Shown here: in pieces, positions 1 to 64,000 of the stretch
How positions within the stretch are numbered: position 1 is the first letter of the stretch
Layout of the letters: each line of letters starts with the position of its first letter
Notes under the pieces: model-generated
Databases searched by the model: none
Seen by the model: the letters and a program-made list of their open reading frames with translations, nothing else
Told to the model about the DNA's origin: nothing
DNA from: a virus
Length of the DNA: 64,000 nucleotides
IMG/VR virus record: IMGVR_UViG_3300042519_004024
Coordinates: 124,001-188,000 of that record
Direction: 5' to 3' (one strand)
Position numbers and translations under genes: made by a program

Positions 1-2016
1 TGATGTATCTCCAGAATCTACAGTATTTAATCTACCACCTATAACTACACTCCAATCTCCATCAGCATAATTTAATTCTCCGTGTGAAAATGCTAATTCA
101 TTTGATCTTGAACCAACACCACCAGCATGTGAACTACTTCCGTAAGCATTTGTACCTTTATTTTGTGCGTGAGAATATTGCCCTGACGCTATTGAGGAGT
201 CTCCTTCAGCATGTGCAAAAACATTTGTCGCTTGTGAAGAACCTTCAGCGTGTGAGAACATTCCTGACGCTAACGAACCACTACCCTCTGAGTGTGAAAA
301 ATTACCTGAAGCGGTTGTTGATCCACCTTCAGCGTGGGCTCCAATACCTGTGGCGTTACTTCCTGAACCTTCACTATGTGAATAATCACCTGATGATGTT
401 GTTAAATTACCTTCAGCGTGACTATAAATACCATAACTATATGATTGCCCTTCAGCAGATGAAAATTGACCAATAGAATATGAACCAGACCCTTTTGAGG
501 TTGATCCTGTACCTATTGCGTAAGTCCTTATACCACTAGCATTACCATAATGTCCACCAAAAACTTGGTTCCCTCCCCAAAATGATGGTCCGTTAGTGTC
601 AGACATAATAGCATTGTCTCCTAAAGTATCAACTGACGTGTCATATAAATAAACAATAGTATTTGTACCATCAAATGTTACCGCACTAACACTAAATACG
701 GATGATGGATATAATGAAGAATATGAAGTATCATCAAAAAATACAAATGAAGATATTCCTGTTGAAAAATTTGAGGATACGTCTCCGTAGGTTGACTCTA
801 TAGCACAAATACCTGCGGTACACCCCGTTAATAAATAACCGTTATTTGATCCTGTTTCAGTCAGTTCACCATTCGCATGTGAATAATCACCATAAGTTTT
901 ACTGTTATTACCTAACGAAAAAGATAATGTTCCATAAGCGTTAGAACCATTAGTTTGTGTTTCATCCCAAATTGATATTGGTGAACATCCGTGAACGTTT
1001 CTTACATAAAAGTCTACAAAACAATTTCCTGAAGAAGAACCAGGTAAGTTATAATATGTTGTGGCACTTATTGTGTTTGCCGATAACCCGTTTGTAAAAT
1101 TAGTCGGTCCGTTAACTGTTCCTCCCGTAAATACACTACCACCCCCTGATGGTGCTTGCCAAGTTGCGTTTCCATCATTGTCAGATGTTAAAACCCACCC
1201 ATTCAATTCGTTTCCATCCACATATTTAAAAGTCCCTGTTGTTCCCGTTCCACCAACCTGTAAATTAGCTGTTGGGATTTCTGTTCCGTCAGGATTTAAC
1301 CTCAAACCTAAACTACCATCGGATGGTAGTGGACCACCTTTAAGATACATTACTGAATTACCATTTTGTTCAAACCATAAATTACCAGTATTTCCTGTTT
1401 GTGAGATGTTTATTACCATCCCGTCACTATTATTACCAAGAGATAGTATTCCTTTATTTTTATAAAAATTACTTCCCGTTACAGATACCCCGCTTGGTCT
1501 AACATAATTGTCTCCACCATATTCTAATTTTATATGTTTGTTAGATGCTAACGTTGAGGAAGCCATAATAACTGTATTACCACTTGTATTATTATTTGCC
1601 GATTGTATTGTGTTTGTGTCAGGATTATCAAAATTTACAATAAACCCTTTTCTATTTATTGCGTTATATCCAGCAACTATGGTATATGGATTAATTGAAT
1701 TGTCAGATTGTACATTAACACTTCCAAGATTCATAATGTTACCACCACTTGATATATCTATCGTTACTCCACTTGTGGATCCAAAATAAACATTACCTTC
1801 ATCAAGAGGGTTTATTCGTAAAGGTGAACACGAATGTATGTTAGAGACATATAAGTCACTAATACAATAACCTGTTATTGCATCAAACACTTGTTGTATT
1901 GATGCTTTATATGATGAACCCGCAGGGTCTTGTGATGTATCTCCTGTTATTACGATGTGAAGTAAATCGTTTACGGTTACTCCACTCGCTAAGGTTCTTG
2001 TTGTTAATTTTGCCAT
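1..2016 (-). CDS. Tail fibre/adhesin with YadA-like head repeats (3' end outside window)
   Basis: Open frame of 672 codons from ATG at 2016, with no stop before the window edge, so the C-terminus is missing. Residues 1 to about 95 closely match the N-terminus of the fibre at 6958-8979 (shared LASGVT, HIVITGDTSQDP, IHSCSPL and NPLDEG stretches), so this is probably the conserved virion-attachment domain. The middle is Gly/Ser/Thr/Asn-rich. From about residue 495 to 650 there are many SHAEG or SHSEG units spaced about 14 residues apart (S-x-A-x-G pattern), the signature of YadA-like left-handed beta-roll head domains, which trimerise and bind surfaces. It lies 23 bp after the small SprB-like gene 2040-2321, repeating the gene pair at 6958-9293. 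Role inferred: receptor-binding fibre. The fibre assignment is firm; the receptor is unknown. Confidence 0.85.
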   Translation of the reverse strand, partial: MAKLTTRTLASGVTVNDLLHIVITGDTSQDPAGSSYKASIQQVFDAITGYCISDLYVSNIHSCSPLRINPLDEGNVYFGSTSGVTIDISSGGNIMNLGSVNVQSDNSINPYTIVAGYNAINRKGFIVNFDNPDTNTIQSANNNTSGNTVIMASSTLASNKHIKLEYGGDNYVRPSGVSVTGSNFYKNKGILSLGNNSDGMVINISQTGNTGNLWFEQNGNSVMYLKGGPLPSDGSLGLRLNPDGTEIPTANLQVGGTGTTGTFKYVDGNELNGWVLTSDNDGNATWQAPSGGGSVFTGGTVNGPTNFTNGLSANTISATTYYNLPGSSSGNCFVDFYVRNVHGCSPISIWDETQTNGSNAYGTLSFSLGNNSKTYGDYSHANGELTETGSNNGYLLTGCTAGICAIESTYGDVSSNFSTGISSFVFFDDTSYSSLYPSSVFSVSAVTFDGTNTIVYLYDTSVDTLGDNAIMSDTNGPSFWGGNQVFGGHYGNASGIRTYAIGTGSTSKGSGSYSIGQFSSAEGQSYSYGIYSHAEGNLTTSSGDYSHSEGSGSNATGIGAHAEGGSTTASGNFSHSEGSGSLASGMFSHAEGSSQATNVFAHAEGDSSIASGQYSHAQNKGTNAYGSSSHAGGVGSRSNELAFSHGELNYADGDWSVVIGGRLNTVDSGDTS

Positions 2017-2039
2017 TTCTTTTTATAATATATATAAGT

Positions 2040-2321
2040 TTATTGAAATTCATATGGTACTCCATCCATAAATTCAAATAAATCTGAATTTTGGAATTGT
2101 TTATAGAATATTTCGTTGTCACAATACACACAACCATTATCATCTATAATTTTTACAACATAACTACCATATGTTTCATATATCGCAGGTAATGTAAATG
2201 TATATGGTATGGTAGATGTCGTATTTATATACTGACAAGTACCATAACAAGTGTCACAAACCCATATATCGTATGGTGATGTTCCTGATGTTACTGAATT
2301 TATAGTTACTATTGTTGCCAT
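2040..2321 (-). CDS. Small SprB-like single-domain tail protein
   Basis: A 93-residue protein. It has the core of a SprB/PKD-type beta-sandwich repeat: TSGTSPYDIWVCD near the start and VVKIIDDNGC near residue 60, ending in FMDGVPYEFQ. It is a clear paralogue of the 94-residue protein at 9009-9293: same length, same TSG-x-(S/A)PYD motif, same KIID-NGC motif, same FMDG-x-x-Y-x-FQ ending. A more distant relative is at 9295-9504. It starts 4 bp after the 698-residue gene and sits directly upstream of the partial fibre, as its paralogue does for the other fibre. Six cysteines are present, mostly in pairs. Function unknown; an adaptor or tip subunit for the following fibre is my inference. Confidence 0.7.
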   Translation of the reverse strand: MATIVTINSVTSGTSPYDIWVCDTCYGTCQYINTTSTIPYTFTLPAIYETYGSYVVKIIDDNGCVYCDNEIFYKQFQNSDLFEFMDGVPYEFQ

Positions 2322-2325
2322 AATT

Positions 2326-4422
2326 TTAACAGTTTCCGTTTGGTGTACATTTGAATGTTAACTTACCATTACCGTCAACCTCAAATATCTGAGATATTGC
2401 GTTACCACTCTGATTGATTGGTACTTTTATGTATGTTACACTCAAAGGTGTGGTTAATGAACTATCTTCGTAAGCATATACACCTGTTTGTATCGTGTTA
2501 ACATTAAACGATGTAAAGAAATTTGCCGCTACTCCAAAATTTGTAAGTTCACAAATAGGACAAGATAGTGAGAACTCTCCTGACGCTCTCCATTCTTTAT
2601 ATTTTGGTGTTGGTGTAGGTTCAGGCGTTAAACATTCTAAACATGTTGTATATGTTGTTGCGGTTGTCGCAGTAAAAGTATCTTGTGTTACAGAAATAAA
2701 TCCTGATGGTGGTGTATAACCAACATAGTTACCAATGTAATTATAACAATCACCTGTTGTTTTTAAGATATCTCCAACAATTACATTAATTGGTGGATAA
2801 GCGTTTTGAATTATCATTGTATTATTAGTACATGATGTGAATATAAATTGTGTTCCCATAGGATATGATGGTGGTATTGGTAATGCGCATTCAGTATCTC
2901 CCGTACAAGTTCCTCCTGAAACAATAGTTGTTGTTCCTGTTATACAACTAAATGATATTGTGTTTTCTTGTGCACAAATACCAAAAGAAGTATCACCTGT
3001 CAATACTATTGATTCTGAATTACCTGAACAACCTGTCCATGTAACTGTACATCCACTATTAGATGTGATAGTATAACAATAACATTGTGGTACAGGAGTA
3101 GGTGTCGGTGTTGGTGTTGGTGTCACACAAACAGAACATCCACTGTAAACGTCCAATACTTGTATTAAATTTCTATTACTAGATGCTGTAGTTGTTCCTA
3201 AATATGTTACACACTGTATTTGATTGGATGCGCTTCCGTATAAAAGTGCTAAGAATGTAGTTCCTGTACTAACAACGGAACCTGAATATGTTATCGGTTC
3301 TGTTATATAATAATGTTCACCCGTATCACAGTCTAATAAATCTTTAACAGACGAACAAACAAAACTTCCACTATCAACAACAAATGTTACCGTATCAGCA
3401 GATGGCGTTACAGGACAATATGATGGTGTAGGGGGTGGGGTTGGTGTTGGTGTTGGGGTTGTTCCACTAGTTGTTGTACTAATTGTTGCAGTAAACCCAC
3501 TACAAATATCAGGAGTCGGTGTTGGAGTTGGTGGCACACAAATACCATAATCTGAAGATAATATTCTAAAAGGTATTACCGTTGTTACGACATCAACCCA
3601 AGGATATGTTATACTACTTTCAGGATAATACGCCGGATTATCATTATACGCAATTAAAGTTGTTGTTGGTGTGTATGATTGTTCCCACCTAACAGTAATA
3701 CTATTCCAATAAACAATAGTATCAGTAGAAGTTGAGCAATCGTTATAAAATAAACCATAGTAAGGTTTTCCATTAATAAAACCAATATAATTTAAAGTAC
3801 ATTGCCATGGGTTAGTTGATAACAATTCATTATCCAAAGTAAAACACATATCAGGACCTGGTGTCGGTGTTGGTGTTGGTATGTCACATTCCAACAATAC
3901 GTCAAAATCTAAATCTGAACACGGATCTGTAGGAATTGGTGTTATTAAACAAGTACCTTCGTACATTACAGTCGTATCTAAATCTGGACAACTGTACGAT
4001 GTTGGGTTTTGTCCAAAGAAATCACAACTACCACCTAAACTATTAGATAAACACCAATTTGTTCCGTTAAAAAACATATATCCAGGAGTAGTTCCTCCTG
4101 TCCAATAATAATCACCCCCATAAGTACCTTCTAATGTGTAGGTACCATTATATCCACTATATGAATTAATTGGTATGGATATGCAATAGTTATTTTGACA
4201 ATATCCAGTACAAAGAGTATCATTACAATCGAGTACCAAAGTTGCGGTACCATCCATAAATACTGTCATCATTGATAAAGAACCTATGGTATAACACCCG
4301 TCGGGTATAACCGTATCACCAACAATATTAAAAACTAATCCAAGTGTTGTTGTATAACTCCAGTTAGGAACCCTAAAGCTAATACTACTATTTATACAAC
4401 TTTCTATTTGTACTGTTGCCAT
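2326..4422 (-). CDS. Cys-rich multidomain tail protein with Thr-Pro linkers
   Basis: A 698-residue protein built from small beta-rich, Cys-rich modules separated by Pro-Thr linkers of the form (TP)3-5, usually following a Cys (for example CDIPTPTPTPGP, CVPPTPTPTPD, CVTPTPTPTPTPVP, CLTPEPTPTP). Five such linkers divide it into about six modules. This resembles bacterial surface proteins and phage fibre-tip proteins more than enzymes; I recognise no catalytic motif. The C-terminal module (from about residue 605) has fewer Cys. The linkers are encoded by GGTGTT-type hexamer repeats on the plus strand. A candidate promoter octamer lies 18 bp upstream of the start. It follows the glycosyltransferase gene, whose product could modify Thr-rich linkers, but that is speculation. 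Probably an exposed virion component. Confidence 0.6.
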   Translation of the reverse strand: MATVQIESCINSSISFRVPNWSYTTTLGLVFNIVGDTVIPDGCYTIGSLSMMTVFMDGTATLVLDCNDTLCTGYCQNNYCISIPINSYSGYNGTYTLEGTYGGDYYWTGGTTPGYMFFNGTNWCLSNSLGGSCDFFGQNPTSYSCPDLDTTVMYEGTCLITPIPTDPCSDLDFDVLLECDIPTPTPTPGPDMCFTLDNELLSTNPWQCTLNYIGFINGKPYYGLFYNDCSTSTDTIVYWNSITVRWEQSYTPTTTLIAYNDNPAYYPESSITYPWVDVVTTVIPFRILSSDYGICVPPTPTPTPDICSGFTATISTTTSGTTPTPTPTPPPTPSYCPVTPSADTVTFVVDSGSFVCSSVKDLLDCDTGEHYYITEPITYSGSVVSTGTTFLALLYGSASNQIQCVTYLGTTTASSNRNLIQVLDVYSGCSVCVTPTPTPTPTPVPQCYCYTITSNSGCTVTWTGCSGNSESIVLTGDTSFGICAQENTISFSCITGTTTIVSGGTCTGDTECALPIPPSYPMGTQFIFTSCTNNTMIIQNAYPPINVIVGDILKTTGDCYNYIGNYVGYTPPSGFISVTQDTFTATTATTYTTCLECLTPEPTPTPKYKEWRASGEFSLSCPICELTNFGVAANFFTSFNVNTIQTGVYAYEDSSLTTPLSVTYIKVPINQSGNAISQIFEVDGNGKLTFKCTPNGNC

Positions 4423-4440
4423 TAAATTATTACTTTATTA

Positions 4441-4448
4441 TATAAATA
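4441..4448 (-). promoter_or_regulatory. TATTTATA octamer upstream of the 698-residue gene
   Basis: Exact octamer in coding orientation (minus strand), 18 bases before the ATG at 4422. Proposed late promoter element. Confidence 0.5.
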
Positions 4449-4484
4449 ATCAAAAGTTTATTTTATTTAAAATGATTTATAAAA

Positions 4485-5687
4485 TTATAGAGTTAAAGAA
4501 AAATCAATTCTATTTTTCCATTCACCATCTTTATTATTAACCCAATAAACCCATTTGTGTGGTTTTTCCGTAGTTTTTAAGTCTATTTTTAAATACTCCT
4601 GATATTTGTATAAATCTTGTCTATGTATAACATTCCCCATTTCATCTTCAACACCAATATAAATAAACTTAAAGTTATCAGTAAATGGGATATAAAGATT
4701 TAAATTATATGTTTTTTCAACTTTTTTATACCATTCAGTATTATCGTTTATTGGTGGAAATATTCCTTTAATTGTGTCTTGATGTAACTTTCTATTTTTA
4801 AAATTTATCCCGGCATAATCCTCATATTCTTTATGTGTTCTAACCGAACCTAATCCATATATTGTTAAATCAATATTATTATCTTCTTCTTGTAACATGT
4901 GTCTTAATCTACGTTTGGATTCATTATCCATTTCCCACCATTGTTTTTCAATAATACCATTGTTTTTATTTTCTTGATTAAAATCTGTCCAATGTTTTGT
5001 TCTACCTTCTCTTGTGTATTCGTGCCAAACAACAGTTTTATGTGGATGAAACAAATCATAACCTAAAGTGTATGATCTAATTGATAGACTAATTTCGTCA
5101 CCAGCAAAATAAATGTTTGGGTCGTACTTATATTCTTCACAATGTTTACCTAGTGTGAAAAAGAAATGTCCACTTACAAATCTAGCCGGTATTGGGGTTT
5201 CCAATGTTTGCCAATTTGGGATTGCGTGTGGTCTAAAAAGTATAGTACCACCTGGTGTGAAATTAGATGCAACCATCATATATGGTTCAACATTTAATAA
5301 TTGGTTATCTGATGGTCGGTACATCCCAGCATATGATGTGATGATTGGTTTTTCTGAACCTGTCATATTCATCATTTCAATCAATTCTATATCCCAATCT
5401 TGTAAAAATCTATGATGTGAATCTAACTGCATTGTATATTCTTCACCATCCCACAATTTTTGGATTTCTGAACGAGCCCAACAAAGTCCTTTACTTTCTG
5501 TCCAATGATAATCTAAAATTTTAAATCTCTCATCGTCTGTAAATTCTTCCATTGACTCAGTTTCATCTCTTTGCCAACAAACACCAAATGTTAAATTTTC
5601 AGGGTGTTTTGCTTTATTAATACAATCTCTAATTGTTGGTAAAAGTTCGGGATCCCTATAAGATGCGATTTGTACAAATATTTTCAT
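4485..5687 (-). CDS. GlcNAc-type glycosyltransferase
   Basis: A 400-residue protein resembling the glycosyltransferase family named GlcNAc in Pfam (PF11397, Skp1 GlcNAc-transferase type). Visible marks are the N-terminal IASYRDPEL strand-loop (residues 7-15), the CWARSEIQKLWDGEEY segment (69-84), and QLDSHHRF (87-94), whose D-S-H corresponds to the metal-binding DxD-like position of the family, followed later by FAGDEISLS and WHEYTR. It has no signal peptide or membrane segment, so it should act in the cytoplasm. It is embedded in tail-fibre genes with normal spacing. Likely roles are glycosylation of virion proteins or alteration of host surface sugars; the sequence does not decide between them. 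The sugar donor is not predictable here. Confidence 0.75.
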   Translation of the reverse strand: MKIFVQIASYRDPELLPTIRDCINKAKHPENLTFGVCWQRDETESMEEFTDDERFKILDYHWTESKGLCWARSEIQKLWDGEEYTMQLDSHHRFLQDWDIELIEMMNMTGSEKPIITSYAGMYRPSDNQLLNVEPYMMVASNFTPGGTILFRPHAIPNWQTLETPIPARFVSGHFFFTLGKHCEEYKYDPNIYFAGDEISLSIRSYTLGYDLFHPHKTVVWHEYTREGRTKHWTDFNQENKNNGIIEKQWWEMDNESKRRLRHMLQEEDNNIDLTIYGLGSVRTHKEYEDYAGINFKNRKLHQDTIKGIFPPINDNTEWYKKVEKTYNLNLYIPFTDNFKFIYIGVEDEMGNVIHRQDLYKYQEYLKIDLKTTEKPHKWVYWVNNKDGEWKNRIDFSLTL

Positions 5688-5732
5688 AATTAAAATATAT
5701 TCTAAAATATTTTAAAGTGAATTTAATATATC

Positions 5733-6953
5733 TTATAAATAATATAATACTTCTGCAGTTCCTGCAAATGTTGCGTTTGCACCTAATGGTGTTATACATA
5801 TCCACATTTCGTCAAGTGTTCCGTTAACATTAGAACCAACCCTAATTTGATTATCATCAATTTTTAATGTGGTAAGTGCTGATGTTCCTGATTCACCAAT
5901 AAGTGATGACATAATGTGTCCGTTTGTTGTAACAGTTGCAGTTGTTGTTCCAGTAAATAAACTATACTGAAATGGTGAGTTCGGTATATCCACCCAAGTT
6001 GGTGTTGTAGATATTGTTGGGTTATATTCAACTGTAACCAAATAGTTATCATTTGATGTATTTAAAATACTTAAACTACTATATTGTGATGTAACTGACT
6101 TATAACTTTGTTTAAGCCTATAACCAATATACGGATATTTTGTATCTGAAGTTTCTAAGGTCGTTGTTGTTTGGTGTTGTATACCTACTGTCGAATAAAG
6201 TCCGTTTAACGCTCCTTCGGTTGATACTTGACTACATAACATATCAAAGTATCCTGAACCAACACCTACTTGTCTTATTTCATACCTAATTGGTTGATTT
6301 GGTGATGACATGTAAACGGTAGGTATATTATTTGCCGAAGTATATTCTAAAAAATAAAATGTTTGACCCGATAATACCATTCCAAACCTCATCCTACCAA
6401 CACCTAACCATTGATAATCTACTGTCATTAGATTTGTGTTACTCCAATCAAAATTGTTTACGTCAAAGTCTGTATTATTCCAAGTTGTTGTATCGGCACT
6501 ATAAGTACAAGAACCACTTAAATAAATGTTAAATGTTATCGCACTTGTTACACCATTACTTTCTAAAAAGAACCCGTCAAATACCGAATTGTACGTGGAT
6601 GCCGTTGTTGATGTGAAACATCCAATTCGTTTAATTATATTTGTTTCTATTTGGAAGTTTGAAAAACTGCCTTCAAATAGTTGACTTTTACCTGGTTGAT
6701 AAATTGGGTGTGTTTTAGTTTGTCTAACAACCAAATCGTTATTTGCCGATGTTGACATTCTAACTCTCGCATATTGTTGGTTAAATACTGATGTTGCAGT
6801 ACCTGCGGTTACTTCATTGACCTGTAAAGGATTTTTATCGTAAACGTGTTTAATGTCTAATAAATTTTGAACCGCTGCGGTCCTTAATCTACCGAAAGCG
6901 TCCATATTTGGTCCGTCCGCGTACTTTATTGAGTTGTTAAAAATAAATGACAT
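5733..6953 (-). CDS. Virion structural protein with N-terminal DAFGRLR motif
   Basis: A 406-residue protein. Residues 10-28 contain ADGPNMDAFGRLRTA, a motif I recall at the N-terminus of structural proteins from many marine T4-like phages, where the function is usually unassigned. The rest is beta-rich with many aromatic, Thr and Ser residues (for example GRMRFGMVLSGQTFYFLEY) and no Cys clusters or enzymatic motif. It follows the beta-helix fibre by 4 bp, so it probably shares its transcript. An octamer TATTTATA in coding orientation sits inside its last codons (5734-5741), 46 bp upstream of the glycosyltransferase start. A fibre, fibre-associated or decoration protein is the best guess. Confidence 0.6.
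   Translation of the reverse strand: MSFIFNNSIKYADGPNMDAFGRLRTAAVQNLLDIKHVYDKNPLQVNEVTAGTATSVFNQQYARVRMSTSANNDLVVRQTKTHPIYQPGKSQLFEGSFSNFQIETNIIKRIGCFTSTTASTYNSVFDGFFLESNGVTSAITFNIYLSGSCTYSADTTTWNNTDFDVNNFDWSNTNLMTVDYQWLGVGRMRFGMVLSGQTFYFLEYTSANNIPTVYMSSPNQPIRYEIRQVGVGSGYFDMLCSQVSTEGALNGLYSTVGIQHQTTTTLETSDTKYPYIGYRLKQSYKSVTSQYSSLSILNTSNDNYLVTVEYNPTISTTPTWVDIPNSPFQYSLFTGTTTATVTTNGHIMSSLIGESGTSALTTLKIDDNQIRVGSNVNGTLDEMWICITPLGANATFAGTAEVLYYL
5734..5741 (-). promoter_or_regulatory. TATTTATA octamer inside the 406-residue gene, before the glycosyltransferase
   Basis: Exact octamer within the last codons of 5733-6953, 46 bases before the ATG at 5687. May be coincidental with coding sequence. Confidence 0.3.
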
Positions 6954-6957
6954 AATA

Positions 6958-8979
6958 TTAAATTAAATACCAATTTCCGTTTCTCACCATAATGGTGAGA
7001 GACATATAGTTTATATTCATATCAACATATGAATTTCCGTCAATCAAACCCGATGCCGGTGTTAATCTTATTCTAAAAAACCCGGAAGTTCCGGCTTCGT
7101 CTTTTATGACTAAATAATACCCGTCTCTTGACGTTGTTGTTGGTAATGTTAAATCAACATTTGATGATCCACTAACACCCCAATATGATTTATCCCAAGT
7201 TAAGGTTTGTGATGATGTTATCGCGCTTGTTACAAATACATTGATGGGTAAATTTTGATAGGTTGTTGCAGAAATTGTGTTTGCGGTTAAACCATCAGTA
7301 AATGAAGTAGACCCTGTTACAGTACCACCTGTAAATCCATTACTTAACGAACCATCACCCATAACATATTTTGATGATGTACCGCCTTGTGTAATAAATT
7401 TATCTGCATTTATGTATTGAAAATAATCTATTGAATTAGTACTAGTTCCTGTAAGCGTAGAACCTGGTTTATCATATATGGTGTTAATAATTGTGTAAAT
7501 ACCTGCAACACTTATAGGTGCTACATTATTCCCCGCCGTAACAAGCACTTGACTATTTAGCAATGTTAATGTAGTCAAAGATCCCGTTATCGTTATACCA
7601 TTACCACCTAAAGCAGTAACAATACAATCAACTATTGCTAAGTTACCTGCACTAGCTGATGGTGTTACTACACTATTACATCCCTTTATAATAACTTGTG
7701 CTGAGGCATTGCTTACTGATACTCCAACATTTTTATTACCGTTGATAATAGTGATGCCAGCACCAGAAATTTGAATACCTAAAGTACATTGCAGTTCTGA
7801 GTTAATAATTTCAACATAACCACTAGATGATTTGGTTACTTGAGTATCAATAGTACAGTTGCTTATATAAGCTTGAGCTGTTCCACTAATGACAAGGTTA
7901 CTCATCTTCAAACCTGAAATGCGAGTACCAGAACCTAATGTACCAATAGTTAATGTACCTGATAATAGAGTATTTGCTCCTGTTAACTCTGATGTTGAAA
8001 TTGTCGTATTAGTGTTAGCGACCGTAACATTTTCTGAATAAGTACCAGGGTGGATAATTATTGTTTTACGAGACCCAGTAAGTAAGGTTAATGCCTTAGT
8101 AATGGTCGCAACAGGATTAAGTAAATCACCATTACCTGTAGTATCATTTCCATCTATTTGACTTACGTGTATCTCATATTGAAAATTTGACGAAACATTA
8201 TAATATGTTGTTGCCGAAATTGTGTTTGCGGTTAATCCACCATCAATTTTAGTATTACCACTTACATGTAGTTTTTGTGTTGGTGTGGTTGTTCCAATAC
8301 CAACATAACCTCTTGTCGCACCTAAACCTTGTATGTGTATATCAGGTGTTGTCCCATTAGCGGTTTGTCCTGCATAAAATCTAATGTAATCCTCAGTTCC
8401 TGTGCCAGGTGGGTTTAAAAAATTAAAACCATATGTTTCATTACCAGCATAAAAGAATGCGTCACCAACTTTACCATATCCAGGATACGAGACATCATTC
8501 CACGCCCTCATACCTAATTCAAATCCCGCAATTGGTTTTGTTAAATATGGTGTAATTGCGACAGAAATTCTTGGTACGTTTGTATTCCCACTTAAAAGTA
8601 ACCTACCTCCAACACTTTCAGAATCATAATATAATCTACTTTGGATACCTCTAGCGTCAAAAACATATTGTGGTGTGCTTGTATTAATACCTATTCTTTT
8701 ATTTAAAATATCTAAAGTAATTCCGCTTGTTGATCCAAAATACACATCACCCTCATCTAACGGATTTATGTTTAATGGGGAACATGAATGAATATTTGAG
8801 ACATAAAAATCGGTAAAACAATATCCCGAAATAGAATCAAATACTTGTGATATTTTTGCCTTATATGATGAACCATCAGGATCTTGTGAGGTATCTCCTG
8901 TTATTACAATATGTATTAAATCGTCTGTAGTTACACCTGACGCTAATACTCTTTCTGTAAGTCTTTGATAAACTGCCAT
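6958..8979 (-). CDS. Tail fibre with predicted right-handed beta-helix
   Basis: A 673-residue fibre protein. Residues 1-95 are homologous to the partial fibre at 1-2016. There are repeated LTANTISATTYYN / LTANTISATTYQN segments, also found as LSANTISATTYYN in the other fibre, which look like shared hinge or trimerisation units. Residues about 275-500 change to a pattern of short Ile/Val/Asn/Thr turns (ISGLKMSNLVISG, AQAYISNCTI, ITIINGNKNVGVSVSN) preceded by IHPGTYSENV, typical of pectin-lyase-like right-handed beta-helices. The C-terminal 70 residues form a compact Gly/Thr-rich end. A TATTTATA octamer lies 9 bp upstream of the ATG. Probably a host-binding fibre; possible polysaccharide-lyase activity cannot be judged by eye. 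Confidence 0.75.
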   Translation of the reverse strand: MAVYQRLTERVLASGVTTDDLIHIVITGDTSQDPDGSSYKAKISQVFDSISGYCFTDFYVSNIHSCSPLNINPLDEGDVYFGSTSGITLDILNKRIGINTSTPQYVFDARGIQSRLYYDSESVGGRLLLSGNTNVPRISVAITPYLTKPIAGFELGMRAWNDVSYPGYGKVGDAFFYAGNETYGFNFLNPPGTGTEDYIRFYAGQTANGTTPDIHIQGLGATRGYVGIGTTTPTQKLHVSGNTKIDGGLTANTISATTYYNVSSNFQYEIHVSQIDGNDTTGNGDLLNPVATITKALTLLTGSRKTIIIHPGTYSENVTVANTNTTISTSELTGANTLLSGTLTIGTLGSGTRISGLKMSNLVISGTAQAYISNCTIDTQVTKSSSGYVEIINSELQCTLGIQISGAGITIINGNKNVGVSVSNASAQVIIKGCNSVVTPSASAGNLAIVDCIVTALGGNGITITGSLTTLTLLNSQVLVTAGNNVAPISVAGIYTIINTIYDKPGSTLTGTSTNSIDYFQYINADKFITQGGTSSKYVMGDGSLSNGFTGGTVTGSTSFTDGLTANTISATTYQNLPINVFVTSAITSSQTLTWDKSYWGVSGSSNVDLTLPTTTSRDGYYLVIKDEAGTSGFFRIRLTPASGLIDGNSYVDMNINYMSLTIMVRNGNWYLI

Positions 8980-8988
8980 GTTTTATTC

Positions 8989-8996
8989 TATAAATA
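8989..8996 (-). promoter_or_regulatory. TATTTATA octamer upstream of the beta-helix fibre
   Basis: Exact octamer in coding orientation, 9 bases before the ATG at 8979, in the short gap after the small SprB-like gene. Confidence 0.5.
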
Positions 8997-9008
8997 CTTT
9001 AATATTAT

Positions 9009-9293
9009 TTATTGGAATAAATAATTATTACCGTCCATAAAAGTGAAGTAATTGGCGTCTTGATAAATTTTTTGTCCACATATTAAGAAGTTATTTGCAA
9101 TACACCCATTAGTATCGATTATTTTAACATAAAGAATTTGTTCATAAGGAAAATAATCATCGGTATCAAATATCACACTTGGTGGAATAAATGTTGTTCC
9201 TGAAACATAAAAACAAGACGTGTTAGTTGCATCACATATATAAACGTCATATGGTGCCTGCCCACTTGTTACTCCTGTTATTTCTATATTCAT
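9009..9293 (-). CDS. Small SprB-like single-domain tail protein (paralogue)
   Basis: A 94-residue protein with GVTSGQAPYDVYICD at the start, YVKIIDTNGC near residue 55 and the ending FMDGNNYLFQ. It is the partner of the 93-residue protein at 2040-2321, and a more divergent copy (69 residues) lies immediately upstream at 9295-9504. Each of the two long versions sits just 5' of a fibre gene, so the pair (small SprB-like protein, fibre) appears duplicated. The motif pattern GG/SG-x-x-PY ... V-x-I-x-D-x-x-GC is that of a single SprB-type repeat from Bacteroidota surface proteins. Function unknown; presumably a virion tip or adaptor. Confidence 0.7.
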   Translation of the reverse strand: MNIEITGVTSGQAPYDVYICDATNTSCFYVSGTTFIPPSVIFDTDDYFPYEQILYVKIIDTNGCIANNFLICGQKIYQDANYFTFMDGNNYLFQ

Positions 9294-9294
9294 T

Positions 9295-9504
9295 TTATGT
9301 ACAATTTACTAATTCAAAATACTCACATCCTGTTGAATCGATAGTTTTAACCATTAATGTATTCGCACTTGAATAGAAGGGGTTAAGTGTATAAGTTCCT
9401 CCCGTTGTACTTATTAGATAACAGTTATTTCCATATTCATCACATAGATAAATACTTAATGGTGGTGTTCCACCTGTTGTTCCTGATATAGTAATAACAC
9501 TCAT
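9295..9504 (-). CDS. Very small SprB-like domain protein
   Basis: A 69-residue single-domain protein: TISGTTGGTPPLSIYLCDEYGNNC at the start and MVKTIDSTGCEYFELVNC at the end. It is essentially one SprB-like repeat without the C-terminal FMDG tail of its two longer paralogues. Its ATG overlaps the stop of the 825-residue SprB-repeat gene by one base (TAATG), implying translational coupling, and it ends 1 bp before the next start. It may be a detached repeat from the large upstream protein. No enzymatic motif. Confidence 0.65.
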   Translation of the reverse strand: MSVITISGTTGGTPPLSIYLCDEYGNNCYLISTTGGTYTLNPFYSSANTLMVKTIDSTGCEYFELVNCT

Positions 9505-11981
9505 TATTGATAAACTAATATGAATCCATCTTCAGTCATCATAAAATAACTGTCTTCGGTTAATATTATAAATGTGTCTCCACAGTCATCTTGACAAGTC
9601 ACGTCATAATCAATTTTTAATCTTAGGTTAAAAATACAATCAGCCAATGGATCTTCATCACCATTACATTTAGAAACAATTTCAAGAGTGTTTGTCAATA
9701 AATCAACAGTATAACTTTGTATGTTTGGTATACTACTTAAAATACCTTCGATTGTTGATTGCCAAAGGGTGTCTTGTGGAATATCATTTAACGTAGTTGC
9801 AGTATAGAAAGGCACAGTGTATGTAGTATCACCGGATTGACAATCGGCGTACACTAAGAAATCACCATTTTCTGTTGTAATCGTAAATACGTCTTCAGTT
9901 AAAATAAAACACGTATCTCCCGATCCAGGACAATCGATTTCTATTTCACAACTAAACACCGCACCACTAAAACTACAACCTGAGTATCCCGAAATGATAT
10001 CAACATATCCTTCATTTAACATCTCTGAAAGTCCTCTTTTTGTCCCAACAGTTGTGGTAAAAGTACTATTACAAACATTAAATAGTTGGTAGGATGTTGG
10101 TGCGATTCCGTTACATATTATTGTAAAATATTGTATATCGTAACAACCGTTACTATCTGTTATTTCGACATAATAATTACCAGCAGATAATCCCGTAACT
10201 GTTGAACCTGTTTGTCCATTACTCCAATTATATGTGAATGTAGGTTCTCCCTGATATATAACAACCTCGGCAAATCCATCATTACCGTTTACACAATCAA
10301 CTTTTTGTATTGATGTAACTAATTGTCCGCTAGTTGTTATTGTAAATCCTGTCGATACTGCACATCCGACACTATCTGTAACCGTTATTGTATAGTTACC
10401 AGGTAATAAGTTATTATATGTTACTGCAGTTGTTGTTGTATCAATTAAAGTGTCACCATTACTTAACACATAATCTAATACACCACTATAACCACTATAC
10501 ACCTCAATATATGCAACTCCGTTTGAAACCCCACAAGTTGATCCGGTAGTTGTTGCACTTACCGTAAATTTTTGAGTAGAATTTATATTTATTGTTGTTG
10601 TATATTCACAGGCAGTTCCTGAACCTGAAATCGTTAAAACATAAGTATCATTTTGTAAATTTGTAAAATTATTAGTCTGATTTAAACTAGTGTTTTGAAT
10701 AACTTGATTTGAATTTTGTCCCGATAGTGTATAAGTATAGTATCCACCCAAACCAGCAATCTGTACGTCAATCTCACCATTATTTTGATTACAGTCTGAG
10801 TTGGTGACAATTATGTCGACTACATTAAATCCTCCTACGGGACTTAGAAACCCGCTTAATGTTGTTTCACAAAAATTAGCATCTCTTACAACTACTTGGT
10901 AGGTTCCTGCAGCTAAATTTGTTAATGTAAACGTGTTTGAAAGTGTGTATCCAACCTGCGCAGTTGATGCGGAATAATAAAAAGGTGCGGTTCCTCCTGT
11001 TAAAATATATGTTAAACTACCATCCGAAGCAAAACAAGAAGGTGTGGACGCACTTAATAATCCAATCCCTAATGGTGCCGCGTTTCCAACATATTCACTT
11101 TTTGTTAGTTCACATCCATTCGCATCAGTCACAGTACAAGTATATACTCCTTGTGTTAGTCCTGTTATTAATTGTGTTGTTTCACCATTACTCCATAAAT
11201 ACGTATAAGGCCCCGTACCCGTTAAACCTGTTACCGCTAACTTACCTTTATCAATAACACAATTTGAGGTGTTAACAACCCAAAACCCATAATCTAAAGA
11301 AGTACTTGCAGATATTATAGCATTTTCAGTGTTAGCAGTGGTACCACCTGAATCAAAAACAGTAGCATAATAAATACCACTAGGTAAACCGTTAAAATCG
11401 TATGGTAAAGTTCCTGTTGTTTCTACATCGTAAGGAACACCGTCTTGATAAAGAAGAATAGTGTATGGTGCACCTGAAGATGTTGCACTTATAGTCAAAA
11501 ATCCTGTATCTTGACCACAAGTAGTGCCCGATGCAGTAACCACATTCGCCTCAAAACATCCTGTTACATTAACATTAATATATAATTCATTATTTTGTAA
11601 ATTAAGAGTATCATTTAATCTGAACACATAAGTACCACCCGTTAATCCTGTAAATGTTATAGGTGAACTACTTGTTTGAGCGGTTAAAGTTCCCGGAATA
11701 ATATTATCAATTGTGTATGGTGCAACACCACCATATGAAGTGAAAGTTACACTACCTGTTGCTGCGGAGCAAACCCCCGTAACTTGGAATCCGTAACTAA
11801 GTGGTCCTGATGTACATGTTTGAGTACAAGTCACCCCTGTAGCAATATAAACTCCTCTTGCCGAACCGGAAAATGATTCATCTATACATATACTTTCACC
11901 AAGTGAAACACCGAATTGGTATAATCCACAACAATCAATATATTCATAAACACCATCGGTTAAACCTGATATACAAGCCAT
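9504..11981 (-). CDS. SprB-repeat tail protein
   Basis: An 825-residue protein consisting largely of about seven repeats of roughly 80 residues. Each has the pattern C-x5-G-x-(L/I/V)-x-(V/I) ... G-x-x-P(Y/F)-x-Y ... (T/N)GL-x-x-G-x-Y-x-(V/C)-x-(V/I)-x-D-x-x-GC. The clearest copies contain GPYTYLWSNGETTQ with CTVTDANGCE, and FTYNWSNGQTG with YYVEITDSNGCYD. This is the SprB repeat, characteristic of gliding and cell-surface adhesins of Bacteroidota. The C-terminal 150 residues carry two copies of a FILTEDxF ... GDFLVY-like unit. Together with the downstream small SprB-like genes this suggests a host-derived adhesion module recruited to the tail. Virion location is inferred from context. Confidence 0.8.
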   Translation of the reverse strand: MACISGLTDGVYEYIDCCGLYQFGVSLGESICIDESFSGSARGVYIATGVTCTQTCTSGPLSYGFQVTGVCSAATGSVTFTSYGGVAPYTIDNIIPGTLTAQTSSSPITFTGLTGGTYVFRLNDTLNLQNNELYINVNVTGCFEANVVTASGTTCGQDTGFLTISATSSGAPYTILLYQDGVPYDVETTGTLPYDFNGLPSGIYYATVFDSGGTTANTENAIISASTSLDYGFWVVNTSNCVIDKGKLAVTGLTGTGPYTYLWSNGETTQLITGLTQGVYTCTVTDANGCELTKSEYVGNAAPLGIGLLSASTPSCFASDGSLTYILTGGTAPFYYSASTAQVGYTLSNTFTLTNLAAGTYQVVVRDANFCETTLSGFLSPVGGFNVVDIIVTNSDCNQNNGEIDVQIAGLGGYYTYTLSGQNSNQVIQNTSLNQTNNFTNLQNDTYVLTISGSGTACEYTTTININSTQKFTVSATTTGSTCGVSNGVAYIEVYSGYSGVLDYVLSNGDTLIDTTTTAVTYNNLLPGNYTITVTDSVGCAVSTGFTITTSGQLVTSIQKVDCVNGNDGFAEVVIYQGEPTFTYNWSNGQTGSTVTGLSAGNYYVEITDSNGCYDIQYFTIICNGIAPTSYQLFNVCNSTFTTTVGTKRGLSEMLNEGYVDIISGYSGCSFSGAVFSCEIEIDCPGSGDTCFILTEDVFTITTENGDFLVYADCQSGDTTYTVPFYTATTLNDIPQDTLWQSTIEGILSSIPNIQSYTVDLLTNTLEIVSKCNGDEDPLADCIFNLRLKIDYDVTCQDDCGDTFIILTEDSYFMMTEDGFILVYQ

Positions 11982-12012
11982 ATTATTTTTTTTTAATTTA
12001 TATTTTTATTTA

Positions 12013-14964
12013 TCATGGTGTTACCGATTGGGTACAATTAATTTGTAAATCAACACCGATATTTAAATAAAGTGTTTTATTTGTAAAATTATCATAACAC
12101 GTAGAATTACTAACAATTAGTGTACTTCCCGCAAAATAATAATTAAGTCCATAATTATATAACCCCACCAAATATGTATTTGCCGCATTTGAAAAATCAG
12201 TGAGTGTCGGATATCCGGATATTCCGTATCCCGTATAAAACTGTTCTTGTATCAATACTTGAGAATCTAATCGACAATCAATATACCAATTAGTAACAAT
12301 ACTATTCAAATCACAATCACTTTGTGTAAAACCACTATTAGTTAACACATTGTTTAGTGCAAAGTTTAAAACTGCTGCCGGATCAACTTTAGTCTCACAT
12401 TTTAGTGTTTGATCAATACAATCATAACTAAACGGTTCACCATTATATGTACAAGGAATACAGGCAACAGGTATAAACGCACAACCTCTTTGTCTTCTCC
12501 AAACAAATTTTTGTCTGTGGAAAATAGAATTTTCCATCTTTTGTCCTGTTAACCATAATGTTGTTCCAGGTACCACTTGTTCTAAAAGTCTTTGCCAATG
12601 ATCCCCTAATCCTAAAGTATAGTCAATCATCTTTTGGTAAGTAAATTTATTAGAAGGTATGCCCACTGTTTGTTCAGACTCTAAATACCTCCAATAAACT
12701 GACTGTAGTGTTGGGTATCCTCCTGTTTTACCATCAAATATTGTTTGTCTATTTCTTACATTAATAAAATTATTATAGAAACTTTGAGCGAACTCAAAGA
12801 ATGTTTTTTCTTTTGGTTTTGGATTAATAAAAGTCCAATCCACGTTTCCTGGGTAAGGGTATGGTGCGGTTAATCCTGAATTTGGTATTGGGTAATTATA
12901 CTTAACGGACATATCCCAAATGTCATAAGTAATACCTTGCCCCATATTAACATATACCTCAATATTTTTTGAATTAATAATTAACCTATCGTCACTAACA
13001 GTATAGTCAACACCATTAAAATTAGAATTATCTTTTCTATTTCCAATGTCATTAACCGCCCAAGATTTTTGGTTGTCATTTATTTTTGTTAGAGTATATC
13101 CTTCAGCAATGTCAGGAAAATCTCTAAATCTATCCATATATTCCTGTCCATAACTAAACGGTTTTAATGATGATATTAGATATGGATTTGTTGGATTAAA
13201 CGATGAATTGGCTGAATCCGCCACTTCAGGTGAACGATGTTTTGGGCTTTTTTCAAACCACCCAGCACCTTTTTGAAAAAAGTTATCGTCTGTAGTTGCA
13301 GGACTTTGTGGGTAACCGTCGGCACCAATACCATAATCTTCAAGTGTTGTTGATATTAAATTTATAACTCCACTCGTAGTGTATCCAGTATATATGTTAC
13401 CCATAATACTAAATGTATTTGCCGGATCTAACACAGGTGTTTCTACATATGAGGTACCTCCCGATATCTGACAATATTTTTCATAAAATTCATTATAGTT
13501 AATTTTGGTGTCCGCCAAATACACCACCTCATTAAATTCAAGTAATGCTTCAGGAGCACCAACAAATCTCATTATATATTCTAATGATTGTCTAGTCCCT
13601 TTTGTTCTAAACATATAAGCCGAATTTAATATTATATTTCTATAATATTCATAATTTAACTCTGTTGGTGTTGATGATACCGCCTGTCCCGGAAAAACTT
13701 GTTTTGCGTTAGGATCAAACACCGCATTAACAAAACTTTCATTTGTTATTGGTGAAATGTCCGAATTAATCCCTAAAGTTTGTGCTAAATTTGTTAATAA
13801 TTGTGATGGTATATCATTACCGACTTGGTAATTAACTGAATTCATGTATGCTAACGCATCTATAAATTTTTTAACTTCGTCAAAACTTCTACCGTAAATT
13901 TGTAATACTTTTTCTATTTTTTGATCCGAAGTATCAAATTCCTTAAAAGAACCTGTAATTAAAAAACGACTTATTAAGTCTGTTTTATATTCATCTAATT
14001 TTTCAGCAATTGATTGTATATCTGAAAGATATTTTTCAAACTTAGATCCATTAATATTTAAATTCCAATATTTGTCTAAAGGCCAAGTAACGGTTTTACT
14101 AAATAGTGTATATTTACCAGCTGAATCATAATCAGGGTAAGTAAATTTGGCACTATATTTAGGAAAAACATAACGATTTAATAAAAAATCTTCAACCTCA
14201 TCAAAATTATTTAAAAACTCTTTTTCTGTAACTTCATTATTAGGTTTAATAACTAAATTAAATGTTGATGCTGATTGTTCAGGAAACATTTCACCTTTAA
14301 CTGTTACGGTTAAAGTTCCTCCTGTCATATTCTCAACAGGAATCATATCTGTTATTTGATATTCAGTACTAAGATCCCTAAAATATACCGCATAATCTTC
14401 AAAATTATTAGTCATGTCACGATAAGGACTAACAGGTATTGGTCTTGTTGATACATTTCTCGCAGCATTATCAGAATAATCAATACTGAATGGGTTATAA
14501 ATTAAACCACTATCAATATCAAAAGTCGTTTCATCATTTTTTCTGTCGTACGTAATATTATATGCAGTGTTACCTGTATATAAACCTGAAGCTTGTCTTG
14601 GGTAGACTTCTAATCCGGCAGGAAAATAATTAATTATTTTTATTATGGATGTTGACAATCTTTTTTGTAATGATCCATATAATGAAAAACTTGTTATTTC
14701 AGAGATATCAAAATTAGGATAAACCTTAAAAGTTTTTTCAATAATTTTTTTTATTTCTTGTATATTATCAATTTTAAGATTCTCTAAAGTATAAGGATTA
14801 GAGAATACGCCGGTATCAAACTTTCTATTTGTTTTTTCGTATATAGCACTTGTAAACTCAAAGTTACCCTGCGTCAAACCACCCCCATCAACAATCTGAA
14901 GTCCTACTATATTATCGGAAAAGGTTTTTACTCCTCCAGGTGGGAAAAAAATTTTATTTGCCAT
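12013..14964 (-). CDS. Large baseplate/tail structural protein, unrecognised family
   Basis: A 983-residue protein starting MANKIFFPPGGV. It is a mixed alpha/beta sequence with long aromatic-rich stretches; the segment around residues 425-470 (EYYRNIILNSAYMFRTKGTR, then YIMRFVGAPE) is strikingly regular. The region around 815-850 is Cys-rich (CAFIPVACIPCTYNGE and following). It starts at the stop of the 302-residue gene (TAATG coupling) and belongs to the run of genes following gp6/gp25, where T4 places peripheral wedge proteins (gp7, gp8, gp10). I therefore infer a baseplate wedge or peripheral role, but cannot assign a named T4 counterpart. No enzymatic motif seen. Confidence 0.55.
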   Translation of the reverse strand: MANKIFFPPGGVKTFSDNIVGLQIVDGGGLTQGNFEFTSAIYEKTNRKFDTGVFSNPYTLENLKIDNIQEIKKIIEKTFKVYPNFDISEITSFSLYGSLQKRLSTSIIKIINYFPAGLEVYPRQASGLYTGNTAYNITYDRKNDETTFDIDSGLIYNPFSIDYSDNAARNVSTRPIPVSPYRDMTNNFEDYAVYFRDLSTEYQITDMIPVENMTGGTLTVTVKGEMFPEQSASTFNLVIKPNNEVTEKEFLNNFDEVEDFLLNRYVFPKYSAKFTYPDYDSAGKYTLFSKTVTWPLDKYWNLNINGSKFEKYLSDIQSIAEKLDEYKTDLISRFLITGSFKEFDTSDQKIEKVLQIYGRSFDEVKKFIDALAYMNSVNYQVGNDIPSQLLTNLAQTLGINSDISPITNESFVNAVFDPNAKQVFPGQAVSSTPTELNYEYYRNIILNSAYMFRTKGTRQSLEYIMRFVGAPEALLEFNEVVYLADTKINYNEFYEKYCQISGGTSYVETPVLDPANTFSIMGNIYTGYTTSGVINLISTTLEDYGIGADGYPQSPATTDDNFFQKGAGWFEKSPKHRSPEVADSANSSFNPTNPYLISSLKPFSYGQEYMDRFRDFPDIAEGYTLTKINDNQKSWAVNDIGNRKDNSNFNGVDYTVSDDRLIINSKNIEVYVNMGQGITYDIWDMSVKYNYPIPNSGLTAPYPYPGNVDWTFINPKPKEKTFFEFAQSFYNNFINVRNRQTIFDGKTGGYPTLQSVYWRYLESEQTVGIPSNKFTYQKMIDYTLGLGDHWQRLLEQVVPGTTLWLTGQKMENSIFHRQKFVWRRQRGCAFIPVACIPCTYNGEPFSYDCIDQTLKCETKVDPAAVLNFALNNVLTNSGFTQSDCDLNSIVTNWYIDCRLDSQVLIQEQFYTGYGISGYPTLTDFSNAANTYLVGLYNYGLNYYFAGSTLIVSNSTCYDNFTNKTLYLNIGVDLQINCTQSVTP

Positions 14965-15872
14965 TAACTAATAATATTTGTGAAATTTTTACTAAAGTCT
15001 ATATTATTACCTCTATCTTGTCTAACCTCATAAAGTAACTCATTAAAGTTATCTCTAACCTCAAATAAGTTGTATTGTTTGTATATATTACCTCCACTAT
15101 CGTATAACGTGTAAATACCATCTTCAATACTCTTAGTTTGATTACCGTAAAGTGCGATTGCAATTGTATCTAAATCGTAATCCGCCATTTGTATATCTAT
15201 GGTTATTGGGTTAAAAAATGTGTTAGTAACAATAATATTTTGATTTGGTTGCCCAATAAAAGGTGTTGCGTTTGGTTTATTTGTTGGTGATGATGATGGT
15301 GATAAAGTACAAAATACTAAATCACTTCCTCCATCAACATATCTATATCTTATACTTTTCTGTGATGAATTAACTTGTTCAGTCACTACAGGTTCACAAA
15401 AAAATGATGAGGTTACTATTCTATAAAAATTAGGTATTTTTGTACCGTCTTGATTTAGGTATTCAACTCTATACCCAACAAGTCCTTGGTTTGTAAATTT
15501 ATTTCTAAATTGTGATGGTACCTGATTGATGTCTATTACGATACCTTTAACATTAGGTAGTGCAGATAAAATCCCACAATCACTAATAGTTGTTCTTATT
15601 TCTGCAGGACGTAAATAAACAGTATAAATTCCTTTTTTATTAAATTCCGATGCCGGTAATTTTAAACTATACAATCCACCTAATATTTCAACATTGGCAT
15701 TTCCACCTGTATTTGAGTTGTGAAAATACGGTGTTAAAATACTTCTTGAATTTAATTTTTTTAATAGAAAGTTATCTGTAACATCTCTTGATACGGTATA
15801 ATGTAATATTATATCAACGTCGTCAGGTGATACGTCAGCGGGTCTAACAATTCCATAAGTTCCTAATGCCAT
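14964..15872 (-). CDS. Putative baseplate-associated structural protein
   Basis: A 302-residue protein, mainly beta, beginning MALGTYGIVRPADVSPDDVDI. It contains a fairly regular domain with GLYSLKLPASEFNKKGIYTVYLRPAE (written here as two overlapping parts, GLYSLKLPASEF and NKKGIYTVYLRPAE) and a Ser/Pro linker (LSPSSSPTNKP) near residue 195. Then follows a second domain ending NFTNIIS. No family recognised. It is translationally coupled (TAATG) to the following 983-residue gene, so the two products may act in one complex. A TATTTATA octamer lies 10 bp upstream of the start, which may begin a new transcript within the baseplate cluster. Confidence 0.5.
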   Translation of the reverse strand: MALGTYGIVRPADVSPDDVDIILHYTVSRDVTDNFLLKKLNSRSILTPYFHNSNTGGNANVEILGGLYSLKLPASEFNKKGIYTVYLRPAEIRTTISDCGILSALPNVKGIVIDINQVPSQFRNKFTNQGLVGYRVEYLNQDGTKIPNFYRIVTSSFFCEPVVTEQVNSSQKSIRYRYVDGGSDLVFCTLSPSSSPTNKPNATPFIGQPNQNIIVTNTFFNPITIDIQMADYDLDTIAIALYGNQTKSIEDGIYTLYDSGGNIYKQYNLFEVRDNFNELLYEVRQDRGNNIDFSKNFTNIIS

Positions 15873-15882
15873 TTTTTTATTT

Positions 15883-15890
15883 TATAAATA
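15883..15890 (-). promoter_or_regulatory. TATTTATA octamer upstream of the 302-residue gene
   Basis: Exact octamer, 10 bases before the ATG at 15872, in the only gap inside the otherwise overlapping 12013-19637 run. Confidence 0.5.
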
Positions 15891-15905
15891 GTTTATATTG
15901 TTTTT

Positions 15906-17048
15906 TTATGTTGTCTTTATTCTATAATATCCATAACCATATCTTACAAGGTCACCAATATTATCCACCTCACCCAATCTTTGTAATGGTTCAAATGCTG
16001 AATATTTACCCCTCTCTATATAGACATCTGTTTGTATTTCTGGTGACATAACAAAATCAAGTAAGTACTCATTTTTTGTCATGGCAGATGCAACAATATC
16101 ATTTGACGTAATACCACTACTATTAACAATATAAAAAGTTTTACCATTAACTAAATCATAATAATTAACATTATTGATTGTGTAAGCAGTAAAATCAGGA
16201 GTAATAGAATCAACTTGCCCAAACACTTGATTATTTTTATTAAACACGTAACCAACCGTATATGGTGTTGGTCCCCATCTTTTTAAATCTTGTAACCTCG
16301 AACTTGTAAATCCTGAAATAGGGAATGGTACTGTTGTAAAGTTACTTGATATCTGATATGGTATATTATTTTGTGCGTCACCATCAAAAATATAGTTATA
16401 TGATACAGGAATATTAGCCCAATTACCTTGTTGTGGTATAAATGTTATTGTTCCTTGTGGGTTAGTAACTACTGCAGGTACTAAAGGTATGGTAATCGGT
16501 TTTTGAATTATTGTCACACCCCAAGGGTTGCTACCAGATAATGAAATAGTATAATTACCGGCAGATGAGTATGTATGATTTAAGGATGTTGTTGTTAATG
16601 GTTGTGAAAACCCATCGCCCCAATCAACACTATATGTTGTAAAATCTAAATAACTTACAGTAAAATCACCAGAAGTATTAAATAACGTTACTTCATACGT
16701 ATTCAATATATTTGTACCTGAAAATAAAAAATTAGTTACAATATCTTTTTGTAACATTAATCCATCAAATTCAGAATAAAAACCAATATCATTATATGTT
16801 TGTGTAAATACAACAGGTATTGTTAACCCTGTCAATAAAGAGTCTCCGTTTGTTCCTCCACTTAATATGTAAGACATACCTGAGTACACATATATTGAGT
16901 CGGTTCTAAATAATTGGTTGGGTGTTGCCACGTCTAAACATGGTTGTTCTTCATAGTTATACCCCGTATCTGCGGTGTACACAAAACCAAATAAATCTAA
17001 TGAAAGATTTTCAGGTGAAATTAAAACACTATATTTTTCAGCTTCCAT
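15906..17048 (-). CDS. PKD-domain virion protein
   Basis: A 380-residue protein with a clear PKD domain at about residues 117-185: VDWGDG (141-146) followed by HTYSSAGNYTISLSG (158-172), the classic W-G-D-G and (H/Y)-x-Y-x-x-x-G-x-Y-x-(I/V) marks of this Ig-like fold. PKD domains are common in Bacteroidota surface proteins and usually mediate binding or act as spacers. The flanking regions are beta-rich and unrecognised. The ATG overlaps the stop of the 281-residue gene by one base (TAATG). It forms part of the continuous baseplate/tail operon. Role inferred: an exposed baseplate or fibre-attachment component. Confidence 0.6.
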   Translation of the reverse strand: MEAEKYSVLISPENLSLDLFGFVYTADTGYNYEEQPCLDVATPNQLFRTDSIYVYSGMSYILSGGTNGDSLLTGLTIPVVFTQTYNDIGFYSEFDGLMLQKDIVTNFLFSGTNILNTYEVTLFNTSGDFTVSYLDFTTYSVDWGDGFSQPLTTTSLNHTYSSAGNYTISLSGSNPWGVTIIQKPITIPLVPAVVTNPQGTITFIPQQGNWANIPVSYNYIFDGDAQNNIPYQISSNFTTVPFPISGFTSSRLQDLKRWGPTPYTVGYVFNKNNQVFGQVDSITPDFTAYTINNVNYYDLVNGKTFYIVNSSGITSNDIVASAMTKNEYLLDFVMSPEIQTDVYIERGKYSAFEPLQRLGEVDNIGDLVRYGYGYYRIKTT

Positions 17049-17893
17049 TATGGGTTAACGTATTCATACCACATTATAGCTTCAGAGGCTAAAGGACCAA
17101 CACCAACTCTTGATGTTGCAGGATATTCTCTATAAATTTTATATTCATATGTTAAATAATTAAAATCTACTTTATAATAAAAGAAGTCGGCTTTGTCAAA
17201 ATTGTAAACATTAGGTCCAACTAATGACGATTGTGGTGTATTCATCATTCTAATAAATTGTCCTTTTTTTGCATTAAAAAATTTAGCACTCATATAAAAA
17301 GTCGTGTTAGTTAAATATGATGGATTTTTTAACCAATAAAAAAAGAAACCTTCTTTATCGGCACCAACATAGTCAAGTAAATATTTAGGTTTTTTAACAT
17401 CAACTTGTGTTGGGTTTAAAATTGGTCCAATAAAACCTGGTTCTTTTAACCCTTGTTGTGTTGGTAACACAACTGAGAATAATATCTTTTGATTTTCAGA
17501 ATTTTTAGTATCATAAAAATCTAATTTAAAAAAACTACCTTTAAATGAGTTTGCAAAATAATAAATTTCACTATCGGTAAATGTCGCATATTGATAATCG
17601 TCTAACCAATTTGTTGCCGTTGGTGGTGTTGTAATTAAGTCTGTGGGTGCGGTTGGGTCGAAAAAATTAAACTGATAATAAATTTCTGTCTTATCTTGAT
17701 TTAAATCCCATGGTGCGTGTGCAAATTTTGTAGTTTCAAAATCATCAATACCGTTTATCGCTTTTTTTACAACATCAGCTTCATATTCTTCAACACCCAT
17801 ATCTCTACCTTCATTATCAAATGAAAGTTCAACAGGTATGATGATGTCTCTATCATTAACGTTAAGATTAAATCTATAATAATTATTATTCAC
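17048..17893 (-). CDS. Hypothetical structural protein
   Basis: A 281-residue protein of unknown family. It begins with a region rich in acidic and Asn residues and contains aromatic-rich beta segments such as WLDDYQYATFTDSEIYYFAN and FFYWLKNPSYLTNTTFYMSA. Cys is absent. It overlaps the end of the 583-residue gene by 8 bp and is coupled to the next gene by a one-base overlap, so translation of all three is probably linked. Its place in the gp25-gp6-downstream cluster argues for a baseplate role; nothing in the sequence argues for an enzyme. Confidence 0.45.
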   Translation of the reverse strand: MNNNYYRFNLNVNDRDIIIPVELSFDNEGRDMGVEEYEADVVKKAINGIDDFETTKFAHAPWDLNQDKTEIYYQFNFFDPTAPTDLITTPPTATNWLDDYQYATFTDSEIYYFANSFKGSFFKLDFYDTKNSENQKILFSVVLPTQQGLKEPGFIGPILNPTQVDVKKPKYLLDYVGADKEGFFFYWLKNPSYLTNTTFYMSAKFFNAKKGQFIRMMNTPQSSLVGPNVYNFDKADFFYYKVDFNYLTYEYKIYREYPATSRVGVGPLASEAIMWYEYVNP

Positions 17894-19637
17894 AATCGTC
17901 GTTAGTTGGTTCGTTTATTAGGTTTGTTGTTACAATATTTGTTCGTTTTATTGGTTTTTGTAAAAATAGAATGTTATTAAATGGGTAGTGTGATCCATTT
18001 ATAAAAGGATAATCAACCCCTAACCCATCAGCATCTATGTAACCGTATGTGTAAATGTCCCTCCATATGAAAGTTTCATTATACTGTGAATACCAAGCAT
18101 AATTAGGTATATTGTCCACCGCACCTTTATTTCCATATTCTAAATAATCACTAAAAACCCTAATAGGTACTGGATAATGTGGTTCATATGCGTATCCACT
18201 AGGTAAAGTTAATGGTGAGTTATCTAAAAAATAAATAGGGTTAAATGAGTATTTGTGATATAAAGGTGAGATAACATACTCTTTTTGTTCCATATAATTA
18301 TATTCACAAAAATCACCCTTAATAACATCACCTATAGATAAGAATGAGTTATAATAAAAATATTGCCCACTACCGGTAGGGTACTCATATGTAGATAAAG
18401 GAATATTATCTTTATTTAATACGGATGTATGATCCCACCAGTTATCTACGTTGTTTCTTTGGAAATTAAATCCCCAACCAACATCTAAACCAACAACATT
18501 ACCGTTTTGGTTTGTTGCGGGTGGATTAAACCAACCCATATACCCTCTTTCTATGATAGTAACAAATAAATCAGTTACAGGTTTACCGTTATTATCTACC
18601 AATGGTTTTATATTTATGTCTCTATCAAACGTATAACTAAAAGTTTTTGATCCGTCCTTCACAGAAACTCTTTGTACTTGGTTTGGTGTTAATGCCGAAT
18701 ATTCCAATTTTGATTTAATAGGAAACGGATTTGTTTCAAACCCAGCCTGTGTTATGTTAACGTCTTCAACATTAGTTAATAGTTTATGTAATCTAACATA
18801 ATATTTTGATTTTGTTTCTCCACTGTTTTGTAAATTAGCAATCCTTTTAAAATTACCGTAAGTACCTGTAGCCACTTGTGTGGTTGGGAACTTCAAATCA
18901 TATATACTAAAAACTGTTTCTTCTGATCCGTAAGATCCATTACCAACACCGTAAACTTCAAAGATATTTCTACCCCCTAAACCTGAAGGGTTTGTTGGTA
19001 TAGATATTTCCACATTTTCTCCGGGTTTTAAATTATGTCTTGTTCCACAATTAAAATATACCAATGATTTACCATTAAAAGATGAGGTATCAATTACAAA
19101 TGGAATACCGTCAGACGCTATAAAATTATTAGTGACGTTAAACACTTCACTTGTATAAGCCATACTTTGTTGTGTATCACTACTAAAAGCGTATGTTAAA
19201 TAAACTGCCCAATTATATGTTGTTGAACTTTTTGCAACAAAAGGAACATGCCCTGTAATCCCCTTATTTCTAATAAAAGTAAACTCTTCAAATTGTGGGT
19301 AACCTTCCCAAGCAACCGAAGGGTTTGGTGGTGTGTTTGATGTCGCATTTGCGATAGCATTTGTATAATAAAGATCATCCCTATAAGGTGTGTAAGTTGT
19401 TTTACCGCTAACAGTATTATTAAATACATTTACTATTTTACCTGAAACCCTAAACTCTCCACTCTCTTGTCTTTCTTGATTAAATAATTCTTCTTGGTTT
19501 ATAGTTACCGACCTATCCCCCTCAACCATGGTTCTTCTATCACCAATTAATGGTGGTTGAATCCAAACGTCTTTGTCTGTATTGGATGCGTATCGTTTTG
19601 AACCTAAAACTATTAATATTTCATTTTCATTAGACAT
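17886..19637 (-). CDS. Putative baseplate/tail protein
   Basis: A 583-residue protein, unrecognised. It is rich in aromatic, Pro and Asn residues, with many beta-strand-like stretches (for example SLVYFNCGTRHNLKPGENVEI). The C-terminal third is particularly Tyr/Pro-rich (YAYEPHYPVPIRVFSDYLEYG). Both ends overlap neighbours by 8 bp. This size and composition match large virion proteins, and its strict packing between the 1670- and 281-residue genes implies co-expression with them. No catalytic motif, signal peptide or coiled coil is visible. Confidence 0.45.
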   Translation of the reverse strand: MSNENEILIVLGSKRYASNTDKDVWIQPPLIGDRRTMVEGDRSVTINQEELFNQERQESGEFRVSGKIVNVFNNTVSGKTTYTPYRDDLYYTNAIANATSNTPPNPSVAWEGYPQFEEFTFIRNKGITGHVPFVAKSSTTYNWAVYLTYAFSSDTQQSMAYTSEVFNVTNNFIASDGIPFVIDTSSFNGKSLVYFNCGTRHNLKPGENVEISIPTNPSGLGGRNIFEVYGVGNGSYGSEETVFSIYDLKFPTTQVATGTYGNFKRIANLQNSGETKSKYYVRLHKLLTNVEDVNITQAGFETNPFPIKSKLEYSALTPNQVQRVSVKDGSKTFSYTFDRDINIKPLVDNNGKPVTDLFVTIIERGYMGWFNPPATNQNGNVVGLDVGWGFNFQRNNVDNWWDHTSVLNKDNIPLSTYEYPTGSGQYFYYNSFLSIGDVIKGDFCEYNYMEQKEYVISPLYHKYSFNPIYFLDNSPLTLPSGYAYEPHYPVPIRVFSDYLEYGNKGAVDNIPNYAWYSQYNETFIWRDIYTYGYIDADGLGVDYPFINGSHYPFNNILFLQKPIKRTNIVTTNLINEPTNDDCE

Positions 19638-22600
19638 CTTGATTCAATATGTATTTAGTAATATATCTGTTTATTGCACTTTTTCCTTTACCTAAACCAA
19701 AATAATAATGATATGGTGCACCAACCAAGAATCGGTTTTGTTGTCCTGCTGGCATAGTCTCGTCAGTGGCACCTGCAGGTGTTGAGTTATATATATAACC
19801 TCTTCTACCTGTATTTAAGTTATTAAAGTACTGTGAATACGGTGATTGGTAAAAACTTAAACTTTGATACTTTTCTGAGTAGAACCCATTACCTAAAAGA
19901 TTTGTTTCCCATTCATTCAAGTCACTACCAAAAATAGTATTAACGGAACCTTGATTTAATTTCCACTGATAAAAAGGTACTTCTTGTGTTTTAGGGTATC
20001 CAAAATAATTTGTTAGTGTTGGTGTAAATGTTGTAATACCGGGTGATACTACAATTCTATTTTCAGTATTTGACGTAAAGAATACTCCAAATGTTGCGTC
20101 TCCCGCAGTGGCAATGTAAATGTCGCCAACACCATCATAACTATCCTCATCAAATCCTTCAACACCATATTCAGAGTTAATACTAAATAATTGTACAACA
20201 TCCCCATCCATTCTATCATCACTTCTAGAAAACATTCTATTAATAGACGCATCTCCAAAATTGAATATTTGTTGTAAAAAGCTAGTATTAATTAACCTTG
20301 ACACAATAAATAACTGTAATAAATCGGATGTGTCGTTATATGATGTAGATTTTAAAGTGTCAATAATATACCCTTCGAAATCAGGATTTGTACATATTTC
20401 TTTTGTAAACTCATCTCTTGGACCCATATCCATTACTGTTGTCGGGAAAAATAAATTTCTATCATTAGTTCCACCAAAGTTAACAGGTTGTAAAGTTGGG
20501 TTTGAGTATGTCCCTTGTTTTGGAATTTGTCCAACGAAGTTATTAGAATCATATGGTGTACATCTATAAAAAAGTGAGTTAGTTGTATTTTCAGTATAGA
20601 AAATTGGACCTTGTCCAGGTCTCAATGTACTATCATATGAACCACAGAATTTATATTTTTTAGGTTGCCCAATTATATTAAAAATTGTTTGTTTTTTAAA
20701 TGAAAACATATATAACGTACCATTAACCCAATTGTTTTGGAAAACGTGAGCAAATATCCCTCTACATGCACCAAACATCATTCTAAAACGTAACTTCCAT
20801 TCTGTGAAGTTTTCAAAGTCTTTTTTAATGTTTACCACATATGGTTTTTGAATGAACTGATAACAACCCGATTTAATTCTAACGGGATCCTCATTATCGT
20901 CACATGGTGTTTCAACACCAAAAGTATTATTTGCGGGATCGACTGTGTAACATTTTAATGGTACCATTCCCGCACAATCAAACGTTGAGAGAACACTACT
21001 CGCAGCGTTTGGTGTGTCAGGACCAAAGTCTTGTGCATTATTTGAAGAATCCGTTTGTCCCACTCCAACTATTATTGGATTAGCTCCCGAATCTACTCTA
21101 TATGCTGCGAAGTTATCATTTTGATGTAGGGCAAATGAGTTAGCATTTACACCTGAACCACCACCACTTTGCGTTAAATCGGAAGTTGGTAGTCTATCTG
21201 ATCTTAAAATAAGTTTTGGGTTAGTCCCTGCAGGTATTGTTACATTAAGTAAGGGGTTAGTTGTTACGTAAGCAGGGGCATAAACTCGAGCGTTAATACT
21301 TGATAATGCTCCAACGACGTTACCTGTTGATGATATTGATCCTATTAATGATCCTCCTTCAATATTACCTTGTAATGTGGTATTATAAAATTTTATAGTA
21401 TTTGTATTATTTGATGCGACACCAGGACCTGAAGTTATAGTACTAAGAGTTGGTCCTGAAGTTGGGTTCCATCCAGCCCCTCTTGATTTATCCAACGAAG
21501 AATAGTATTTAATAGAATCTGATGTTACCGCACTAAATTGTGTTCCTGTTATTTGAAAATTGTATGGTTCGTGATAAATAGATGATGAGGCATAAGATTG
21601 AGTATGTCCCTCTGGAGTAATATAATTGTTCCACCAAGAGTTAGATGCATTACCTGTGTTAGGTTGTATCGGTACATTTAAATAATACTGCCCATTAACA
21701 GTAACACTATTTGTAGGTTGCCCAAATAATGTTGATAAATCATATTTTATATTTTGTTTGTCTGTCCATGGATCCGTCCCTCTAACCAAAATCAATATTC
21801 CCATATTTTTCCAACCATCTCCATTTACAGTCAATGGATTTATTGTTTCGGTTCGTAGAGTTTGGCTAGTGTCTTCATACCTAATGTCTTGTAATTTATT
21901 TAAAATATATTTCCTTAATAAGTTTGTTGTAACCAACTGTAATGATGGGTTTGGTTGCACATTAATTTGTGTACCGGCAGCTAATAAATCAGCATCATAC
22001 GCAGTCATACCAGTTACCACTTGGAAGTATTCCAACCCTGTTTTAAATTTATATTCTTTTTCTGAACTTGTTCCTGATATTTGTATAGTACTTGTTCCTA
22101 ATCCTCCCGCAGCGGTAATATAACTAACTGTATAATTTGTAACCGCAGTGGTAGAAGTTCCTGTAATTGAATTTGTTTCAAATTGGTTTGTTGTTCCACT
22201 AACTAAATTTAAATCATTAATATTATTAGGGTTTGTAAATGTTAATAATGATCCGGGTTGGTAGGTACTTGCAACTGCAGGATCACATAATATTATTAAA
22301 ACATTATCAGTAAAAGACGCCCCATTATTTACTGTTGTTGTTATTCTATTTGGTGCCGTTGTGTCAAAATATCTTGCTCTAACATTTGCTAAATTTAATG
22401 ATTGTGCGTATGTCACATCTCTTTGTAAAATATATTGTGAGTCTGAAAATACACTTACTATTGGTACTCCAATTTCAGGAGTTGTCGGGTATCCAGCCAT
22501 CGCATATCTTATACCATAGGCGTCTGCTTGATATTTATTGTTCTTTTTTGTTTCACTACCTCCATATTCATCAACATTCAAATAACAAAAATAAGTAGGA

Positions 22601-24642
22601 TACCCTTGTTCTATTTGATTATCACTACCATCAACATCACATAATTGAATACTTGGTACTCCACCCCAAAAATCGTTTGAATTGACATTTGCAAGAAACG
22701 AATTATTACTTCTTGTATAAATCGTATATTTACCAATTTTATTTTCAGACGTACTTCCACCTCCACCAGGAGTATCATCAATTTCGTCTAATTCCAAATC
22801 AGGAGCATCACAAGAACACGCCTCACAATCAGGGTACGACATCATAGGTAAATTAATACCTTTAAAATTAAATGCCGTTAACATCGGTGATACTTTAGCA
22901 GCAAACAATACCGCAGCAGCAACAAAGAAAATTGCCGCTAAACCATAGAGTACTATTAAACCTATTGCTGGGTAAGCAGCAACCGCAGCGGCGATATATT
23001 GATATCCTAAATACGCTAAATAAATAGGAAAGAATATTGCAATCACCCATTTTAATATCGGCCAAACAAGGGCTAAAACGTGTAATACGGGTATCAACGC
23101 ATAAAGTACAGGACTGAAAATTGTGATTACTAAATTGAATAAAAAGAAAATAAAATCAAAATTTCTTACACCATCATTAACAGGAAACCTATTTGTTGTT
23201 GTTGTACATGTTCTATCAGTGATTTCTTTAATACCTAAATGTCTACTTCTATTATACCCCCATTTCCATCTATCTAAAAAGTTAGCAATTGTATACACTT
23301 TATTAAAGTGGAATTCATAGAACCTATCCTCACAATTGATAGCCTCTTGTATCATTTGGTTACCTATGGTTGTTGTTACATCCCCATAGTCATTCCAATC
23401 TAAACTAAATGCGTATGAATATAGTTGAGCATTTAAATCCACAGGTTGGTTAGTGTTACTTGGTGACCACCCCCATTCTTTTATATTTGGAACTAAGTAG
23501 TCCGCCCTTAATATACTACTTTCCATACCCTCTTCATTTTGGTATTGGATTCTAAATCTATATTTTGCTTTTGTCGGTATCCCTTGTGTTGGATCATTAG
23601 ATAATACTTGTTCACCAAATTCATTTGTTGTAATATAATCTAAATTCATAGGAACTTCGGTTAACCAAGTACCTTCATCGTCAATAATTTTACCTCCTTC
23701 AGGTAAACTATATTGTTCGAGTATTGGTCTACCATTAACATCGTAATCTATTGTTTGTCTAATTGCTAAGATTTTTCCTGAAGCGGAAACTAAATCACAC
23801 AAATTCCCTGAATTTCTTTTTGGTTTACAATTTGTTTTTAAGAAATCTTCATCTGCAGTTGAAAATATTGATCCCATAAAAACCGCCTGTGGTTTTATTT
23901 CTATCCCAACATCCCTTAAGTCAAAATCAACTCTTGTGATTCCAATATCACAAAGATCCTGTTCACCCCAAAATGATGTTACATCGGCATCTTTTTTTAT
24001 ATTAATTATTTGTGGTAATGATGCTAAGTCTGTTGATGATTTAAATTGATCACCATTAAACTGTTCAGATGATGCCATTCCCATTCTTATCAAATCGGAA
24101 GGACGTAAAGAGAAACAACCGATGTTTGATAAATCTAAATCTAAAACGACTGTTTGTATACCAAGTGGTACACCTATAATCATAAAGTCACCACTCTCAT
24201 TAGTTTTAACTGTAAATTTGTAGTATTTTTCGTATACCTCAAGAACTTCTTTTCTTGTTAGTATGTCTTCTCTATCAGGAAATGTTCCTGTTGGTGTGTG
24301 CCCACCATATTCTTGAACGTATGGTAAAAGATTATACCTATAACCGTCCTCATTTTTATCTTCAAGTGTTTTGTATGGGTATAATGTCGATATTACAATA
24401 TCATCTTCGTCTTCAGGCTTTAAAGGTACAAAAACAGATACCGTTGCGTTTGGTATTCCATACCCTCCATTAACAATAATTCTTCCTGCGATAACACCAT
24501 AGTCGGCACAGAATCTTGTATATACATCATCTTGTCTTAATTTTAATGATAAAATTTCAAGAAAATCAAAATCTTGATTAACGTTAATTCTTATGTTTTT
24601 GTCTACTCCCGGCTGTGTTCTTATTCTATAACTTTTAGTCAT
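19630..24642 (-). CDS. Giant 1670-residue tail protein with internal membrane helices
   Basis: A 1670-residue protein. The N-terminus (MTKSYRIRTQPGVDKNIRIN) is followed at about residues 45-180 by a carboxypeptidase-regulatory-like beta-sandwich: VIAGRIIVNGGYGIPNATVSVFVPL, interrupted by an insertion, then FTVKTNESGDFMIIGVPLG. At about residues 493-590 there is a continuous hydrophobic block (starting FDFIFFLFNLVITIF, ending IFFVAAAVLFAAKV) long enough for about four membrane helices, followed by a Cys-rich DCEACSCDAP segment and an acidic linker. The remaining 1000 residues look like ordinary soluble virion protein, with aromatic, Thr and Asn-rich beta stretches. It lies between gp6 and the other baseplate genes. 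Helical membrane blocks are unusual in baseplate proteins; insertion into a host membrane during infection is an inference. No enzyme motif seen. Confidence 0.6.
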   Translation of the reverse strand: MTKSYRIRTQPGVDKNIRINVNQDFDFLEILSLKLRQDDVYTRFCADYGVIAGRIIVNGGYGIPNATVSVFVPLKPEDEDDIVISTLYPYKTLEDKNEDGYRYNLLPYVQEYGGHTPTGTFPDREDILTRKEVLEVYEKYYKFTVKTNESGDFMIIGVPLGIQTVVLDLDLSNIGCFSLRPSDLIRMGMASSEQFNGDQFKSSTDLASLPQIINIKKDADVTSFWGEQDLCDIGITRVDFDLRDVGIEIKPQAVFMGSIFSTADEDFLKTNCKPKRNSGNLCDLVSASGKILAIRQTIDYDVNGRPILEQYSLPEGGKIIDDEGTWLTEVPMNLDYITTNEFGEQVLSNDPTQGIPTKAKYRFRIQYQNEEGMESSILRADYLVPNIKEWGWSPSNTNQPVDLNAQLYSYAFSLDWNDYGDVTTTIGNQMIQEAINCEDRFYEFHFNKVYTIANFLDRWKWGYNRSRHLGIKEITDRTCTTTTNRFPVNDGVRNFDFIFFLFNLVITIFSPVLYALIPVLHVLALVWPILKWVIAIFFPIYLAYLGYQYIAAAVAAYPAIGLIVLYGLAAIFFVAAAVLFAAKVSPMLTAFNFKGINLPMMSYPDCEACSCDAPDLELDEIDDTPGGGGSTSENKIGKYTIYTRSNNSFLANVNSNDFWGGVPSIQLCDVDGSDNQIEQGYPTYFCYLNVDEYGGSETKKNNKYQADAYGIRYAMAGYPTTPEIGVPIVSVFSDSQYILQRDVTYAQSLNLANVRARYFDTTAPNRITTTVNNGASFTDNVLIILCDPAVASTYQPGSLLTFTNPNNINDLNLVSGTTNQFETNSITGTSTTAVTNYTVSYITAAGGLGTSTIQISGTSSEKEYKFKTGLEYFQVVTGMTAYDADLLAAGTQINVQPNPSLQLVTTNLLRKYILNKLQDIRYEDTSQTLRTETINPLTVNGDGWKNMGILILVRGTDPWTDKQNIKYDLSTLFGQPTNSVTVNGQYYLNVPIQPNTGNASNSWWNNYITPEGHTQSYASSSIYHEPYNFQITGTQFSAVTSDSIKYYSSLDKSRGAGWNPTSGPTLSTITSGPGVASNNTNTIKFYNTTLQGNIEGGSLIGSISSTGNVVGALSSINARVYAPAYVTTNPLLNVTIPAGTNPKLILRSDRLPTSDLTQSGGGSGVNANSFALHQNDNFAAYRVDSGANPIIVGVGQTDSSNNAQDFGPDTPNAASSVLSTFDCAGMVPLKCYTVDPANNTFGVETPCDDNEDPVRIKSGCYQFIQKPYVVNIKKDFENFTEWKLRFRMMFGACRGIFAHVFQNNWVNGTLYMFSFKKQTIFNIIGQPKKYKFCGSYDSTLRPGQGPIFYTENTTNSLFYRCTPYDSNNFVGQIPKQGTYSNPTLQPVNFGGTNDRNLFFPTTVMDMGPRDEFTKEICTNPDFEGYIIDTLKSTSYNDTSDLLQLFIVSRLINTSFLQQIFNFGDASINRMFSRSDDRMDGDVVQLFSINSEYGVEGFDEDSYDGVGDIYIATAGDATFGVFFTSNTENRIVVSPGITTFTPTLTNYFGYPKTQEVPFYQWKLNQGSVNTIFGSDLNEWETNLLGNGFYSEKYQSLSFYQSPYSQYFNNLNTGRRGYIYNSTPAGATDETMPAGQQNRFLVGAPYHYYFGLGKGKSAINRYITKYILNQDV

Positions 24643-24715
24643 TTGCCTTTTTAAAAATAAATAGTTATGTTCCTATTTTTTAAAAATAGGTGTTATAGAA
24701 ATAAAATAAAGAATC

Positions 24716-26554
24716 TTATGAAAAGTCTACCGTTTTAAGGCTCTTAACCCTAACCTTAATATCCTTATTGTCAAATTTAACTTGATAAATTTGATCTGGT
24801 TCCGCAAAAATAGTATCGTCAATTAATCCAATTTCTCTTGTAACTTTATTAACATATTTTTGTGATGTTTCAGATGAAGAATATTGTCCACCAACTTTAT
24901 TGTATATTTTTAAATCAGATAGTGTAGAAACACCGGCTACGTTTTGTATTAATCGTCTAACATCAGATACGTTAACATTTTGTCCTAACTCCCTATTGCC
25001 AGGTTCCATATAGTTTGCAACAGAATTAATGATTTCGGTAATGACTTGTCCTTGGTTTCTATCCGATTCCATCACTACAAAAATTTCAAATTCCAAATCA
25101 ACTACCTTCGCAACATCAATAGAAATGTAATCGTTTATCATTCTATATTTAGAAAGGTATGTTGCTAAATTAGATTTCAAGTTATTTGAAACGACTTGTG
25201 TTAGTTTTCCTGAAGTATCGTAAGATAATATTTGAATTCTAATTTTATTGTTATTTTCAGTTATTGAAACTTTTGCAGGAGCCCCAAACTTACCCGGCAT
25301 TGTATCTATTAATGATTTATAATCATTCACAGTTACCGCTCTTTTTTGTGCCGCAAAATTAAAAGACACCATATTTCTAACCTCTTCTGTTGTTGGTGGG
25401 TTTGATCCTCCAATCGCAGCGGTAACATTTGTTATTGATAATGAATTTTGTACGTTTGTGTTTACTATGTCTGAAGGTCCTGTTATTGAAAAATCTATGG
25501 TACCTACTTGATTAATTACCCCTACACCAACATTTGATGCAATCCCACCACCTATTCTATATTGAACAAAAACTGTAGTATTTGGTTGTACGGTTAAACC
25601 TAACCCTATATTATTTTGGTAATTCGCCAAATCTAATTTAATGCCATTTCTTGCAAAGTCAGCCAATTGTTGGTTTGGGGTGTTAGTTCCCCCACCAAAT
25701 TGTACCTTCATAAACCCTTCAGGTGTGTATTCTGTTATAAATCTATTTTCAGTCTTTATATATTTACCAACTTTAACACCCGCATTATCTGTTGGTTTTG
25801 TTGGGTCCTCAATAAATACAGTATCTTCAGCTAAAGCGTCCACCTCATACCATCTATTTTGTGAACTTAAAAAATCACCGTATGATGGTATATTAGGGTA
25901 ACTAGTCCCATCTTTTTGTATTATGGATGTTACTCCAAGTACGTTTCTTTCAGGTAAAAAGAAATTAAAAAACGGAACAACGTCAGCAGGATTAATAACC
26001 CTTTTGAATACCTTTGTTGTACCATTAACAACCACTTCCCTTTTTGTTATAATATAATTTATAATTTTATTATTAGCATCAAAAGTAGGTACTTTTGTTC
26101 TATTTACGAAACCTTCTTGATTATACTGTGTTGAGAAGTCGATATCGTAAACAGTCTCAAAGGATGTCCCCGCACCATTAAATTGTGATCCGGCCCTTAA
26201 AATACCTAAATATCTATAATCCTCACTATCACCTAATGGTGGTACTGTAATAGATATGTCAACAACTGCAACTGATGGGCGATAACCTGGTATTTTTAAA
26301 CCATAAGTTCTTGCAATATTGTAAATTGATGATCTTTGTTGAGCATACTGTAGAACAGTTTCTTGTATACTTCTATCAATATGAAAATGTAAATTATCAG
26401 CAACCGCAGCATTCAAATCCATTAGAACTGAAAACACCGATGCGTCATTAAAATTTTGTACTAATTCAGGGTAATACTGTTTAGTATAATTTATCAAGTC
26501 TTGTCTTATCCCTTGAAAGTCCCTCGTTGTATAATTTATCTTTTGGTTAGCCAT
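24716..26554 (-). CDS. 6: Baseplate wedge protein, gp6-like (baseplate J family)
   Basis: A 612-residue protein matching the T4 gp6 / baseplate J-like family (T4 gp6 is 660 residues). The N-terminus YTTRDFQGIRQDLINYTKQ, then LMDLNAAVADNLHFHIDRS and the later RAVTVNDYKSLIDTMPG and NVSDVRRLIQNVAGVSTLSDL are typical: the N-terminal helical part dimerises in the wedge, while the C-terminal LDxL-type domain builds the inner baseplate ring. It follows the gp25-like gene by 2 bp, the usual gp25-gp6 order. It should form the wedge ring with gp25- and gp53-like subunits. Replication genes lie just upstream, beyond a terminator. Confidence 0.9.
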   Translation of the reverse strand: MANQKINYTTRDFQGIRQDLINYTKQYYPELVQNFNDASVFSVLMDLNAAVADNLHFHIDRSIQETVLQYAQQRSSIYNIARTYGLKIPGYRPSVAVVDISITVPPLGDSEDYRYLGILRAGSQFNGAGTSFETVYDIDFSTQYNQEGFVNRTKVPTFDANNKIINYIITKREVVVNGTTKVFKRVINPADVVPFFNFFLPERNVLGVTSIIQKDGTSYPNIPSYGDFLSSQNRWYEVDALAEDTVFIEDPTKPTDNAGVKVGKYIKTENRFITEYTPEGFMKVQFGGGTNTPNQQLADFARNGIKLDLANYQNNIGLGLTVQPNTTVFVQYRIGGGIASNVGVGVINQVGTIDFSITGPSDIVNTNVQNSLSITNVTAAIGGSNPPTTEEVRNMVSFNFAAQKRAVTVNDYKSLIDTMPGKFGAPAKVSITENNNKIRIQILSYDTSGKLTQVVSNNLKSNLATYLSKYRMINDYISIDVAKVVDLEFEIFVVMESDRNQGQVITEIINSVANYMEPGNRELGQNVNVSDVRRLIQNVAGVSTLSDLKIYNKVGGQYSSSETSQKYVNKVTREIGLIDDTIFAEPDQIYQVKFDNKDIKVRVKSLKTVDFS

Positions 26555-26556
26555 AA

Positions 26557-27021
26557 TTAAATATTAATAATTACGAATTCTCTACTTCCGAATGCTTTAT
26601 TTTCGTCAGTATAATCGATTTTTAGTTTTGCTGTGTATTCCGCAGTATTTGCCCCCGGTATTTTATATATACTTGCTTGACCCAATAATTCATAATCTAA
26701 TTGCCCAACAACTTCGTCGGTTTCGGTGTAGGGTTCTATAGTAATACTATTAATTAACAAATTTGGTATATATTTTGCAACTTGTTCTTCAATGTCAGAT
26801 TTTATATTTTCAAACGTTTCACCATCTAATGGTTCAAAAATAAATTCATAAATTCTAGTTCCAAAATCGGGCAAATAATATCTACTTCCCTTTCTTGTTA
26901 ATATTAAATGCAATAAGTCTGTCCTAATCTCTTCATCTGATTGTTGAGTTAGTAACAAATAATCTCCTACATTACTTTGTCTAAACGGAAAACTTATTCC
27001 ATATGTTCTACCATCTGCCAT
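26557..27021 (-). CDS. 25: Baseplate wedge protein, gp25-like
   Basis: A 154-residue protein of the gpW/gp25 family (T4 gp25 is 132 residues). Family marks are FPFRQSNVGDYLLLTQQSDEEIRTDLLHLILTRKGSRYYLPDFGTRI, quoted here in pieces: QQSDEEIRTDL, LTRKGSRYYLPDFGTRI; then IFEPLDGETFENIKSDI with the conserved EP core motif. gp25 joins wedge to sheath and helps nucleate sheath polymerisation. It is the first gene of the run from 27021 leftwards, just after the terminator at 27070-27095. Its upstream DNA contains two octamer variants (TATTTATT in coding orientation) rather than the exact TATTTATA. Confidence 0.92.
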   Translation of the reverse strand: MADGRTYGISFPFRQSNVGDYLLLTQQSDEEIRTDLLHLILTRKGSRYYLPDFGTRIYEFIFEPLDGETFENIKSDIEEQVAKYIPNLLINSITIEPYTETDEVVGQLDYELLGQASIYKIPGANTAEYTAKLKIDYTDENKAFGSREFVIINI

Positions 27022-27069
27022 ATTAAATAAATATAATGTTGTGAATTTTTGAATAAATAGATATAAAAT

Positions 27070-27095
27070 AAAAAATCACCGATTTCTCAGTGATT
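27070..27095 (-). terminator. Intrinsic terminator overlapping the end of the DUF5522-type gene
   Basis: On the minus strand, AATCAC - 10-base loop - GTGATT followed by a TTTTTT run. The hairpin overlaps the last codons and the stop (27076) of the gene at 27076-27306, and separates the replication block from the gp25/gp6 cluster. Confidence 0.75.
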
Positions 27096-27306
27096 CTTTT
27101 AAATTTATATTTCCTTTTTCGTAACTTGGTTCGTAAGGACAATGTAAACACCTGTTACCACAACATTTACCTCTCTTCTTATGATATTCTTCAGTCATAA
27201 CCATTCTACCTTGTTTATCATAATAAAAATCGTCTTGTTGTAATTTAGGTCCAAATTCTCTAACATATAATTGTTGTACCCAATCCTTAGATGCTCCTAC
27301 ATTCAT
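27076..27306 (-). CDS. DUF5522-type small Cys-rich protein
   Basis: A 76-residue protein. Residues 37-60 carry MVMTEEYHKKRGKCCGNRC and then LHCPYEP, the signature of the DUF5522 family, a short cysteine-rich protein common in Bacteroidota genomes. The CC-x3-C-x2-C cluster could bind zinc or iron. The N-terminal half (WVQQLYVREFGPKLQQDDFYYD) is less conserved. The function of the family is unknown to me. It is the last gene of the ribonucleotide reductase/replication transcript and overlaps its terminator. Its presence supports a Bacteroidota host and suggests acquisition from one. Confidence 0.7.
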   Translation of the reverse strand: MNVGASKDWVQQLYVREFGPKLQQDDFYYDKQGRMVMTEEYHKKRGKCCGNRCLHCPYEPSYEKGNINLKESLRNR

Positions 27307-27307
27307 T

Positions 27308-27388
27308 TTAATTAGTTTTTCTTTGGTTATAAAACGCTAACAAAACTTGGTATGTTATCGTTATATTGTTTCCCCATTGTACTTTCAT
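27308..27388 (-). CDS. Possible 26-residue ORF filling the gap after ribonucleotide reductase
   Basis: ATG at 27388, stop at 27308-27310. It begins 3 bp after the stop of the reductase and ends one base before the start of the next gene, so it exactly fills the 85 bp gap. The peptide starts MKVQWGNNITITYQ and is mildly basic at the end. No ribosome-binding sequence is evident. Close packing is the only support; it may simply be a chance frame in a leader. Confidence 0.3.
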   Translation of the reverse strand: MKVQWGNNITITYQVLLAFYNQRKTN

Positions 27389-27391
27389 AAC

Positions 27392-29251
27392 TTAAACGAT
27401 TTCACATGCGCCACCCGCACACGCAGCTTCTCCTCGTAGATCGGTGTTATCTTGTAACTCAATTACTTTTGTAAGATTAACATCTGATAATGTTTTAACC
27501 AATCTTTCAAAATCTTCTTTTGTACAATCTTCAAAAGGGGCTTGTGTGTAAGTTCCTCCGTTGTAAGGTAGTACTGACAAACCGTTATAGAAATCTCTAT
27601 TGTTCCACATCCAATCACCAACTAAACTCCACTCGTCTTCTTTAATTGATACTGTAGCAGATACGTTGTGTGTGTTTTGTCCGTTTCTATGTCCAGGTTT
27701 AATCCATTCTTGAGATACTTTCTTAACTCTTTCCAACATTTGGAACACTGATTCATGTCTTACGATTGAACCTTCAGGTGCTCTTTGTGGGATAGTAATT
27801 ACCGCAGTATCGTGAGGACGGAAAAACTCATCTTCAATCAACTCAGGATGATTAATCGCCAAGTATGAATAGATTGATTCGTTTTTACCAACACGGATTC
27901 TTCTTAGGTAATAATCATTATGCCATGCGTGGATTCCTGATGATGTACCCAATACCAATGATGAGGTACCTGATGGTTTAACTGTTGTTGTTCTTGCGGA
28001 TTTGTTGATTCCAATAAGACCAGCAACTCTTTCGTTTTCTTCTTTAACCATCTTAGCCGCTTTTTTCATATCATAACCCAACACAACACCTGAACCAATT
28101 CCTGTCATACCTACACCGATAAGTGCATCTTTTTCAGTTGTTCTTTTCCAAATATCTCTTAAATAATGGAAGTCTGTGTATCCTGCCTGTAGTGTACCAA
28201 TGAACGATGCCGCCCTAACTCTTGCATCAAAGTCTTCTTGTGATTCAATATCTGAAGCGTTAACCTCACATAAGTTACAGAATTGGAATGGACGAAGTGC
28301 GATTTCACAACAAGGGTTTGTTCCCCAATCTTTATCGTTAGATAAGTAGATTCCAGGTTCACCTGCGCCTGACAACTCAATACGTTTCCACAAATCCATA
28401 AAAAATTCTTTTGTGATTTTGTGACGAAGAAGAACCGCCGAGTTATTTGCTCTACCTCTTTGTGCGTTTTGTTCCCACCAACTTCCTGATTTACAAGAAA
28501 TCATTTCTTCATCATCTGCCGAAAATAATGAGATAAGAGCCGCACGTCTGATACCACCCGCTAGTACTGCATCCGCAATATGACATACGATATCGTGAGT
28601 TTCAATTGGTGTTAGTTTTTCTCCATCTTTTTTGTTATCCAATACTTTTGTAATGTTATGGATACAATCTTTTAATGGTTGAGGGCCCGGAGCCTTTCCC
28701 CCTGATGTTACAAGCATCGCACCTTTTTGTCTAATATCTGAAAAGTCGAATATAGGTGTTGATGACTTATAACCTAAATATGATTCCATTAATACTTTAA
28801 TGGCATCTGCCCACCCTTCAATAGAATCACCAATAAGGTATCTTCTTGTTCTTTCAGGATTTGGTTTTTTAATATCTGGTAGTTTTTCAACGTGGTGTTT
28901 TTGAACTGAGTAACCAACTCCTGTTCCACCTAAAAGTAAAAACATTGTTTCAGAAAACGAGTCAACGTGATCGATTGGCATATATGCACAATTATAAACT
29001 CTGTTTGGTGAGATTTCAATTGGCTTTCCACCAAATTGTAAAGATCTCATAGATGGTAAAACTTTCTTGTCGTACACCATTTTATATACCTCTTCAATCT
29101 CATCTTTGATGTGTGGGTACTTTCTTTGGTGCATCTCTTTGTTACGTGTTACCAACTCTTCCCAAGTCTCTCTCCGATTCTTTTCGGGTTGAAACTTAGC
29201 GTATTTCATAAAGACAGTAATGTCACTTAATATTTTTTGCGAAATATCCAT
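27392..29251 (-). CDS. nrdJ: Adenosylcobalamin-dependent (class II) ribonucleotide reductase
   Basis: A 619-residue single-chain reductase that makes deoxyribonucleotides for phage DNA synthesis. Residues visible: C88 in VYNCAYMP and C314/E316 in TNPCCEIAL (the second redox Cys of the pair may lie at 314/88; C314 corresponds to the radical-bearing Cys with E316 as its catalytic partner). GGTGVGYSVQ (108-117) and the barrel segment KPSGTSSLVLG are also present. The C-terminus CAGGACEIV has the Cys pair C611/C616 that re-reduces the active site, as in the monomeric Lactobacillus leichmannii enzyme (CEGGAC). No separate NrdB-type subunit is present, consistent with class II. Use of B12 needs cofactor from the host; no cobalamin riboswitch is visible upstream. 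Confidence 0.92.
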   Translation of the reverse strand: MDISQKILSDITVFMKYAKFQPEKNRRETWEELVTRNKEMHQRKYPHIKDEIEEVYKMVYDKKVLPSMRSLQFGGKPIEISPNRVYNCAYMPIDHVDSFSETMFLLLGGTGVGYSVQKHHVEKLPDIKKPNPERTRRYLIGDSIEGWADAIKVLMESYLGYKSSTPIFDFSDIRQKGAMLVTSGGKAPGPQPLKDCIHNITKVLDNKKDGEKLTPIETHDIVCHIADAVLAGGIRRAALISLFSADDEEMISCKSGSWWEQNAQRGRANNSAVLLRHKITKEFFMDLWKRIELSGAGEPGIYLSNDKDWGTNPCCEIALRPFQFCNLCEVNASDIESQEDFDARVRAASFIGTLQAGYTDFHYLRDIWKRTTEKDALIGVGMTGIGSGVVLGYDMKKAAKMVKEENERVAGLIGINKSARTTTVKPSGTSSLVLGTSSGIHAWHNDYYLRRIRVGKNESIYSYLAINHPELIEDEFFRPHDTAVITIPQRAPEGSIVRHESVFQMLERVKKVSQEWIKPGHRNGQNTHNVSATVSIKEDEWSLVGDWMWNNRDFYNGLSVLPYNGGTYTQAPFEDCTKEDFERLVKTLSDVNLTKVIELQDNTDLRGEAACAGGACEIV

Positions 29252-29276
29252 TTTTAATTTATTTTAATAATTTATT

Positions 29277-30656
29277 TTAAGATTCTTGTTCTTTTTGTTT
29301 TTTTCTTTCCAACAGTTCTTTTATTCTGTTCCTGTTCTTTTCTTCCTTTTGTTCTTCATGACCAAGGAAAGTAACACTTTGTTCAGTGTCTATGTCTAAC
29401 ATACCATTGTCAAACTTACAATTTTCAAAGATAATTCCATCTTTACCGATTCTTGATTTAGTTATTGCAATCGTTGCTAAATTCATTTCTTTTTGTTGTA
29501 ACGATTTAGCCACTGTTATAATAACGTGTCCAACTTGTGCTTTCTTGATTGAACCCCCCATTTGATCTGTGGTTACAACTTCAGATGAAATTGAATTTCT
29601 ATTACCCTGCGTTGCTGTCCATCCTGCGATATCCAACTCGTGACACATTGCTTCAAATCCTCGCATTACTGATCCTTCACTCTTCCATTCATCACCTAAC
29701 ATTTTGTCCGGTACAACACAATCAATATAATCTAAAATAATAATATCAACCTTTATCCCTTCGGCAATCATTTTTCTAACCTGATTTTTAATCTGATTCA
29801 TTGTTACAGTATCAGATGCCAATTTTTTCATAATCAACTTATTTTTTCTTGTTGATTGAATTTCTTTGACTCTTTCAGTAACTTCTTTTCTATTTTCAGA
29901 AAGGTCGTCGGGGTGTATTCCAGTCCAAAGTGTAAAGTGTTTTCTTTGGATAATTTTTGGGTTGTCCTCAAAAAATATTTGAAGAACGTTATACCCTAAG
30001 TTAAATGCGTGGTTAGCAATCTTTGTTGTAAACGTTGATTTACCAACACCGGTTGGTGCTAAAATTACACCGATTTCACCTTTAGCAAGTCCACCTTTTA
30101 ATAGGTTATCTATGCCAGGTACTCCAATTGGAATTGGGTGTCTGTAATCATCATCCAATACCTCATCAAGGTTAAAAAACACATCCGTAGTTCCCTTATC
30201 TACTTCACCAACTTGAAGTGCTCCCCTAACCATTTCTTCTAACTTATCATAACTCTCGAAATCACCTTTATCGATGATTGATTGAGCCTTTGTCATTACT
30301 TTTTGGAGTTCTTGTTGTTTACAGAATTTAAGGGATTTTTCTTGAACAAAGATTGAACCTTCGTCAGATACGTTCTTAACCTGATTTAATGTGTCTAAAA
30401 TACTCTTTTGAGCCATCGGTGAACTGATTTCTGACTTAGTCAACTGTTCAAGGGTATCAAATGTCGGTGTATGCTCATACTTAGAATAATATTCTTTAAT
30501 CATCTGACAAATGATTTTAAAATATTGATTATCAAAGTAGTGAGGATCTATAACTTCTATGATGGAATTAGAGAAATCTTTGTAAGTAATAATGTTATTT
30601 AATAATTGAATTTGAAAAGTATTTCCTAAGTATCCGAAGTTTTTTTTGTCTGACAT
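29277..30656 (-). CDS. 41: Replicative DNA helicase, DnaB/gp41-like
   Basis: A 459-residue hexameric-type 5'-3' helicase (T4 gp41 is 475 residues). The N-terminal helical domain (FQIQLLNNIITYKDFSN, residues 14-30) resembles DnaB N-domains. The RecA-like motor domain has Walker A APTGVGKST (200-208) and Walker B IIILDYIDCV, followed by TQGNRNS and GSIKKAQVGH-type DnaB motifs. The C-terminus is a charged Lys/Glu helix. It lies between the reductase and the exonuclease/UvsX/gp32 genes in a compact replication block. A TATTTATT variant of the promoter octamer lies upstream, not the exact form. Confidence 0.9.
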   Translation of the reverse strand: MSDKKNFGYLGNTFQIQLLNNIITYKDFSNSIIEVIDPHYFDNQYFKIICQMIKEYYSKYEHTPTFDTLEQLTKSEISSPMAQKSILDTLNQVKNVSDEGSIFVQEKSLKFCKQQELQKVMTKAQSIIDKGDFESYDKLEEMVRGALQVGEVDKGTTDVFFNLDEVLDDDYRHPIPIGVPGIDNLLKGGLAKGEIGVILAPTGVGKSTFTTKIANHAFNLGYNVLQIFFEDNPKIIQRKHFTLWTGIHPDDLSENRKEVTERVKEIQSTRKNKLIMKKLASDTVTMNQIKNQVRKMIAEGIKVDIIILDYIDCVVPDKMLGDEWKSEGSVMRGFEAMCHELDIAGWTATQGNRNSISSEVVTTDQMGGSIKKAQVGHVIITVAKSLQQKEMNLATIAITKSRIGKDGIIFENCKFDNGMLDIDTEQSVTFLGHEEQKEEKNRNRIKELLERKKQKEQES

Positions 30657-30693
30657 ATTGTTGAGATTTTGTTCCTTGTTTTAATAAATATTG

Positions 30694-31146
30694 TTAAACT
30701 AATGAATAATTCATCATCTCAAAAGATAAATTTTTCTCTGATAAAATGTCAGTCAACTCTCTTAAAATGTTTTTTATGTCTGGGCGTACATCCAGCGTAT
30801 ATCTTACTTTTGGTGGGTACAGTTTCGCATCAATAATTCTATGACAAATTGTCTCATTTCCAACCTTTAAAATAATGTTAAATATTTCAGGTCCATCTGT
30901 ATTTGACGTTTCAAGGATTGATGAGTCCTCTTCGATTTGGAATCTGTTCTCAAGCATATAAACAACACATTTGTTTCGTAGTTTTGTTTGTAGTGTGTTT
31001 GAAAGTGATTTTATAAAATCATACAATTCTACACTACCTTTAACTTTAGGGTTATACCCTTTTACGTTAAAGAATCTTTGAACTACAAAGTTGTTGTTTA
31101 GCGTGATTAAGAACTCAACCTTTGTTACATCATTCTGCTCTTTCAT
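30694..31146 (-). CDS. Hypothetical protein in replication block
   Basis: A 150-residue protein of unknown family. It seems to contain two similar halves: VEFLITLNNNFVVQRFFNVKGYNPKVKG early and FNIILKVGNETICHRIIDAKLYPPKVR later, quoted in part. Each has a beta hairpin, then a (R/H)-x-F/I strand, then a (G/L)Y-x-PKV motif, followed by a helical stretch with DF-IK-LSNTL or DIKNILRELTDIL. It begins 4 bp before the exonuclease end on the map, i.e. follows the exonuclease in the transcript. A small replication accessory is possible; nothing identifies it. Confidence 0.5.
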   Translation of the reverse strand: MKEQNDVTKVEFLITLNNNFVVQRFFNVKGYNPKVKGSVELYDFIKSLSNTLQTKLRNKCVVYMLENRFQIEEDSSILETSNTDGPEIFNIILKVGNETICHRIIDAKLYPPKVRYTLDVRPDIKNILRELTDILSEKNLSFEMMNYSLV

Positions 31147-31150
31147 AATT

Positions 31151-32158
31151 TTACTTTTTTGTTTTAAACTTTGTTTTTTCTTTTCTTGTTAACTTTAAAA
31201 ATGGTTTTAAAAAATATACCCACTGTTCGTCTCCTTTAGGTAGGTATTTAAATAATCCATCATCCATCATCATTCTAATTAGATTCTTATACCCTCTTCC
31301 GTCAGGATCCAATGACTCAGAGTAATATGCCATTACTAATTTTTTTCCTTCTTCACTAATTAGTGGTTCCGATAAATCTACAATCTTTTTATTGATTTCA
31401 AAAAACTCGTCACCAAAAATACCTTCTTTTGTTTTACCCGTCAGTAAATTTTTTAAAACCGTATTTTCTTTTTGTTCTTTTAAGAGTTCTTCACCCTTTG
31501 TTAAAATATCGGTAAAAGAAACTTCTTTTTCAAGTAGCTCAGGAAATAATTTGATAATGGTTTTTTCACCTAAGTAATAGATACCATCAATATTATCTGA
31601 TTTGTCACCAGATATTATTTTAAATGTTTTAACGTTATAGTGTGGGATTTCAATTTCTTTTAATTTAATTTTATCTCCCTTCTTATAATACTTCTTGGTA
31701 TTAGGCGAATAGATAGTCACATCATCTGTAATAAGCTGTGTAAGGTCTCTATCTCCACTAAAAATAGTTTTATCTTCTCCTTTAGATATTTGACAATAAT
31801 ATGCAATTAAATCATCAGCCTCTGAGTTTGGGAACTCGACTTGTCTTACAAACATTTCTTCAAGGTACTCCTTTACTCTATGTTTTTGTTTGTTAAATGA
31901 TTCCTCCTTCATTTCATTTTCAGGAGACTTTCGGTGAAGTTTATATTTTGGGTAGATTAACCTTCTCTGTGAAGAGCTTGTTTCTCCGTCCCAAAATACA
32001 ACTACCTTACAGAAGTTTTCTTCGTCTATGAACCTACGTAATGTATTTAGAAAGTGCCAAAGACCTCCAATATGTTCACCTTTGTTAAAGTAATCTTTAA
32101 CACCGTGAAATCCAATTTTTAATAGGTTGTTACCGTCAACCAATAACGTCTTTGTCAT
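31151..32158 (-). CDS. rnh: 5'-3' exonuclease / RNase H, FEN-1 type
   Basis: A 335-residue protein of the FEN/T4 RNase H family (T4 enzyme 305 residues), which removes RNA primers from Okazaki fragments. Metal-binding acids are visible in order: D8 in LLVDGNNLL, D57 in VVFWDGE, E113/D115/D116 in SEADDLIAYY, D136/D138 in SGDRDLTQL, and D185/D188 in the helix-hairpin-helix entry SGDKSDNIDG (183-192). A helical clamp region with basic residues (RRLIYPKYKLHRKSP) lies between them. It is next to UvsX and gp32-like genes, as expected for a replication operon. The start follows the UvsX stop by 21 bp. Confidence 0.9.
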   Translation of the reverse strand: MTKTLLVDGNNLLKIGFHGVKDYFNKGEHIGGLWHFLNTLRRFIDEENFCKVVVFWDGETSSSQRRLIYPKYKLHRKSPENEMKEESFNKQKHRVKEYLEEMFVRQVEFPNSEADDLIAYYCQISKGEDKTIFSGDRDLTQLITDDVTIYSPNTKKYYKKGDKIKLKEIEIPHYNVKTFKIISGDKSDNIDGIYYLGEKTIIKLFPELLEKEVSFTDILTKGEELLKEQKENTVLKNLLTGKTKEGIFGDEFFEINKKIVDLSEPLISEEGKKLVMAYYSESLDPDGRGYKNLIRMMMDDGLFKYLPKGDEQWVYFLKPFLKLTRKEKTKFKTKK

Positions 32159-32179
32159 TTCTGTATTATTACAGGGTTC

Positions 32180-33187
32180 TTACTCTACTTCTTCTTTTTC
32201 TGATTTCAAATCAAAGTCACCATCAACTCCAATTATTTCTTTCCAATACTCAGCATATTCTTTTTTGTATTGTTCAATCGAAGCCTTCTCTTCGGAAGCT
32301 TCTTTTCCAGGTAAAAACCCGTGTGGTGTTACAATAATCTTTCCGTCTTCAAACCCAAGTCCATTAATGTGGTTTTTCATAACTGACACTTTTGTTCTTG
32401 ATGCAAACTTTACTGTACGTTTGTCTTTAGTTGCAGTAATCTTTGTTGTTCCTGCCCCTTTTTGATTTCCAAATAAGAATACTAATGATGAATTTAACCA
32501 AATTGCTTCACCACCCTTTGCTTTAATTTTTGGTTGTCCAAATGGATTGTCAGGTAATTCTACCCAAGGTTGGTTTACGATAATCAAAGTATTCTCAAAT
32601 TTTGAATCCGCTTTACGAGAACCTGAAATTCTTTGGTTGATTCCCATTCCTATCTTGTCCGCCAAAACACTTGCATTGTGTTGTTTACCTCCTTTACCTT
32701 CATAAGTCATCTTACAAGGAACTGAACCAACAGAATCCCACATGATACATAATGAATAGTCTAAATCGCCTTTTTCTTGTGCATCTAACAATTCATTAAT
32801 GTAATCGGTAATTTGTTCAATGTAATCAAAATTATTGTTAAAGATATAAAAACCATCCCACTCTAATTCACCCGTTTCAGTATCAACCACTTCATCACAT
32901 TCAAACCCCATTAGTTTTGCGTGTTCAAAACTCCATTTTTGTTCCGTAATAATGAATACAGGAAGTATACCTTTCTTTTGAGCATCAACCGCAGTTTTAA
33001 CTAAGGCAGTTGTCTTACCCGTATCACTATGACCAAGAAACATATTTATGTGTCCCATCGCAGGACCAGGTAATCCAACTGCGTCTAAAAATGGTGCCCC
33101 AAGATCAAAAAATCTCTGTGGTTTATATTTTGCAGACGTAGAAAATTTCTTTTTTAATGACCCAAAGTCAGTCTTTTTAATTGCCAT
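32180..33187 (-). CDS. uvsX: UvsX/RecA-like recombinase
   Basis: A 335-residue RecA-fold ATPase (T4 UvsX is 391). Walker A is GHSDTGKTT (52-60); Walker B is SLCIMWDSVGS with D151; LIIVNQPWVE corresponds to the strand before loop L2, and the following GGEAIWLNSSLVF matches UvsX/RecA. The N-terminus has basic helix KKTDFGSLKKKF and the C-terminus is acidic (GDFDLKSEKEEVE), as in many recombinases. It forms the presynaptic filament for recombination-dependent replication with the gp32-like protein encoded just upstream. A terminator separates it from that gene. Confidence 0.9.
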   Translation of the reverse strand: MAIKKTDFGSLKKKFSTSAKYKPQRFFDLGAPFLDAVGLPGPAMGHINMFLGHSDTGKTTALVKTAVDAQKKGILPVFIITEQKWSFEHAKLMGFECDEVVDTETGELEWDGFYIFNNNFDYIEQITDYINELLDAQEKGDLDYSLCIMWDSVGSVPCKMTYEGKGGKQHNASVLADKIGMGINQRISGSRKADSKFENTLIIVNQPWVELPDNPFGQPKIKAKGGEAIWLNSSLVFLFGNQKGAGTTKITATKDKRTVKFASRTKVSVMKNHINGLGFEDGKIIVTPHGFLPGKEASEEKASIEQYKKEYAEYWKEIIGVDGDFDLKSEKEEVE

Positions 33188-33211
33188 ATATTGTTTGTTT
33201 TTTTAAAAGTT

Positions 33212-33243
33212 AAAAAAAGGTAGTGACTTTATCAATCACTACC
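33212..33243 (-). terminator. Intrinsic terminator after the gp32-like gene
   Basis: On the minus strand, GGTAGTGA - 9-base loop - TCACTACC, then seven T. It lies 20 bp after the gp32-like stop and before the uvsX start, so gp32 can be expressed more highly than the genes after it. Confidence 0.88.
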
Positions 33244-33263
33244 TATCTTTTATAGGATTTTTA

Positions 33264-34121
33264 TTAGAATGGTAATTCCTCAGATGGTTCATCATTTGCT
33301 TGTGGATCAACGATTGGCGTTTCTTCTTTCGTTTCGTTTCCGCCACCTAATGAAATTTCCGCTTCATCTCCGTAAACATATTTTTTAAGTTCTGAACTCC
33401 ACATTGGTGTTTCACCTACAGCAACTGCCTCTAAATATTCAACAGGTTTTTTAGAGTAAACGTCTTTCCAAGTAAGTTCATCTATCATCCAACCTTCCAT
33501 AATTTCACTATCAGTGTGGATTGGTGCTGGATCATCATACATAATAGTTTGTACTACAGTATACTCTTTTCCTTGTGGTGTTTTTGCTTTTATTAGTTCA
33601 ATAATCAAATCACGTCCTTTTTCAGAATCAGTTAAGTCACCTTTTGCTTTCCAAATAGGAAGGATTTTATCCAAGACACCTTCTTGTTTGTAGTTATGTT
33701 TGAATCTCCAAAACTTAACCCCATCTTGTTCGTTATCACGATCAATAACTTTTACGATGTAGAATAAACGTGAACGGTATTGAGACGCCAATTCTTTATC
33801 TTCTTTTTTCCCTGTAGCAATAAGTTCGTTATAAACTTCTGTAAGTGGGGAACGCTCGTTGTCGTTTTTTTCAGGATCATACAACTTAACCCATTGTCCA
33901 TTAACTTGGATTTCGTGATACCAAACTTCAACAAATGGTGAAGAACCATCTTTTGTAGGTAGAATACGAATTCTTCTTTGTGCTGATTTTTCATTTTTTT
34001 GAAGAATTGCTGAAAAATATCTTTTCATTCTGTCTTCTTGTGAGATGTTTTGTCTCTGTGAACTACTTGGTGTTGAGTTCTTTTCGTACTGTGCAAGTAC
34101 TGCGTCAATTGAATTTGCCAT
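33264..34121 (-). CDS. 32: Single-stranded DNA-binding protein, gp32-like
   Basis: A 285-residue protein (T4 gp32 is 301). The basic, Gln/Ser-rich N-terminus and the core with RRIRILPTKDGSSPFVEVWYHEIQ, quoted as RRIRILPTKDG and FVEVWYHEIQ, followed by RLFYIVKVIDR and KFWRFKHNY, match gp32-type OB folds. There are no cysteines at all, so the zinc site of T4 gp32 is absent. The C-terminal tail is acidic and ends SEELPF, resembling the tip by which bacterial SSB recruits partners. It has its own terminator downstream and another upstream (34191-34214), so it is probably transcribed alone. It binds ssDNA at the fork and in recombination. Confidence 0.85.
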   Translation of the reverse strand: MANSIDAVLAQYEKNSTPSSSQRQNISQEDRMKRYFSAILQKNEKSAQRRIRILPTKDGSSPFVEVWYHEIQVNGQWVKLYDPEKNDNERSPLTEVYNELIATGKKEDKELASQYRSRLFYIVKVIDRDNEQDGVKFWRFKHNYKQEGVLDKILPIWKAKGDLTDSEKGRDLIIELIKAKTPQGKEYTVVQTIMYDDPAPIHTDSEIMEGWMIDELTWKDVYSKKPVEYLEAVAVGETPMWSSELKKYVYGDEAEISLGGGNETKEETPIVDPQANDEPSEELPF

Positions 34122-34190
34122 AGATTTTTGTTTTTAATTTATACTCTTTTATCTATAACAATTATAAGTGATTTTTAATAAATGTCAAAT

Positions 34191-34214
34191 AAAAAAGGGA
34201 CTTTTCAGTCCCTT
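34191..34214 (-). terminator. Intrinsic terminator after the 218-residue gene
   Basis: On the minus strand, AAGGGACT - 4-base loop - AGTCCCTT, then a run of six T. It starts 5 bp beyond the stop at 34219 and isolates the gp32-like gene from upstream transcription. Confidence 0.88.
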
Positions 34215-34218
34215 CTTA

Positions 34219-34875
34219 TCAAAACGTTTGTTCGTCGTTTTCGTTGTAATTATTGAATGTTTTTTTAACTTCGTTTGGTGAAAAATTCTCAACTTCATCT
34301 GATGTTAGAATATATTCATTTTTACCTGTTTCTTCCATCTCATCTTTTTTGTCATCAAAAAAATCAGTTAGTTTTTGATTGTATGGATAAGAATCTAATG
34401 ATCTTAACATTAATTTTTCTTCAGGTGTTTTTTCTCTATATCTATCAAATTTAGTTTCTAATGAATTTATCTTATCCATTATACTATCCATGTGTTGTAG
34501 TTTTTTTTCTAAATCATCTAATTTAGTAAAAATCCCATCCATGAATTCGTCTTGTTTTGCTTTAATGTCCTGTTGTGCGGTAACTAAATCTGTGATGTCA
34601 ACTTCCTCTGTTTCAGCATCACCTTCTTTGTCGTCAGTCACTTCTTCAACATCAGGATCATTTTCAACATCTATTGGTTCAGGTATTGGTGCTCCCGCTG
34701 CAGGTGCATCTCCTCCTGCCGCAGGTGGCGGTGGTACATCTCCCCCCGCTGCCGGTGGTGGCGGTGGAGCATCTCCTCCTGCCGGTGGTGGCGGTGGAGC
34801 GTCTTGTTCATTTATATAAGAATTAATATTATTAAATCTTCTTAATTCCTCTAAAATTTTATTATCTATACTCAT
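34219..34875 (-). CDS. Pro/Ala/Gly-repeat coiled-coil protein of unknown function
   Basis: A 218-residue protein. The N-terminus MSIDNKILEELRRFNNINSY plus INE forms a probable amphipathic helix. Residues about 25-62 are repeats of the type APPPPPAGGD. Then an acidic stretch (VENDPDVEEVTDDKEGDAETEEVD), a coiled coil at about 95-140 (FTKLDDLEKKLQHMDSIMDK, INSLETKFDRY), and an acidic C-terminus. I recognise no family. It has the look of a scaffold, internal or chaperone-like protein. The N-terminal leader ending in I-N-E recalls capsid-targeting peptides (see findings). It follows the 75-residue gene by 13 bp and ends at its own terminator. Confidence 0.55.
   Translation of the reverse strand: MSIDNKILEELRRFNNINSYINEQDAPPPPPAGGDAPPPPPAAGGDVPPPPAAGGDAPAAGAPIPEPIDVENDPDVEEVTDDKEGDAETEEVDITDLVTAQQDIKAKQDEFMDGIFTKLDDLEKKLQHMDSIMDKINSLETKFDRYREKTPEEKLMLRSLDSYPYNQKLTDFFDDKKDEMEETGKNEYILTSDEVENFSPNEVKKTFNNYNENDEQTF
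34689..34803 (-). repeat. GC-rich tandem repeats coding APPPPPAGGD units
   Basis: Short imperfect tandem repeats inside the 218-residue gene (plus-strand GGTGGCGGTGGAGC and TCTCCTCCTGCC blocks), markedly richer in G and C than the surrounding AT-rich sequence. They encode the Pro/Ala/Gly/Asp linker. Confidence 0.75.
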
Positions 34876-34888
34876 TTTTTTTAGTTTT

Positions 34889-35116
34889 TTAACCGTTTAA
34901 TAATGTTTTAACACCTGCTGGTGTCTCGACTCTTAATGTTCTATTAGTTTTAACGGTGTTGTCAAATCTTTCTATTAAACCGTCTTTCATTCTTATTGTA
35001 TAACAGTCACCTGTATCTAGATCACAAACTTGTTTGTGATCGGCATCTATTTGTTTTTCAGACACTCTAGTGTCTTTTCTCAAATAATCATCTAATAAAT
35101 TTTTAACGTTACTCAT
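34889..35116 (-). CDS. Hypothetical small protein
   Basis: A 75-residue protein: N-terminal helix MSNVKNLLDDYLRKDTRVSE, then DLDTGDCYTIRMKDGLIERFD and a final beta-rich segment (RTLRVETPAGVKTLLNG). No family recognised; the second half could be a small beta barrel. It is the first gene of a two-gene unit with the 218-residue protein and has a TATTTATA octamer 14 bp upstream of its ATG. Its N-terminal leader resembles that of its neighbour in helix pattern. Confidence 0.5.
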   Translation of the reverse strand: MSNVKNLLDDYLRKDTRVSEKQIDADHKQVCDLDTGDCYTIRMKDGLIERFDNTVKTNRTLRVETPAGVKTLLNG

Positions 35117-35130
35117 ATTTTTATTTTTTA

Positions 35131-35138
35131 TATAAATA
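35131..35138 (-). promoter_or_regulatory. TATTTATA octamer upstream of the 75-residue gene
   Basis: Exact octamer, 14 bases before the ATG at 35116, between the giant baseplate gene and the two-gene unit. Confidence 0.5.
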
Positions 35139-35142
35139 TATC

Positions 35143-38100
35143 TTAATTAGGATTAAGTACAAAATATTCGTAATATTCTGTAAAAACAACAACGTAATCA
35201 TTATAAGTATTGATAACACCACTACTTACATTATTAACAACTTCATTTTTAATTTCTTCTGCAGTTAGTGGTGGCGGTCCAAAAGCCACAGGAGTGTCCC
35301 AAGTAGTTAAATACAATTGTGATAACGCTTTACCATATTGTTTATATTCATTTGTATCGGGGTTTATAGTTTTTAGTGATTCTATAAGTGGTACCATAGA
35401 TTGATAGAATGATACCATAAAACTACTAGATGTAGTATTTTCAGTAAAACTAGCAAATACTCTGGATGTTCCAGCAACATCAACACATGTTTGTTCTTTT
35501 AGGTAAGTGTCCAAACTTCCATTGTGTTTAGTCTCTGTTGATATCTCGTAAAAATTATTATTAATACTATTCAATTCTGTTGTTACCGGATCGTAAGAAT
35601 TTAATGGTCTTGTTAACGCAATACCTAAAAGTAATGTCCTTAATCTACTATCATTTGTTACTGATTTTATTATTGGTATAATTTCCTCTAAAGAGAATGG
35701 TGTTCGTTTAACTTCAACAAATGGTAATGTTGTGTATTTAGTTATTTCTCTACACTTATCTAAACCTGTTTTTGTTACCGTTATTGTTGGGTCAGTATTA
35801 ACAAGTGTTTCTTTTTTTATTTCCTCATCAGTTTTTGTTTTCTTAATTTTTTCTTTATATGATTGTAGAATTTTTTGATTTACATTAATCAACAAATTAT
35901 CAACATTTGGTAAACTATATTTTGGGATTCTTGTTCCTTTAAATTTAGTGGTAAATCCGTTTTCTGAAATGTTATGATCAACTTCATAAATCCAATATGG
36001 ACCATAAAATAATGGTACGTGCCTTAAAACAAAATACATTGTTGGTTGTATCATAGCATTACCCATAGACTCGACCCCACAACTATAAGACCTAGATTTA
36101 TAAATACTATACATCGATACTGATTGTTGGGCAACTTTATCTCCAGACACCGAACCACCAATATCCGCAAACACTTTAAAAGACTCTGAAGTATTTTTCA
36201 TTTCAGACATATCTAAATCTAAATTTTTAAACATGTTCTGATTTTGTATACCAAAATCAACACTAAACCCAACTACTTTGTTTGTTTTAGAGTAATCCCT
36301 ATTAGGGTCAGAAATTCTTAATGGGTTGTCAGGCATTCTTAAATCAAAACTATCATCATCAAATCTAATAAAAGAGTTTTCTTTTGGTTTTGGGTATTCT
36401 GAAGGATTACCCATGTAAAGACATAAAAACTTAGGACTTGATTTTGTATAATCCACTTCTAGATATGTTCCAAACATTGAGTTGGGTATTTCAATATCTA
36501 TTGGTTGTCCGTTTTTAACTGCCGATTGTATACCATAAAAATTTATATATGCAGGCATTGGGAAAAACATAAACTGATTATCACCTAATATGTTGCTAAC
36601 TAATGTCATCAAATTCATATCAGGGTTGTTTGTTGTGTCCATTCTTTTTATAACTTTATCTATGTCAACAACGTATGTATCACCAATATCACTATTAGCC
36701 CTATCCATAAATAAAAAGTCTTCAAACAAGGTTACATATTTTAAATCAGACCCTGCAATCCATTTATCATTAAACGCCTTTAATGTATTATAAAGGGTTA
36801 ATTTACCAACATCTCCAGTTACGGCATTTGTTGTATTATTATTTACAGTAATATTACTTAAGTTTTTATTTAAATTTAAAAAAGTTTGGTTTAATATTTT
36901 TTCTTGTATTGATTTTTGATCAGTTAAATACTGATTTATTAATGTTGTAAACGTTTGTTTATTTAAATTAGAATCTTCTAATTTTTTCTGCGAATATAAT
37001 CTTATTAATGGGTACGTCAGTATTATATTGTCAGATGTAAATTCAATATCATTATCAATAAAAAAATCTGCAACCGTCGATTTTGGTGTTCCCGGTAATG
37101 GTATAGTTGTTTGTGGTTGGGTTACAGGTAATTGTTGTTGTACTGTTTGTGTTTGTTGTGGTTGTGGTTGTTGTAAACAATTTGAAGTTAATATCTCATT
37201 AGTAACACAAACAACCGCAGCATTAGGTTCACCAACATAATTATCATCATCAAAATCTAACGTATATGTTTTAATCGCATTTGCAGATTGATTTTGATTA
37301 ACAGGATTAAAAGTTGAGGTATTTGCAATTTTTCTTGCACAAAACTGTACTCCGTTAGGAATATTAAATTCTTCAACTTCAAGATAGTAAACTTCTCCTT
37401 CTAAATATGTTGTACCTGTACCTACAACGTTTGAAATAACATTATTTGGTATTACAACATTGAATATTTCATTTGAATTGCAACAACTTTGAAAAGTATA
37501 ATGTGTTGATGGTGGTATAGTTACATTTGTAGTGGATGTAGGTGGTACCACAGTTGTTGCCAAAGGTGTAGCCGTTGGCGGTGTTGATGGGAATACGGGA
37601 CTTGGTTGCCCTGGATAGTCAACTCCGGCAATCGATGAAAACCCTAAATATGTTCTTAATGTATTCCAAGCATCTTGGTTTTGAGTAACACTTTGTAGTA
37701 ACGTAACATTTGTACCGTCACCAGGTAATGTTCCTTTTACGTATGGTTTAAATTCGTATTTATCAAATTCAGGGACAAACTCTTTAAGATTAGAAAACGA
37801 ATTAAATAACCTTCTGTCAAAATTTCCTGGATTTCCTAATTTTAAAACACAATCAAAATTTAAAAATTCTTTTAAAGATGAGGTAAATGTTAATATCTGT
37901 TTTTGTCCTAATGTTTTACCATCAACGTCCTCGTTAACAAAAGTAATACCTGTTTTATTAACTAAAAATAAATTAAGTATTTGACTGTATAATCTTTTTT
38001 GTGCGGAATTCGCAATTTTATTACTTGACGTATAAGATGGATCAATTATCTCGTCTTTTAAAATTAAATTTTTAGAAAGTGGCTTATAATTACAAAACCC

Positions 38101-41100
38101 AATAAATTGTTCTTCAAACTTATCAAGGATTTCCGGTGTAAAAATTGCAAATATTTCTTCAATAGAAGAATACTCGGATTGTGCGGATTTTAAATCAAAA
38201 GGCGTTTGTTCGTCAGTATTTAATTTTATAGCCTTTAAATACTGTGTAGGTGCCGGTTTTACTATTAATGAATTATCAAAATATCCAAAATGCGATGATG
38301 CCCATAAACTTCTTACAGAACCATTGTAAACTGATTTATTATTAAATAATTCTTTTGTTAATATGTTATTTGGATTAACAGATTCATATATTGACTGATC
38401 TATTGGGATACCCCCCATAGATGGGAACAACATCATAAATTGTTGTGTTGTTGCACTTAATTCCGCATAACTATAGTAGTTTGTTTTTTGTAAAGATCTA
38501 TTTGGGTTTGATGTATCAAATCCAAAGTTTAGATAAGTGTTTGATTGATTATTTTTACCTAACCTAAAATTATTTTGATTATATATGTTTTGAAAATTAG
38601 TTGTCGTATAACCAGTTAATAAATCTTTACCTTCAATAAAATTATAAACCGCATTAATTACTTTAGGGTAAAATCCCGTACCTATATAGTCTTTAGATTG
38701 TAATGAAGGTAATGGGAAATTTTCAGTTTTTTGTAAAAGTACAGTTTGATTGTTACCACTATAATCAGGAATTATGTATTGTAATGTGGATGCTGAAGTT
38801 GCCGGATCATACGCACCAATATAGTCAAAATTTTTCCAAACAGAATCTAAAATATCAACCCCATCATTTACAAATTTTTTATATCTATACCAAATAGAAC
38901 CATATTTTAATACCCAAGCATATGGTACTTGATGTATTGATGAATATTTTTTTAGTGTGGACGCCAAATAATCTAAATCAGTATATGAACCATTATCAAT
39001 AGATTTAATTTTTTCTTTTGTTGTGATTAATGGTAATGAATTTAAATATAAGTAACCTAAAGTGGTAAATGCATTATCTGTGTTTGTTTTATTATCCTCA
39101 ACACCTTTAATAAGTGCATTTACAAAATATGGTGTGTTTAATAATGAAGTTGTCTGTATTTGTGTACCAACATTACCAGAATATGAATTACCGTAATTGA
39201 TATAACTTTCTGTTGGGTAAAAATCTTTTATTTTTCTATCTTGATAGAAACTCTTAAGTATTAATTGATTGTTTATTGGTGCATTTAACGTTGATACGTA
39301 AGGTTGGTTTGCGGTTTCTAAAATCCTAAAATCACTTAAAAGAGATAACTTTTGGTATTTTTCAGTTTCATTTATTCTTGCAATAGTTTTTTTATCATCT
39401 AAATAAATAAAGGTTTTTGTTGTATCGTTGAATTGTTCTAAACTACTAACAGTATTACCGTTAGATGTGTTACCACTAATCCAATTTATATCAGTAAAAG
39501 GGTATGTATCTAAAAAATTCATTTTAGATGATTCGGTACTCTCTAAATATTCTTTTAGATTATTTGCCAATTCTAAATCAGAAGATATTTTAATGGATCT
39601 ATTAGAAATTGTATCAATACTATATATGTCGTTAGTAGTTTTTAATAAATTATCAATATATTCTGTCTTATATTTACTTCTAATATATGTTTGCCAACTT
39701 TCACCATTCCCGTCGTTTGATATTTTTTTAAGGTATGCGATAAAACTATTATAATCAAACTTATAATTTTTTAATATTTGGTTTAGTTCTATACTATTAC
39801 CTACTGAGTTTTCAATATTTTTACTTTCAATATTACCATAAAACTTATCTATTTGTTTTTTTGATATTTCATCATTAATAAATTTAGTATAAAATGACGA
39901 TAGGTATGTTCTTTCAAATAATTCATAAAAAAATGGTATAGCCCCTAAATCTTGATACGGAGTTGTTTTAAATGGAAATTCTATAGCATTTGCCGAAACA
40001 TATTTACTATAATCGGAAGGATTATTATAAACATTAGAACTAACCGGTTTTGACGTTTCAGTAGTACCTTTTAAGTATGCCTCAACAAATCCTATTTCAG
40101 GCCATAATCTATAATCATACCCTTTTGTTTGTTGTATTACTTTAGCATCACCAGGATATTGTATAGTATAAACTTCTCTACCGTCTTTTTGTTTTTCTTT
40201 AACAAAATATAACGGCCAAGGGTAAACCACATTATCTTTATTTAATTCACCGCTAGATGTTTGCAAAGTTCTCAAGGCATCCACTGAAAAGTTTTTTTCG
40301 GGTGGTATTACCGCAAGTAGTCTTGATGGGTCATTCCTAACGTCCCACGCCGATTCGTGAACTTCTTCCATTAACCTATAAAATGCATCTGCACCTGCAA
40401 AAATAATTGCAAAAACATTCCTTATTGTTGGTTTAAACCCTAACCCACCTTCACTTGGATTTTTTAAAGCCCTGTCCGCCAATACTTGAGATAAAATGTT
40501 TTCTATCTCTTCTTCATTAGTTTGTAGTGATTTTTCAGCATCGTCTATATCATCCAAAAAACTATTTGGTACATAAGTTGAGTCTGCAACAATTTTATCA
40601 CCAAAAACAAAATAGGTTACATTATCTTCAACCCACTCACCTTTTTCATTTAAAACCTTTTCTTTTAGTAGTTTATTTTTATCTTCATCTAATTTGAATT
40701 TTTCAAATTCCTTTATTCCATTTTCAGTAGATAAGTCTACAGGTTTGTTAAACCTATAAAAAAAAGTATTTTTTAAATCTTCATCATTATTAATCCAAGA
40801 CTCAAAATCTAATTTTTTTAACACATCACTTTTATCTTTTATTTTTAATGGTATTTCTCTTTTACCTCCTTTACCAAAAGTTGCGTTATCGTTTAATTTT
40901 TTAATGTAATATGTTATTCTTTCATTAATTTTTGTTTTGTAGTCTTCTTTTGTCTGATCTTGTATATCTTTTTTAAATGGATAATAAATTAATTTTTGAT
41001 TTCCACTTACATAAAAACTACTTTTATCTAAAAACTTATCTAATGAATTAGTGTACACACTTTTTCTTAACCCCGCTAATGAATCTCTATAATCTTGTAT

Positions 41101-42105
41101 ATCATTTAGTTGGGTGAAGTCCCCCTTTTTTTCTGCGTCTTTTTGTAGTTTAGAAGTATATCCATCTACTCTTTGTTTAAATTCGTCTATTGATAATTGT
41201 GGGAAATTTTGTGGTATTAACCCTTTTCTTTTATATATCTCATAAACCTCATCTAATTTTTGTCTGCCCTTATATGTGTTTATTGTTTGTACAGTACTGT
41301 TATTATTATTCTTATAGGTTATTTCAGTGTTATACATTTTAGGTGCCGTAACAGCATATTGTAAAGGAGTATCAAATAAAAGTGCCGTAAATTTACCGAC
41401 AAGTTTTAAACTTATATCATAATTTCCTGTGTTAGCATCAAATCTAGCATTAAAAGATAATAAAGACAAACGATATCTAATCGCCTTCCCGTAATAACCT
41501 TTTAATGTTAAATAAAATAAAGGGTATGGAAAATTAAAAAATGCAGAGTATATTGAATTTTCCCCCTGTTCAAATAAAGCCCTCCCTTGAATATCAGTCA
41601 TTTCAATATTAACTTCAGGTACTCCAGTTCCTTTTATATTAACTCTTATTGACTTAATACCTAACATTTGGGTATCTTCGTACTTAGCGACAGAGTTTTT
41701 AAATCTAGGTTTACCGTCTATTGTTACTATTTCTTCGGTTTTTTGATTTGCACCTTTACCTAATCTTGATTCAAACCCCGTTAGTTGATCCGACCAACTC
41801 GTATCAAATGCGGTTTTACCTTTTGGCTTTAAAAAGTTAATTTTTAAATCTTCTTCACCACCAAAAACAGTCGCTATGGTGGTATTGACAACGGGAGAGT
41901 CAAAAGTCTCACCAATAGCCAATTTTGTTCTTGGTATAATAAATGTTTCTAAATTTGCATAATAAACCAAGTCTTCGTGATCTACAAGTCTTGGTGCTCG
42001 TAAATTATTTGCGTCGTAAATCTCATTAGGGTTTACAACGATAATGTTATCATACTCAGTTTCGACGTATATTTTTTTTGTTTGTTTTAATCTCTTATCT
42101 GCCAT
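35143..42105 (-). CDS. Giant baseplate protein (about 2320 residues), probable hub-related
   Basis: The frame is open upstream to 42156, but I chose ATG at 42105 (MADKRLKQTKKIYVETEYDN) because it gives an 11-bp overlap with the gp53-like gene rather than a 62-bp one. The product is about 2320 residues. The N-terminal 280 residues are beta-rich (VNIEMTDIQGRALFE, LTLKGYYGKAIRYRLSLLSF). Around residues 1500-1560 there is a Pro/Thr linker (TPPTATPLATTVVPPTSTT) with a small Cys-containing domain beyond it, and a second linker rich in Gln/Pro. Near residue 2010 the segment FYGPYWIYEVDHNISENGF and TTKFKGTR resembles the closing strands of tail-hub (gp27/gpD-like) domains. Size, context and these marks suggest a hub- or wedge-associated baseplate protein; the exact T4 counterpart is not clear. 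Confidence 0.6.
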   Translation of the reverse strand: MADKRLKQTKKIYVETEYDNIIVVNPNEIYDANNLRAPRLVDHEDLVYYANLETFIIPRTKLAIGETFDSPVVNTTIATVFGGEEDLKINFLKPKGKTAFDTSWSDQLTGFESRLGKGANQKTEEIVTIDGKPRFKNSVAKYEDTQMLGIKSIRVNIKGTGVPEVNIEMTDIQGRALFEQGENSIYSAFFNFPYPLFYLTLKGYYGKAIRYRLSLLSFNARFDANTGNYDISLKLVGKFTALLFDTPLQYAVTAPKMYNTEITYKNNNNSTVQTINTYKGRQKLDEVYEIYKRKGLIPQNFPQLSIDEFKQRVDGYTSKLQKDAEKKGDFTQLNDIQDYRDSLAGLRKSVYTNSLDKFLDKSSFYVSGNQKLIYYPFKKDIQDQTKEDYKTKINERITYYIKKLNDNATFGKGGKREIPLKIKDKSDVLKKLDFESWINNDEDLKNTFFYRFNKPVDLSTENGIKEFEKFKLDEDKNKLLKEKVLNEKGEWVEDNVTYFVFGDKIVADSTYVPNSFLDDIDDAEKSLQTNEEEIENILSQVLADRALKNPSEGGLGFKPTIRNVFAIIFAGADAFYRLMEEVHESAWDVRNDPSRLLAVIPPEKNFSVDALRTLQTSSGELNKDNVVYPWPLYFVKEKQKDGREVYTIQYPGDAKVIQQTKGYDYRLWPEIGFVEAYLKGTTETSKPVSSNVYNNPSDYSKYVSANAIEFPFKTTPYQDLGAIPFFYELFERTYLSSFYTKFINDEISKKQIDKFYGNIESKNIENSVGNSIELNQILKNYKFDYNSFIAYLKKISNDGNGESWQTYIRSKYKTEYIDNLLKTTNDIYSIDTISNRSIKISSDLELANNLKEYLESTESSKMNFLDTYPFTDINWISGNTSNGNTVSSLEQFNDTTKTFIYLDDKKTIARINETEKYQKLSLLSDFRILETANQPYVSTLNAPINNQLILKSFYQDRKIKDFYPTESYINYGNSYSGNVGTQIQTTSLLNTPYFVNALIKGVEDNKTNTDNAFTTLGYLYLNSLPLITTKEKIKSIDNGSYTDLDYLASTLKKYSSIHQVPYAWVLKYGSIWYRYKKFVNDGVDILDSVWKNFDYIGAYDPATSASTLQYIIPDYSGNNQTVLLQKTENFPLPSLQSKDYIGTGFYPKVINAVYNFIEGKDLLTGYTTTNFQNIYNQNNFRLGKNNQSNTYLNFGFDTSNPNRSLQKTNYYSYAELSATTQQFMMLFPSMGGIPIDQSIYESVNPNNILTKELFNNKSVYNGSVRSLWASSHFGYFDNSLIVKPAPTQYLKAIKLNTDEQTPFDLKSAQSEYSSIEEIFAIFTPEILDKFEEQFIGFCNYKPLSKNLILKDEIIDPSYTSSNKIANSAQKRLYSQILNLFLVNKTGITFVNEDVDGKTLGQKQILTFTSSLKEFLNFDCVLKLGNPGNFDRRLFNSFSNLKEFVPEFDKYEFKPYVKGTLPGDGTNVTLLQSVTQNQDAWNTLRTYLGFSSIAGVDYPGQPSPVFPSTPPTATPLATTVVPPTSTTNVTIPPSTHYTFQSCCNSNEIFNVVIPNNVISNVVGTGTTYLEGEVYYLEVEEFNIPNGVQFCARKIANTSTFNPVNQNQSANAIKTYTLDFDDDNYVGEPNAAVVCVTNEILTSNCLQQPQPQQTQTVQQQLPVTQPQTTIPLPGTPKSTVADFFIDNDIEFTSDNIILTYPLIRLYSQKKLEDSNLNKQTFTTLINQYLTDQKSIQEKILNQTFLNLNKNLSNITVNNNTTNAVTGDVGKLTLYNTLKAFNDKWIAGSDLKYVTLFEDFLFMDRANSDIGDTYVVDIDKVIKRMDTTNNPDMNLMTLVSNILGDNQFMFFPMPAYINFYGIQSAVKNGQPIDIEIPNSMFGTYLEVDYTKSSPKFLCLYMGNPSEYPKPKENSFIRFDDDSFDLRMPDNPLRISDPNRDYSKTNKVVGFSVDFGIQNQNMFKNLDLDMSEMKNTSESFKVFADIGGSVSGDKVAQQSVSMYSIYKSRSYSCGVESMGNAMIQPTMYFVLRHVPLFYGPYWIYEVDHNISENGFTTKFKGTRIPKYSLPNVDNLLINVNQKILQSYKEKIKKTKTDEEIKKETLVNTDPTITVTKTGLDKCREITKYTTLPFVEVKRTPFSLEEIIPIIKSVTNDSRLRTLLLGIALTRPLNSYDPVTTELNSINNNFYEISTETKHNGSLDTYLKEQTCVDVAGTSRVFASFTENTTSSSFMVSFYQSMVPLIESLKTINPDTNEYKQYGKALSQLYLTTWDTPVAFGPPPLTAEEIKNEVVNNVSSGVINTYNDYVVVFTEYYEYFVLNPN

Positions 42106-42412
42106 AATAAAAAATATGTGTATCCAATGCAGATTTGTAGTCTTGCAGTGCCGCAACTAGCGGAAAAGGTATAACTAATATTGTTCCATCAGGTATATTT
42201 GTTTCCAAACCACCATAAAGCGGATTTGCCATCATAATTAACCAACCAAAATAAGGTGCTCCGTATTTTTCATAACTTATCTTATCCAATCTACTTTGAT
42301 TTTTTCTATACACATATCTTTGATCCGAAGACCTTAGTGGTAAGTTTAAGAATGGTACTACCGTTTGTTTACCATTTATTAAAAAGTTTTGGTATCTATC
42401 GTAATATTGCAT
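42095..42412 (-). CDS. 53: Baseplate wedge protein, gp53-like with LysM-type domain
   Basis: A 105-residue protein (T4 gp53 is 196). Residues about 35-85 hold a LysM-like unit: SRLDKISYEKYGAPYFGWLIMMANP, quoted here as RLDKISYEKYG and YFGWLIMMANP, then IPDGTILVIPFP. This is the pattern of tail-associated LysM proteins, in which the fold acts as a structural connector rather than binding peptidoglycan. T4 gp53 clamps the wedge ring. It begins 2 bp after the stop of the 2129-residue gene and its end overlaps the start of the next gene. Confidence 0.75.
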   Translation of the reverse strand: MQYYDRYQNFLINGKQTVVPFLNLPLRSSDQRYVYRKNQSRLDKISYEKYGAPYFGWLIMMANPLYGGLETNIPDGTILVIPFPLVAALQDYKSALDTHIFYYGR

Positions 42413-42414
42413 TA

Positions 42415-45400
42415 TTAATTAAATGTTTTTTTCAAATTAAATTTATTCCATCCTGAATTTTGATCTGACCACAGTTCTTTTAAGTTGTTATCATTTGGTG
42501 GTATGATTGGACTTTGTGTTTCATAATTAAGTATTCTAGTTTTACTTTTATTATATGGATTATATGTGTTATATTTGTTTTTATAAAAATTGTCATTAAA
42601 ACTTTTAAATCTATCATCCACAATTTTCTTTGATTTGTTATAACTATCTACTAACCCTTCGTCTTTTACATAGAACGATTCGCCAAAATAAAATTTCCAA
42701 TTTTCTTTAACTTGTGTATCTTCATTTTTTAATGCCTCGTCAACAATGCTATTACTAAACCCTTCGGCATCAATCGCAATATCTTTACCAAATAACATGA
42801 AAAATCTATTTTCGGCGGGTGATGTAAGTGAAGGGTCACTTTCAATGTATGTATTAAACACAAATTGATCGTTATACTCATCTGTAGTTCCTGAGGCTAT
42901 TATTTTATCTTGATAAAGTTTATCATAATATTCATTTAAGTCTGAACGTACTTTAAGAAAGTCTTGTACTAATTCTGAATATGTATCCGTTACACCAACA
43001 CTTGATGGGTCAACCCCAGTCCCTCCGCTTAAACTATATATAACGACATCACCATTTTTAGCGATGTAACCATCATTTTTACTTGTTACAAAATTTAACT
43101 TATCTATTGTAAAAATTAATTTAAGTTCTTCGTTTGCAATAGTTGAGTTACAATTTTCAAGTAACGCTAACATGTCGTTACCTTTTTTTTCAATTAAATC
43201 TTTAATTCGTTTTTTAATTTTTCTAATGTTTGCGTCCGTAAAATTTTGGTATTGTACTTCAGGTAATAATGGACAACTCCCGTCGTCAACATCTTTTTTC
43301 GCCTTTTCTACTAACAATTTAATTTTATCTTGTATCGTATCTGTCTTACCGTAAATGTTAGCATTATTAGATGTGTTACCGGTTAAGTAATCAAATAAAC
43401 CTTCAGTATATTTTCTATCTTTAGTAGACATTAAAAGTCCCCCTAATAAGAAATTGTCGTTTATTTTTTGTAAATTACTTATAACGGTATCCGCATATGA
43501 TTTTGTACCATCAGCCAATGTTTTCATTATTTCTTCATATGAAATAGTACCATAAGCCTTTTGAGTATTTAAATCATAACTATTAGTTTTTATAAGCCCT
43601 ATAGTATCTCCAGCATCATTTGTTCTTTGTTTATTTGGATCGTCTTGTATACCAAGTTGGTTTTTAATGTCCGCTAAAATTTCTGCATCGTACTGTGATG
43701 TAACATCTTCAGTTACATCTGCCCTTTCATCATACATTTCAGTATTTGCATAAAAATTAAATGAAAGCGCATTTTGTAATTTAGCAACAGGTCCCGCTAA
43801 TCCATGTCCACCAATAAAATTAAATGAAATACTTACATCAGCAATCATTGGTTGAACTCCAATACCTTCAGGGTTAAGGTCAAACCTACCATCTTCGTAT
43901 TTTATACTTAAAGAATCAATTACTATTTTTGTATGGAAAAAGTCACCGATTCTTAAAACACAAACAGGTGGTGCACCAAATACACTATTTGTTACATCAT
44001 TATACACTAACGTAAAGTTTTCCCCATCTTTAGAAACCGTAGGTATTGTATCGCCCGGACGCATACATTGTTGTAAAAACGTTAGTCTAGAATTTAAACC
44101 TTCAGGTGTTATAGAGTGGAAAACAGGATGAAAATGTTTTAATTTACTTTTTAACCCGTCGTATATCATAGGGTCACTTTGTTTAACTAATTCAAAATAG
44201 TTACATTCTGTTAATAATTTTCTTGCAAGTCTTTTTGTTAAATCTGATCTCACTACTGTGGTTTTTTTAACTATAGGGTCTTGTTTTTGTCTTATTGTTG
44301 TATAACCAGCGGGATCAGCTTTAATTGTTTCACCATTAGCTGTGGTTGTTGTTTCACTTCCTGGGTTTTCTTCAGGTTCTGTAAACGTTCTACCCTCTAA
44401 TGGTTGTGATTCCTCACTACTTGGTGGCGGGGTGTCTATAGTTTCTGCAGGAGGAGCTTCGTGTTTAACGTCTAAAATTCTTACTCTTCTACAAGCCATA
44501 GCATTAACCGACACAGTTCCCTCATTACTATTACTCTTATACTCTTTATTACAATTAATAAATTTATATTTTGGATCCAAAATACTTGTAGTTTCACCTT
44601 TAGGTTCTTGTTTTACTAATAAATTTTTATTATATTCATTTTTTAATTTTACGCCGTCGTACTCAAAATTTAAAATATATTGTAGAGCAGCATCAATTCT
44701 TCTTTTTGAAAGGGTGACGTTATACGCATCATCAGTAACTGCAGAAGCTGAAGATAATAGTGTGAATGATATTTTACCTCCCTGTTTTATTGCAATACAA
44801 ACTTGGGTTAAAAATGTTTTTATTTCTTCAAATTCAGATTTTATATAATTAAAAAATTCAGATATTGATTCATCTCTTGTGTCAATATAAGAATCTAAAT
44901 ATTTTTCTTTTAGCTCATCACTACCCGATAAAATAAAATTAGTATAGTCAACATATGTTCCGTCACCATATTTTATAATTTTATCTCTAGCACCTCCAAA
45001 GTTTCTTGTTCCGTCACTACCACCTGTTGTTAAATATTTTTCTTCTAAAGCTAAATAATCTGCCAACCATTTTTCATAAGATTTTGACGCATAAATTCTA
45101 GTCGTGTTAGGATCTGGAAAGTCATTATGGAAAAAGAATAACGGTTCTTTAAAATTATAATCCTCAACTTCCGGTGGTTCAGTAAACACTTTTCCTCCTG
45201 TACCTGTAGGTGTTGGTGTGGGTGTTGGTGATGTCGTTGGTGGTAGTGTTACCGGTGGAATAGTATCTTCATCAATAAAATTGTCTACAACCTCGTTAGG
45301 TAAATTCTCAACAACAGTCACCACATCTTCAGGATATATTATTTCTTCCATTACTTGGAACACGTCGTTTGGTGTAAACATTGGGTATTTTTTTACCAAA

Positions 45401-48400
45401 TCATATAAATCGTACTTGGTACATCCAGCAAAAAACGAATCTAAAACTTTAGTTATTTGTGAGTCGGGTGTTGCGTTTTCTAACTCCCTATCTAAAATAA
45501 CGTTCATTATTGACGGGTGATCAACAACTATTTTAAAACTTACGTTACCTTTTCTACTTGTATTGTTATATGTATAAATTGGTTCAGGTCTACCTAAAAA
45601 TGTATTATCTGTCCAATTGGTGTTAATGGATTCGTCAAAAGTTAAATCATATGGTGGAAACCACATTATTCTACCTCCATTAGGTCCTCTTTCACAATCA
45701 GGCAAATCTTCATAAGTATAACCAGGCCTATTAGATGTTCTCCATGATAAATTCTCTAAAGAGAACATATACTTTTTTACTTTTCCGTTTTGGATATTTG
45801 TTGATCCAGGATTTTGCCAAGGAGCAATATTCAAATTGTATGTGTTATCTAAAATTGAATTTGTGTATTTTCTAATATTACCGTCGGTTTTTTGTAATTC
45901 ATCAAATGAATAATATGGTCTATCTTTTGTGAAAACCCTACAGTACTCATATCCTGTTGGTGTTGCGGTTCTTTCTCCTTCAGGTAAAGATGTTTTTGTT
46001 GTATATCTAACAACTCTTGAACCTTTTGTTAATTCAATATATCCGTCATTAAAAACTTTAGACACTTGATTAATGGCGTTACCAACATGTTGTAATTTAT
46101 TATTAGAACGGTTACCGGCATCAATTAATTTTTGAGTTACGTCTAAAATTGAATTTTCAGTAAATTCATAATTAGTCGACTTTGTTGGGTCATATGTAGA
46201 ACTAAGATTTGAAAAATTAAATTCACTGTTGTCTTGAAATATCGATGCTCCTGGACCAGCAAAATCCCCCGGTATCATCCAATTTTGTCCACCTTTACCT
46301 GCCTTAGATAACCATGTGAATCCCGCTTGTACACCATTTAAACCATCAAAATATGATCTACTATTTAGCCCTGTGTATAAATTACTAATTTTAGTTCCTT
46401 CATATTCTTCACCAATTTTACCATAAGAAAAAACGGGACTTCTATCTGTTGCAACGCCTTTTATTTTACTTTCAGGTAATTCACCATCAGGTGAGACTAT
46501 TTCTGTGATTGATGATTTTCTATTTCCAATATAATATTTACCTTGTGGTGCTAATAAATTATTACCTATCTTATAATCAGGCCTAAAGTTATTAAGCCTT
46601 AACTGATCATATAATAAATCTCTTGTTGCTATAGATGTGTACTCAACAAATAATTCAGATGCAGTTTGGTTTTTAGGTTGTAACATTCTAAATACCCCTC
46701 CAATAGCACCACCAATAGCAGACAATGGATTATTAAATATTGCGGAACCTTTTTTATCGGGATAATCAAAATACTCACCAGGAATATATGAATATGGTGA
46801 GTATGTTCCTGCAAGTTTAGCGGCAAAATTAATTGCCTGCCCTAAAAATAAATCAGGATTTGTAATTGAATAATTTCTAGCAATGATTGGTACTTGTCCT
46901 GATAATAATCCTATCGCATTAAATGGGTCTAAATTTGGTTCTGCAGATATTTCTCCCGTATCAGGATTAACATTAGAATTTAAAATATTAACTCTACCTA
47001 ATGTTTGTTGTAGTAATTCTAAAGCAACTCTATGTTTAAATTCTTTTTGTAATTGTTTTGCTGCTAAATTAGCAAGAGAAGAATCTTGAGATAAAGTACC
47101 GTCTGAACCTGATGGGTCATTACTTAATAATATACTAACAGGACTATATGATGATGGTAAAAATATAAATGTATTGTCAGAATTAGCGTAAGGTAACCCT
47201 GTATTTGGTATTTCTAAATCGTCAATAGTTACAAGTTCAGGGTCACCATAAGTACCACTTCCTGTAACGTACTTATTTATTACATAAGCATCGTTTTCTT
47301 TTATTTCACTAATATTTTCTAAAGGACTATTAATACTATCAGGGTACCCATACTCACCTTCATTAGAATTTGTTTGTAAATTTTGGTTAATGTTTACCGA
47401 CCCGTTTACTATGTTTTGAGGACCATATTGATTAATAGCAATTAATAATGGTCTGTCATTAACACCTTCAGTATATAAATCACTATTAACTGTGTCAGCA
47501 TATGTATATTCACCTTCGTTTGAACCTATAGTTAAAATATTATTTATATCGTATCTCGGTTCACCGTATTGTACACTATTTTCAGGTGTATATTTATTTT
47601 TTGTTATTAGTTGTATTTCTTGGGAATTACCTATTTGGTATAGGAAACTATTCAAGGTGTCTCCAATATCATATAACCCACTACCATTTGTTTGTAGTGT
47701 TTGATCGTTGTTAATATACCAAACAGTGTTACCATAATCTAAAGGTGATCCAGGTTTGTATACGTTTCTTACTTTGTGTACAATTTCTTGATTATTACCT
47801 ATTTGGAATAAATTACTATTAAGTGTATCTCCAATATCATAAATCCCACTACCGTTAGTTTGTATTGTTTGATCATTGTTAATATACCAAACAGTGTTAC
47901 CATAATCTTGTGGGGATGCTGGTTTATAAATGTTTCTTACTTTATGTACAATTTCTTGACTATTACCTATTTGAAATAAAAAGCTGTTAAGGGTATCATC
48001 TATACCATAGATTCCTCCCCCCATACTTTGTATGTTTTGATCATTATTAATATACCAAACAGTGTTACCGTAATCTTCAGGTGTCGTTGGTTTGTATAAA
48101 TTTCTTACTTTATGGTAAACTTCTTGTGTATTTCCAATCTGATATAAGTAACTATTTAAAGTGTCGGTAATGGTATATTCACCATCACCCATAGTTAAAA
48201 TATTTTGATCGTTATTAATATACCAAACAGTACTACCAAAATCGCCTAACCCAAAAGGTTTATAAACGTTTCTTACTTTATGTATGACTTCTTGATCATC
48301 ACCTATCGTTTCTAATTTACTACCAATAGTTAATGGGTAACCATAATTACCTAAATTAGCATTACTAAGTAATGTATTATTAATTGTAACCGTTTCACCA

Positions 48401-48804
48401 TAGTTTGTTCCTAAACCAATAGGTCCATAAAGATTTTTTACATAAAGAAGAGTTTCTTGATTATCACCAATTCTTTCTAAATCACTACCTAAACTGTCAG
48501 GATATCCATATTCACCTTCATTAGTTTTTGTTCCTAAATCTAAATTAATTAATACCATGTCACCATAGTATGTTTTATTTTCGGGTGTATATTGGTTTTT
48601 TGTGTATAATGTTTTTTCTTGAATGTCACCAACAACTTCTATTTTTGGTGAATCTATTATTGCGTAGTCCAATATTAAGAAGTCATTAACCCCAGGTACA
48701 TCTCCTGTTGAAAATGCATTTTCTACTTTATATGGTGGTAAATTTCTTAAAAGTAGTTTCTTTCTGAAATTTTCACTTGAATTGAATGATAAAGGACTCT
48801 CCAT
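42415..48804 (-). CDS. Giant 2129-residue baseplate protein with 56-residue repeats and an OmpA-like domain
   Basis: Four regions are visible. Residues about 55-545: nine repeats of about 56 residues; repeats 3-6 (165-388) are near-identical in VWYINNDQ, (L/F)(Y/F)QIGN and HKVRN(V/I/L)YKP. Residues about 550-1190: unrecognised structural sequence. After a linker (TSPTPTPTPTGTGG), residues about 1215-1450 look like an OmpA C-terminal domain with an insertion: LFFFHNDFPDP, then DDAYNVTLSKRRIDAALQYIL and, after a loop, ACRRVRILDV. Residues about 1500-1720 contain FGAPPVCVLRIGDFFHTKIV and FNFIGGHGLAG, resembling tail-tube-type beta domains. An acidic C-terminus follows. Located between tape measure and gp53-like genes; probably a central baseplate or tail-tip protein. 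Confidence 0.6.
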   Translation of the reverse strand: MESPLSFNSSENFRKKLLLRNLPPYKVENAFSTGDVPGVNDFLILDYAIIDSPKIEVVGDIQEKTLYTKNQYTPENKTYYGDMVLINLDLGTKTNEGEYGYPDSLGSDLERIGDNQETLLYVKNLYGPIGLGTNYGETVTINNTLLSNANLGNYGYPLTIGSKLETIGDDQEVIHKVRNVYKPFGLGDFGSTVWYINNDQNILTMGDGEYTITDTLNSYLYQIGNTQEVYHKVRNLYKPTTPEDYGNTVWYINNDQNIQSMGGGIYGIDDTLNSFLFQIGNSQEIVHKVRNIYKPASPQDYGNTVWYINNDQTIQTNGSGIYDIGDTLNSNLFQIGNNQEIVHKVRNVYKPGSPLDYGNTVWYINNDQTLQTNGSGLYDIGDTLNSFLYQIGNSQEIQLITKNKYTPENSVQYGEPRYDINNILTIGSNEGEYTYADTVNSDLYTEGVNDRPLLIAINQYGPQNIVNGSVNINQNLQTNSNEGEYGYPDSINSPLENISEIKENDAYVINKYVTGSGTYGDPELVTIDDLEIPNTGLPYANSDNTFIFLPSSYSPVSILLSNDPSGSDGTLSQDSSLANLAAKQLQKEFKHRVALELLQQTLGRVNILNSNVNPDTGEISAEPNLDPFNAIGLLSGQVPIIARNYSITNPDLFLGQAINFAAKLAGTYSPYSYIPGEYFDYPDKKGSAIFNNPLSAIGGAIGGVFRMLQPKNQTASELFVEYTSIATRDLLYDQLRLNNFRPDYKIGNNLLAPQGKYYIGNRKSSITEIVSPDGELPESKIKGVATDRSPVFSYGKIGEEYEGTKISNLYTGLNSRSYFDGLNGVQAGFTWLSKAGKGGQNWMIPGDFAGPGASIFQDNSEFNFSNLSSTYDPTKSTNYEFTENSILDVTQKLIDAGNRSNNKLQHVGNAINQVSKVFNDGYIELTKGSRVVRYTTKTSLPEGERTATPTGYEYCRVFTKDRPYYSFDELQKTDGNIRKYTNSILDNTYNLNIAPWQNPGSTNIQNGKVKKYMFSLENLSWRTSNRPGYTYEDLPDCERGPNGGRIMWFPPYDLTFDESINTNWTDNTFLGRPEPIYTYNNTSRKGNVSFKIVVDHPSIMNVILDRELENATPDSQITKVLDSFFAGCTKYDLYDLVKKYPMFTPNDVFQVMEEIIYPEDVVTVVENLPNEVVDNFIDEDTIPPVTLPPTTSPTPTPTPTGTGGKVFTEPPEVEDYNFKEPLFFFHNDFPDPNTTRIYASKSYEKWLADYLALEEKYLTTGGSDGTRNFGGARDKIIKYGDGTYVDYTNFILSGSDELKEKYLDSYIDTRDESISEFFNYIKSEFEEIKTFLTQVCIAIKQGGKISFTLLSSASAVTDDAYNVTLSKRRIDAALQYILNFEYDGVKLKNEYNKNLLVKQEPKGETTSILDPKYKFINCNKEYKSNSNEGTVSVNAMACRRVRILDVKHEAPPAETIDTPPPSSEESQPLEGRTFTEPEENPGSETTTTANGETIKADPAGYTTIRQKQDPIVKKTTVVRSDLTKRLARKLLTECNYFELVKQSDPMIYDGLKSKLKHFHPVFHSITPEGLNSRLTFLQQCMRPGDTIPTVSKDGENFTLVYNDVTNSVFGAPPVCVLRIGDFFHTKIVIDSLSIKYEDGRFDLNPEGIGVQPMIADVSISFNFIGGHGLAGPVAKLQNALSFNFYANTEMYDERADVTEDVTSQYDAEILADIKNQLGIQDDPNKQRTNDAGDTIGLIKTNSYDLNTQKAYGTISYEEIMKTLADGTKSYADTVISNLQKINDNFLLGGLLMSTKDRKYTEGLFDYLTGNTSNNANIYGKTDTIQDKIKLLVEKAKKDVDDGSCPLLPEVQYQNFTDANIRKIKKRIKDLIEKKGNDMLALLENCNSTIANEELKLIFTIDKLNFVTSKNDGYIAKNGDVVIYSLSGGTGVDPSSVGVTDTYSELVQDFLKVRSDLNEYYDKLYQDKIIASGTTDEYNDQFVFNTYIESDPSLTSPAENRFFMLFGKDIAIDAEGFSNSIVDEALKNEDTQVKENWKFYFGESFYVKDEGLVDSYNKSKKIVDDRFKSFNDNFYKNKYNTYNPYNKSKTRILNYETQSPIIPPNDNNLKELWSDQNSGWNKFNLKKTFN
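47170..48642 (-). repeat. Nine tandem repeats of about 56 codons
   Basis: Tandem repeats within the N-terminal part of the 2129-residue gene. The four central copies (about 47641-48312) have a period of exactly 168 bp: the shared string ttaatataccaaacagt starts at 47711, 47879, 48047 and 48215. Outer copies are degenerate at protein level (55, 55, 55, 52 and about 50 residues). The central copies are similar enough at DNA level to recombine. Confidence 0.9.
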
Positions 48805-48819
48805 TTAGTCTATTTTATT

Positions 48820-48827
48820 TATAAATA
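48820..48827 (-). promoter_or_regulatory. TATTTATA octamer upstream of the 2129-residue gene
   Basis: Exact octamer, 15 bases before the ATG at 48804. It overlaps a palindrome, so the opposite orientation (TATAAATA) is also present here. Confidence 0.5.
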
Positions 48828-48844
48828 GATAAATTTTTATTTTT

Positions 48845-50683
48845 TTATGCGATTACGCCTTGTTGTTTTTTGTAAGAATTAAGATTATATAATACGGTAT
48901 CCATTATTTGTTTTTTAACTCTTGAGTCTTCAAACATTTTAGATATGTTATTTGCGGAATCTCCTCCAACAGTACCATTAATATTTATATTAATATCTAA
49001 TTTTCCTGATCCACCACCAACTTGATTTAAATAGTTTGATAAATTTGTTCCTACCGCAATTTGATCCTCAGGTAATGTTTTATACATTTCACCTCTACCT
49101 TTAATAATTGCAGCACCTGAAGAAGGGAAAAAACCATCTCCAACTTTTTTTCCTTCTTCCAATTCTTTTTTCTTCTTTTTTAACTCTTCTTTTCTATTTT
49201 CCATGTCCATTTCATCAGTAGCACTAATAACTTCCGCAATTTTAGAAGCACCTGTTGCCGCCGCTTGATTAAGCCCTCCAAGTCCTTCTGCGGTTACTGG
49301 TGCCGCTTTGTCGGCTGCGGTTTTGAATGAATTGCCTAAACTCTCATTACTTGTTTTTATATCTTCAAGAAATTTATCTCTATCGGGTATATTTCTTATA
49401 ACTGCCTCTTTAATAATATTAACATCTTTTGCTTGATTTTCAGTTATAGTCATTTGTGCAGTAGCTAAATCTTTCTCTGACATCGCTGCTTTGTCTTGAT
49501 AATCTTTTAATGCTTTTTGTGTGTCCGCATTTTGAAGTTGTGCCTTTAATTGTTCGGCACTATCCGCTTCTATTTTTTTAAACCCTGGAATATCAATAGA
49601 TACCTTTCCGTCTTTACCAATTTCTGCTAACCCAGCAACTAATGATTGTGTGTCTTCAGACATTGATCCTAAATCAAATTTATCTTTTAAATAATCCATT
49701 TTTGATGCTTCTTTTCCTGCTTCAAGTAATTCATCAAAATTTTGTCCTGTTATTTGTGCTTGTTGTCTAAGTCTATATAAATCTTCTGTTGATGCCTCAA
49801 ATCCTCCGGTAGCCTTATTAAAAGTAAATGCTGCTTTTGTTGAGTTTACAAGTTCTTTTTGAAGTCCTTCCATGTCACTCTGTGCCATGTGCATTAGTTG
49901 GAACGGGTCTGCTAATTTTCCAACCGCACCTCCTAACATTTGCATATTTGCTGCAGCTTCAATTGCCTTTTCGGGATCCAATAAATTATTCGCAAACTGT
50001 TTAGCACCTATTTTATCTACGGTAGTTCTTAATAACATAGCTTGTTTAACCATATTTTTCATACCGTCAATACCGGTTTTAAACCCAAAACCACTAACTG
50101 ACTTTACGTTTGATCCAATCTCTTTAAGATAACTTTTAGCACTTAATCCTGCCTGTCTAGCCTCAACCGATAATTCATGTATTTTTTTTGTTGCTTCTTC
50201 TTGAGTCCCCCCAAATCTAGTCATTTCTGTAATTAAAGTTGAGATTTCTTTTGTAGATGCTCCTGTTCCTTTTGACAACTCTACGATATTTTCTAAAACT
50301 TGTGTGCTTGGGTTAACAATTCTACCCATACCTTCAGCTAGTCCAGCAACAGCATCAGTTACGTCTTTAAATGATGAACCAAGTTCTAATGTTGCCTCAT
50401 ATGCGGTGTACATTCTTTCTCTAAAATTATTGGTTCCCATTGCAACTCCACCCATAGATCTTTGTAAAGACAATGCTTGATCATTCAAAGAAATCATTTC
50501 TTTGTTTGCATTCTCCAAAATGATTTTCCAATTGGTACTTACTACAAAATTTGTTAGGGCAGACTTTAAATCTTCTATTTGATCAATTGTTCCTTGAACA
50601 CTACTACCATATGCACTTGTAGAACCTCCTGCGGTAGAATTTGTACTTGCATTTGGATCTGTTGTTACACCTTCTAAAAACAT
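48845..50683 (-). CDS. Tail tape measure protein
   Basis: A 612-residue, mainly helical protein with long Ala/Gly/Lys-rich stretches (LRSMGG-type turns are absent; see EMTRFGGTQEEATKKIHELS and AANMQMLGGAVGKLADPF). It has a Lys/Glu helix at about 520-540 (ENRKEELKKKKKELEEGKK) and a final Gly/Asn-rich segment LDINININGTVGGD, a motif often near the end of tape measures. Position between the gp26-like hub genes and the baseplate giants fits. By the usual rule of about 1.5 angstrom per residue it would set a tail of roughly 90 nm. A TATTTATA octamer lies 15 bp upstream. Confidence 0.7.
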   Translation of the reverse strand: MFLEGVTTDPNASTNSTAGGSTSAYGSSVQGTIDQIEDLKSALTNFVVSTNWKIILENANKEMISLNDQALSLQRSMGGVAMGTNNFRERMYTAYEATLELGSSFKDVTDAVAGLAEGMGRIVNPSTQVLENIVELSKGTGASTKEISTLITEMTRFGGTQEEATKKIHELSVEARQAGLSAKSYLKEIGSNVKSVSGFGFKTGIDGMKNMVKQAMLLRTTVDKIGAKQFANNLLDPEKAIEAAANMQMLGGAVGKLADPFQLMHMAQSDMEGLQKELVNSTKAAFTFNKATGGFEASTEDLYRLRQQAQITGQNFDELLEAGKEASKMDYLKDKFDLGSMSEDTQSLVAGLAEIGKDGKVSIDIPGFKKIEADSAEQLKAQLQNADTQKALKDYQDKAAMSEKDLATAQMTITENQAKDVNIIKEAVIRNIPDRDKFLEDIKTSNESLGNSFKTAADKAAPVTAEGLGGLNQAAATGASKIAEVISATDEMDMENRKEELKKKKKELEEGKKVGDGFFPSSGAAIIKGRGEMYKTLPEDQIAVGTNLSNYLNQVGGGSGKLDINININGTVGGDSANNISKMFEDSRVKKQIMDTVLYNLNSYKKQQGVIA

Positions 50684-50698
50684 ATTTTTTATTTTCTA

Positions 50699-50706
50699 TA
50701 TAAATA
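50699..50706 (-). promoter_or_regulatory. TATTTATA octamer upstream of the tape measure gene
   Basis: Exact octamer, 15 bases before the ATG at 50683. Confidence 0.55.
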
Positions 50707-50719
50707 GACAGTTATAATG

Positions 50720-50902
50720 TTATTTATTATAGCTTTCAATCAATTTATCTATGAAGTACCTTCTTTCAAATGTTGGCATTGTCATAATATCACTATACGT
50801 AAAATGACACTTACTTACTAAATAAAAAATTTCATCTAGTAATGACTGTTTATATTGAGAAGAAAGGACGAAAAAACTCAACCCCAAAAGCGATGTCAAC
50901 AT
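50720..50902 (-). CDS. Small hub-assembly-type protein
   Basis: A 60-residue protein if read from ATG at 50902 (a TTG lies one codon upstream). The start is inside the preceding gp26-like gene, overlapping it by 53 bp, and is preceded by GGAG about 12 bases upstream, one of the few Shine-Dalgarno-like sites seen here. The conserved-looking part is LLDEIFYLVSKCHFTYSDIM then TMPTFERRYFIDKL, a pattern I recall from short proteins next to gp26-like genes in T4-like phages, sometimes annotated as hub assembly proteins (gp51-type). That recall is not verified. A start nearer the gp26 stop is possible. Confidence 0.5.
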   Translation of the reverse strand: MLTSLLGLSFFVLSSQYKQSLLDEIFYLVSKCHFTYSDIMTMPTFERRYFIDKLIESYNK

Positions 50903-51608
50903 CAACTCTTTCTCCAGACGGGGCTATAATACTTCTTTTAAGATTTATTGATGGTTCAGCTTCGTTTAAAAATTTTCTTAGATTTTTAGAGTCTGATATT
51001 GGCATTTGATTAACAAATGATGCTATTTTCATTCTATCGGTATCACCATTTAATTCAACAATATGTTTTTCTAATCTTTTAGTCACTATTGGTGCAACCA
51101 TACCTTGTGGATACGAATCTTTTAATTTATCAATTTCATTAGTATCACCTAAAGTTAAAAGTTTACATTTAACTGTTGTTTTAGAAACCGGCAATACAAA
51201 CTCAAATAATCCATTATCGTTAGGTTTATGGATTACTTCAGTAAAATTTATTTCATCTAATTTTAGATTATATTCAAATTTTCTATTTGTTTGTGGGTCT
51301 ATTGCAGATATTAAATAATCTGAACCAAAAGAAGTGTTTCTTAAAAACAATAATATTGCTTTAGCATCCGCATCTATTAATTGGTTCACGTCGAACCCCG
51401 GTTCATAGATTTTGTTTTTTAATAAAGTAGTGATTAATCCATCAATTGGTATATTTTGTGACATTAAAAGATTCTCGTCTGATGCGGTTAAATAACCAAC
51501 TTTTACTGACTCTTTTCTTGGTTTATAAAATATTCCTTTTGAAGGTAACTTGACTACGTCGTGTGGTAAGTTAAAATCTTGTTGTCCATAAATTGCTGAT
51601 TGATCCAT
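50850..51608 (-). CDS. 26: Baseplate hub protein, gp26-like
   Basis: A 252-residue protein resembling the T4 base plate protein family PF12322 (T4 gp26 type). Typical features are the N-terminal LPSKGIFYKPRKESVKVGYLTASDENLL (quoted as LPSKGIFY and VGYLTASDENLL), the following LITTLLKNKI, and LIDADAKAILLFLRNTSFGSDYL. The middle resembles a chaperone-like beta domain (FEFVLPVSKTTVKCKLLTLGD). It lies between tail tube and tape measure genes. Its 3' end overlaps the start of the next small gene. An octamer variant (TATTTATC) lies 25 bp upstream, immediately after the terminator of the tail tube gene. Confidence 0.7.
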   Translation of the reverse strand: MDQSAIYGQQDFNLPHDVVKLPSKGIFYKPRKESVKVGYLTASDENLLMSQNIPIDGLITTLLKNKIYEPGFDVNQLIDADAKAILLFLRNTSFGSDYLISAIDPQTNRKFEYNLKLDEINFTEVIHKPNDNGLFEFVLPVSKTTVKCKLLTLGDTNEIDKLKDSYPQGMVAPIVTKRLEKHIVELNGDTDRMKIASFVNQMPISDSKNLRKFLNEAEPSINLKRSIIAPSGERVDVDIAFGVEFFRPFFSI

Positions 51609-51653
51609 AATAAATTTTTCTTAAAAAATAAAGGATAAATATTGTATGTAAAC

Positions 51654-51681
51654 AAAAAAACCCCACTTTGTTAGTGAGGTT
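51654..51681 (-). terminator. Intrinsic terminator after the tail tube gene
   Basis: On the minus strand, AACCTCAC - 7-base loop - GTGGGGTT (one G-T pair), then a T run. It begins 25 bp after the tube stop, allowing the abundant tube protein its own transcript. Confidence 0.88.
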
Positions 51682-51705
51682 CTTAAAATTATTTTTATAT
51701 TTGTA

Positions 51706-52194
51706 TTAGTAAACTAAAATACATCTATCAGGTCTAAGAGATGCTTTAACCGTGATTAATCCATCTTCACTATATCCTAATGAATCAAAGTCAACACTAG
51801 TTAAAAATACACCTTGTAGAATCCATTTTTCAACCGCAACTCCTGTTGGGTCTAACATTTCTAAGTCAATATCTTTTTTATAACCAGCAGCATAACCCAT
51901 ACGTCCTGTTACTGATTCAGCATGTAAACGAACCCACTCCATAAGTGCTTGTGAAGCTGAAGGACCGATTGGATCACGAAAAGTAACATCCATAGCCTCC
52001 CAATTGAATCGTCCTGCAACATATGTAGAAGTGTTTAAGAATGGAATCTCAACATCTTTAATTGTAACTTTAGGTCTTGTGGTTGACTCAACATACCACG
52101 AGTTAATCCCCAAAGAAGATGGGAATGTCAATATAAACCTATTTTTTCTTTTAGGTTCGTACTGAAAGGGCATTTTCATTAATAAATCAGCCAT
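51706..52194 (-). CDS. 19: Tail tube protein, gp19-like
   Basis: A 162-residue protein, almost the length of T4 gp19 (163). It has the family pattern FQYEPKRKNRFILTFPSSLGI at the N-terminus, then STTRPKVTIKDVEIPFLN and YVAGRFNWEAMDVTFRDPIG, with a final TVKASLRPDRCIL. Hexameric rings of this protein form the inner tube through which DNA passes. It has its own terminator downstream and an exact TATTTATA octamer 30 bp upstream. Both suit strong late expression of a major structural protein. Confidence 0.92.
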   Translation of the reverse strand: MADLLMKMPFQYEPKRKNRFILTFPSSLGINSWYVESTTRPKVTIKDVEIPFLNTSTYVAGRFNWEAMDVTFRDPIGPSASQALMEWVRLHAESVTGRMGYAAGYKKDIDLEMLDPTGVAVEKWILQGVFLTSVDFDSLGYSEDGLITVKASLRPDRCILVY

Positions 52195-52224
52195 GTCTTA
52201 TTTTTTTAATTTGTTTTATTTATT

Positions 52225-52232
52225 TATAAATA
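52225..52232 (-). promoter_or_regulatory. TATTTATA octamer upstream of the tail tube gene
   Basis: Exact octamer, 30 bases before the ATG at 52194, within the 112-bp gap after the HAD-type gene. Palindromic context also contains TATAAATA. Confidence 0.5.
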
Positions 52233-52306
52233 TCTATTGTTTTATTTTTTTTCTATTTACTTTTTTCTGGTTTAAAATTATCCTTCTACTAGACCGGACT
52301 TAATTA

Positions 52307-53182
52307 TTAAACTTCTTTTTTTTCTCCTCCTTTAGTTAAATATAATCTTATAGGTTTTTTTTCATATTCTTTTTCTACAAAATCTTTAATCTTTTCCATA
52401 TTTCTAGGGTCATCATCTGAAAAACCAATAATTGGGATTATTTCTTGGTTGATAACATCATTTTTAAAATAACTCTTCTTTCCAATTTCATTAGCCAACT
52501 CTATACAATATGAAACAAATTTTCTAATTGCAATTATTTTACCTTCTTCGGGACTCGCAGCACTACCCTTACCAAAAGTAACAGGTTCAAAACGACATAA
52601 ATCAAGATACTCCATTATTATGTCTTTATCATTAAAATTTAAATTAACCGATTCATCAATTGGGTTATCTGCCCAATTTCTATATGTCTTTAAAGAATTA
52701 ACGACTTCTTTACTATTAATACCATTATGATTGGATAGTATATAATTAAGGACAGCTTCTTTTAATGTTTCAGGATTATGTCCCCTTGCTGTGATAATTG
52801 CAAATACAGAACCACCATTTATACACTCAACAAAATCATTCCAAGAAGGTCCTGGACTTGCCGACATTGCATCAATAATAAATCTCTTATCCCCTTTAAT
52901 ACCAAAATTTCTAAAAGGATCAGTTGCATAACCAACAACAGTTGTACCTTTATATGAAAAAGGTTCCTCACCTATTTGGTGTCTATGTTCCGCAAAATCT
53001 TCGGTAGACATAGGGATTTCTTCTTCATTTTCTGTCATTAAAATGATTGTAGTTGGCATAAAAACGATGTTGTCGTCCCAGTCAAAACCATAATATTTAG
53101 AATCGGGAGTACCTTCGGCGGTTATCCCCTCATTAATATTTCTACGGTTAACATAGTTTAATACATGTTTTTTAATATCCAT
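52307..53182 (-). CDS. HAD-superfamily phosphatase-like protein
   Basis: A 291-residue protein with HAD motifs in order: motif I GFDWDDNIV (nucleophile D34, acid/base D36), motif II FAIITARGH (T131), a candidate motif III lysine near 215 (K in EEGKIIAIRK), and motif IV IIGFSDDDPRNMEKI (D256-D258). This fold hydrolyses phosphate esters, for example on nucleotides or polynucleotide 3' ends; the substrate is not evident. The N-terminus MDIKKHVLNYVNRRNINEGI is a basic amphipathic leader. It lies between tube and sheath genes, an odd place for an enzyme. Translationally coupled (TAATG) to the 45-residue gene upstream. Confidence 0.75.
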   Translation of the reverse strand: MDIKKHVLNYVNRRNINEGITAEGTPDSKYYGFDWDDNIVFMPTTIILMTENEEEIPMSTEDFAEHRHQIGEEPFSYKGTTVVGYATDPFRNFGIKGDKRFIIDAMSASPGPSWNDFVECINGGSVFAIITARGHNPETLKEAVLNYILSNHNGINSKEVVNSLKTYRNWADNPIDESVNLNFNDKDIIMEYLDLCRFEPVTFGKGSAASPEEGKIIAIRKFVSYCIELANEIGKKSYFKNDVINQEIIPIIGFSDDDPRNMEKIKDFVEKEYEKKPIRLYLTKGGEKKEV

Positions 53183-53319
53183 TATTTTTGAAGTTTTGAC
53201 AAAAGTTTTTCAAGTTGTTTTTCGGTGATTATTATATTTTGTTTTTTAACCGAAAATGTTTTAGGACTTTTTTGATTGTCTCCAATAGATTCTTTAATAA
53301 GTTTTTTCTCTATTTTCAT
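53182..53319 (-). CDS. Small 45-residue basic protein
   Basis: ATG at 53319, TAA at 53182-53184, overlapping the ATG of the HAD-type gene (TAATG), so translation is probably coupled. The product is 45 residues and Lys-rich: MKIEKKLIKESIGDNQKSP at the start and ITEKQLEKLLSKLQK at the end. Too short for most gene finders. A TATTTATA octamer lies 13 bp upstream and the sheath hairpin just beyond that. The tight fit between promoter motif and coupled start supports it as a real gene. Function unknown. Confidence 0.65.
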   Translation of the reverse strand: MKIEKKLIKESIGDNQKSPKTFSVKKQNIIITEKQLEKLLSKLQK

Positions 53320-53332
53320 AATTATTTTATTT

Positions 53333-53340
53333 TATAAATA
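53333..53340 (-). promoter_or_regulatory. TATTTATA octamer upstream of the 45-residue gene
   Basis: Exact octamer, 13 bases before the ATG at 53319 and 4 bases after the sheath hairpin. Confidence 0.5.
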
Positions 53341-53344
53341 TTAA

Positions 53345-53368
53345 GTGGGGAATATTTCTACTCCCCAC
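53345..53368 (-). terminator. Hairpin after the sheath gene, possible terminator
   Basis: GTGGGGA - 10-base loop - TCCCCAC, 15 bp after the sheath stop. On the minus strand only TTAATATTTATA follows, not a clean T run, so it is a weaker terminator candidate. It could also stabilise the sheath mRNA 3' end. Confidence 0.6.
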
Positions 53369-53383
53369 ATTTTTATTTTTTAA

Positions 53384-56300
53384 TTATACATCATCAAAAG
53401 ATGCTCCTGTTGGTGTAATAACGAATTCGATATCAATGTATTCTAATGCTCTTGTAGGTTTTAAGAAAATTTTACCTGTTAAAGTATTTGAATCCAAATC
53501 TTCAGGAGTGTTTGATACTGTCACACGGAAATCTATCAAACCTCTATCTCTTCTGATTCCATCTAATATTGGGTTAACTGAATCCAAGAAGTCTTGTCTT
53601 ACTTTGTTATCGTTTTGTTCGAATAGTAATCTAATAGCCACTGCTGAAATCAACTTACGTGCTTGTAGTAACAATCTTCTAACGTTAATTCTATCAAGTG
53701 CAGACTCTCTAATTTGTAAAGTTTTGTTACCCCAAATCACTGTACCAACATCAGAGAAAGTTGCGATTGGGTTAATTCTACCTTTATAAAGTGTGTCTCT
53801 ATCGTCTTGTGTCAATTTACGTCTTGCTCTAATTGCGTTTACCAAACCTCTTGTGTAACCTGCAGATGCGAACCAAGGGAATGCGATATTGTCTGTCAAA
53901 GCTAAGTTCTTAACAACTTCAGAAGTTGGTGGAATGTATATTTGTGTATTGTTAACCGAATCTCTTGTTAAAATCCAAGGGTAATAAGTGGCGGTATAGT
54001 TAGAGTCTATTCCTGTTGCTTCTAAGTTATCTACCGTCTGTTGAGGGAAAATTAACCCTTCCTCAATATCGTTATATGTTGGTAAAAACAAATCAAAGTC
54101 AGGTGTAGTACAGATATAAATAGAGTCCGCTCTATCAGTTTCAATCATATCAATAGCGTCCTCAACAAGATTTGAGTTATTAACATAATCAATACCAGGT
54201 GTTGCAAATACATTTATGTTTGTTGCTTCAGGGTTAGCAAAAGTACTTTGTCCCCATTTGTATGCGTAAAAGTCAGTATTTGCCCAATTTTCTTGGTTTG
54301 GTCCTGAAATCGCTTTAAATGCTCCCCAACCCGTTGCGGTAGGATAAGTTATACTTGCTTCTGCACCATATTTAAATCCTGTTTGTCCTAATGCGAATGA
54401 ATCTGAATTTGTTCTATATTCTCTATATATGTCCCATCCATCAAAACCACCATAAGCCATTACCGTAAATTTACGAGTATTAAGTCTATAATATGGACTT
54501 GAACTATCTGTAGGTTCAGAGTTAAATGACCCGGCACCTACTTCAAACGCCGACTGTCCTGATGTTACATAACCATTTGCGATTGTTACAACAGTTGCTC
54601 CGCTATCCATGTGGAAACCTTTTGTTAAATAACCCCAAGCCATACCTGTGGTATCAGTACCTAAATTTGCAGGTAACTGCTTTCCTTTGTATTCAAAGAA
54701 ATCGTAATCAATTCCTGATATATTAGAAATACCTAAGTATGCCTTTCTTGGATTTTCACCACTTGAAATAACAGGGTTGTCACCTCCGTTAGATGAACCA
54801 AAAGGTGGGTTATACACAACGTCACCAGGTTTGAAATATTTAGTTTTATATACTAAGAATGGTGGTGTTGCATTTGCGTATTCTCTTGAGATAAATCCTT
54901 CAAAACCACAAGGTAGTGCGTCTATCGGGGCTTCATCACTCATTTCTAACATTACGTATTTAGACTTAACTTGGTATTCTCCGTTTGATGTTCCTATCTT
55001 ATTTGCTACGTAATTATTTTGACTTGGGTCTAATGAACAATTAGTGAAACTTTCAATAACTCTTGGGTTTTGATCGGTATCATAAAAATCTCTAATAAAT
55101 ACGTCAAACGTACTACTATTAAATGATATATTACCTATAGACATTTTTACAAGTCTATTAGCTGCGTTACCGTCAGAAATTAAAACAAACTTAAATAATT
55201 TATAAACTTTATTACCTCTAAGTTCTGAAACTAAATACGGTGTTTCAGGTGTTTGATATTGTTCTAAATAGAAACCTATTGAGTCGGTATCTAATGATCT
55301 CGCTCCTGGTAATTCGATAATATCACAGTCTAATCCTCTAATTCTACCTAATCTATATCCACTTGTTAACAAACTAGTATACGTCTCCTCGACAAATAAA
55401 GGAACCTCATTTCTGTCTTTACCAAAATTACTTCTACCAAATACTTTAGAAATAAAGTTCTTATCAGTAGATAACATTGATGTTTGGAATTCAAAATTGT
55501 CCCCGTCATAGGTTACCCCTGAAATAAGGAATGGTGAGTATGGGTTTTTAGTAACCGCAGAATAAGAACCTGTACAAATCATTTGTACATCAGTTGTACC
55601 CGTTACTTCATAATTCGGTCCTGCTTGTGTTGCACTGTAGTTAGATATACCTCTTGATCTTAAAGTTGCAACAACTAAATCATCATAATCTAAATAAGGC
55701 GTACCTGAATAGTTTGTGTTGTAAAAAACACAAGAACCTGAGAAATTACCTCCTGATCCCGATAGTGTGTTTACCGCGGCACCAAAACCTTGTCCGTAAT
55801 AACTACTTACATCGTTTACTTGTGAGTAATTAAACAATGCGTAATACCAAGCATCGTTAGTAGATGCTGATAAGTTAGCCAAAGATAGATTAACATTATT
55901 AACCCCAAAGTTTTCAGTGTATGCAGTAATAGTACCCGTACCATTAAGTGTTGTACCCGTTACTAAGTTAAATGTTCCTGCACTAACAGTACCCCAAAAG
56001 ACTGCCGATGAACCTGAAGAAGGTGAGCCAACGGCAAATAAATTTACTTGGTTTGATATATAAGTTCTTAAATCTTGATCAATAGTTGATGTACCACCAT
56101 TAAATTCAGTATATGTATTATAAAAATTATTATTTACATTAATAATACCAGGGACTGACATATTATATGCAATATTTGAACTTGTTCCTGTTGTTCCTGT
56201 AAATGTTAATACTGTGGATGATACTCCTGTTGCTGCGATTGTTGCCGGATTAACGTTACCTATTGTCGTTATTGACCAAGAAGGTCCTGCGTCATATCCT

Positions 56301-56599
56301 GATAAACCAAGAACTCTTGTAACAAATAATTGATTCGATTGTTGCAAATATGCCTTTGTAATATACGCTAATTCATATTTAGGTATTTGTGTATTAACAA
56401 ATTTTTCAGGACTAGTTCCTCCAAAATATACTTGGAACTCGTCAAAATTAGTTATGAATATTGGTTCAAACGCCGGACCCTGAAGAGTTTCTCCAGCCAA
56501 ACCTAAAGTTGTTACACCTACACTTTGTGCAACAAAAGTTAAATCTCTTTCTGACGTATAAACCCCAGGTGAAACGAAAACTTTGTTTGATGATGCCAT
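53384..56599 (-). CDS. 18: Tail sheath protein, gp18-like
   Basis: A 1071-residue sheath protein, about 400 residues longer than T4 gp18 (659). Family marks are the N-terminal VFVSPGVYTSERDLTFVAQS and the C-terminal domain with LTDNIAFPWFASAGYTRGLV, then KLTQDDRDTLYKGRINPIAT and FSDVGTVIWGNKTLQ, LDRINVRRLLLQARKLI. The extra length is in the middle: residues about 130-430 are Gly/Ser/Thr/Asn-rich beta sequence, likely added surface domains. It has an octamer 38 bp upstream and a hairpin downstream, consistent with strong expression. It contracts to drive the tube through the host envelope. Confidence 0.93.
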   Translation of the reverse strand: MASSNKVFVSPGVYTSERDLTFVAQSVGVTTLGLAGETLQGPAFEPIFITNFDEFQVYFGGTSPEKFVNTQIPKYELAYITKAYLQQSNQLFVTRVLGLSGYDAGPSWSITTIGNVNPATIAATGVSSTVLTFTGTTGTSSNIAYNMSVPGIINVNNNFYNTYTEFNGGTSTIDQDLRTYISNQVNLFAVGSPSSGSSAVFWGTVSAGTFNLVTGTTLNGTGTITAYTENFGVNNVNLSLANLSASTNDAWYYALFNYSQVNDVSSYYGQGFGAAVNTLSGSGGNFSGSCVFYNTNYSGTPYLDYDDLVVATLRSRGISNYSATQAGPNYEVTGTTDVQMICTGSYSAVTKNPYSPFLISGVTYDGDNFEFQTSMLSTDKNFISKVFGRSNFGKDRNEVPLFVEETYTSLLTSGYRLGRIRGLDCDIIELPGARSLDTDSIGFYLEQYQTPETPYLVSELRGNKVYKLFKFVLISDGNAANRLVKMSIGNISFNSSTFDVFIRDFYDTDQNPRVIESFTNCSLDPSQNNYVANKIGTSNGEYQVKSKYVMLEMSDEAPIDALPCGFEGFISREYANATPPFLVYKTKYFKPGDVVYNPPFGSSNGGDNPVISSGENPRKAYLGISNISGIDYDFFEYKGKQLPANLGTDTTGMAWGYLTKGFHMDSGATVVTIANGYVTSGQSAFEVGAGSFNSEPTDSSSPYYRLNTRKFTVMAYGGFDGWDIYREYRTNSDSFALGQTGFKYGAEASITYPTATGWGAFKAISGPNQENWANTDFYAYKWGQSTFANPEATNINVFATPGIDYVNNSNLVEDAIDMIETDRADSIYICTTPDFDLFLPTYNDIEEGLIFPQQTVDNLEATGIDSNYTATYYPWILTRDSVNNTQIYIPPTSEVVKNLALTDNIAFPWFASAGYTRGLVNAIRARRKLTQDDRDTLYKGRINPIATFSDVGTVIWGNKTLQIRESALDRINVRRLLLQARKLISAVAIRLLFEQNDNKVRQDFLDSVNPILDGIRRDRGLIDFRVTVSNTPEDLDSNTLTGKIFLKPTRALEYIDIEFVITPTGASFDDV

Positions 56600-56637
56600 T
56601 TTTTTCTGTATTTTTTATTTATGGTTTTATTTTTTTA

Positions 56638-56645
56638 TATAAATA
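56638..56645 (-). promoter_or_regulatory. TATTTATA octamer upstream of the sheath gene
   Basis: Exact octamer, 38 bases before the ATG at 56599. Opposite the inverted repeat in the divergent region. Confidence 0.5.
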
Positions 56646-56687
56646 CCTTGAAAAAAACCAAAAAACTTTACATTTAAATAATATTTA

Positions 56688-56730
56688 TTATGTGGTGAGA
56701 AAAAATTCTGCCTTTTTTCTACCCACATAA
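56688..56730. promoter_or_regulatory. 17-bp inverted repeat upstream of the ribbon-helix-helix gene
   Basis: TTATGTGG-x2-AGAAAAA, spacer, TTTTTCT-x2-CCACATAA: arms of 17 bases with two mismatches and a 9-base spacer. It lies in the 141-bp divergent region between the sheath and the small plus-strand gene, ending 10 bp before its ATG. An operator for the encoded DNA-binding protein or an mRNA leader hairpin are both possible. No T run follows on the minus side, so a terminator is unlikely. Confidence 0.5.
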
Positions 56731-56740
56731 TTTATTAAAA

Positions 56741-56896
56741 ATGAAAAAGATAAAAAACATAAAAATATCAGTAGAAACACACCAAATCCTAAAAAACTAT
56801 TGTGATGACAATAATTTAAAGATGTATAAATTTTTAGAATCTTTAATTAAAAAAAATTGTGAAAAGAAAAAGGATATATATGGTGATGCTATTTAA
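56741..56896 (+). CDS. Ribbon-helix-helix-type DNA-binding protein
   Basis: ATG at 56741, TAA at 56894-56896, 51 residues, the only plus-strand gene between the sheath and neck genes. The pattern IKNIKISVETHQILKNYCDD followed by KMYKFLESLIKK (quoted from KIKNIKISVETHQ onwards) fits a beta strand, a helix with alternating hydrophobics, a short turn, and a second helix, as in Arc/MetJ-like repressors. The C-terminus is basic. Its stop overlaps the stop of the opposite gene (shared TTAA). It sits between an inverted repeat and late structural genes, so it may regulate this divergent region; that is inference. Confidence 0.6.
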   Translation: MKKIKNIKISVETHQILKNYCDDNNLKMYKFLESLIKKNCEKKKDIYGDAI

Positions 56897-58122
56897 ACTA
56901 AGTACGCTACCGTTTTTATTGATGATGTTTTTGTGATATCATCTTTATACGCCTGTATTAATAATGTATCCCCATCATTAATTTGTATCACATCTAAGTC
57001 ATCACCAACATAGTTACCATTGATATAAACTGAGTACCCCGATGCGCATGACGAACCTTGAGTTAATGTTCCTCCAGTAACGCCACTAAAATTAGGTACT
57101 GTTCCTCCTTTAACACATATTGTGTTTGAGTTTCCTGAGTTTAAAGATAATGTTATTGTATTTCCTGAACAATTGGTGTATGTTAAATTAGTATTTGTTA
57201 TTGCACTATATGTTGTGTTATAACAATTAATTAAATTTTCTTGTCCTGTAACTTTTAAATCTGCAGTGTATCTAAATACTTCACTTAACTGAGTTACACC
57301 ACTTAAAAAAGTGATGTCCAAGTCAAAAAAGTTAGGTTTTGGTGGATTATTAATTACTTTTTTACCTCTTACTTTAGTGTCTACTTCAAACATAGTCACT
57401 TGTCTTGAAATTGCGGGTGATATTTGGAACTCTTCTTCATCAATTAATAATCCTTTCATTGTGAATTTATAATTCGCTATATAGTATTTTCTTTTTTCTA
57501 AGTCTTTAGCCGATTCATCCGAAACGTCATCTAATATAATTGGTATGTAATGTCCTTTAATTTGTTGGTACGCCTGTTTCGATGTGAATGTTTGCATAAC
57601 AATTTTATTAAATTGATTGATTTCTCTCATTCTATTACAGAACAATTTAACGTTATAAGTTATGTCAACGGGAATTGGTTGTGGTATTTTATAAACATCA
57701 GCCCCCTTTCTTTGTCCATCCCAAGTGGGTACGGTATAGTAAAAAAACTGTCTTCTATTTGGTATGTTAGCCGCTCCACCTTGGAATGTCCCATATTTTA
57801 CTTCGGGCATTCTTACTGTAGCAATAAACGGTAAAGAAATGTTTTTATCTAAATCTTGAAAATTCCAAGTCTCAACAAATTGACTCCAATTCTGATTGGT
57901 TATTATCTTATCAATTGTTGGAACATTTTTTTCACTAACAACTAGCTTTAATCTATCCTTTACAAAGTCTATCATTCCAAGATCCAAATCTTCATGTAAA
58001 ACTCCTTTAGGTAAAAAAGTGCCGTCATCGGTAATATCATCAAGCATTTGTTGTCTTCTTTCCCTACCAACTTTTTCAGGAATTAAAGGTAAATGTTTTT
58101 TTATTTTTTTTGGTAACGCCAT
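56893..58122 (-). CDS. 15: Tail sheath stabiliser / completion protein, gp15-like
   Basis: A 409-residue protein (T4 gp15 is 272). The central part (residues about 95-240) follows the gp15 pattern: a strand LPFIATVRMPEVKYG, then PIPVDITYNVKLFCNRMREINQ, a helix, YIPIILDDVSDESAKDLEKR and YYIANYKFTMKGLLID. In T4 the corresponding segments cap the tube and stabilise the sheath. The final 110 residues, rich in Thr/Asn/Ser and with Cys (YTNCSGNTITLSLNSGNS), look like an added Ig-like domain absent from T4. It follows the gp14-like gene by 2 bp. Assignment rests on remembered pattern, so moderate confidence. Confidence 0.6.
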   Translation of the reverse strand: MALPKKIKKHLPLIPEKVGRERRQQMLDDITDDGTFLPKGVLHEDLDLGMIDFVKDRLKLVVSEKNVPTIDKIITNQNWSQFVETWNFQDLDKNISLPFIATVRMPEVKYGTFQGGAANIPNRRQFFYYTVPTWDGQRKGADVYKIPQPIPVDITYNVKLFCNRMREINQFNKIVMQTFTSKQAYQQIKGHYIPIILDDVSDESAKDLEKRKYYIANYKFTMKGLLIDEEEFQISPAISRQVTMFEVDTKVRGKKVINNPPKPNFFDLDITFLSGVTQLSEVFRYTADLKVTGQENLINCYNTTYSAITNTNLTYTNCSGNTITLSLNSGNSNTICVKGGTVPNFSGVTGGTLTQGSSCASGYSVYINGNYVGDDLDVIQINDGDTLLIQAYKDDITKTSSIKTVAYLV

Positions 58123-58124
58123 TA

Positions 58125-58640
58125 TTATATTCCTTTAAATTCGTTATCATTAACAGGAGCTCCTATTATTGAACGATAAAATGGTTTGTAACCACCATAA
58201 GTATGTTTATTATCTGATAGTACACGACCATCATTTACTACTGAATAATATCTAACCCTCGTTTCCGTTTCGTAATACCCTATGTAATCACCATAGTTAA
58301 TATCAACACCTAAATTATCCAATTCTTTTTGGTAAACACCAACCTTAACATTACCAGGCTCTGTTTGTGATAATTTTGATGATCCGTAATCCGCATTTGT
58401 AGGAGCCTCTACCTGAACATATCCTTTAAATTCTACCGGAGGTAAGAATTGTATTGCATTCTCTAACGCTTCCCCATAAACATCGTCATTATTTGTTCGT
58501 TGTCTATCAACTCTGTATAAAACTAAAGTAAAATTCATATCTCCACCAAGCCATTCCTCACCCATAGAAATGTCTAAGTCAAAATCTTCTTCAGAGAAGA
58601 ATTTGTTTAATCTAGTAATTGGAACTTTATTTTGTGTCAT
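58125..58640 (-). CDS. 14: Neck protein, gp14-like
   Basis: A 171-residue protein (T4 gp14 is 256). The N-terminus is MTQNKVPITRLNKFFSEEDF. The region DDVYGEALENAIQFLPPVEF, then INYGDYIGYYETETRVRYYSVV and YGGYKPFYRSIIGAP matches the layout of gp14-type neck proteins (a structured strand, a GD-x-IGY turn, and an FYR/FYQ strand). It is the first gene of a two-gene unit with the gp15-like gene and starts only 4 bp after a TATTTATA octamer. Divergent from the helicase gene. Expected to join head and tail. Similarity is weak, so moderate confidence. Confidence 0.5.
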   Translation of the reverse strand: MTQNKVPITRLNKFFSEEDFDLDISMGEEWLGGDMNFTLVLYRVDRQRTNNDDVYGEALENAIQFLPPVEFKGYVQVEAPTNADYGSSKLSQTEPGNVKVGVYQKELDNLGVDINYGDYIGYYETETRVRYYSVVNDGRVLSDNKHTYGGYKPFYRSIIGAPVNDNEFKGI

Positions 58641-58644
58641 ATAA

Positions 58645-58652
58645 TATAAATA
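58645..58652 (-). promoter_or_regulatory. TATTTATA octamer upstream of the gp14-like gene
   Basis: Exact octamer, 4 bases before the ATG at 58640. Used as a -10-type element it would give an almost leaderless mRNA. Confidence 0.5.
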
Positions 58653-58686
58653 CTTTGATTGATTTTTTATTAATATTTACTATTTT

Positions 58687-58694
58687 TATTTATA
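58687..58694 (+). promoter_or_regulatory. TATTTATA octamer upstream of the SNF2-type helicase
   Basis: Exact octamer on the plus strand, 5 bases before the ATG at 58700. Divergent partner of the octamer at 58645-58652. Confidence 0.55.
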
Positions 58695-58699
58695 ATATA

Positions 58700-60463
58700 A
58701 TGGAAGAATTAATTTCAAAAACTCCCGAAACAAGGGCTCTTCAACTATTAGACGAATATGAAGGGTCAAATAACTATATCCTGTCGTTAAAACACAAAAA
58801 ACAAAATAGTAAATCATTTACTCCCACAAGATCACAAGCAGAATACATAATCAACTTTCATGGAAGAACCCCAAAAGTGGCAAAAAAATGGGTAAAGCTG
58901 GATGCTTACTTTGGAAAAAAGATGATGGAAGATAAAATGTACACAAAAGAACCATCAGAAATTTACGTTGAGAAGTTGTTGGTTGAAAAAGATAAATCAT
59001 ATCATATTTGGGGTAAAATATTTTCAGGTGATACTATACACGATTTCTGGGTTCCTAAATCTGCCCTTATTAAAGATAACGAAGTAAAAAATGTCGTTAT
59101 TGAATACTCAAAGTATGATCATAGATCACCTATGGAACACCAAAAAGAGGCTATCGAAAAACTTGTAAGAAACAAAAAGTTTATTTTGGCTGATGATATG
59201 GGACTTGGAAAAACTACATCAACAATTATTTCTGCATTAGAGACGGGAGCAAAAAAAATATTAATTGTTTGTCCAGCATCTTTAAAAATAAATTGGCAAC
59301 GTGAAATTGAAAATTATTCAGACAGAACCATTTATATTGCAGAAGGTAAAAAATTTTCAAGTGAACACGATTTTGTAATAATTAATTATGATATTTTAAA
59401 AAACTTTCACGACCCAAAAAAGAAAGACGAATCCATCATTTTAAATTCTAAATTTGATTTAGTTATTATGGATGAAGCCCATATGATATCAAACCCACAA
59501 GCACAAAGAACAAAAATAGTTAATGACTTATGTGATAAGGTTGAAAGGGTTTGGTTACTAACAGGAACTCCGATGACATCAAGACCAATGAATTATTATA
59601 ATCTTTTAAGTTTAGTTGAAAGCCCCGTTGCGGCAAATTGGATGGCTTACGCAAGAAGGTACTGTAACGGATTTCAATTTAGTGTAGGTAAAAGAAAAGT
59701 ATGGAACGTAACAGGGGCATCTAACTTAGATGAGTTGAGAGAACGAACACAATCTCACATTTTAAGAAGATTAAAAGAAGATGTTTTAGATTTACCTGAT
59801 AAAATTATCACACCTGTTTATTTGAGACTAAAGTCTAAGGACTACGAAGAACTTATGGGTGAGTATTTTAATTGGTATGATAATAACTCAGAAGAGTCTT
59901 CATCTTTAACTATTCAGTTTGGTAAATTAATGAAAGTTAGAAAAGTAATTGCTGAAGAAAAAGTAAAAAATACAATTGAATTGGCTGAAAATATTATTGA
60001 ACAAGGAAAAAAAGTTATCATATTTACAAATTTTACTGACACCTTAAGAACCATTTATGAACATTTTGGAAAACAGGCGGTATATTTAGACGGTAGTTGT
60101 TCAAAACCTCATAGACAAAAAGCAGTGGACGATTTTCAAGAAAACGATAAAATAAAAGTTTTTGTTGGTAATTTAAAGGCTGCGGGTGTGGGTATTACTT
60201 TAACATCTGCAGAAGCAGTAATCATGAATGATTTATCATTTGTTCCTGCAGAACATGCACAAGCAGAGGATCGATCACACAGAATCGGACAGAAAAAATC
60301 AACGTCAGTTTATTATCCATTATTTGAAAACACAATAGAAGGTGCAATTTATGATATTTTAAATAGAAAGAAAAAAATCATATCAACAGTAATGGGAGAT
60401 GATATGATGGACGACGCATCTTCAATTGAAGAAATGTTAAATATGATTTCTAATAAGAGGTGA
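58700..60463 (+). CDS. SNF2-family DNA helicase (UvsW-like role)
   Basis: The frame is open from 58619, but ATG at 58700 is chosen because the TATTTATA octamer sits at 58687-58694. The product is 587 residues. Residues about 140-290 contain QxxxI, Walker A DDMGLGKTT (165-173), DEAH (258-261) and TGTPMTSRP. The second lobe carries VIIFTNF, HRQKAVDDFQ, GITLTSAEAV and motif VI AEDRSHRIGQ. These are SNF2-type ATPase motifs, closest to SMARCAL1-like helicases. The N-terminal 135 residues are a separate domain. In T4 the branch-migrating UvsW helicase fills this role, in recombination and origin shut-off. Assignment to that role is inference. Confidence 0.88.
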   Translation: MEELISKTPETRALQLLDEYEGSNNYILSLKHKKQNSKSFTPTRSQAEYIINFHGRTPKVAKKWVKLDAYFGKKMMEDKMYTKEPSEIYVEKLLVEKDKSYHIWGKIFSGDTIHDFWVPKSALIKDNEVKNVVIEYSKYDHRSPMEHQKEAIEKLVRNKKFILADDMGLGKTTSTIISALETGAKKILIVCPASLKINWQREIENYSDRTIYIAEGKKFSSEHDFVIINYDILKNFHDPKKKDESIILNSKFDLVIMDEAHMISNPQAQRTKIVNDLCDKVERVWLLTGTPMTSRPMNYYNLLSLVESPVAANWMAYARRYCNGFQFSVGKRKVWNVTGASNLDELRERTQSHILRRLKEDVLDLPDKIITPVYLRLKSKDYEELMGEYFNWYDNNSEESSSLTIQFGKLMKVRKVIAEEKVKNTIELAENIIEQGKKVIIFTNFTDTLRTIYEHFGKQAVYLDGSCSKPHRQKAVDDFQENDKIKVFVGNLKAAGVGITLTSAEAVIMNDLSFVPAEHAQAEDRSHRIGQKKSTSVYYPLFENTIEGAIYDILNRKKKIISTVMGDDMMDDASSIEEMLNMISNKR

Positions 60464-60471
60464 TATTTATA
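60464..60471 (+). promoter_or_regulatory. TATTTATA octamer upstream of superoxide dismutase
   Basis: Exact octamer on the plus strand, immediately after the helicase stop and 3 bases before the ATG at 60475; part of why the GTG at 60460 was not chosen as start. Confidence 0.5.
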
Positions 60472-60474
60472 GTT

Positions 60475-61194
60475 ATGATATTTAAAAACTTTAATCAAAA
60501 AATAACCCTTTTAGAAACAAAATTAAAAACACATTCGTTTTCAAATGAATTGTTAATTACTGAAATTAAAAAAATTTCAATAGAAAAATTACCTTATGAG
60601 TTTGATGATTTAGATATGTTTATTGACGGTGAAACTATGAGAACTCACTATAATAAACATTACAAAGGTTACGTTGAAAAATTAAATTCTGAATTAGAAA
60701 AAATAAAAGGTAAAGATTTAGATTTAGAAGAGATTGTAAGTAGTATCACAAAATTTAACACGAAAGTTAGAAATAACGGTGGTGGAGCATTTAACCACGC
60801 ACTATTTTGGAAAATGTTAACACCTAAAAAAACAAAATTAGAAAATCCTTTATTATATAAAATAGAATCAACATTTGGTTCATTTGAAAAATTTAAACAA
60901 AAATTTGAAGAGGAAGCAAAATCAAGATTCGGTTCTGGTTGGGTTTGGTTAGTAATTACTAAAGCAAATAGATTAAAAATTATAACCACCGCAAATCAAG
61001 ATAATCCATTAATGTTAAAAGGTAGTAATAAAGCGTACCCACTATTAGGATTGGATTTATGGGAACATGCATATTATTTAAAATATAAAAACGAAAGAGA
61101 TAGATACATCCATAATTTTTGGAAAGTAGTTAATTGGGATTTTGTTTCCGATTTATATTCAACACAAGTAAAATTAAATAAAGTTAATCAGTAA
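60475..61194 (+). CDS. sod: Superoxide dismutase, Fe/Mn family
   Basis: The frame begins with GTG at 60460, but ATG at 60475 is used. The product is 239 residues: an N-terminal extension of about 37 residues, then the full Fe/Mn SOD fold. All four metal ligands are present: H58 (RTHYNKHYKGYV), H108 (GGGAFNHALFWKML), D194 and H198 (GLDLWEHAYYLKY), with second-sphere Tyr66. Gly103/104 before the NHALFW and Gln175 in TTANQDNPLM match the Mn-type pattern. SOD converts superoxide to oxygen and hydrogen peroxide. There is no signal peptide, so it is cytoplasmic or packaged. It lies between helicase and neck genes with a promoter octamer 3 bp before its ATG. Confidence 0.92.
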   Translation: MIFKNFNQKITLLETKLKTHSFSNELLITEIKKISIEKLPYEFDDLDMFIDGETMRTHYNKHYKGYVEKLNSELEKIKGKDLDLEEIVSSITKFNTKVRNNGGGAFNHALFWKMLTPKKTKLENPLLYKIESTFGSFEKFKQKFEEEAKSRFGSGWVWLVITKANRLKIITTANQDNPLMLKGSNKAYPLLGLDLWEHAYYLKYKNERDRYIHNFWKVVNWDFVSDLYSTQVKLNKVNQ

Positions 61195-61196
61195 GA

Positions 61197-61204
61197 TATT
61201 TATA
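61197..61204 (+). promoter_or_regulatory. TATTTATA octamer upstream of the gp13-like gene
   Basis: Exact octamer on the plus strand, 13 bases before the ATG at 61218, in the 23-bp gap after the dismutase gene. Confidence 0.5.
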
Positions 61205-61217
61205 TAAAAAATATCAT

Positions 61218-62339
61218 ATGTCAACTACTGTTATTATCACAGAACCAGAAAGAAGTAAAATGTACAAAAGAATTAGAAATCTTTTGGGCGCACCTTTACG
61301 TGGTGTAGAATTGGAGGATGAAATGATGGATTCATTATTAGAACTCTCAATAGAAGACTACGAACAAGCGGTTCAAGATTGGTTAATTGAGTCACAATGG
61401 GCTTCAGTTGCCGGATTAAATGTTGAAGAACAATCTATTGCTAGAGCACTCACAACAAGAGATATGAATTGGGAGACTCAGTATACTTACGCTTACTCAA
61501 AAATTGTTGGGTTACAAGCTGGTGGTGATTGGGTTTTAAAAAAAGATTATATCGACTTAGTACCTAATCAACAAATCTACGAAATACCAAAATGTAGAGA
61601 AATGAATGAACTACTTTGGTTTGCGAGATCAGAATTAGATGCTGCGTATTTCGATCCTTTTATGGGTGGATTTGGTGGATTTGGTGGTATTGGTTTAGGT
61701 GGTGGTGCTGGATTTTCACAAATGGGTACTACAGGTAACTATGCTATTACACCGGCGTTTGACATTCTTTTAAGAATGGCTGACATACAATTAAAAAGAA
61801 GAGTGATAACGGGTGATTTAACATATAGAGTTACTGCACTTCCTGATGGTAAAAAGGCGTTACACCTATACAATGTACCTGGCGGTAAGTTTGATTTTGG
61901 TAATTTAAAAAGAAATGAATCAAGAGTTTGGTATTGGTATTACGATACTTGTGATAGGGAGGATTGTTTAGCAAATAATCCAGATGTGATAAGACTACCA
62001 TCTGATGTTACAGTTGAAAGACTTAGATGGGATAAGTTGAACTATCCTGCACAAACATGGGTAAGAAGATGGTTCACGGCATACTGTAAAGAAACATTAG
62101 CGAGAGTTAGAGGTAAATTTAGCGGTAATTTAAAAACCCCCGATTCTGAATTAACTTTAGAATATCAATCTTTACAAACTGAAGCTAAAGACGAAAAAAC
62201 GCAACTTCAAGAAGAACTTAAAACAAGACTTGAAAGATTAAGACCTGAAAAACTTATGGAAGCGAAAGCGATGCAGGCTGAGAATTTAAATAAATTATTA
62301 AAATTCAGAGCGTTTAATAGTCCTTATAATGTAATTTAA
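61218..62339 (+). CDS. 13: Neck protein, gp13-like
   Basis: A 373-residue protein (T4 gp13 is 309). The N-terminal helix MYKRIRNLLGAPLRGVELED, the LELSIEDYEQAVQDWLIESQW segment (quoted from SIEDYEQAVQDW), and later FGNLKRNESRVWYWYYD and PAQTWVRRWFTAYCKETLARVRG fit head-tail connector proteins with many helices. A glycine-rich loop GGFGGFGGIGLGGGAG (about residues 150-166) interrupts it. The C-terminus is a long charged coiled coil (KTQLQEELKTRLERLRPEK). An octamer lies 13 bp upstream. Assignment to gp13 is by layout and context; the connector role is more certain than the name. Confidence 0.5.
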   Translation: MSTTVIITEPERSKMYKRIRNLLGAPLRGVELEDEMMDSLLELSIEDYEQAVQDWLIESQWASVAGLNVEEQSIARALTTRDMNWETQYTYAYSKIVGLQAGGDWVLKKDYIDLVPNQQIYEIPKCREMNELLWFARSELDAAYFDPFMGGFGGFGGIGLGGGAGFSQMGTTGNYAITPAFDILLRMADIQLKRRVITGDLTYRVTALPDGKKALHLYNVPGGKFDFGNLKRNESRVWYWYYDTCDREDCLANNPDVIRLPSDVTVERLRWDKLNYPAQTWVRRWFTAYCKETLARVRGKFSGNLKTPDSELTLEYQSLQTEAKDEKTQLQEELKTRLERLRPEKLMEAKAMQAENLNKLLKFRAFNSPYNVI

Positions 62340-62343
62340 TTTT

Positions 62344-62676
62344 ATGGCAATATTTAGAAGTCAACCATCAAAAAGAATAATAAATGGAAATGAAATAATA
62401 ACTTCAGACTCATCAGTTGTGACTAATCAAAAGTACACAACTGATGGTGAATATGTAATTGTTATTAAAGATGTTGAGTTTTGTGAACTAACATTAGATG
62501 AAAATAAAACCGATCACGTCGTAGTAAAATCTTTAACTCACGTTTTAGTTAAAACAGATAAACTAATCGATGATGAATACAATGAAGTAGAACTAGGTAA
62601 GGGTTCTTGTGTTGAATTTAAATTTATTGGCGGTAGATGGTATATACTATCATCTGATGGTTTAAAAAATTCTTAA
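62344..62676 (+). CDS. Hypothetical small beta-rich protein
   Basis: A 110-residue protein starting 4 bp after the gp13-like stop. It is mostly beta: SSVVTNQKYTTDGEYVIVIKD, then a VVVKSLTHVLVKTDK strand pair and FKFIGGRWYILSSDG at the end. This resembles short virion decoration or fibre-end domains (the ...F-x-x-x-G-x-W-x-x-(L/I) ending is common there), but no family is recognised. Its stop shares the TTAA with the convergent polymerase stop. Confidence 0.5.
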   Translation: MAIFRSQPSKRIINGNEIITSDSSVVTNQKYTTDGEYVIVIKDVEFCELTLDENKTDHVVVKSLTHVLVKTDKLIDDEYNEVELGKGSCVEFKFIGGRWYILSSDGLKNS

Positions 62677-64000
62677 TCAAACACTAAAGATATTAAATCC
62701 CCATCCACATCAAATTCGTAGAATTCGTCTTCATCTACCTTAGATACCTTAGTTACTTTTTCCATTAATACCCTGTTATTGTTAACTCTACTGTCATCTA
62801 CTAAATTGATAGTGTCATCAATATACATATAGTAAGGATCGATACCTACCGATTGCCAAAAATTAATTTCCATATCTGATAGGGTTAATACCTCATCTAA
62901 ATTATCTTGATCCTTCTCTTTCATTGGGTATCCTCTACCTAATTCTGTTTGTGATTTAGTAAATATTGGTTGATCGTTAGGATCCTCAATTAAAATATCT
63001 TTTCTAATGTCAGGACTATAAACAACAAGTAATGGTTCGATTCTTTTATTAAATGCTGCTAATGCTCTTGATACATTATAATCACCTAATAAGTCAGGGT
63101 TATTTTCAATTTCCTTTTCATCAATTAAATAACAATTTAAAATAACTTCACTTTTTGATAACATTTCAGGTGGTACCGCTCCGTGAATTTGGGTATACTC
63201 CTCGATTTGTTTTTTAGTCATTTTTGTGGTTTTTTTCTGAACATCTCCGTGAGATTTTTTTTCACCATTATTAACATAATAAATTGTATCACCTAAACCT
63301 GGAGTTTTGCCAGCATTAATCAAAAGTTCCATATGAGCTTGTCTTGACATTAAACTTCCCGATTTTGTTGTTTTTGTGACGTGAACTTTATAATCCTCTA
63401 TAGATTGTTTAACACGAGCCTTGTTTGCCATCTTAGCCAACGGAATCTCTTTATTATAAATTTTACTAACATATTCGTAGTAGAAATCTAAAAACTCACC
63501 ACCTTTACCGTCAAGTAACATTCTTAACCCTTTATCTAAAAACTCAGCAACATATGTTTGAAGTTTTTTAGATTTAATGGAGTTACCTGTAAGTTTAACT
63601 TTACCTTTATCTGTAAGAAGTGCATAGTTTTTACGAGCCACATTTATTGTTGCCGGCCACACACCGTCAATATCAAGACCCATTTCATTTCTCATGAACA
63701 AATCGTTATACTCAGCAACATCAGCTTCAGCCCCTATATATTCTTTACCCTCTTTAACCAAACCATTAAGTCCTTTACCAATATACTTATAGTTTTCTCT
63801 ATCTTTTGGTGTCTCAAAGTTCACACCATCCGTATCCATCACTAGAGGTACGTAACCTCTTTTCATGAAGTACATAATCATCTGACGAAGATATTGTCTA
63901 CCCGTACAAGTAATCTGTTCACCCATGTCGATATCACCCCAAGGGAAAACGTGAGGGGCAGATAATGAACCAAAGAATGCGTTGATAAAGATTTTAATTG
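62673..64000 (-). CDS. 43: Family B DNA polymerase, C-terminal part (5' end outside window)
   Basis: The frame is open to the right edge, so the start lies outside. The first visible residues IKIFINAFFGSLSAP are motif B (K-x3-N-x3-G) of family B polymerases. About 40 residues later, PLVMDTDGVNF is motif C (DTD catalytic aspartates, with Gly in place of the usual Ser). Then follow the thumb region (AALNKRIEPLLVVYSPDIRK) and an acidic tail. At least 442 residues are visible, so the exonuclease and most of the palm are missing here. The replicative polymerase of this phage. Convergent with the small plus-strand gene, overlapping by 4 bp. Confidence 0.92.
   Translation of the reverse strand, partial: IKIFINAFFGSLSAPHVFPWGDIDMGEQITCTGRQYLRQMIMYFMKRGYVPLVMDTDGVNFETPKDRENYKYIGKGLNGLVKEGKEYIGAEADVAEYNDLFMRNEMGLDIDGVWPATINVARKNYALLTDKGKVKLTGNSIKSKKLQTYVAEFLDKGLRMLLDGKGGEFLDFYYEYVSKIYNKEIPLAKMANKARVKQSIEDYKVHVTKTTKSGSLMSRQAHMELLINAGKTPGLGDTIYYVNNGEKKSHGDVQKKTTKMTKKQIEEYTQIHGAVPPEMLSKSEVILNCYLIDEKEIENNPDLLGDYNVSRALAAFNKRIEPLLVVYSPDIRKDILIEDPNDQPIFTKSQTELGRGYPMKEKDQDNLDEVLTLSDMEINFWQSVGIDPYYMYIDDTINLVDDSRVNNNRVLMEKVTKVSKVDEDEFYEFDVDGDLISLVFD

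Follow-up and report, generated by a model that had tools for sequence, protein, structure and literature searches.

A large uncultured phage encodes a 2129-residue baseplate protein in which a domain with the predicted fold of the OmpA/Pal/MotB family appears to interrupt the barrel of the tail tube initiator. Membership of residues 1218-1454 in this fold is established at the level of prediction, and there is good but not final evidence, from structural models, that the domain splits the tube initiator barrel of a contractile-tailed phage. The sequence comes from an IMG/VR virus record of 213,924 bp, of which a stretch of 64,000 nucleotides (here called the window) was analyzed. An initial annotation, made from the letters alone, had correctly placed an OmpA-like domain within a baseplate protein, but the insertion within the tube initiator barrel had been overlooked. 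The features are listed in Table 1.

Table 1. Features of the giant baseplate protein and the adjoining gene (positions in the window)
Feature	Residues	Positions	Strand	Basis or remarks
Giant baseplate protein, 2129 aa		42415..48804	-	ORF; N-terminal repeats, putative tube initiator barrel split by OmpA-like insert, C-terminal helical part
Tube initiator barrel (putative), first half	1006-1094	45523..45789	-	VIA alignments spanning model residues ~22-690
N-terminal flexible linker	1156-1213	45166..45339	-	pLDDT <50; ~16% mean pairwise identity
OmpA-like domain (predicted)	1218-1454	44443..45153	-	36-domain alignment, Pfam, PDB profile, AF2 pLDDT 92.8, Foldseek/VIA
β1 and end motif FFFHNDFP	1223-1230	45115..45138	-	Asn, Asp, and Pro invariant in 36-sequence alignment
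Enlarged β1-α1 connection	1229-1310	44875..45120	-	AF2 secondary structure and alignment
Ser1354, replacing DAP-binding Asp of TD-x7-N-x-x-LS-x-x-RA	1354	44743..44745	-	Ser 84, Asn 8, Leu 1, Asp 0 of 93
Asn1362, equivalent to TagL Asn494	1362	44719..44721	-	93/93; motif register from PMC8253398
Leu1365, equivalent to TagL Leu497	1365	44710..44712	-	Alignment of 36 domains and motif reading
Arg1369, equivalent to DAP-binding Arg (TagL Arg501, A. baumannii OmpA Arg286)	1369	44698..44700	-	93/93
Cys1418, first of invariant Cys pair	1418	44551..44553	-	93/93; also in four pocket-eroded members
Cys1438, second of Cys pair, right before last strand (CRRVRI)	1438	44491..44493	-	93/93 and four eroded members
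C-terminal flexible linker	1457-1519	44248..44436	-	pLDDT <50; ~16% mean pairwise identity
Tube initiator barrel (putative), second half	1590-1674	43783..44037	-	VIA alignments to tube initiators
gp53-like (LysM-type wedge) protein, adjoining gene		42095..42412	-	phrog_7145 baseplate wedge, E 8.4e-5; Pfam gp53, E 0.023, under its cut-off

Identification of an OmpA-like domain

The segment first singled out (positions 44455-45150) corresponds to residues 1219-1450 of the giant protein. When the window protein was searched by itself against Pfam, the OmpA family was matched at an E value of 0.16, which stays under the curated cut-off, and a lone-sequence match of this kind is too weak to establish an OmpA relationship. 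A scan of viral contigs yielded 61 loci, and 36 domains were taken into an alignment. PF00691 was matched by 34 of these 36 members at an E value of 1 or lower (best, 5.8e-7). The profile of all 36 retrieved OmpA-family chains from the PDB (best E value, 1.2e-5), among which OmpA, Pal, OprF, YfiB, and MotY dominated, and every chain at an E value below 0.05 was of the OmpA/Pal/MotY/YfiB type with the exception of one photosystem chain. The AlphaFold2 (AF2) model built from the 36-domain alignment (pLDDT, 92.8; pTM, 0.90) displayed the order β-α-β-α-β-α-β. Although its best Foldseek E value was just 1.6e-3, the list consisted almost entirely of OmpA-family chains, and VIA-align superimposed the model both on Pal (4pwt; Z = 9.4, rmsd 2.2, 108 residues) and on OmpA with a bound peptidoglycan peptide (3td5; Z = 9.2). 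Since the per-member Pfam matches, the PDB profile, and the AF2 model agree, the OmpA identity is far beyond chance once homologues are included, and the fold originally proposed was thus borne out by the profile and structure searches alike.

Along the sequence, the domain carries FFFHNDFP (β1), S-x7-N-x-x-L-S-K-R-R, GE, and AMACRRVRI; the last of these had initially been written as C-x-RRV, and the actual sequence is C-RRV. Compared with the C-terminal domains of the OmpA/Pal/MotB family (PF00691; A. baumannii OmpA 3TD5, Pal, PorE 6TOP, and TagL 7BBA), the phage domain has the same succession of strands and helices, the motif N-x-x-L-S-x-R-R including the Arg of the diaminopimelate (DAP) site, and RRV-x-I as its last strand. 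It differs from them in the replacement of Asp by Ser, Asn, or Leu, in an ~80-residue connection after β1, in an invariant pair of Cys residues, and in its location in a phage tail protein.

Three other matches were rejected. A single-sequence PDB match to OspA (E value, 8.6e-4) lay mainly over the inserted loop and was absent when profiles were used, a likeness of residues 12-81 of the segment to the FlgJ glucosaminidase (E value, 0.01) was present with 5 sequences and gone with 36, and a Pfam GH18 match (E value, 0.002) was confined to one member.

Position within a putative tube initiator

The gene for the giant protein sits between the tape measure, hub, tube, and sheath genes and a gp53-like gene, which is the position of a tube initiator gene, and the gene order matches that of Flavobacterium phage immuto. 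These neighbors point to a contractile tail, with the sheath, tube, hub, and tape measure encoded upstream, the gp53-like protein downstream, and a J-like wedge protein and gp25 farther on. Both flanks of the OmpA-like domain aligned as a single domain with tube initiator or baseplate tube chains, and the aligned ranges crossed the insert (VIA Z, 8.7 to 10.7). The chains were those of PVC (6j0n_b; Z = 10.7), AFP (6rao_G; 10.4), diffocin (8v3w_T; 10.4), A-1(L) (8kea_R; 9.3), pyocin R2 (6u5b_g; 9.1), and T4 (5iv5_BE; 8.7), and the barrel also aligned with such chains of the Streptomyces, Algoriphagus, and Anabaena injection systems and of Milano. Because profile-based comparison of the barrel sequence with the tail tube of this phage gave no signal, assignment as an initiator is based on structure and synteny. 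In the model of residues 985-1706, the OmpA-like domain had a pLDDT of ~90 and the linkers on both sides fell below 50, while the barrel strands were of moderate confidence and the pTM of the whole model was 0.41. Mean pairwise identity among relatives was 0.60 and 0.68 in the two flanks, 0.32 in the domain, and ~0.16 in the linkers.

Several other features of the tail region were recorded. The N-terminal part of the giant protein contains a tandem array (positions 47615-48243) with a period of 168 bp (56 aa) and ~3.7 copies, and the repeat content varies among relatives. A 2337-residue baseplate-region protein (35143-42156) had no Pfam or PHROG matches, and the tail sheath protein (53384-56599; 1071 aa) is covered by sheath families in its C-terminal part, with a long N-terminal part unmatched.

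Residues of the DAP pocket

In the published OmpA motif, TD(x)7NxxLSxxRA, the Asp, Asn, and Arg are the most critical residues (PMC5104382). TagL contacts DAP through Asp486, Asn494, Leu497, and Arg501, and in OmpA-family complexes DAP lies between the β1-α1 and β2-α2 loops (PMC8253398). Residues were counted in 93 distinct domains, a set that stands apart from four eroded members described below. The Asn and the Arg were found in each of the 93 domains and the canonical Asp in none. The Arg of LS-x-RR does occupy the DAP-binding position, as initially claimed, but of the Asp and Arg whose conservation among homologues was in question only the Arg is retained. A diverged loop insertion had also been proposed and was confirmed, in that the β1-α1 connection, the OmpA counterpart of which walls the DAP pocket, is ~80 residues long in the window protein and shorter in other relatives. 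The Asp of FHND was present in 71 sequences, all with the pocket Ser, and was missing from 8/8 sequences with the pocket Asn; this link could reflect either compensation or shared ancestry.

A precedent for the altered pocket is provided by domain 3 of Treponema pallidum Tp0624, which likewise has an OmpA-like fold with the Arg kept and the Asp lost, and which bound no DAP in crystals or by calorimetry (PMC5104382). Unlike the phage domain, it belongs to a bacterial protein, its Asp is replaced by Ala, and its Asn is also changed (E/Q).

Distribution among relatives

The second flank is encoded at at least 580 viral loci. Among 142 ORFs with the flanking barrel (a set that includes some contigs fetched twice), the domain was detected in 138; at the corresponding site of the remaining 4, an eroded version could be made out by reading. 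The latter, which were placed by reading and alignment, gave no profile match to the domain; most of the LSxRR motif was gone and both Cys residues were kept. In a tree of the flanks, the eroded members fell in both deep clades, a distribution that requires two to three changes and suggests that loss of the pocket probably occurred more than once, with the domain itself retained.

Of the cultured relatives that were found, the nearest were Flavobacterium phage immuto and Microcystis phage Mel-JY01, with syntenic proteins of 716 aa (QQO92153.1) and 2255 aa (WWT39329.1), respectively. Both proteins are encoded at the equivalent position and match the first half of the barrel by profile, and the Mel-JY01 protein also bears N-terminal repeats. 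In contrast to the window protein, neither has the OmpA insert, and the barrel halves, the second of which was recognized by reading only, are joined by a short connection. Neither the domain nor the giant protein was matched by tblastn in 50,697 phage records, and the single clear relative in BFVD was an uncultured Caudovirales protein. A pattern scan of bacterial genomes found no relative of the OmpA domain. The flanking tube initiator segment was found at 64% identity in a Holophagaceae MAG contig (JALRCU010000028.1), which is probably a phage contig in the bin, possibly mis-binned.

Possible roles of the domain

The LysM-bearing initiators (Mu gp43, Milano gp25, Anabaena Cis7, and AFP/PVC) likewise pair a barrel with an additional domain whose fold is of the peptidoglycan-binding type, but their LysM lies in a C-terminal or helix-rich domain, whereas here the OmpA domain is inserted within the barrel. 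The LysM module of Mu gp43 is considered a structural part of the initiator (PMC11915804), that of Anabaena Cis7 ties the tube to baseplate proteins (PMC8894136), and in Milano, AFP, and PVC it forms the domain at the C terminus of the central protein (PMC10811340). A literature search judged by titles, abstracts, and numbers of hits, as opposed to a full review, disclosed no contractile baseplate with an OmpA domain. The LysM cases suggest that peptidoglycan-binding folds have been recruited repeatedly at this location in the contractile tail, and OmpA, in the corresponding protein of a large uncultured group of phages, would be an unrelated fold of this kind. It thus becomes testable whether such domains are structural staples or contact the host wall during injection.

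By analogy, we favor the reading that a cell-wall-binding fold has been put to another use, docking within the baseplate, rather than gripping ordinary DAP-peptidoglycan, and we would put its chances at about even. The OmpA-fold domain, carried on two flexible linkers within the initiator barrel and presumably present in six copies around the base of the tube (a stoichiometry taken by analogy from Mu gp43), would hold the tube initiator to a neighboring wedge or hub protein through a remodeled pocket that would have changed its ligand. Such reuse would explain the loss of the Asp in 93/93 domains, the remodeled pocket wall, and the erosion of the pocket with the fold kept, as in the members of both deep clades that retain the Cys pair, and it has a precedent in the LysM of other initiators. 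Less easily reconciled with docking is the near invariance of the Asn, Leu, Ser, and Arg of the motif despite a mean domain identity of ~32%, which suggests that the pocket still binds something. Moreover, the adjoining gene already encodes a gp53/LysM-like protein, and the need for a second staple is not obvious; the moderate confidence of the barrel model also weighs against this reading.

Docking is favored over a grip on peptidoglycan, to which we assign a lower, though appreciable, probability. In contraction of the T4 type, the tube is expected to carry the initiator along as it enters the envelope. The domain would then enter the periplasm with the tube tip, bind the sacculus via the altered pocket, and anchor or steer the tube, with the lost Asp replaced by Ser or Asn or perhaps by the conserved FHND Asp of the adjacent β1-α1 loop. 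The invariance of the Asn, the Arg, and both Cys residues is consistent with such a role, as are the retention of three of the four TagL residues that contact DAP, the anchoring of machines to peptidoglycan by the OmpA-fold domains of TagL, PorE, and MotB (PMC8253398), and the reach given by the flexible linkers; the near-invariant motif argues for a ligand. The pairing of the FHND Asp with the pocket Ser (71/71) fits as well but is confounded by shared ancestry. Countering these points, the canonical Asp is present in no member, Tp0624 with the same loss failed to bind DAP, the pocket wall carries a large insertion, and most of the motif is gone in four members. Docking to peptidoglycan, as initially proposed, is therefore only partly supported: the invariant Asn and Arg speak for it, and the lost Asp and the Tp0624 precedent speak against it. 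A more specific form, in which the tethered OmpA-fold domains are a cell wall anchor built into the initiator and grip the sacculus through a rewired pocket in which the FHND loop now supplies the Asp, seems to us unlikely; a sacculus-gripping injection step for contractile tails was not described in the literature searched.

It is improbable that the tethered domain is a surface decoration or adhesin, extending beyond the baseplate to attach to a protein or glycan on the host surface ahead of contraction. The long linkers and the faster divergence of the domain (32% mean identity) relative to the flanking barrel (60 to 68%) would suit an adhesin, but the tube initiator is central in known baseplates and thus a poor site for a receptor binder, and the pocket motif, instead of being variable, hardly changes among relatives. 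Finally, a chance likeness of a helix-strand segment to OmpA without homology, which the weak single-sequence Pfam score would allow, is contradicted by the profile, the per-member Pfam matches, the AF2 fold, and the almost exclusively OmpA-family structural matches and is very improbable.

Host clues

An 825-residue protein encoded at positions 9504-11981 contains SprB repeats (Pfam E value, 2.6e-14), a gliding-adhesin repeat of Bacteroidota, and is a possible clue to the host. The tail sheath resembles that of a Flavobacterium phage, with its best match in Microcystis phage Mel-JY01, and the sole genome match was the Holophagaceae MAG contig. As clues to the host, the SprB repeats and Flavobacterium-like sheath, Mel-JY01, and the Holophagaceae MAG point in different directions. 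A ribonucleotide reductase (27392-29251) is 69% identical to that of Mel-JY01, its best match, and a similar ribonucleotide reductase protein is labeled "recombinase" in Vibrio and Oceanospirillum phage records.

Follow-up and report, generated by a model that had tools for sequence, protein, structure and literature searches.

The window analysed is a 64,000-nucleotide stretch of viral DNA, corresponding to positions 124001-188000 of the 213,924-base record G000. On its forward strand it carries a gene for an Fe/Mn superoxide dismutase (SOD; 60475-61194), which encodes 239 residues between an ATG at 60475 and a stop codon at 61192-61194; an in-frame GTG at 60460 is a less likely start. The ORF scores over the Pfam cut-off for both SOD domains (Sod_Fe_N 2.4e-22, Sod_Fe_C 8.9e-41) and is the only gene in the window to match Sod_Fe_C. 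Its top PDB match is S. aureus SodA (5n56, 1.4e-57), while PHROGs holds no SOD family matching the window protein. The catalytic domain spans residues 36-230 (60580-61164), as delimited by the Pfam and PDB matches and by the predicted structure of a relative (L025), which matches Sphingobacterium MnSOD (6gsc) with an E-value of 3.9e-22. Four metal ligands are present, H58 (60646-60648), H108 (60796-60798), D194 (61054-61056) and H198 (61066-61068), together with the second-sphere residues H62, Y66, G104 and Q175; in E. coli MnSOD numbering we take the ligands to be H26, H81, D167 and H171, and the second-sphere residues to be H30, Y34, G77 and Q146, respectively. All eight positions are invariant in the 146 distinct phage SODs sampled (146/146). 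An initial annotation of this DNA had described a SOD with a complete metal site, and the ORF, the Pfam and PDB matches and the residues above bear this out; its ‘Mn-type’ label is a reasonable reading, though sequence alone cannot settle metal preference. The phage protein is an intact and presumably active Fe/Mn SOD, sharing with the bacterial enzymes 6gsc and 5n56 both domains, the fold, the ligands and the second-sphere residues, and differing from them in its 35-residue (I/L)-x-E leader, its place in a separate, long-stemmed clade and the additional domains fused to SOD in relatives.

Two constant neighbours flank the gene on the same strand. Upstream lies an SNF2/UvsW-like helicase (58619-60463, likely ATG at 58697; SNF2-rel_dom 4.2e-31, phrog_62 6e-114), and downstream a neck or head-tail adaptor protein (61218-62339), assigned from a phrog_211 match (6e-12) and from synteny; tail sheath and tail tube genes are also near. 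The 1071-residue sheath protein is encoded on the reverse strand (53384-56599), and its best sheath matches cover the C-terminal part only. Also on the reverse strand, a ribonucleotide reductase (27392-29251; phrog_367, 2e-132) sits amid structural and replication genes, and a 218-residue protein (34219-34875) has PPPPPAGGD repeats with an acidic region after them.

Viral contigs fetched with SOD as the query keep the gene order of sheath, two structural-type genes, helicase, SOD, neck, a small ORF and a DNA-polymerase-like ORF, the last named by the look of its sequence. A second set of contigs was fetched with the neck protein, to avoid query bias, and here 78 of the 79 related contigs have a SOD adjoining the neck gene, which makes SOD close to a core gene in this lineage. 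One relative shows a clean absence of SOD, the helicase running straight into the neck gene (L276:2168-5113). Near-invariant adjacency to the neck gene would fit a SOD whose first role is in the structure or assembly of the neck or head, with catalysis secondary. We regard this as improbable, since pure structure would have no need of eight active-site residues kept in every relative sampled, and the contig without SOD retains its neck gene.

A protein search and a SOD tree, both suggested by the initial annotation, were run. Among bacteria the closest matches come almost entirely from Bacteroidota, at no more than 51% identity. In a tree of 119 SOD cores (maximum likelihood by a quick method, with SH-aLRT support only), all 44 phage SODs fall on one side of a single branch with a support of 99 and a stem length of 0.74, and, with the root placed at the midpoint only, this clade lies nearest the Bacteroidota SODs. 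On this placement, we read the gene as one that the phage lineage derived from a cellular source. Compared with four close relatives, the SOD core has a dN/dS of 0.06-0.12 (Nei-Gojobori), and by this measure is under purifying selection. Because the closest non-phage relatives are bacterial, host contamination or a recent transfer from the host might be suspected, and a contaminating host fragment had been named in the initial annotation; identity to bacteria of at most 51%, the single well-supported clade and the same place in 78 of 79 contigs refute it, and we attach practically no credence to it. The location between helicase and neck genes given by the same annotation is confirmed, and its view that this is a settled part of the genome is supported by synteny, the single clade and the low dN/dS.

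The window’s SOD subfamily occurs in about 595 viral-contig stretches, but no record in the phage collection searched exceeds 47% identity to the window SOD. The assertion that such genes are rarely noted in tailed phages is only partly right, as divergent SODs are annotated in Callisto, MIJ3, Vibrio 2.275.O and PA5oct. These are likewise phage-encoded Fe/Mn SODs of large-genome phages, but with 27-30% identity to the window SOD, with Clp/heat-shock genes or topoisomerase as neighbours, and with ORFs of 182-189 residues that are too short for a leader of the window type plus the domain. The PA5oct SOD is flagged ESI-MS/MS in its GenBank record. Lambdoid prophages of E. coli O157:H7 carry the Cu,Zn SOD gene sodC (PMC2569942), so that a SOD is found on phage DNA in both cases, sodC encoding an unrelated enzyme. 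The named relatives by capsid protein, though distant, are Microcystis phage Mel-JY01, Flavobacterium phage immuto, in which no SOD was found, and Rhodothermus phage RM378; the host is probably a member of the Bacteroidota.

Comparison with bacterial SOD N-termini and a profile search mark residues 1-35 (60475-60579) as a phage-specific leader, a putative pro- or capsid-targeting region. Cytosolic bacterial SODs begin at the domain and exported ones bear signal or Tat-type leaders. The phage SOD leader has about 30 residues and is polar, helical-looking, partly heptad-like and variable in sequence, with an end, directly before the SOD domain, of the form (I/L)-x-E-(I/M)-K-K-(I/V)-x-(I/V). In the window protein the (I/L)-x-E site is I28-T29-E30 (60556-60564), and motif conservation points to a prohead-protease cut after E30; leader residues E30 and K32 are kept in 59 of 59 cases. 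For a shuffling test the SOD sets were combined and reduced to 37 divergent leaders, with 17 residues of each examined. (I/L)-x-E is present in 36 of the 37 as against 18.2 ± 2.9 after shuffling of each leader, with none of 20,000 shuffles as high, a count in which the leaders, being related, do not represent independent events. Most conservation of so short a motif falls at homologous positions, and sites that are shifted yet kept are more telling than aligned ones: in the diverged linkers of L286, L288, L289, L300, L315 and L316 the motif has moved to -15/-16 and is retained. A few relatives depart from the strict motif, with MxE in L073 and VxE in L303, and most members have Ile or Met as the P1' residue. 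Three relatives apparently have no leader; their start was probably mis-chosen, since in L272 and L278, the two whose reading frames were inspected, (L)xE lies upstream of the first ATG.

Two other accounts of the leader were rejected. It has no hydrophobic core, unlike exported Bacteroidota SODs, and is not a signal peptide; nor is it a copy of the genome’s common short tags, as the leader profile gave no other ORF a meaningful score and detected no homologue elsewhere in the genomes examined.

In T4, the gp21 prohead protease cuts its substrates after the Glu of L/I-X-E, N-terminal propeptides of 10-19 residues target internal proteins into the core, and a Glu-Ala bond has been described for gp22 (PMC9026906). 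Matches to Peptidase_S77, the family of the T4 prohead protease, were obtained in 7 of the 18 records searched, which comprise 17 relatives, mostly fragments, and the window’s own record; in one examined relative such a match (1.2e-24) occurs together with Portal_T4, Gp23 and a T4-type terminase. The window’s own record gives no S77 protease match and ends before the head module: its right end (213721-213924) is an ORF whose homologue in L099 lies near a T4-type head module, so the absence of capsid genes and protease follows from truncation of the record. We infer the phage’s own prohead protease from its relatives. In all five head modules examined, the capsid protein of these relatives begins with a pro-region whose last residues are SHLINE, with a presumed cut before the Ala that follows, and LINE is also the junction tetrapeptide in several SODs.

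We propose, with somewhat better than even confidence, that the SOD is a head-internal cargo enzyme of a T4-like, probably Bacteroidota-infecting lineage, matured by the prohead protease. The leader would carry the SOD pro-protein into the prohead core, where a T4-type prohead protease would cut after the Glu of (I/L)-x-E and free the mature SOD inside the capsid, a cleavage that we model on the T4 internal proteins and Alt. Mature SOD might then shield the packaged genome from superoxide, or be ejected with the DNA and act early in infection. What we suggest is a likeness of mechanism to T4-type head-internal proteins, rather than membership of that class. As in IPI-III and Alt, a pro-region ends in (I/L)-x-E, the relatives have the S77 protease and Gp23, and Alt is itself an enzyme passenger; unlike in T4, the passenger is a SOD, the leader is longer and not T4-like, P1' is mostly Ile or Met, and packaging is a proposal from sequence.

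Many relatives carry a further domain fused to SOD. Among 108 distinct SODs fetched by two SOD queries, 30 have an N-terminal HEWxHE domain of ~125 residues and 55 a C-terminal domain of ~270 residues. The N-terminal fusion is seen in L005, L007, L010-L020, L025 and others, the C-terminal one in L071, L073, L075-L078, L081 and L188-L267. The N-terminal domain, which we call zincin-like from its HEWxHE, has no Pfam match over the cut-off, DUF6055 being sub-threshold only, and no homologue elsewhere in the genomes examined. The AlphaFold model of a zincin-SOD relative has two confident domains with residues 145-156 between them, the sole stretch where pLDDT is < 50, and it is here that the site I153-S154-E155 lies. 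As this places the site in a low-pLDDT stretch between confident domains, conservation of the junction motif looks like that of a linear motif, as a protease site would be. The leader helix of zincin-fused members is internal, not N-terminal. In the C-terminal domain E160, D187, D193, Q206 and K208 are invariant, and the E...D...QxK pattern resembles that of PD-(D/E)xK nucleases; the domain has no Pfam match, and its model (mean pLDDT 90) retrieves Hjc resolvases and I-Ssp6803I in Foldseek with a weak E-value (7e-3, prob 0.98). The border between SOD and this domain bears a second tag-like stretch, e.g. KLAESTKMKQVLSE followed by GKSE, and a second site after SOD, LxES...[IL]SE followed by G, is found by pattern in 50 of the 55 C-terminally fused members. 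In such relatives the pro-protein would also bear a zincin-like or nuclease-like domain, to be split from SOD at a similar cut site.

Three nucleotides before the SOD ATG is the element TATTTATA (60464-60471), promoter-like or an initiation signal, and a further copy (61197-61204, same strand) precedes the neck gene. Of 53 distinct regions upstream of SOD, 52 have the sequence TATTTAT no more than 40 nt from the start, as do 51 of the 52 regions upstream of the neck gene. Across the genome, 29 of the 74 copies of TATTTATA fall in the 40 nt before starts, zones that make up about 1-4% of either strand, and 11 do so in reverse orientation. It is also found upstream of several virion genes besides SOD and the neck gene; in SOD genes it lies only 3-4 nt before the ATG. 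The element, noted as a promoter octamer in the initial annotation and now seen to be conserved upstream of SOD, could act as a late promoter or as a signal for initiation; were it a promoter, its distance of 3 nt would leave the SOD transcript almost without a leader.

The main rival to packaging is that SOD is an auxiliary metabolic gene, whose product would remain in the cytoplasm of the host and keep superoxide down during replication, with the leader as an uncut tether, dimerisation or regulatory region. We hold this to be a real but lesser possibility. It is in keeping with invariant catalytic residues, a dN/dS of 0.06-0.12, ordinary Bacteroidota SODs as nearest cellular relatives and a helical, partly heptad-like leader, but sits poorly with the fixed position between helicase and neck genes, with an upstream element common to virion genes, and with an (I/L)-x-E that is conserved within a linker predicted to be disordered and recurs at the C-terminal junction. 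We favour packaging as the single explanation that best accounts for the leader, the motif at the junctions, the fused domains, the upstream element shared with virion genes and the genomic setting together. Counted against it are the Ile or Met at P1', a leader unlike the short tags, the internal leader of zincin fusions, the shortness of the motif, the few departures from it and a record that ends before the head genes. The earlier remark that the enzyme may be packaged thus becomes, in view of the leader together with the (I/L)-x-E at the junctions and the fused domains, the best-supported option, in which cleavage, packaging, delivery and biological role are what we infer.

Short N-terminal tags with (I/L)-x-E are widespread in the genome, with no fewer than 43 ORFs that fit patterns such as MKRIIRLTESDLTRIVKRxISE, MNLQEHIRKVLREE, MKNLIKKILKEE and MKIIITESQ. 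Within residues 1-25, (I/L)-x-E occurs at 26.7 per 1000 positions in the genome compared with 8.7 in bacterial ORFs, while rates in protein interiors are near-equal (11.8 and 12.6, respectively). Of 171 left-arm accessory genes, 88 have an N-terminal (I/L)-x-E, compared with 4 of 32 structural genes of the tail or virion (p 3e-5 by Fisher's test, on our own division into these groups). Since the motif is enriched at N-termini and is found often in accessory genes but seldom in tail genes, the tags suggest a broad head-cargo or candidate capsid-targeting system of which SOD would be one item. The wider proposal, that the lineage packs SOD, often with a joined zincin-like or nuclease-like enzyme, as a protease-cut pro-protein and as one of >40 tagged cargo proteins per genome, we put at slightly under even. 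Searches of open-licence papers returned nothing on such a tag system or on SOD in T4-like virions, and no packaged antioxidant enzyme shown in a tailed phage. If true, an antioxidant enzyme packaged in the particle would serve phages in protecting or delivering the genome, and an N-terminal or inter-domain (I/L)-x-E would predict which of the many uncharacterised genes in uncultured T4-like phages encode proteins packaged in the head. Among the tagged ORFs, some have matches to a P-loop kinase-like family or to a cell-wall hydrolase. The tag families RLTESDL, NLQEHI..REE, IITESQ and NLIKKILKEE are found in positions 1-120000 of the record (L082-L087), for example at L082:9348-15792 and L085:13023-15033.
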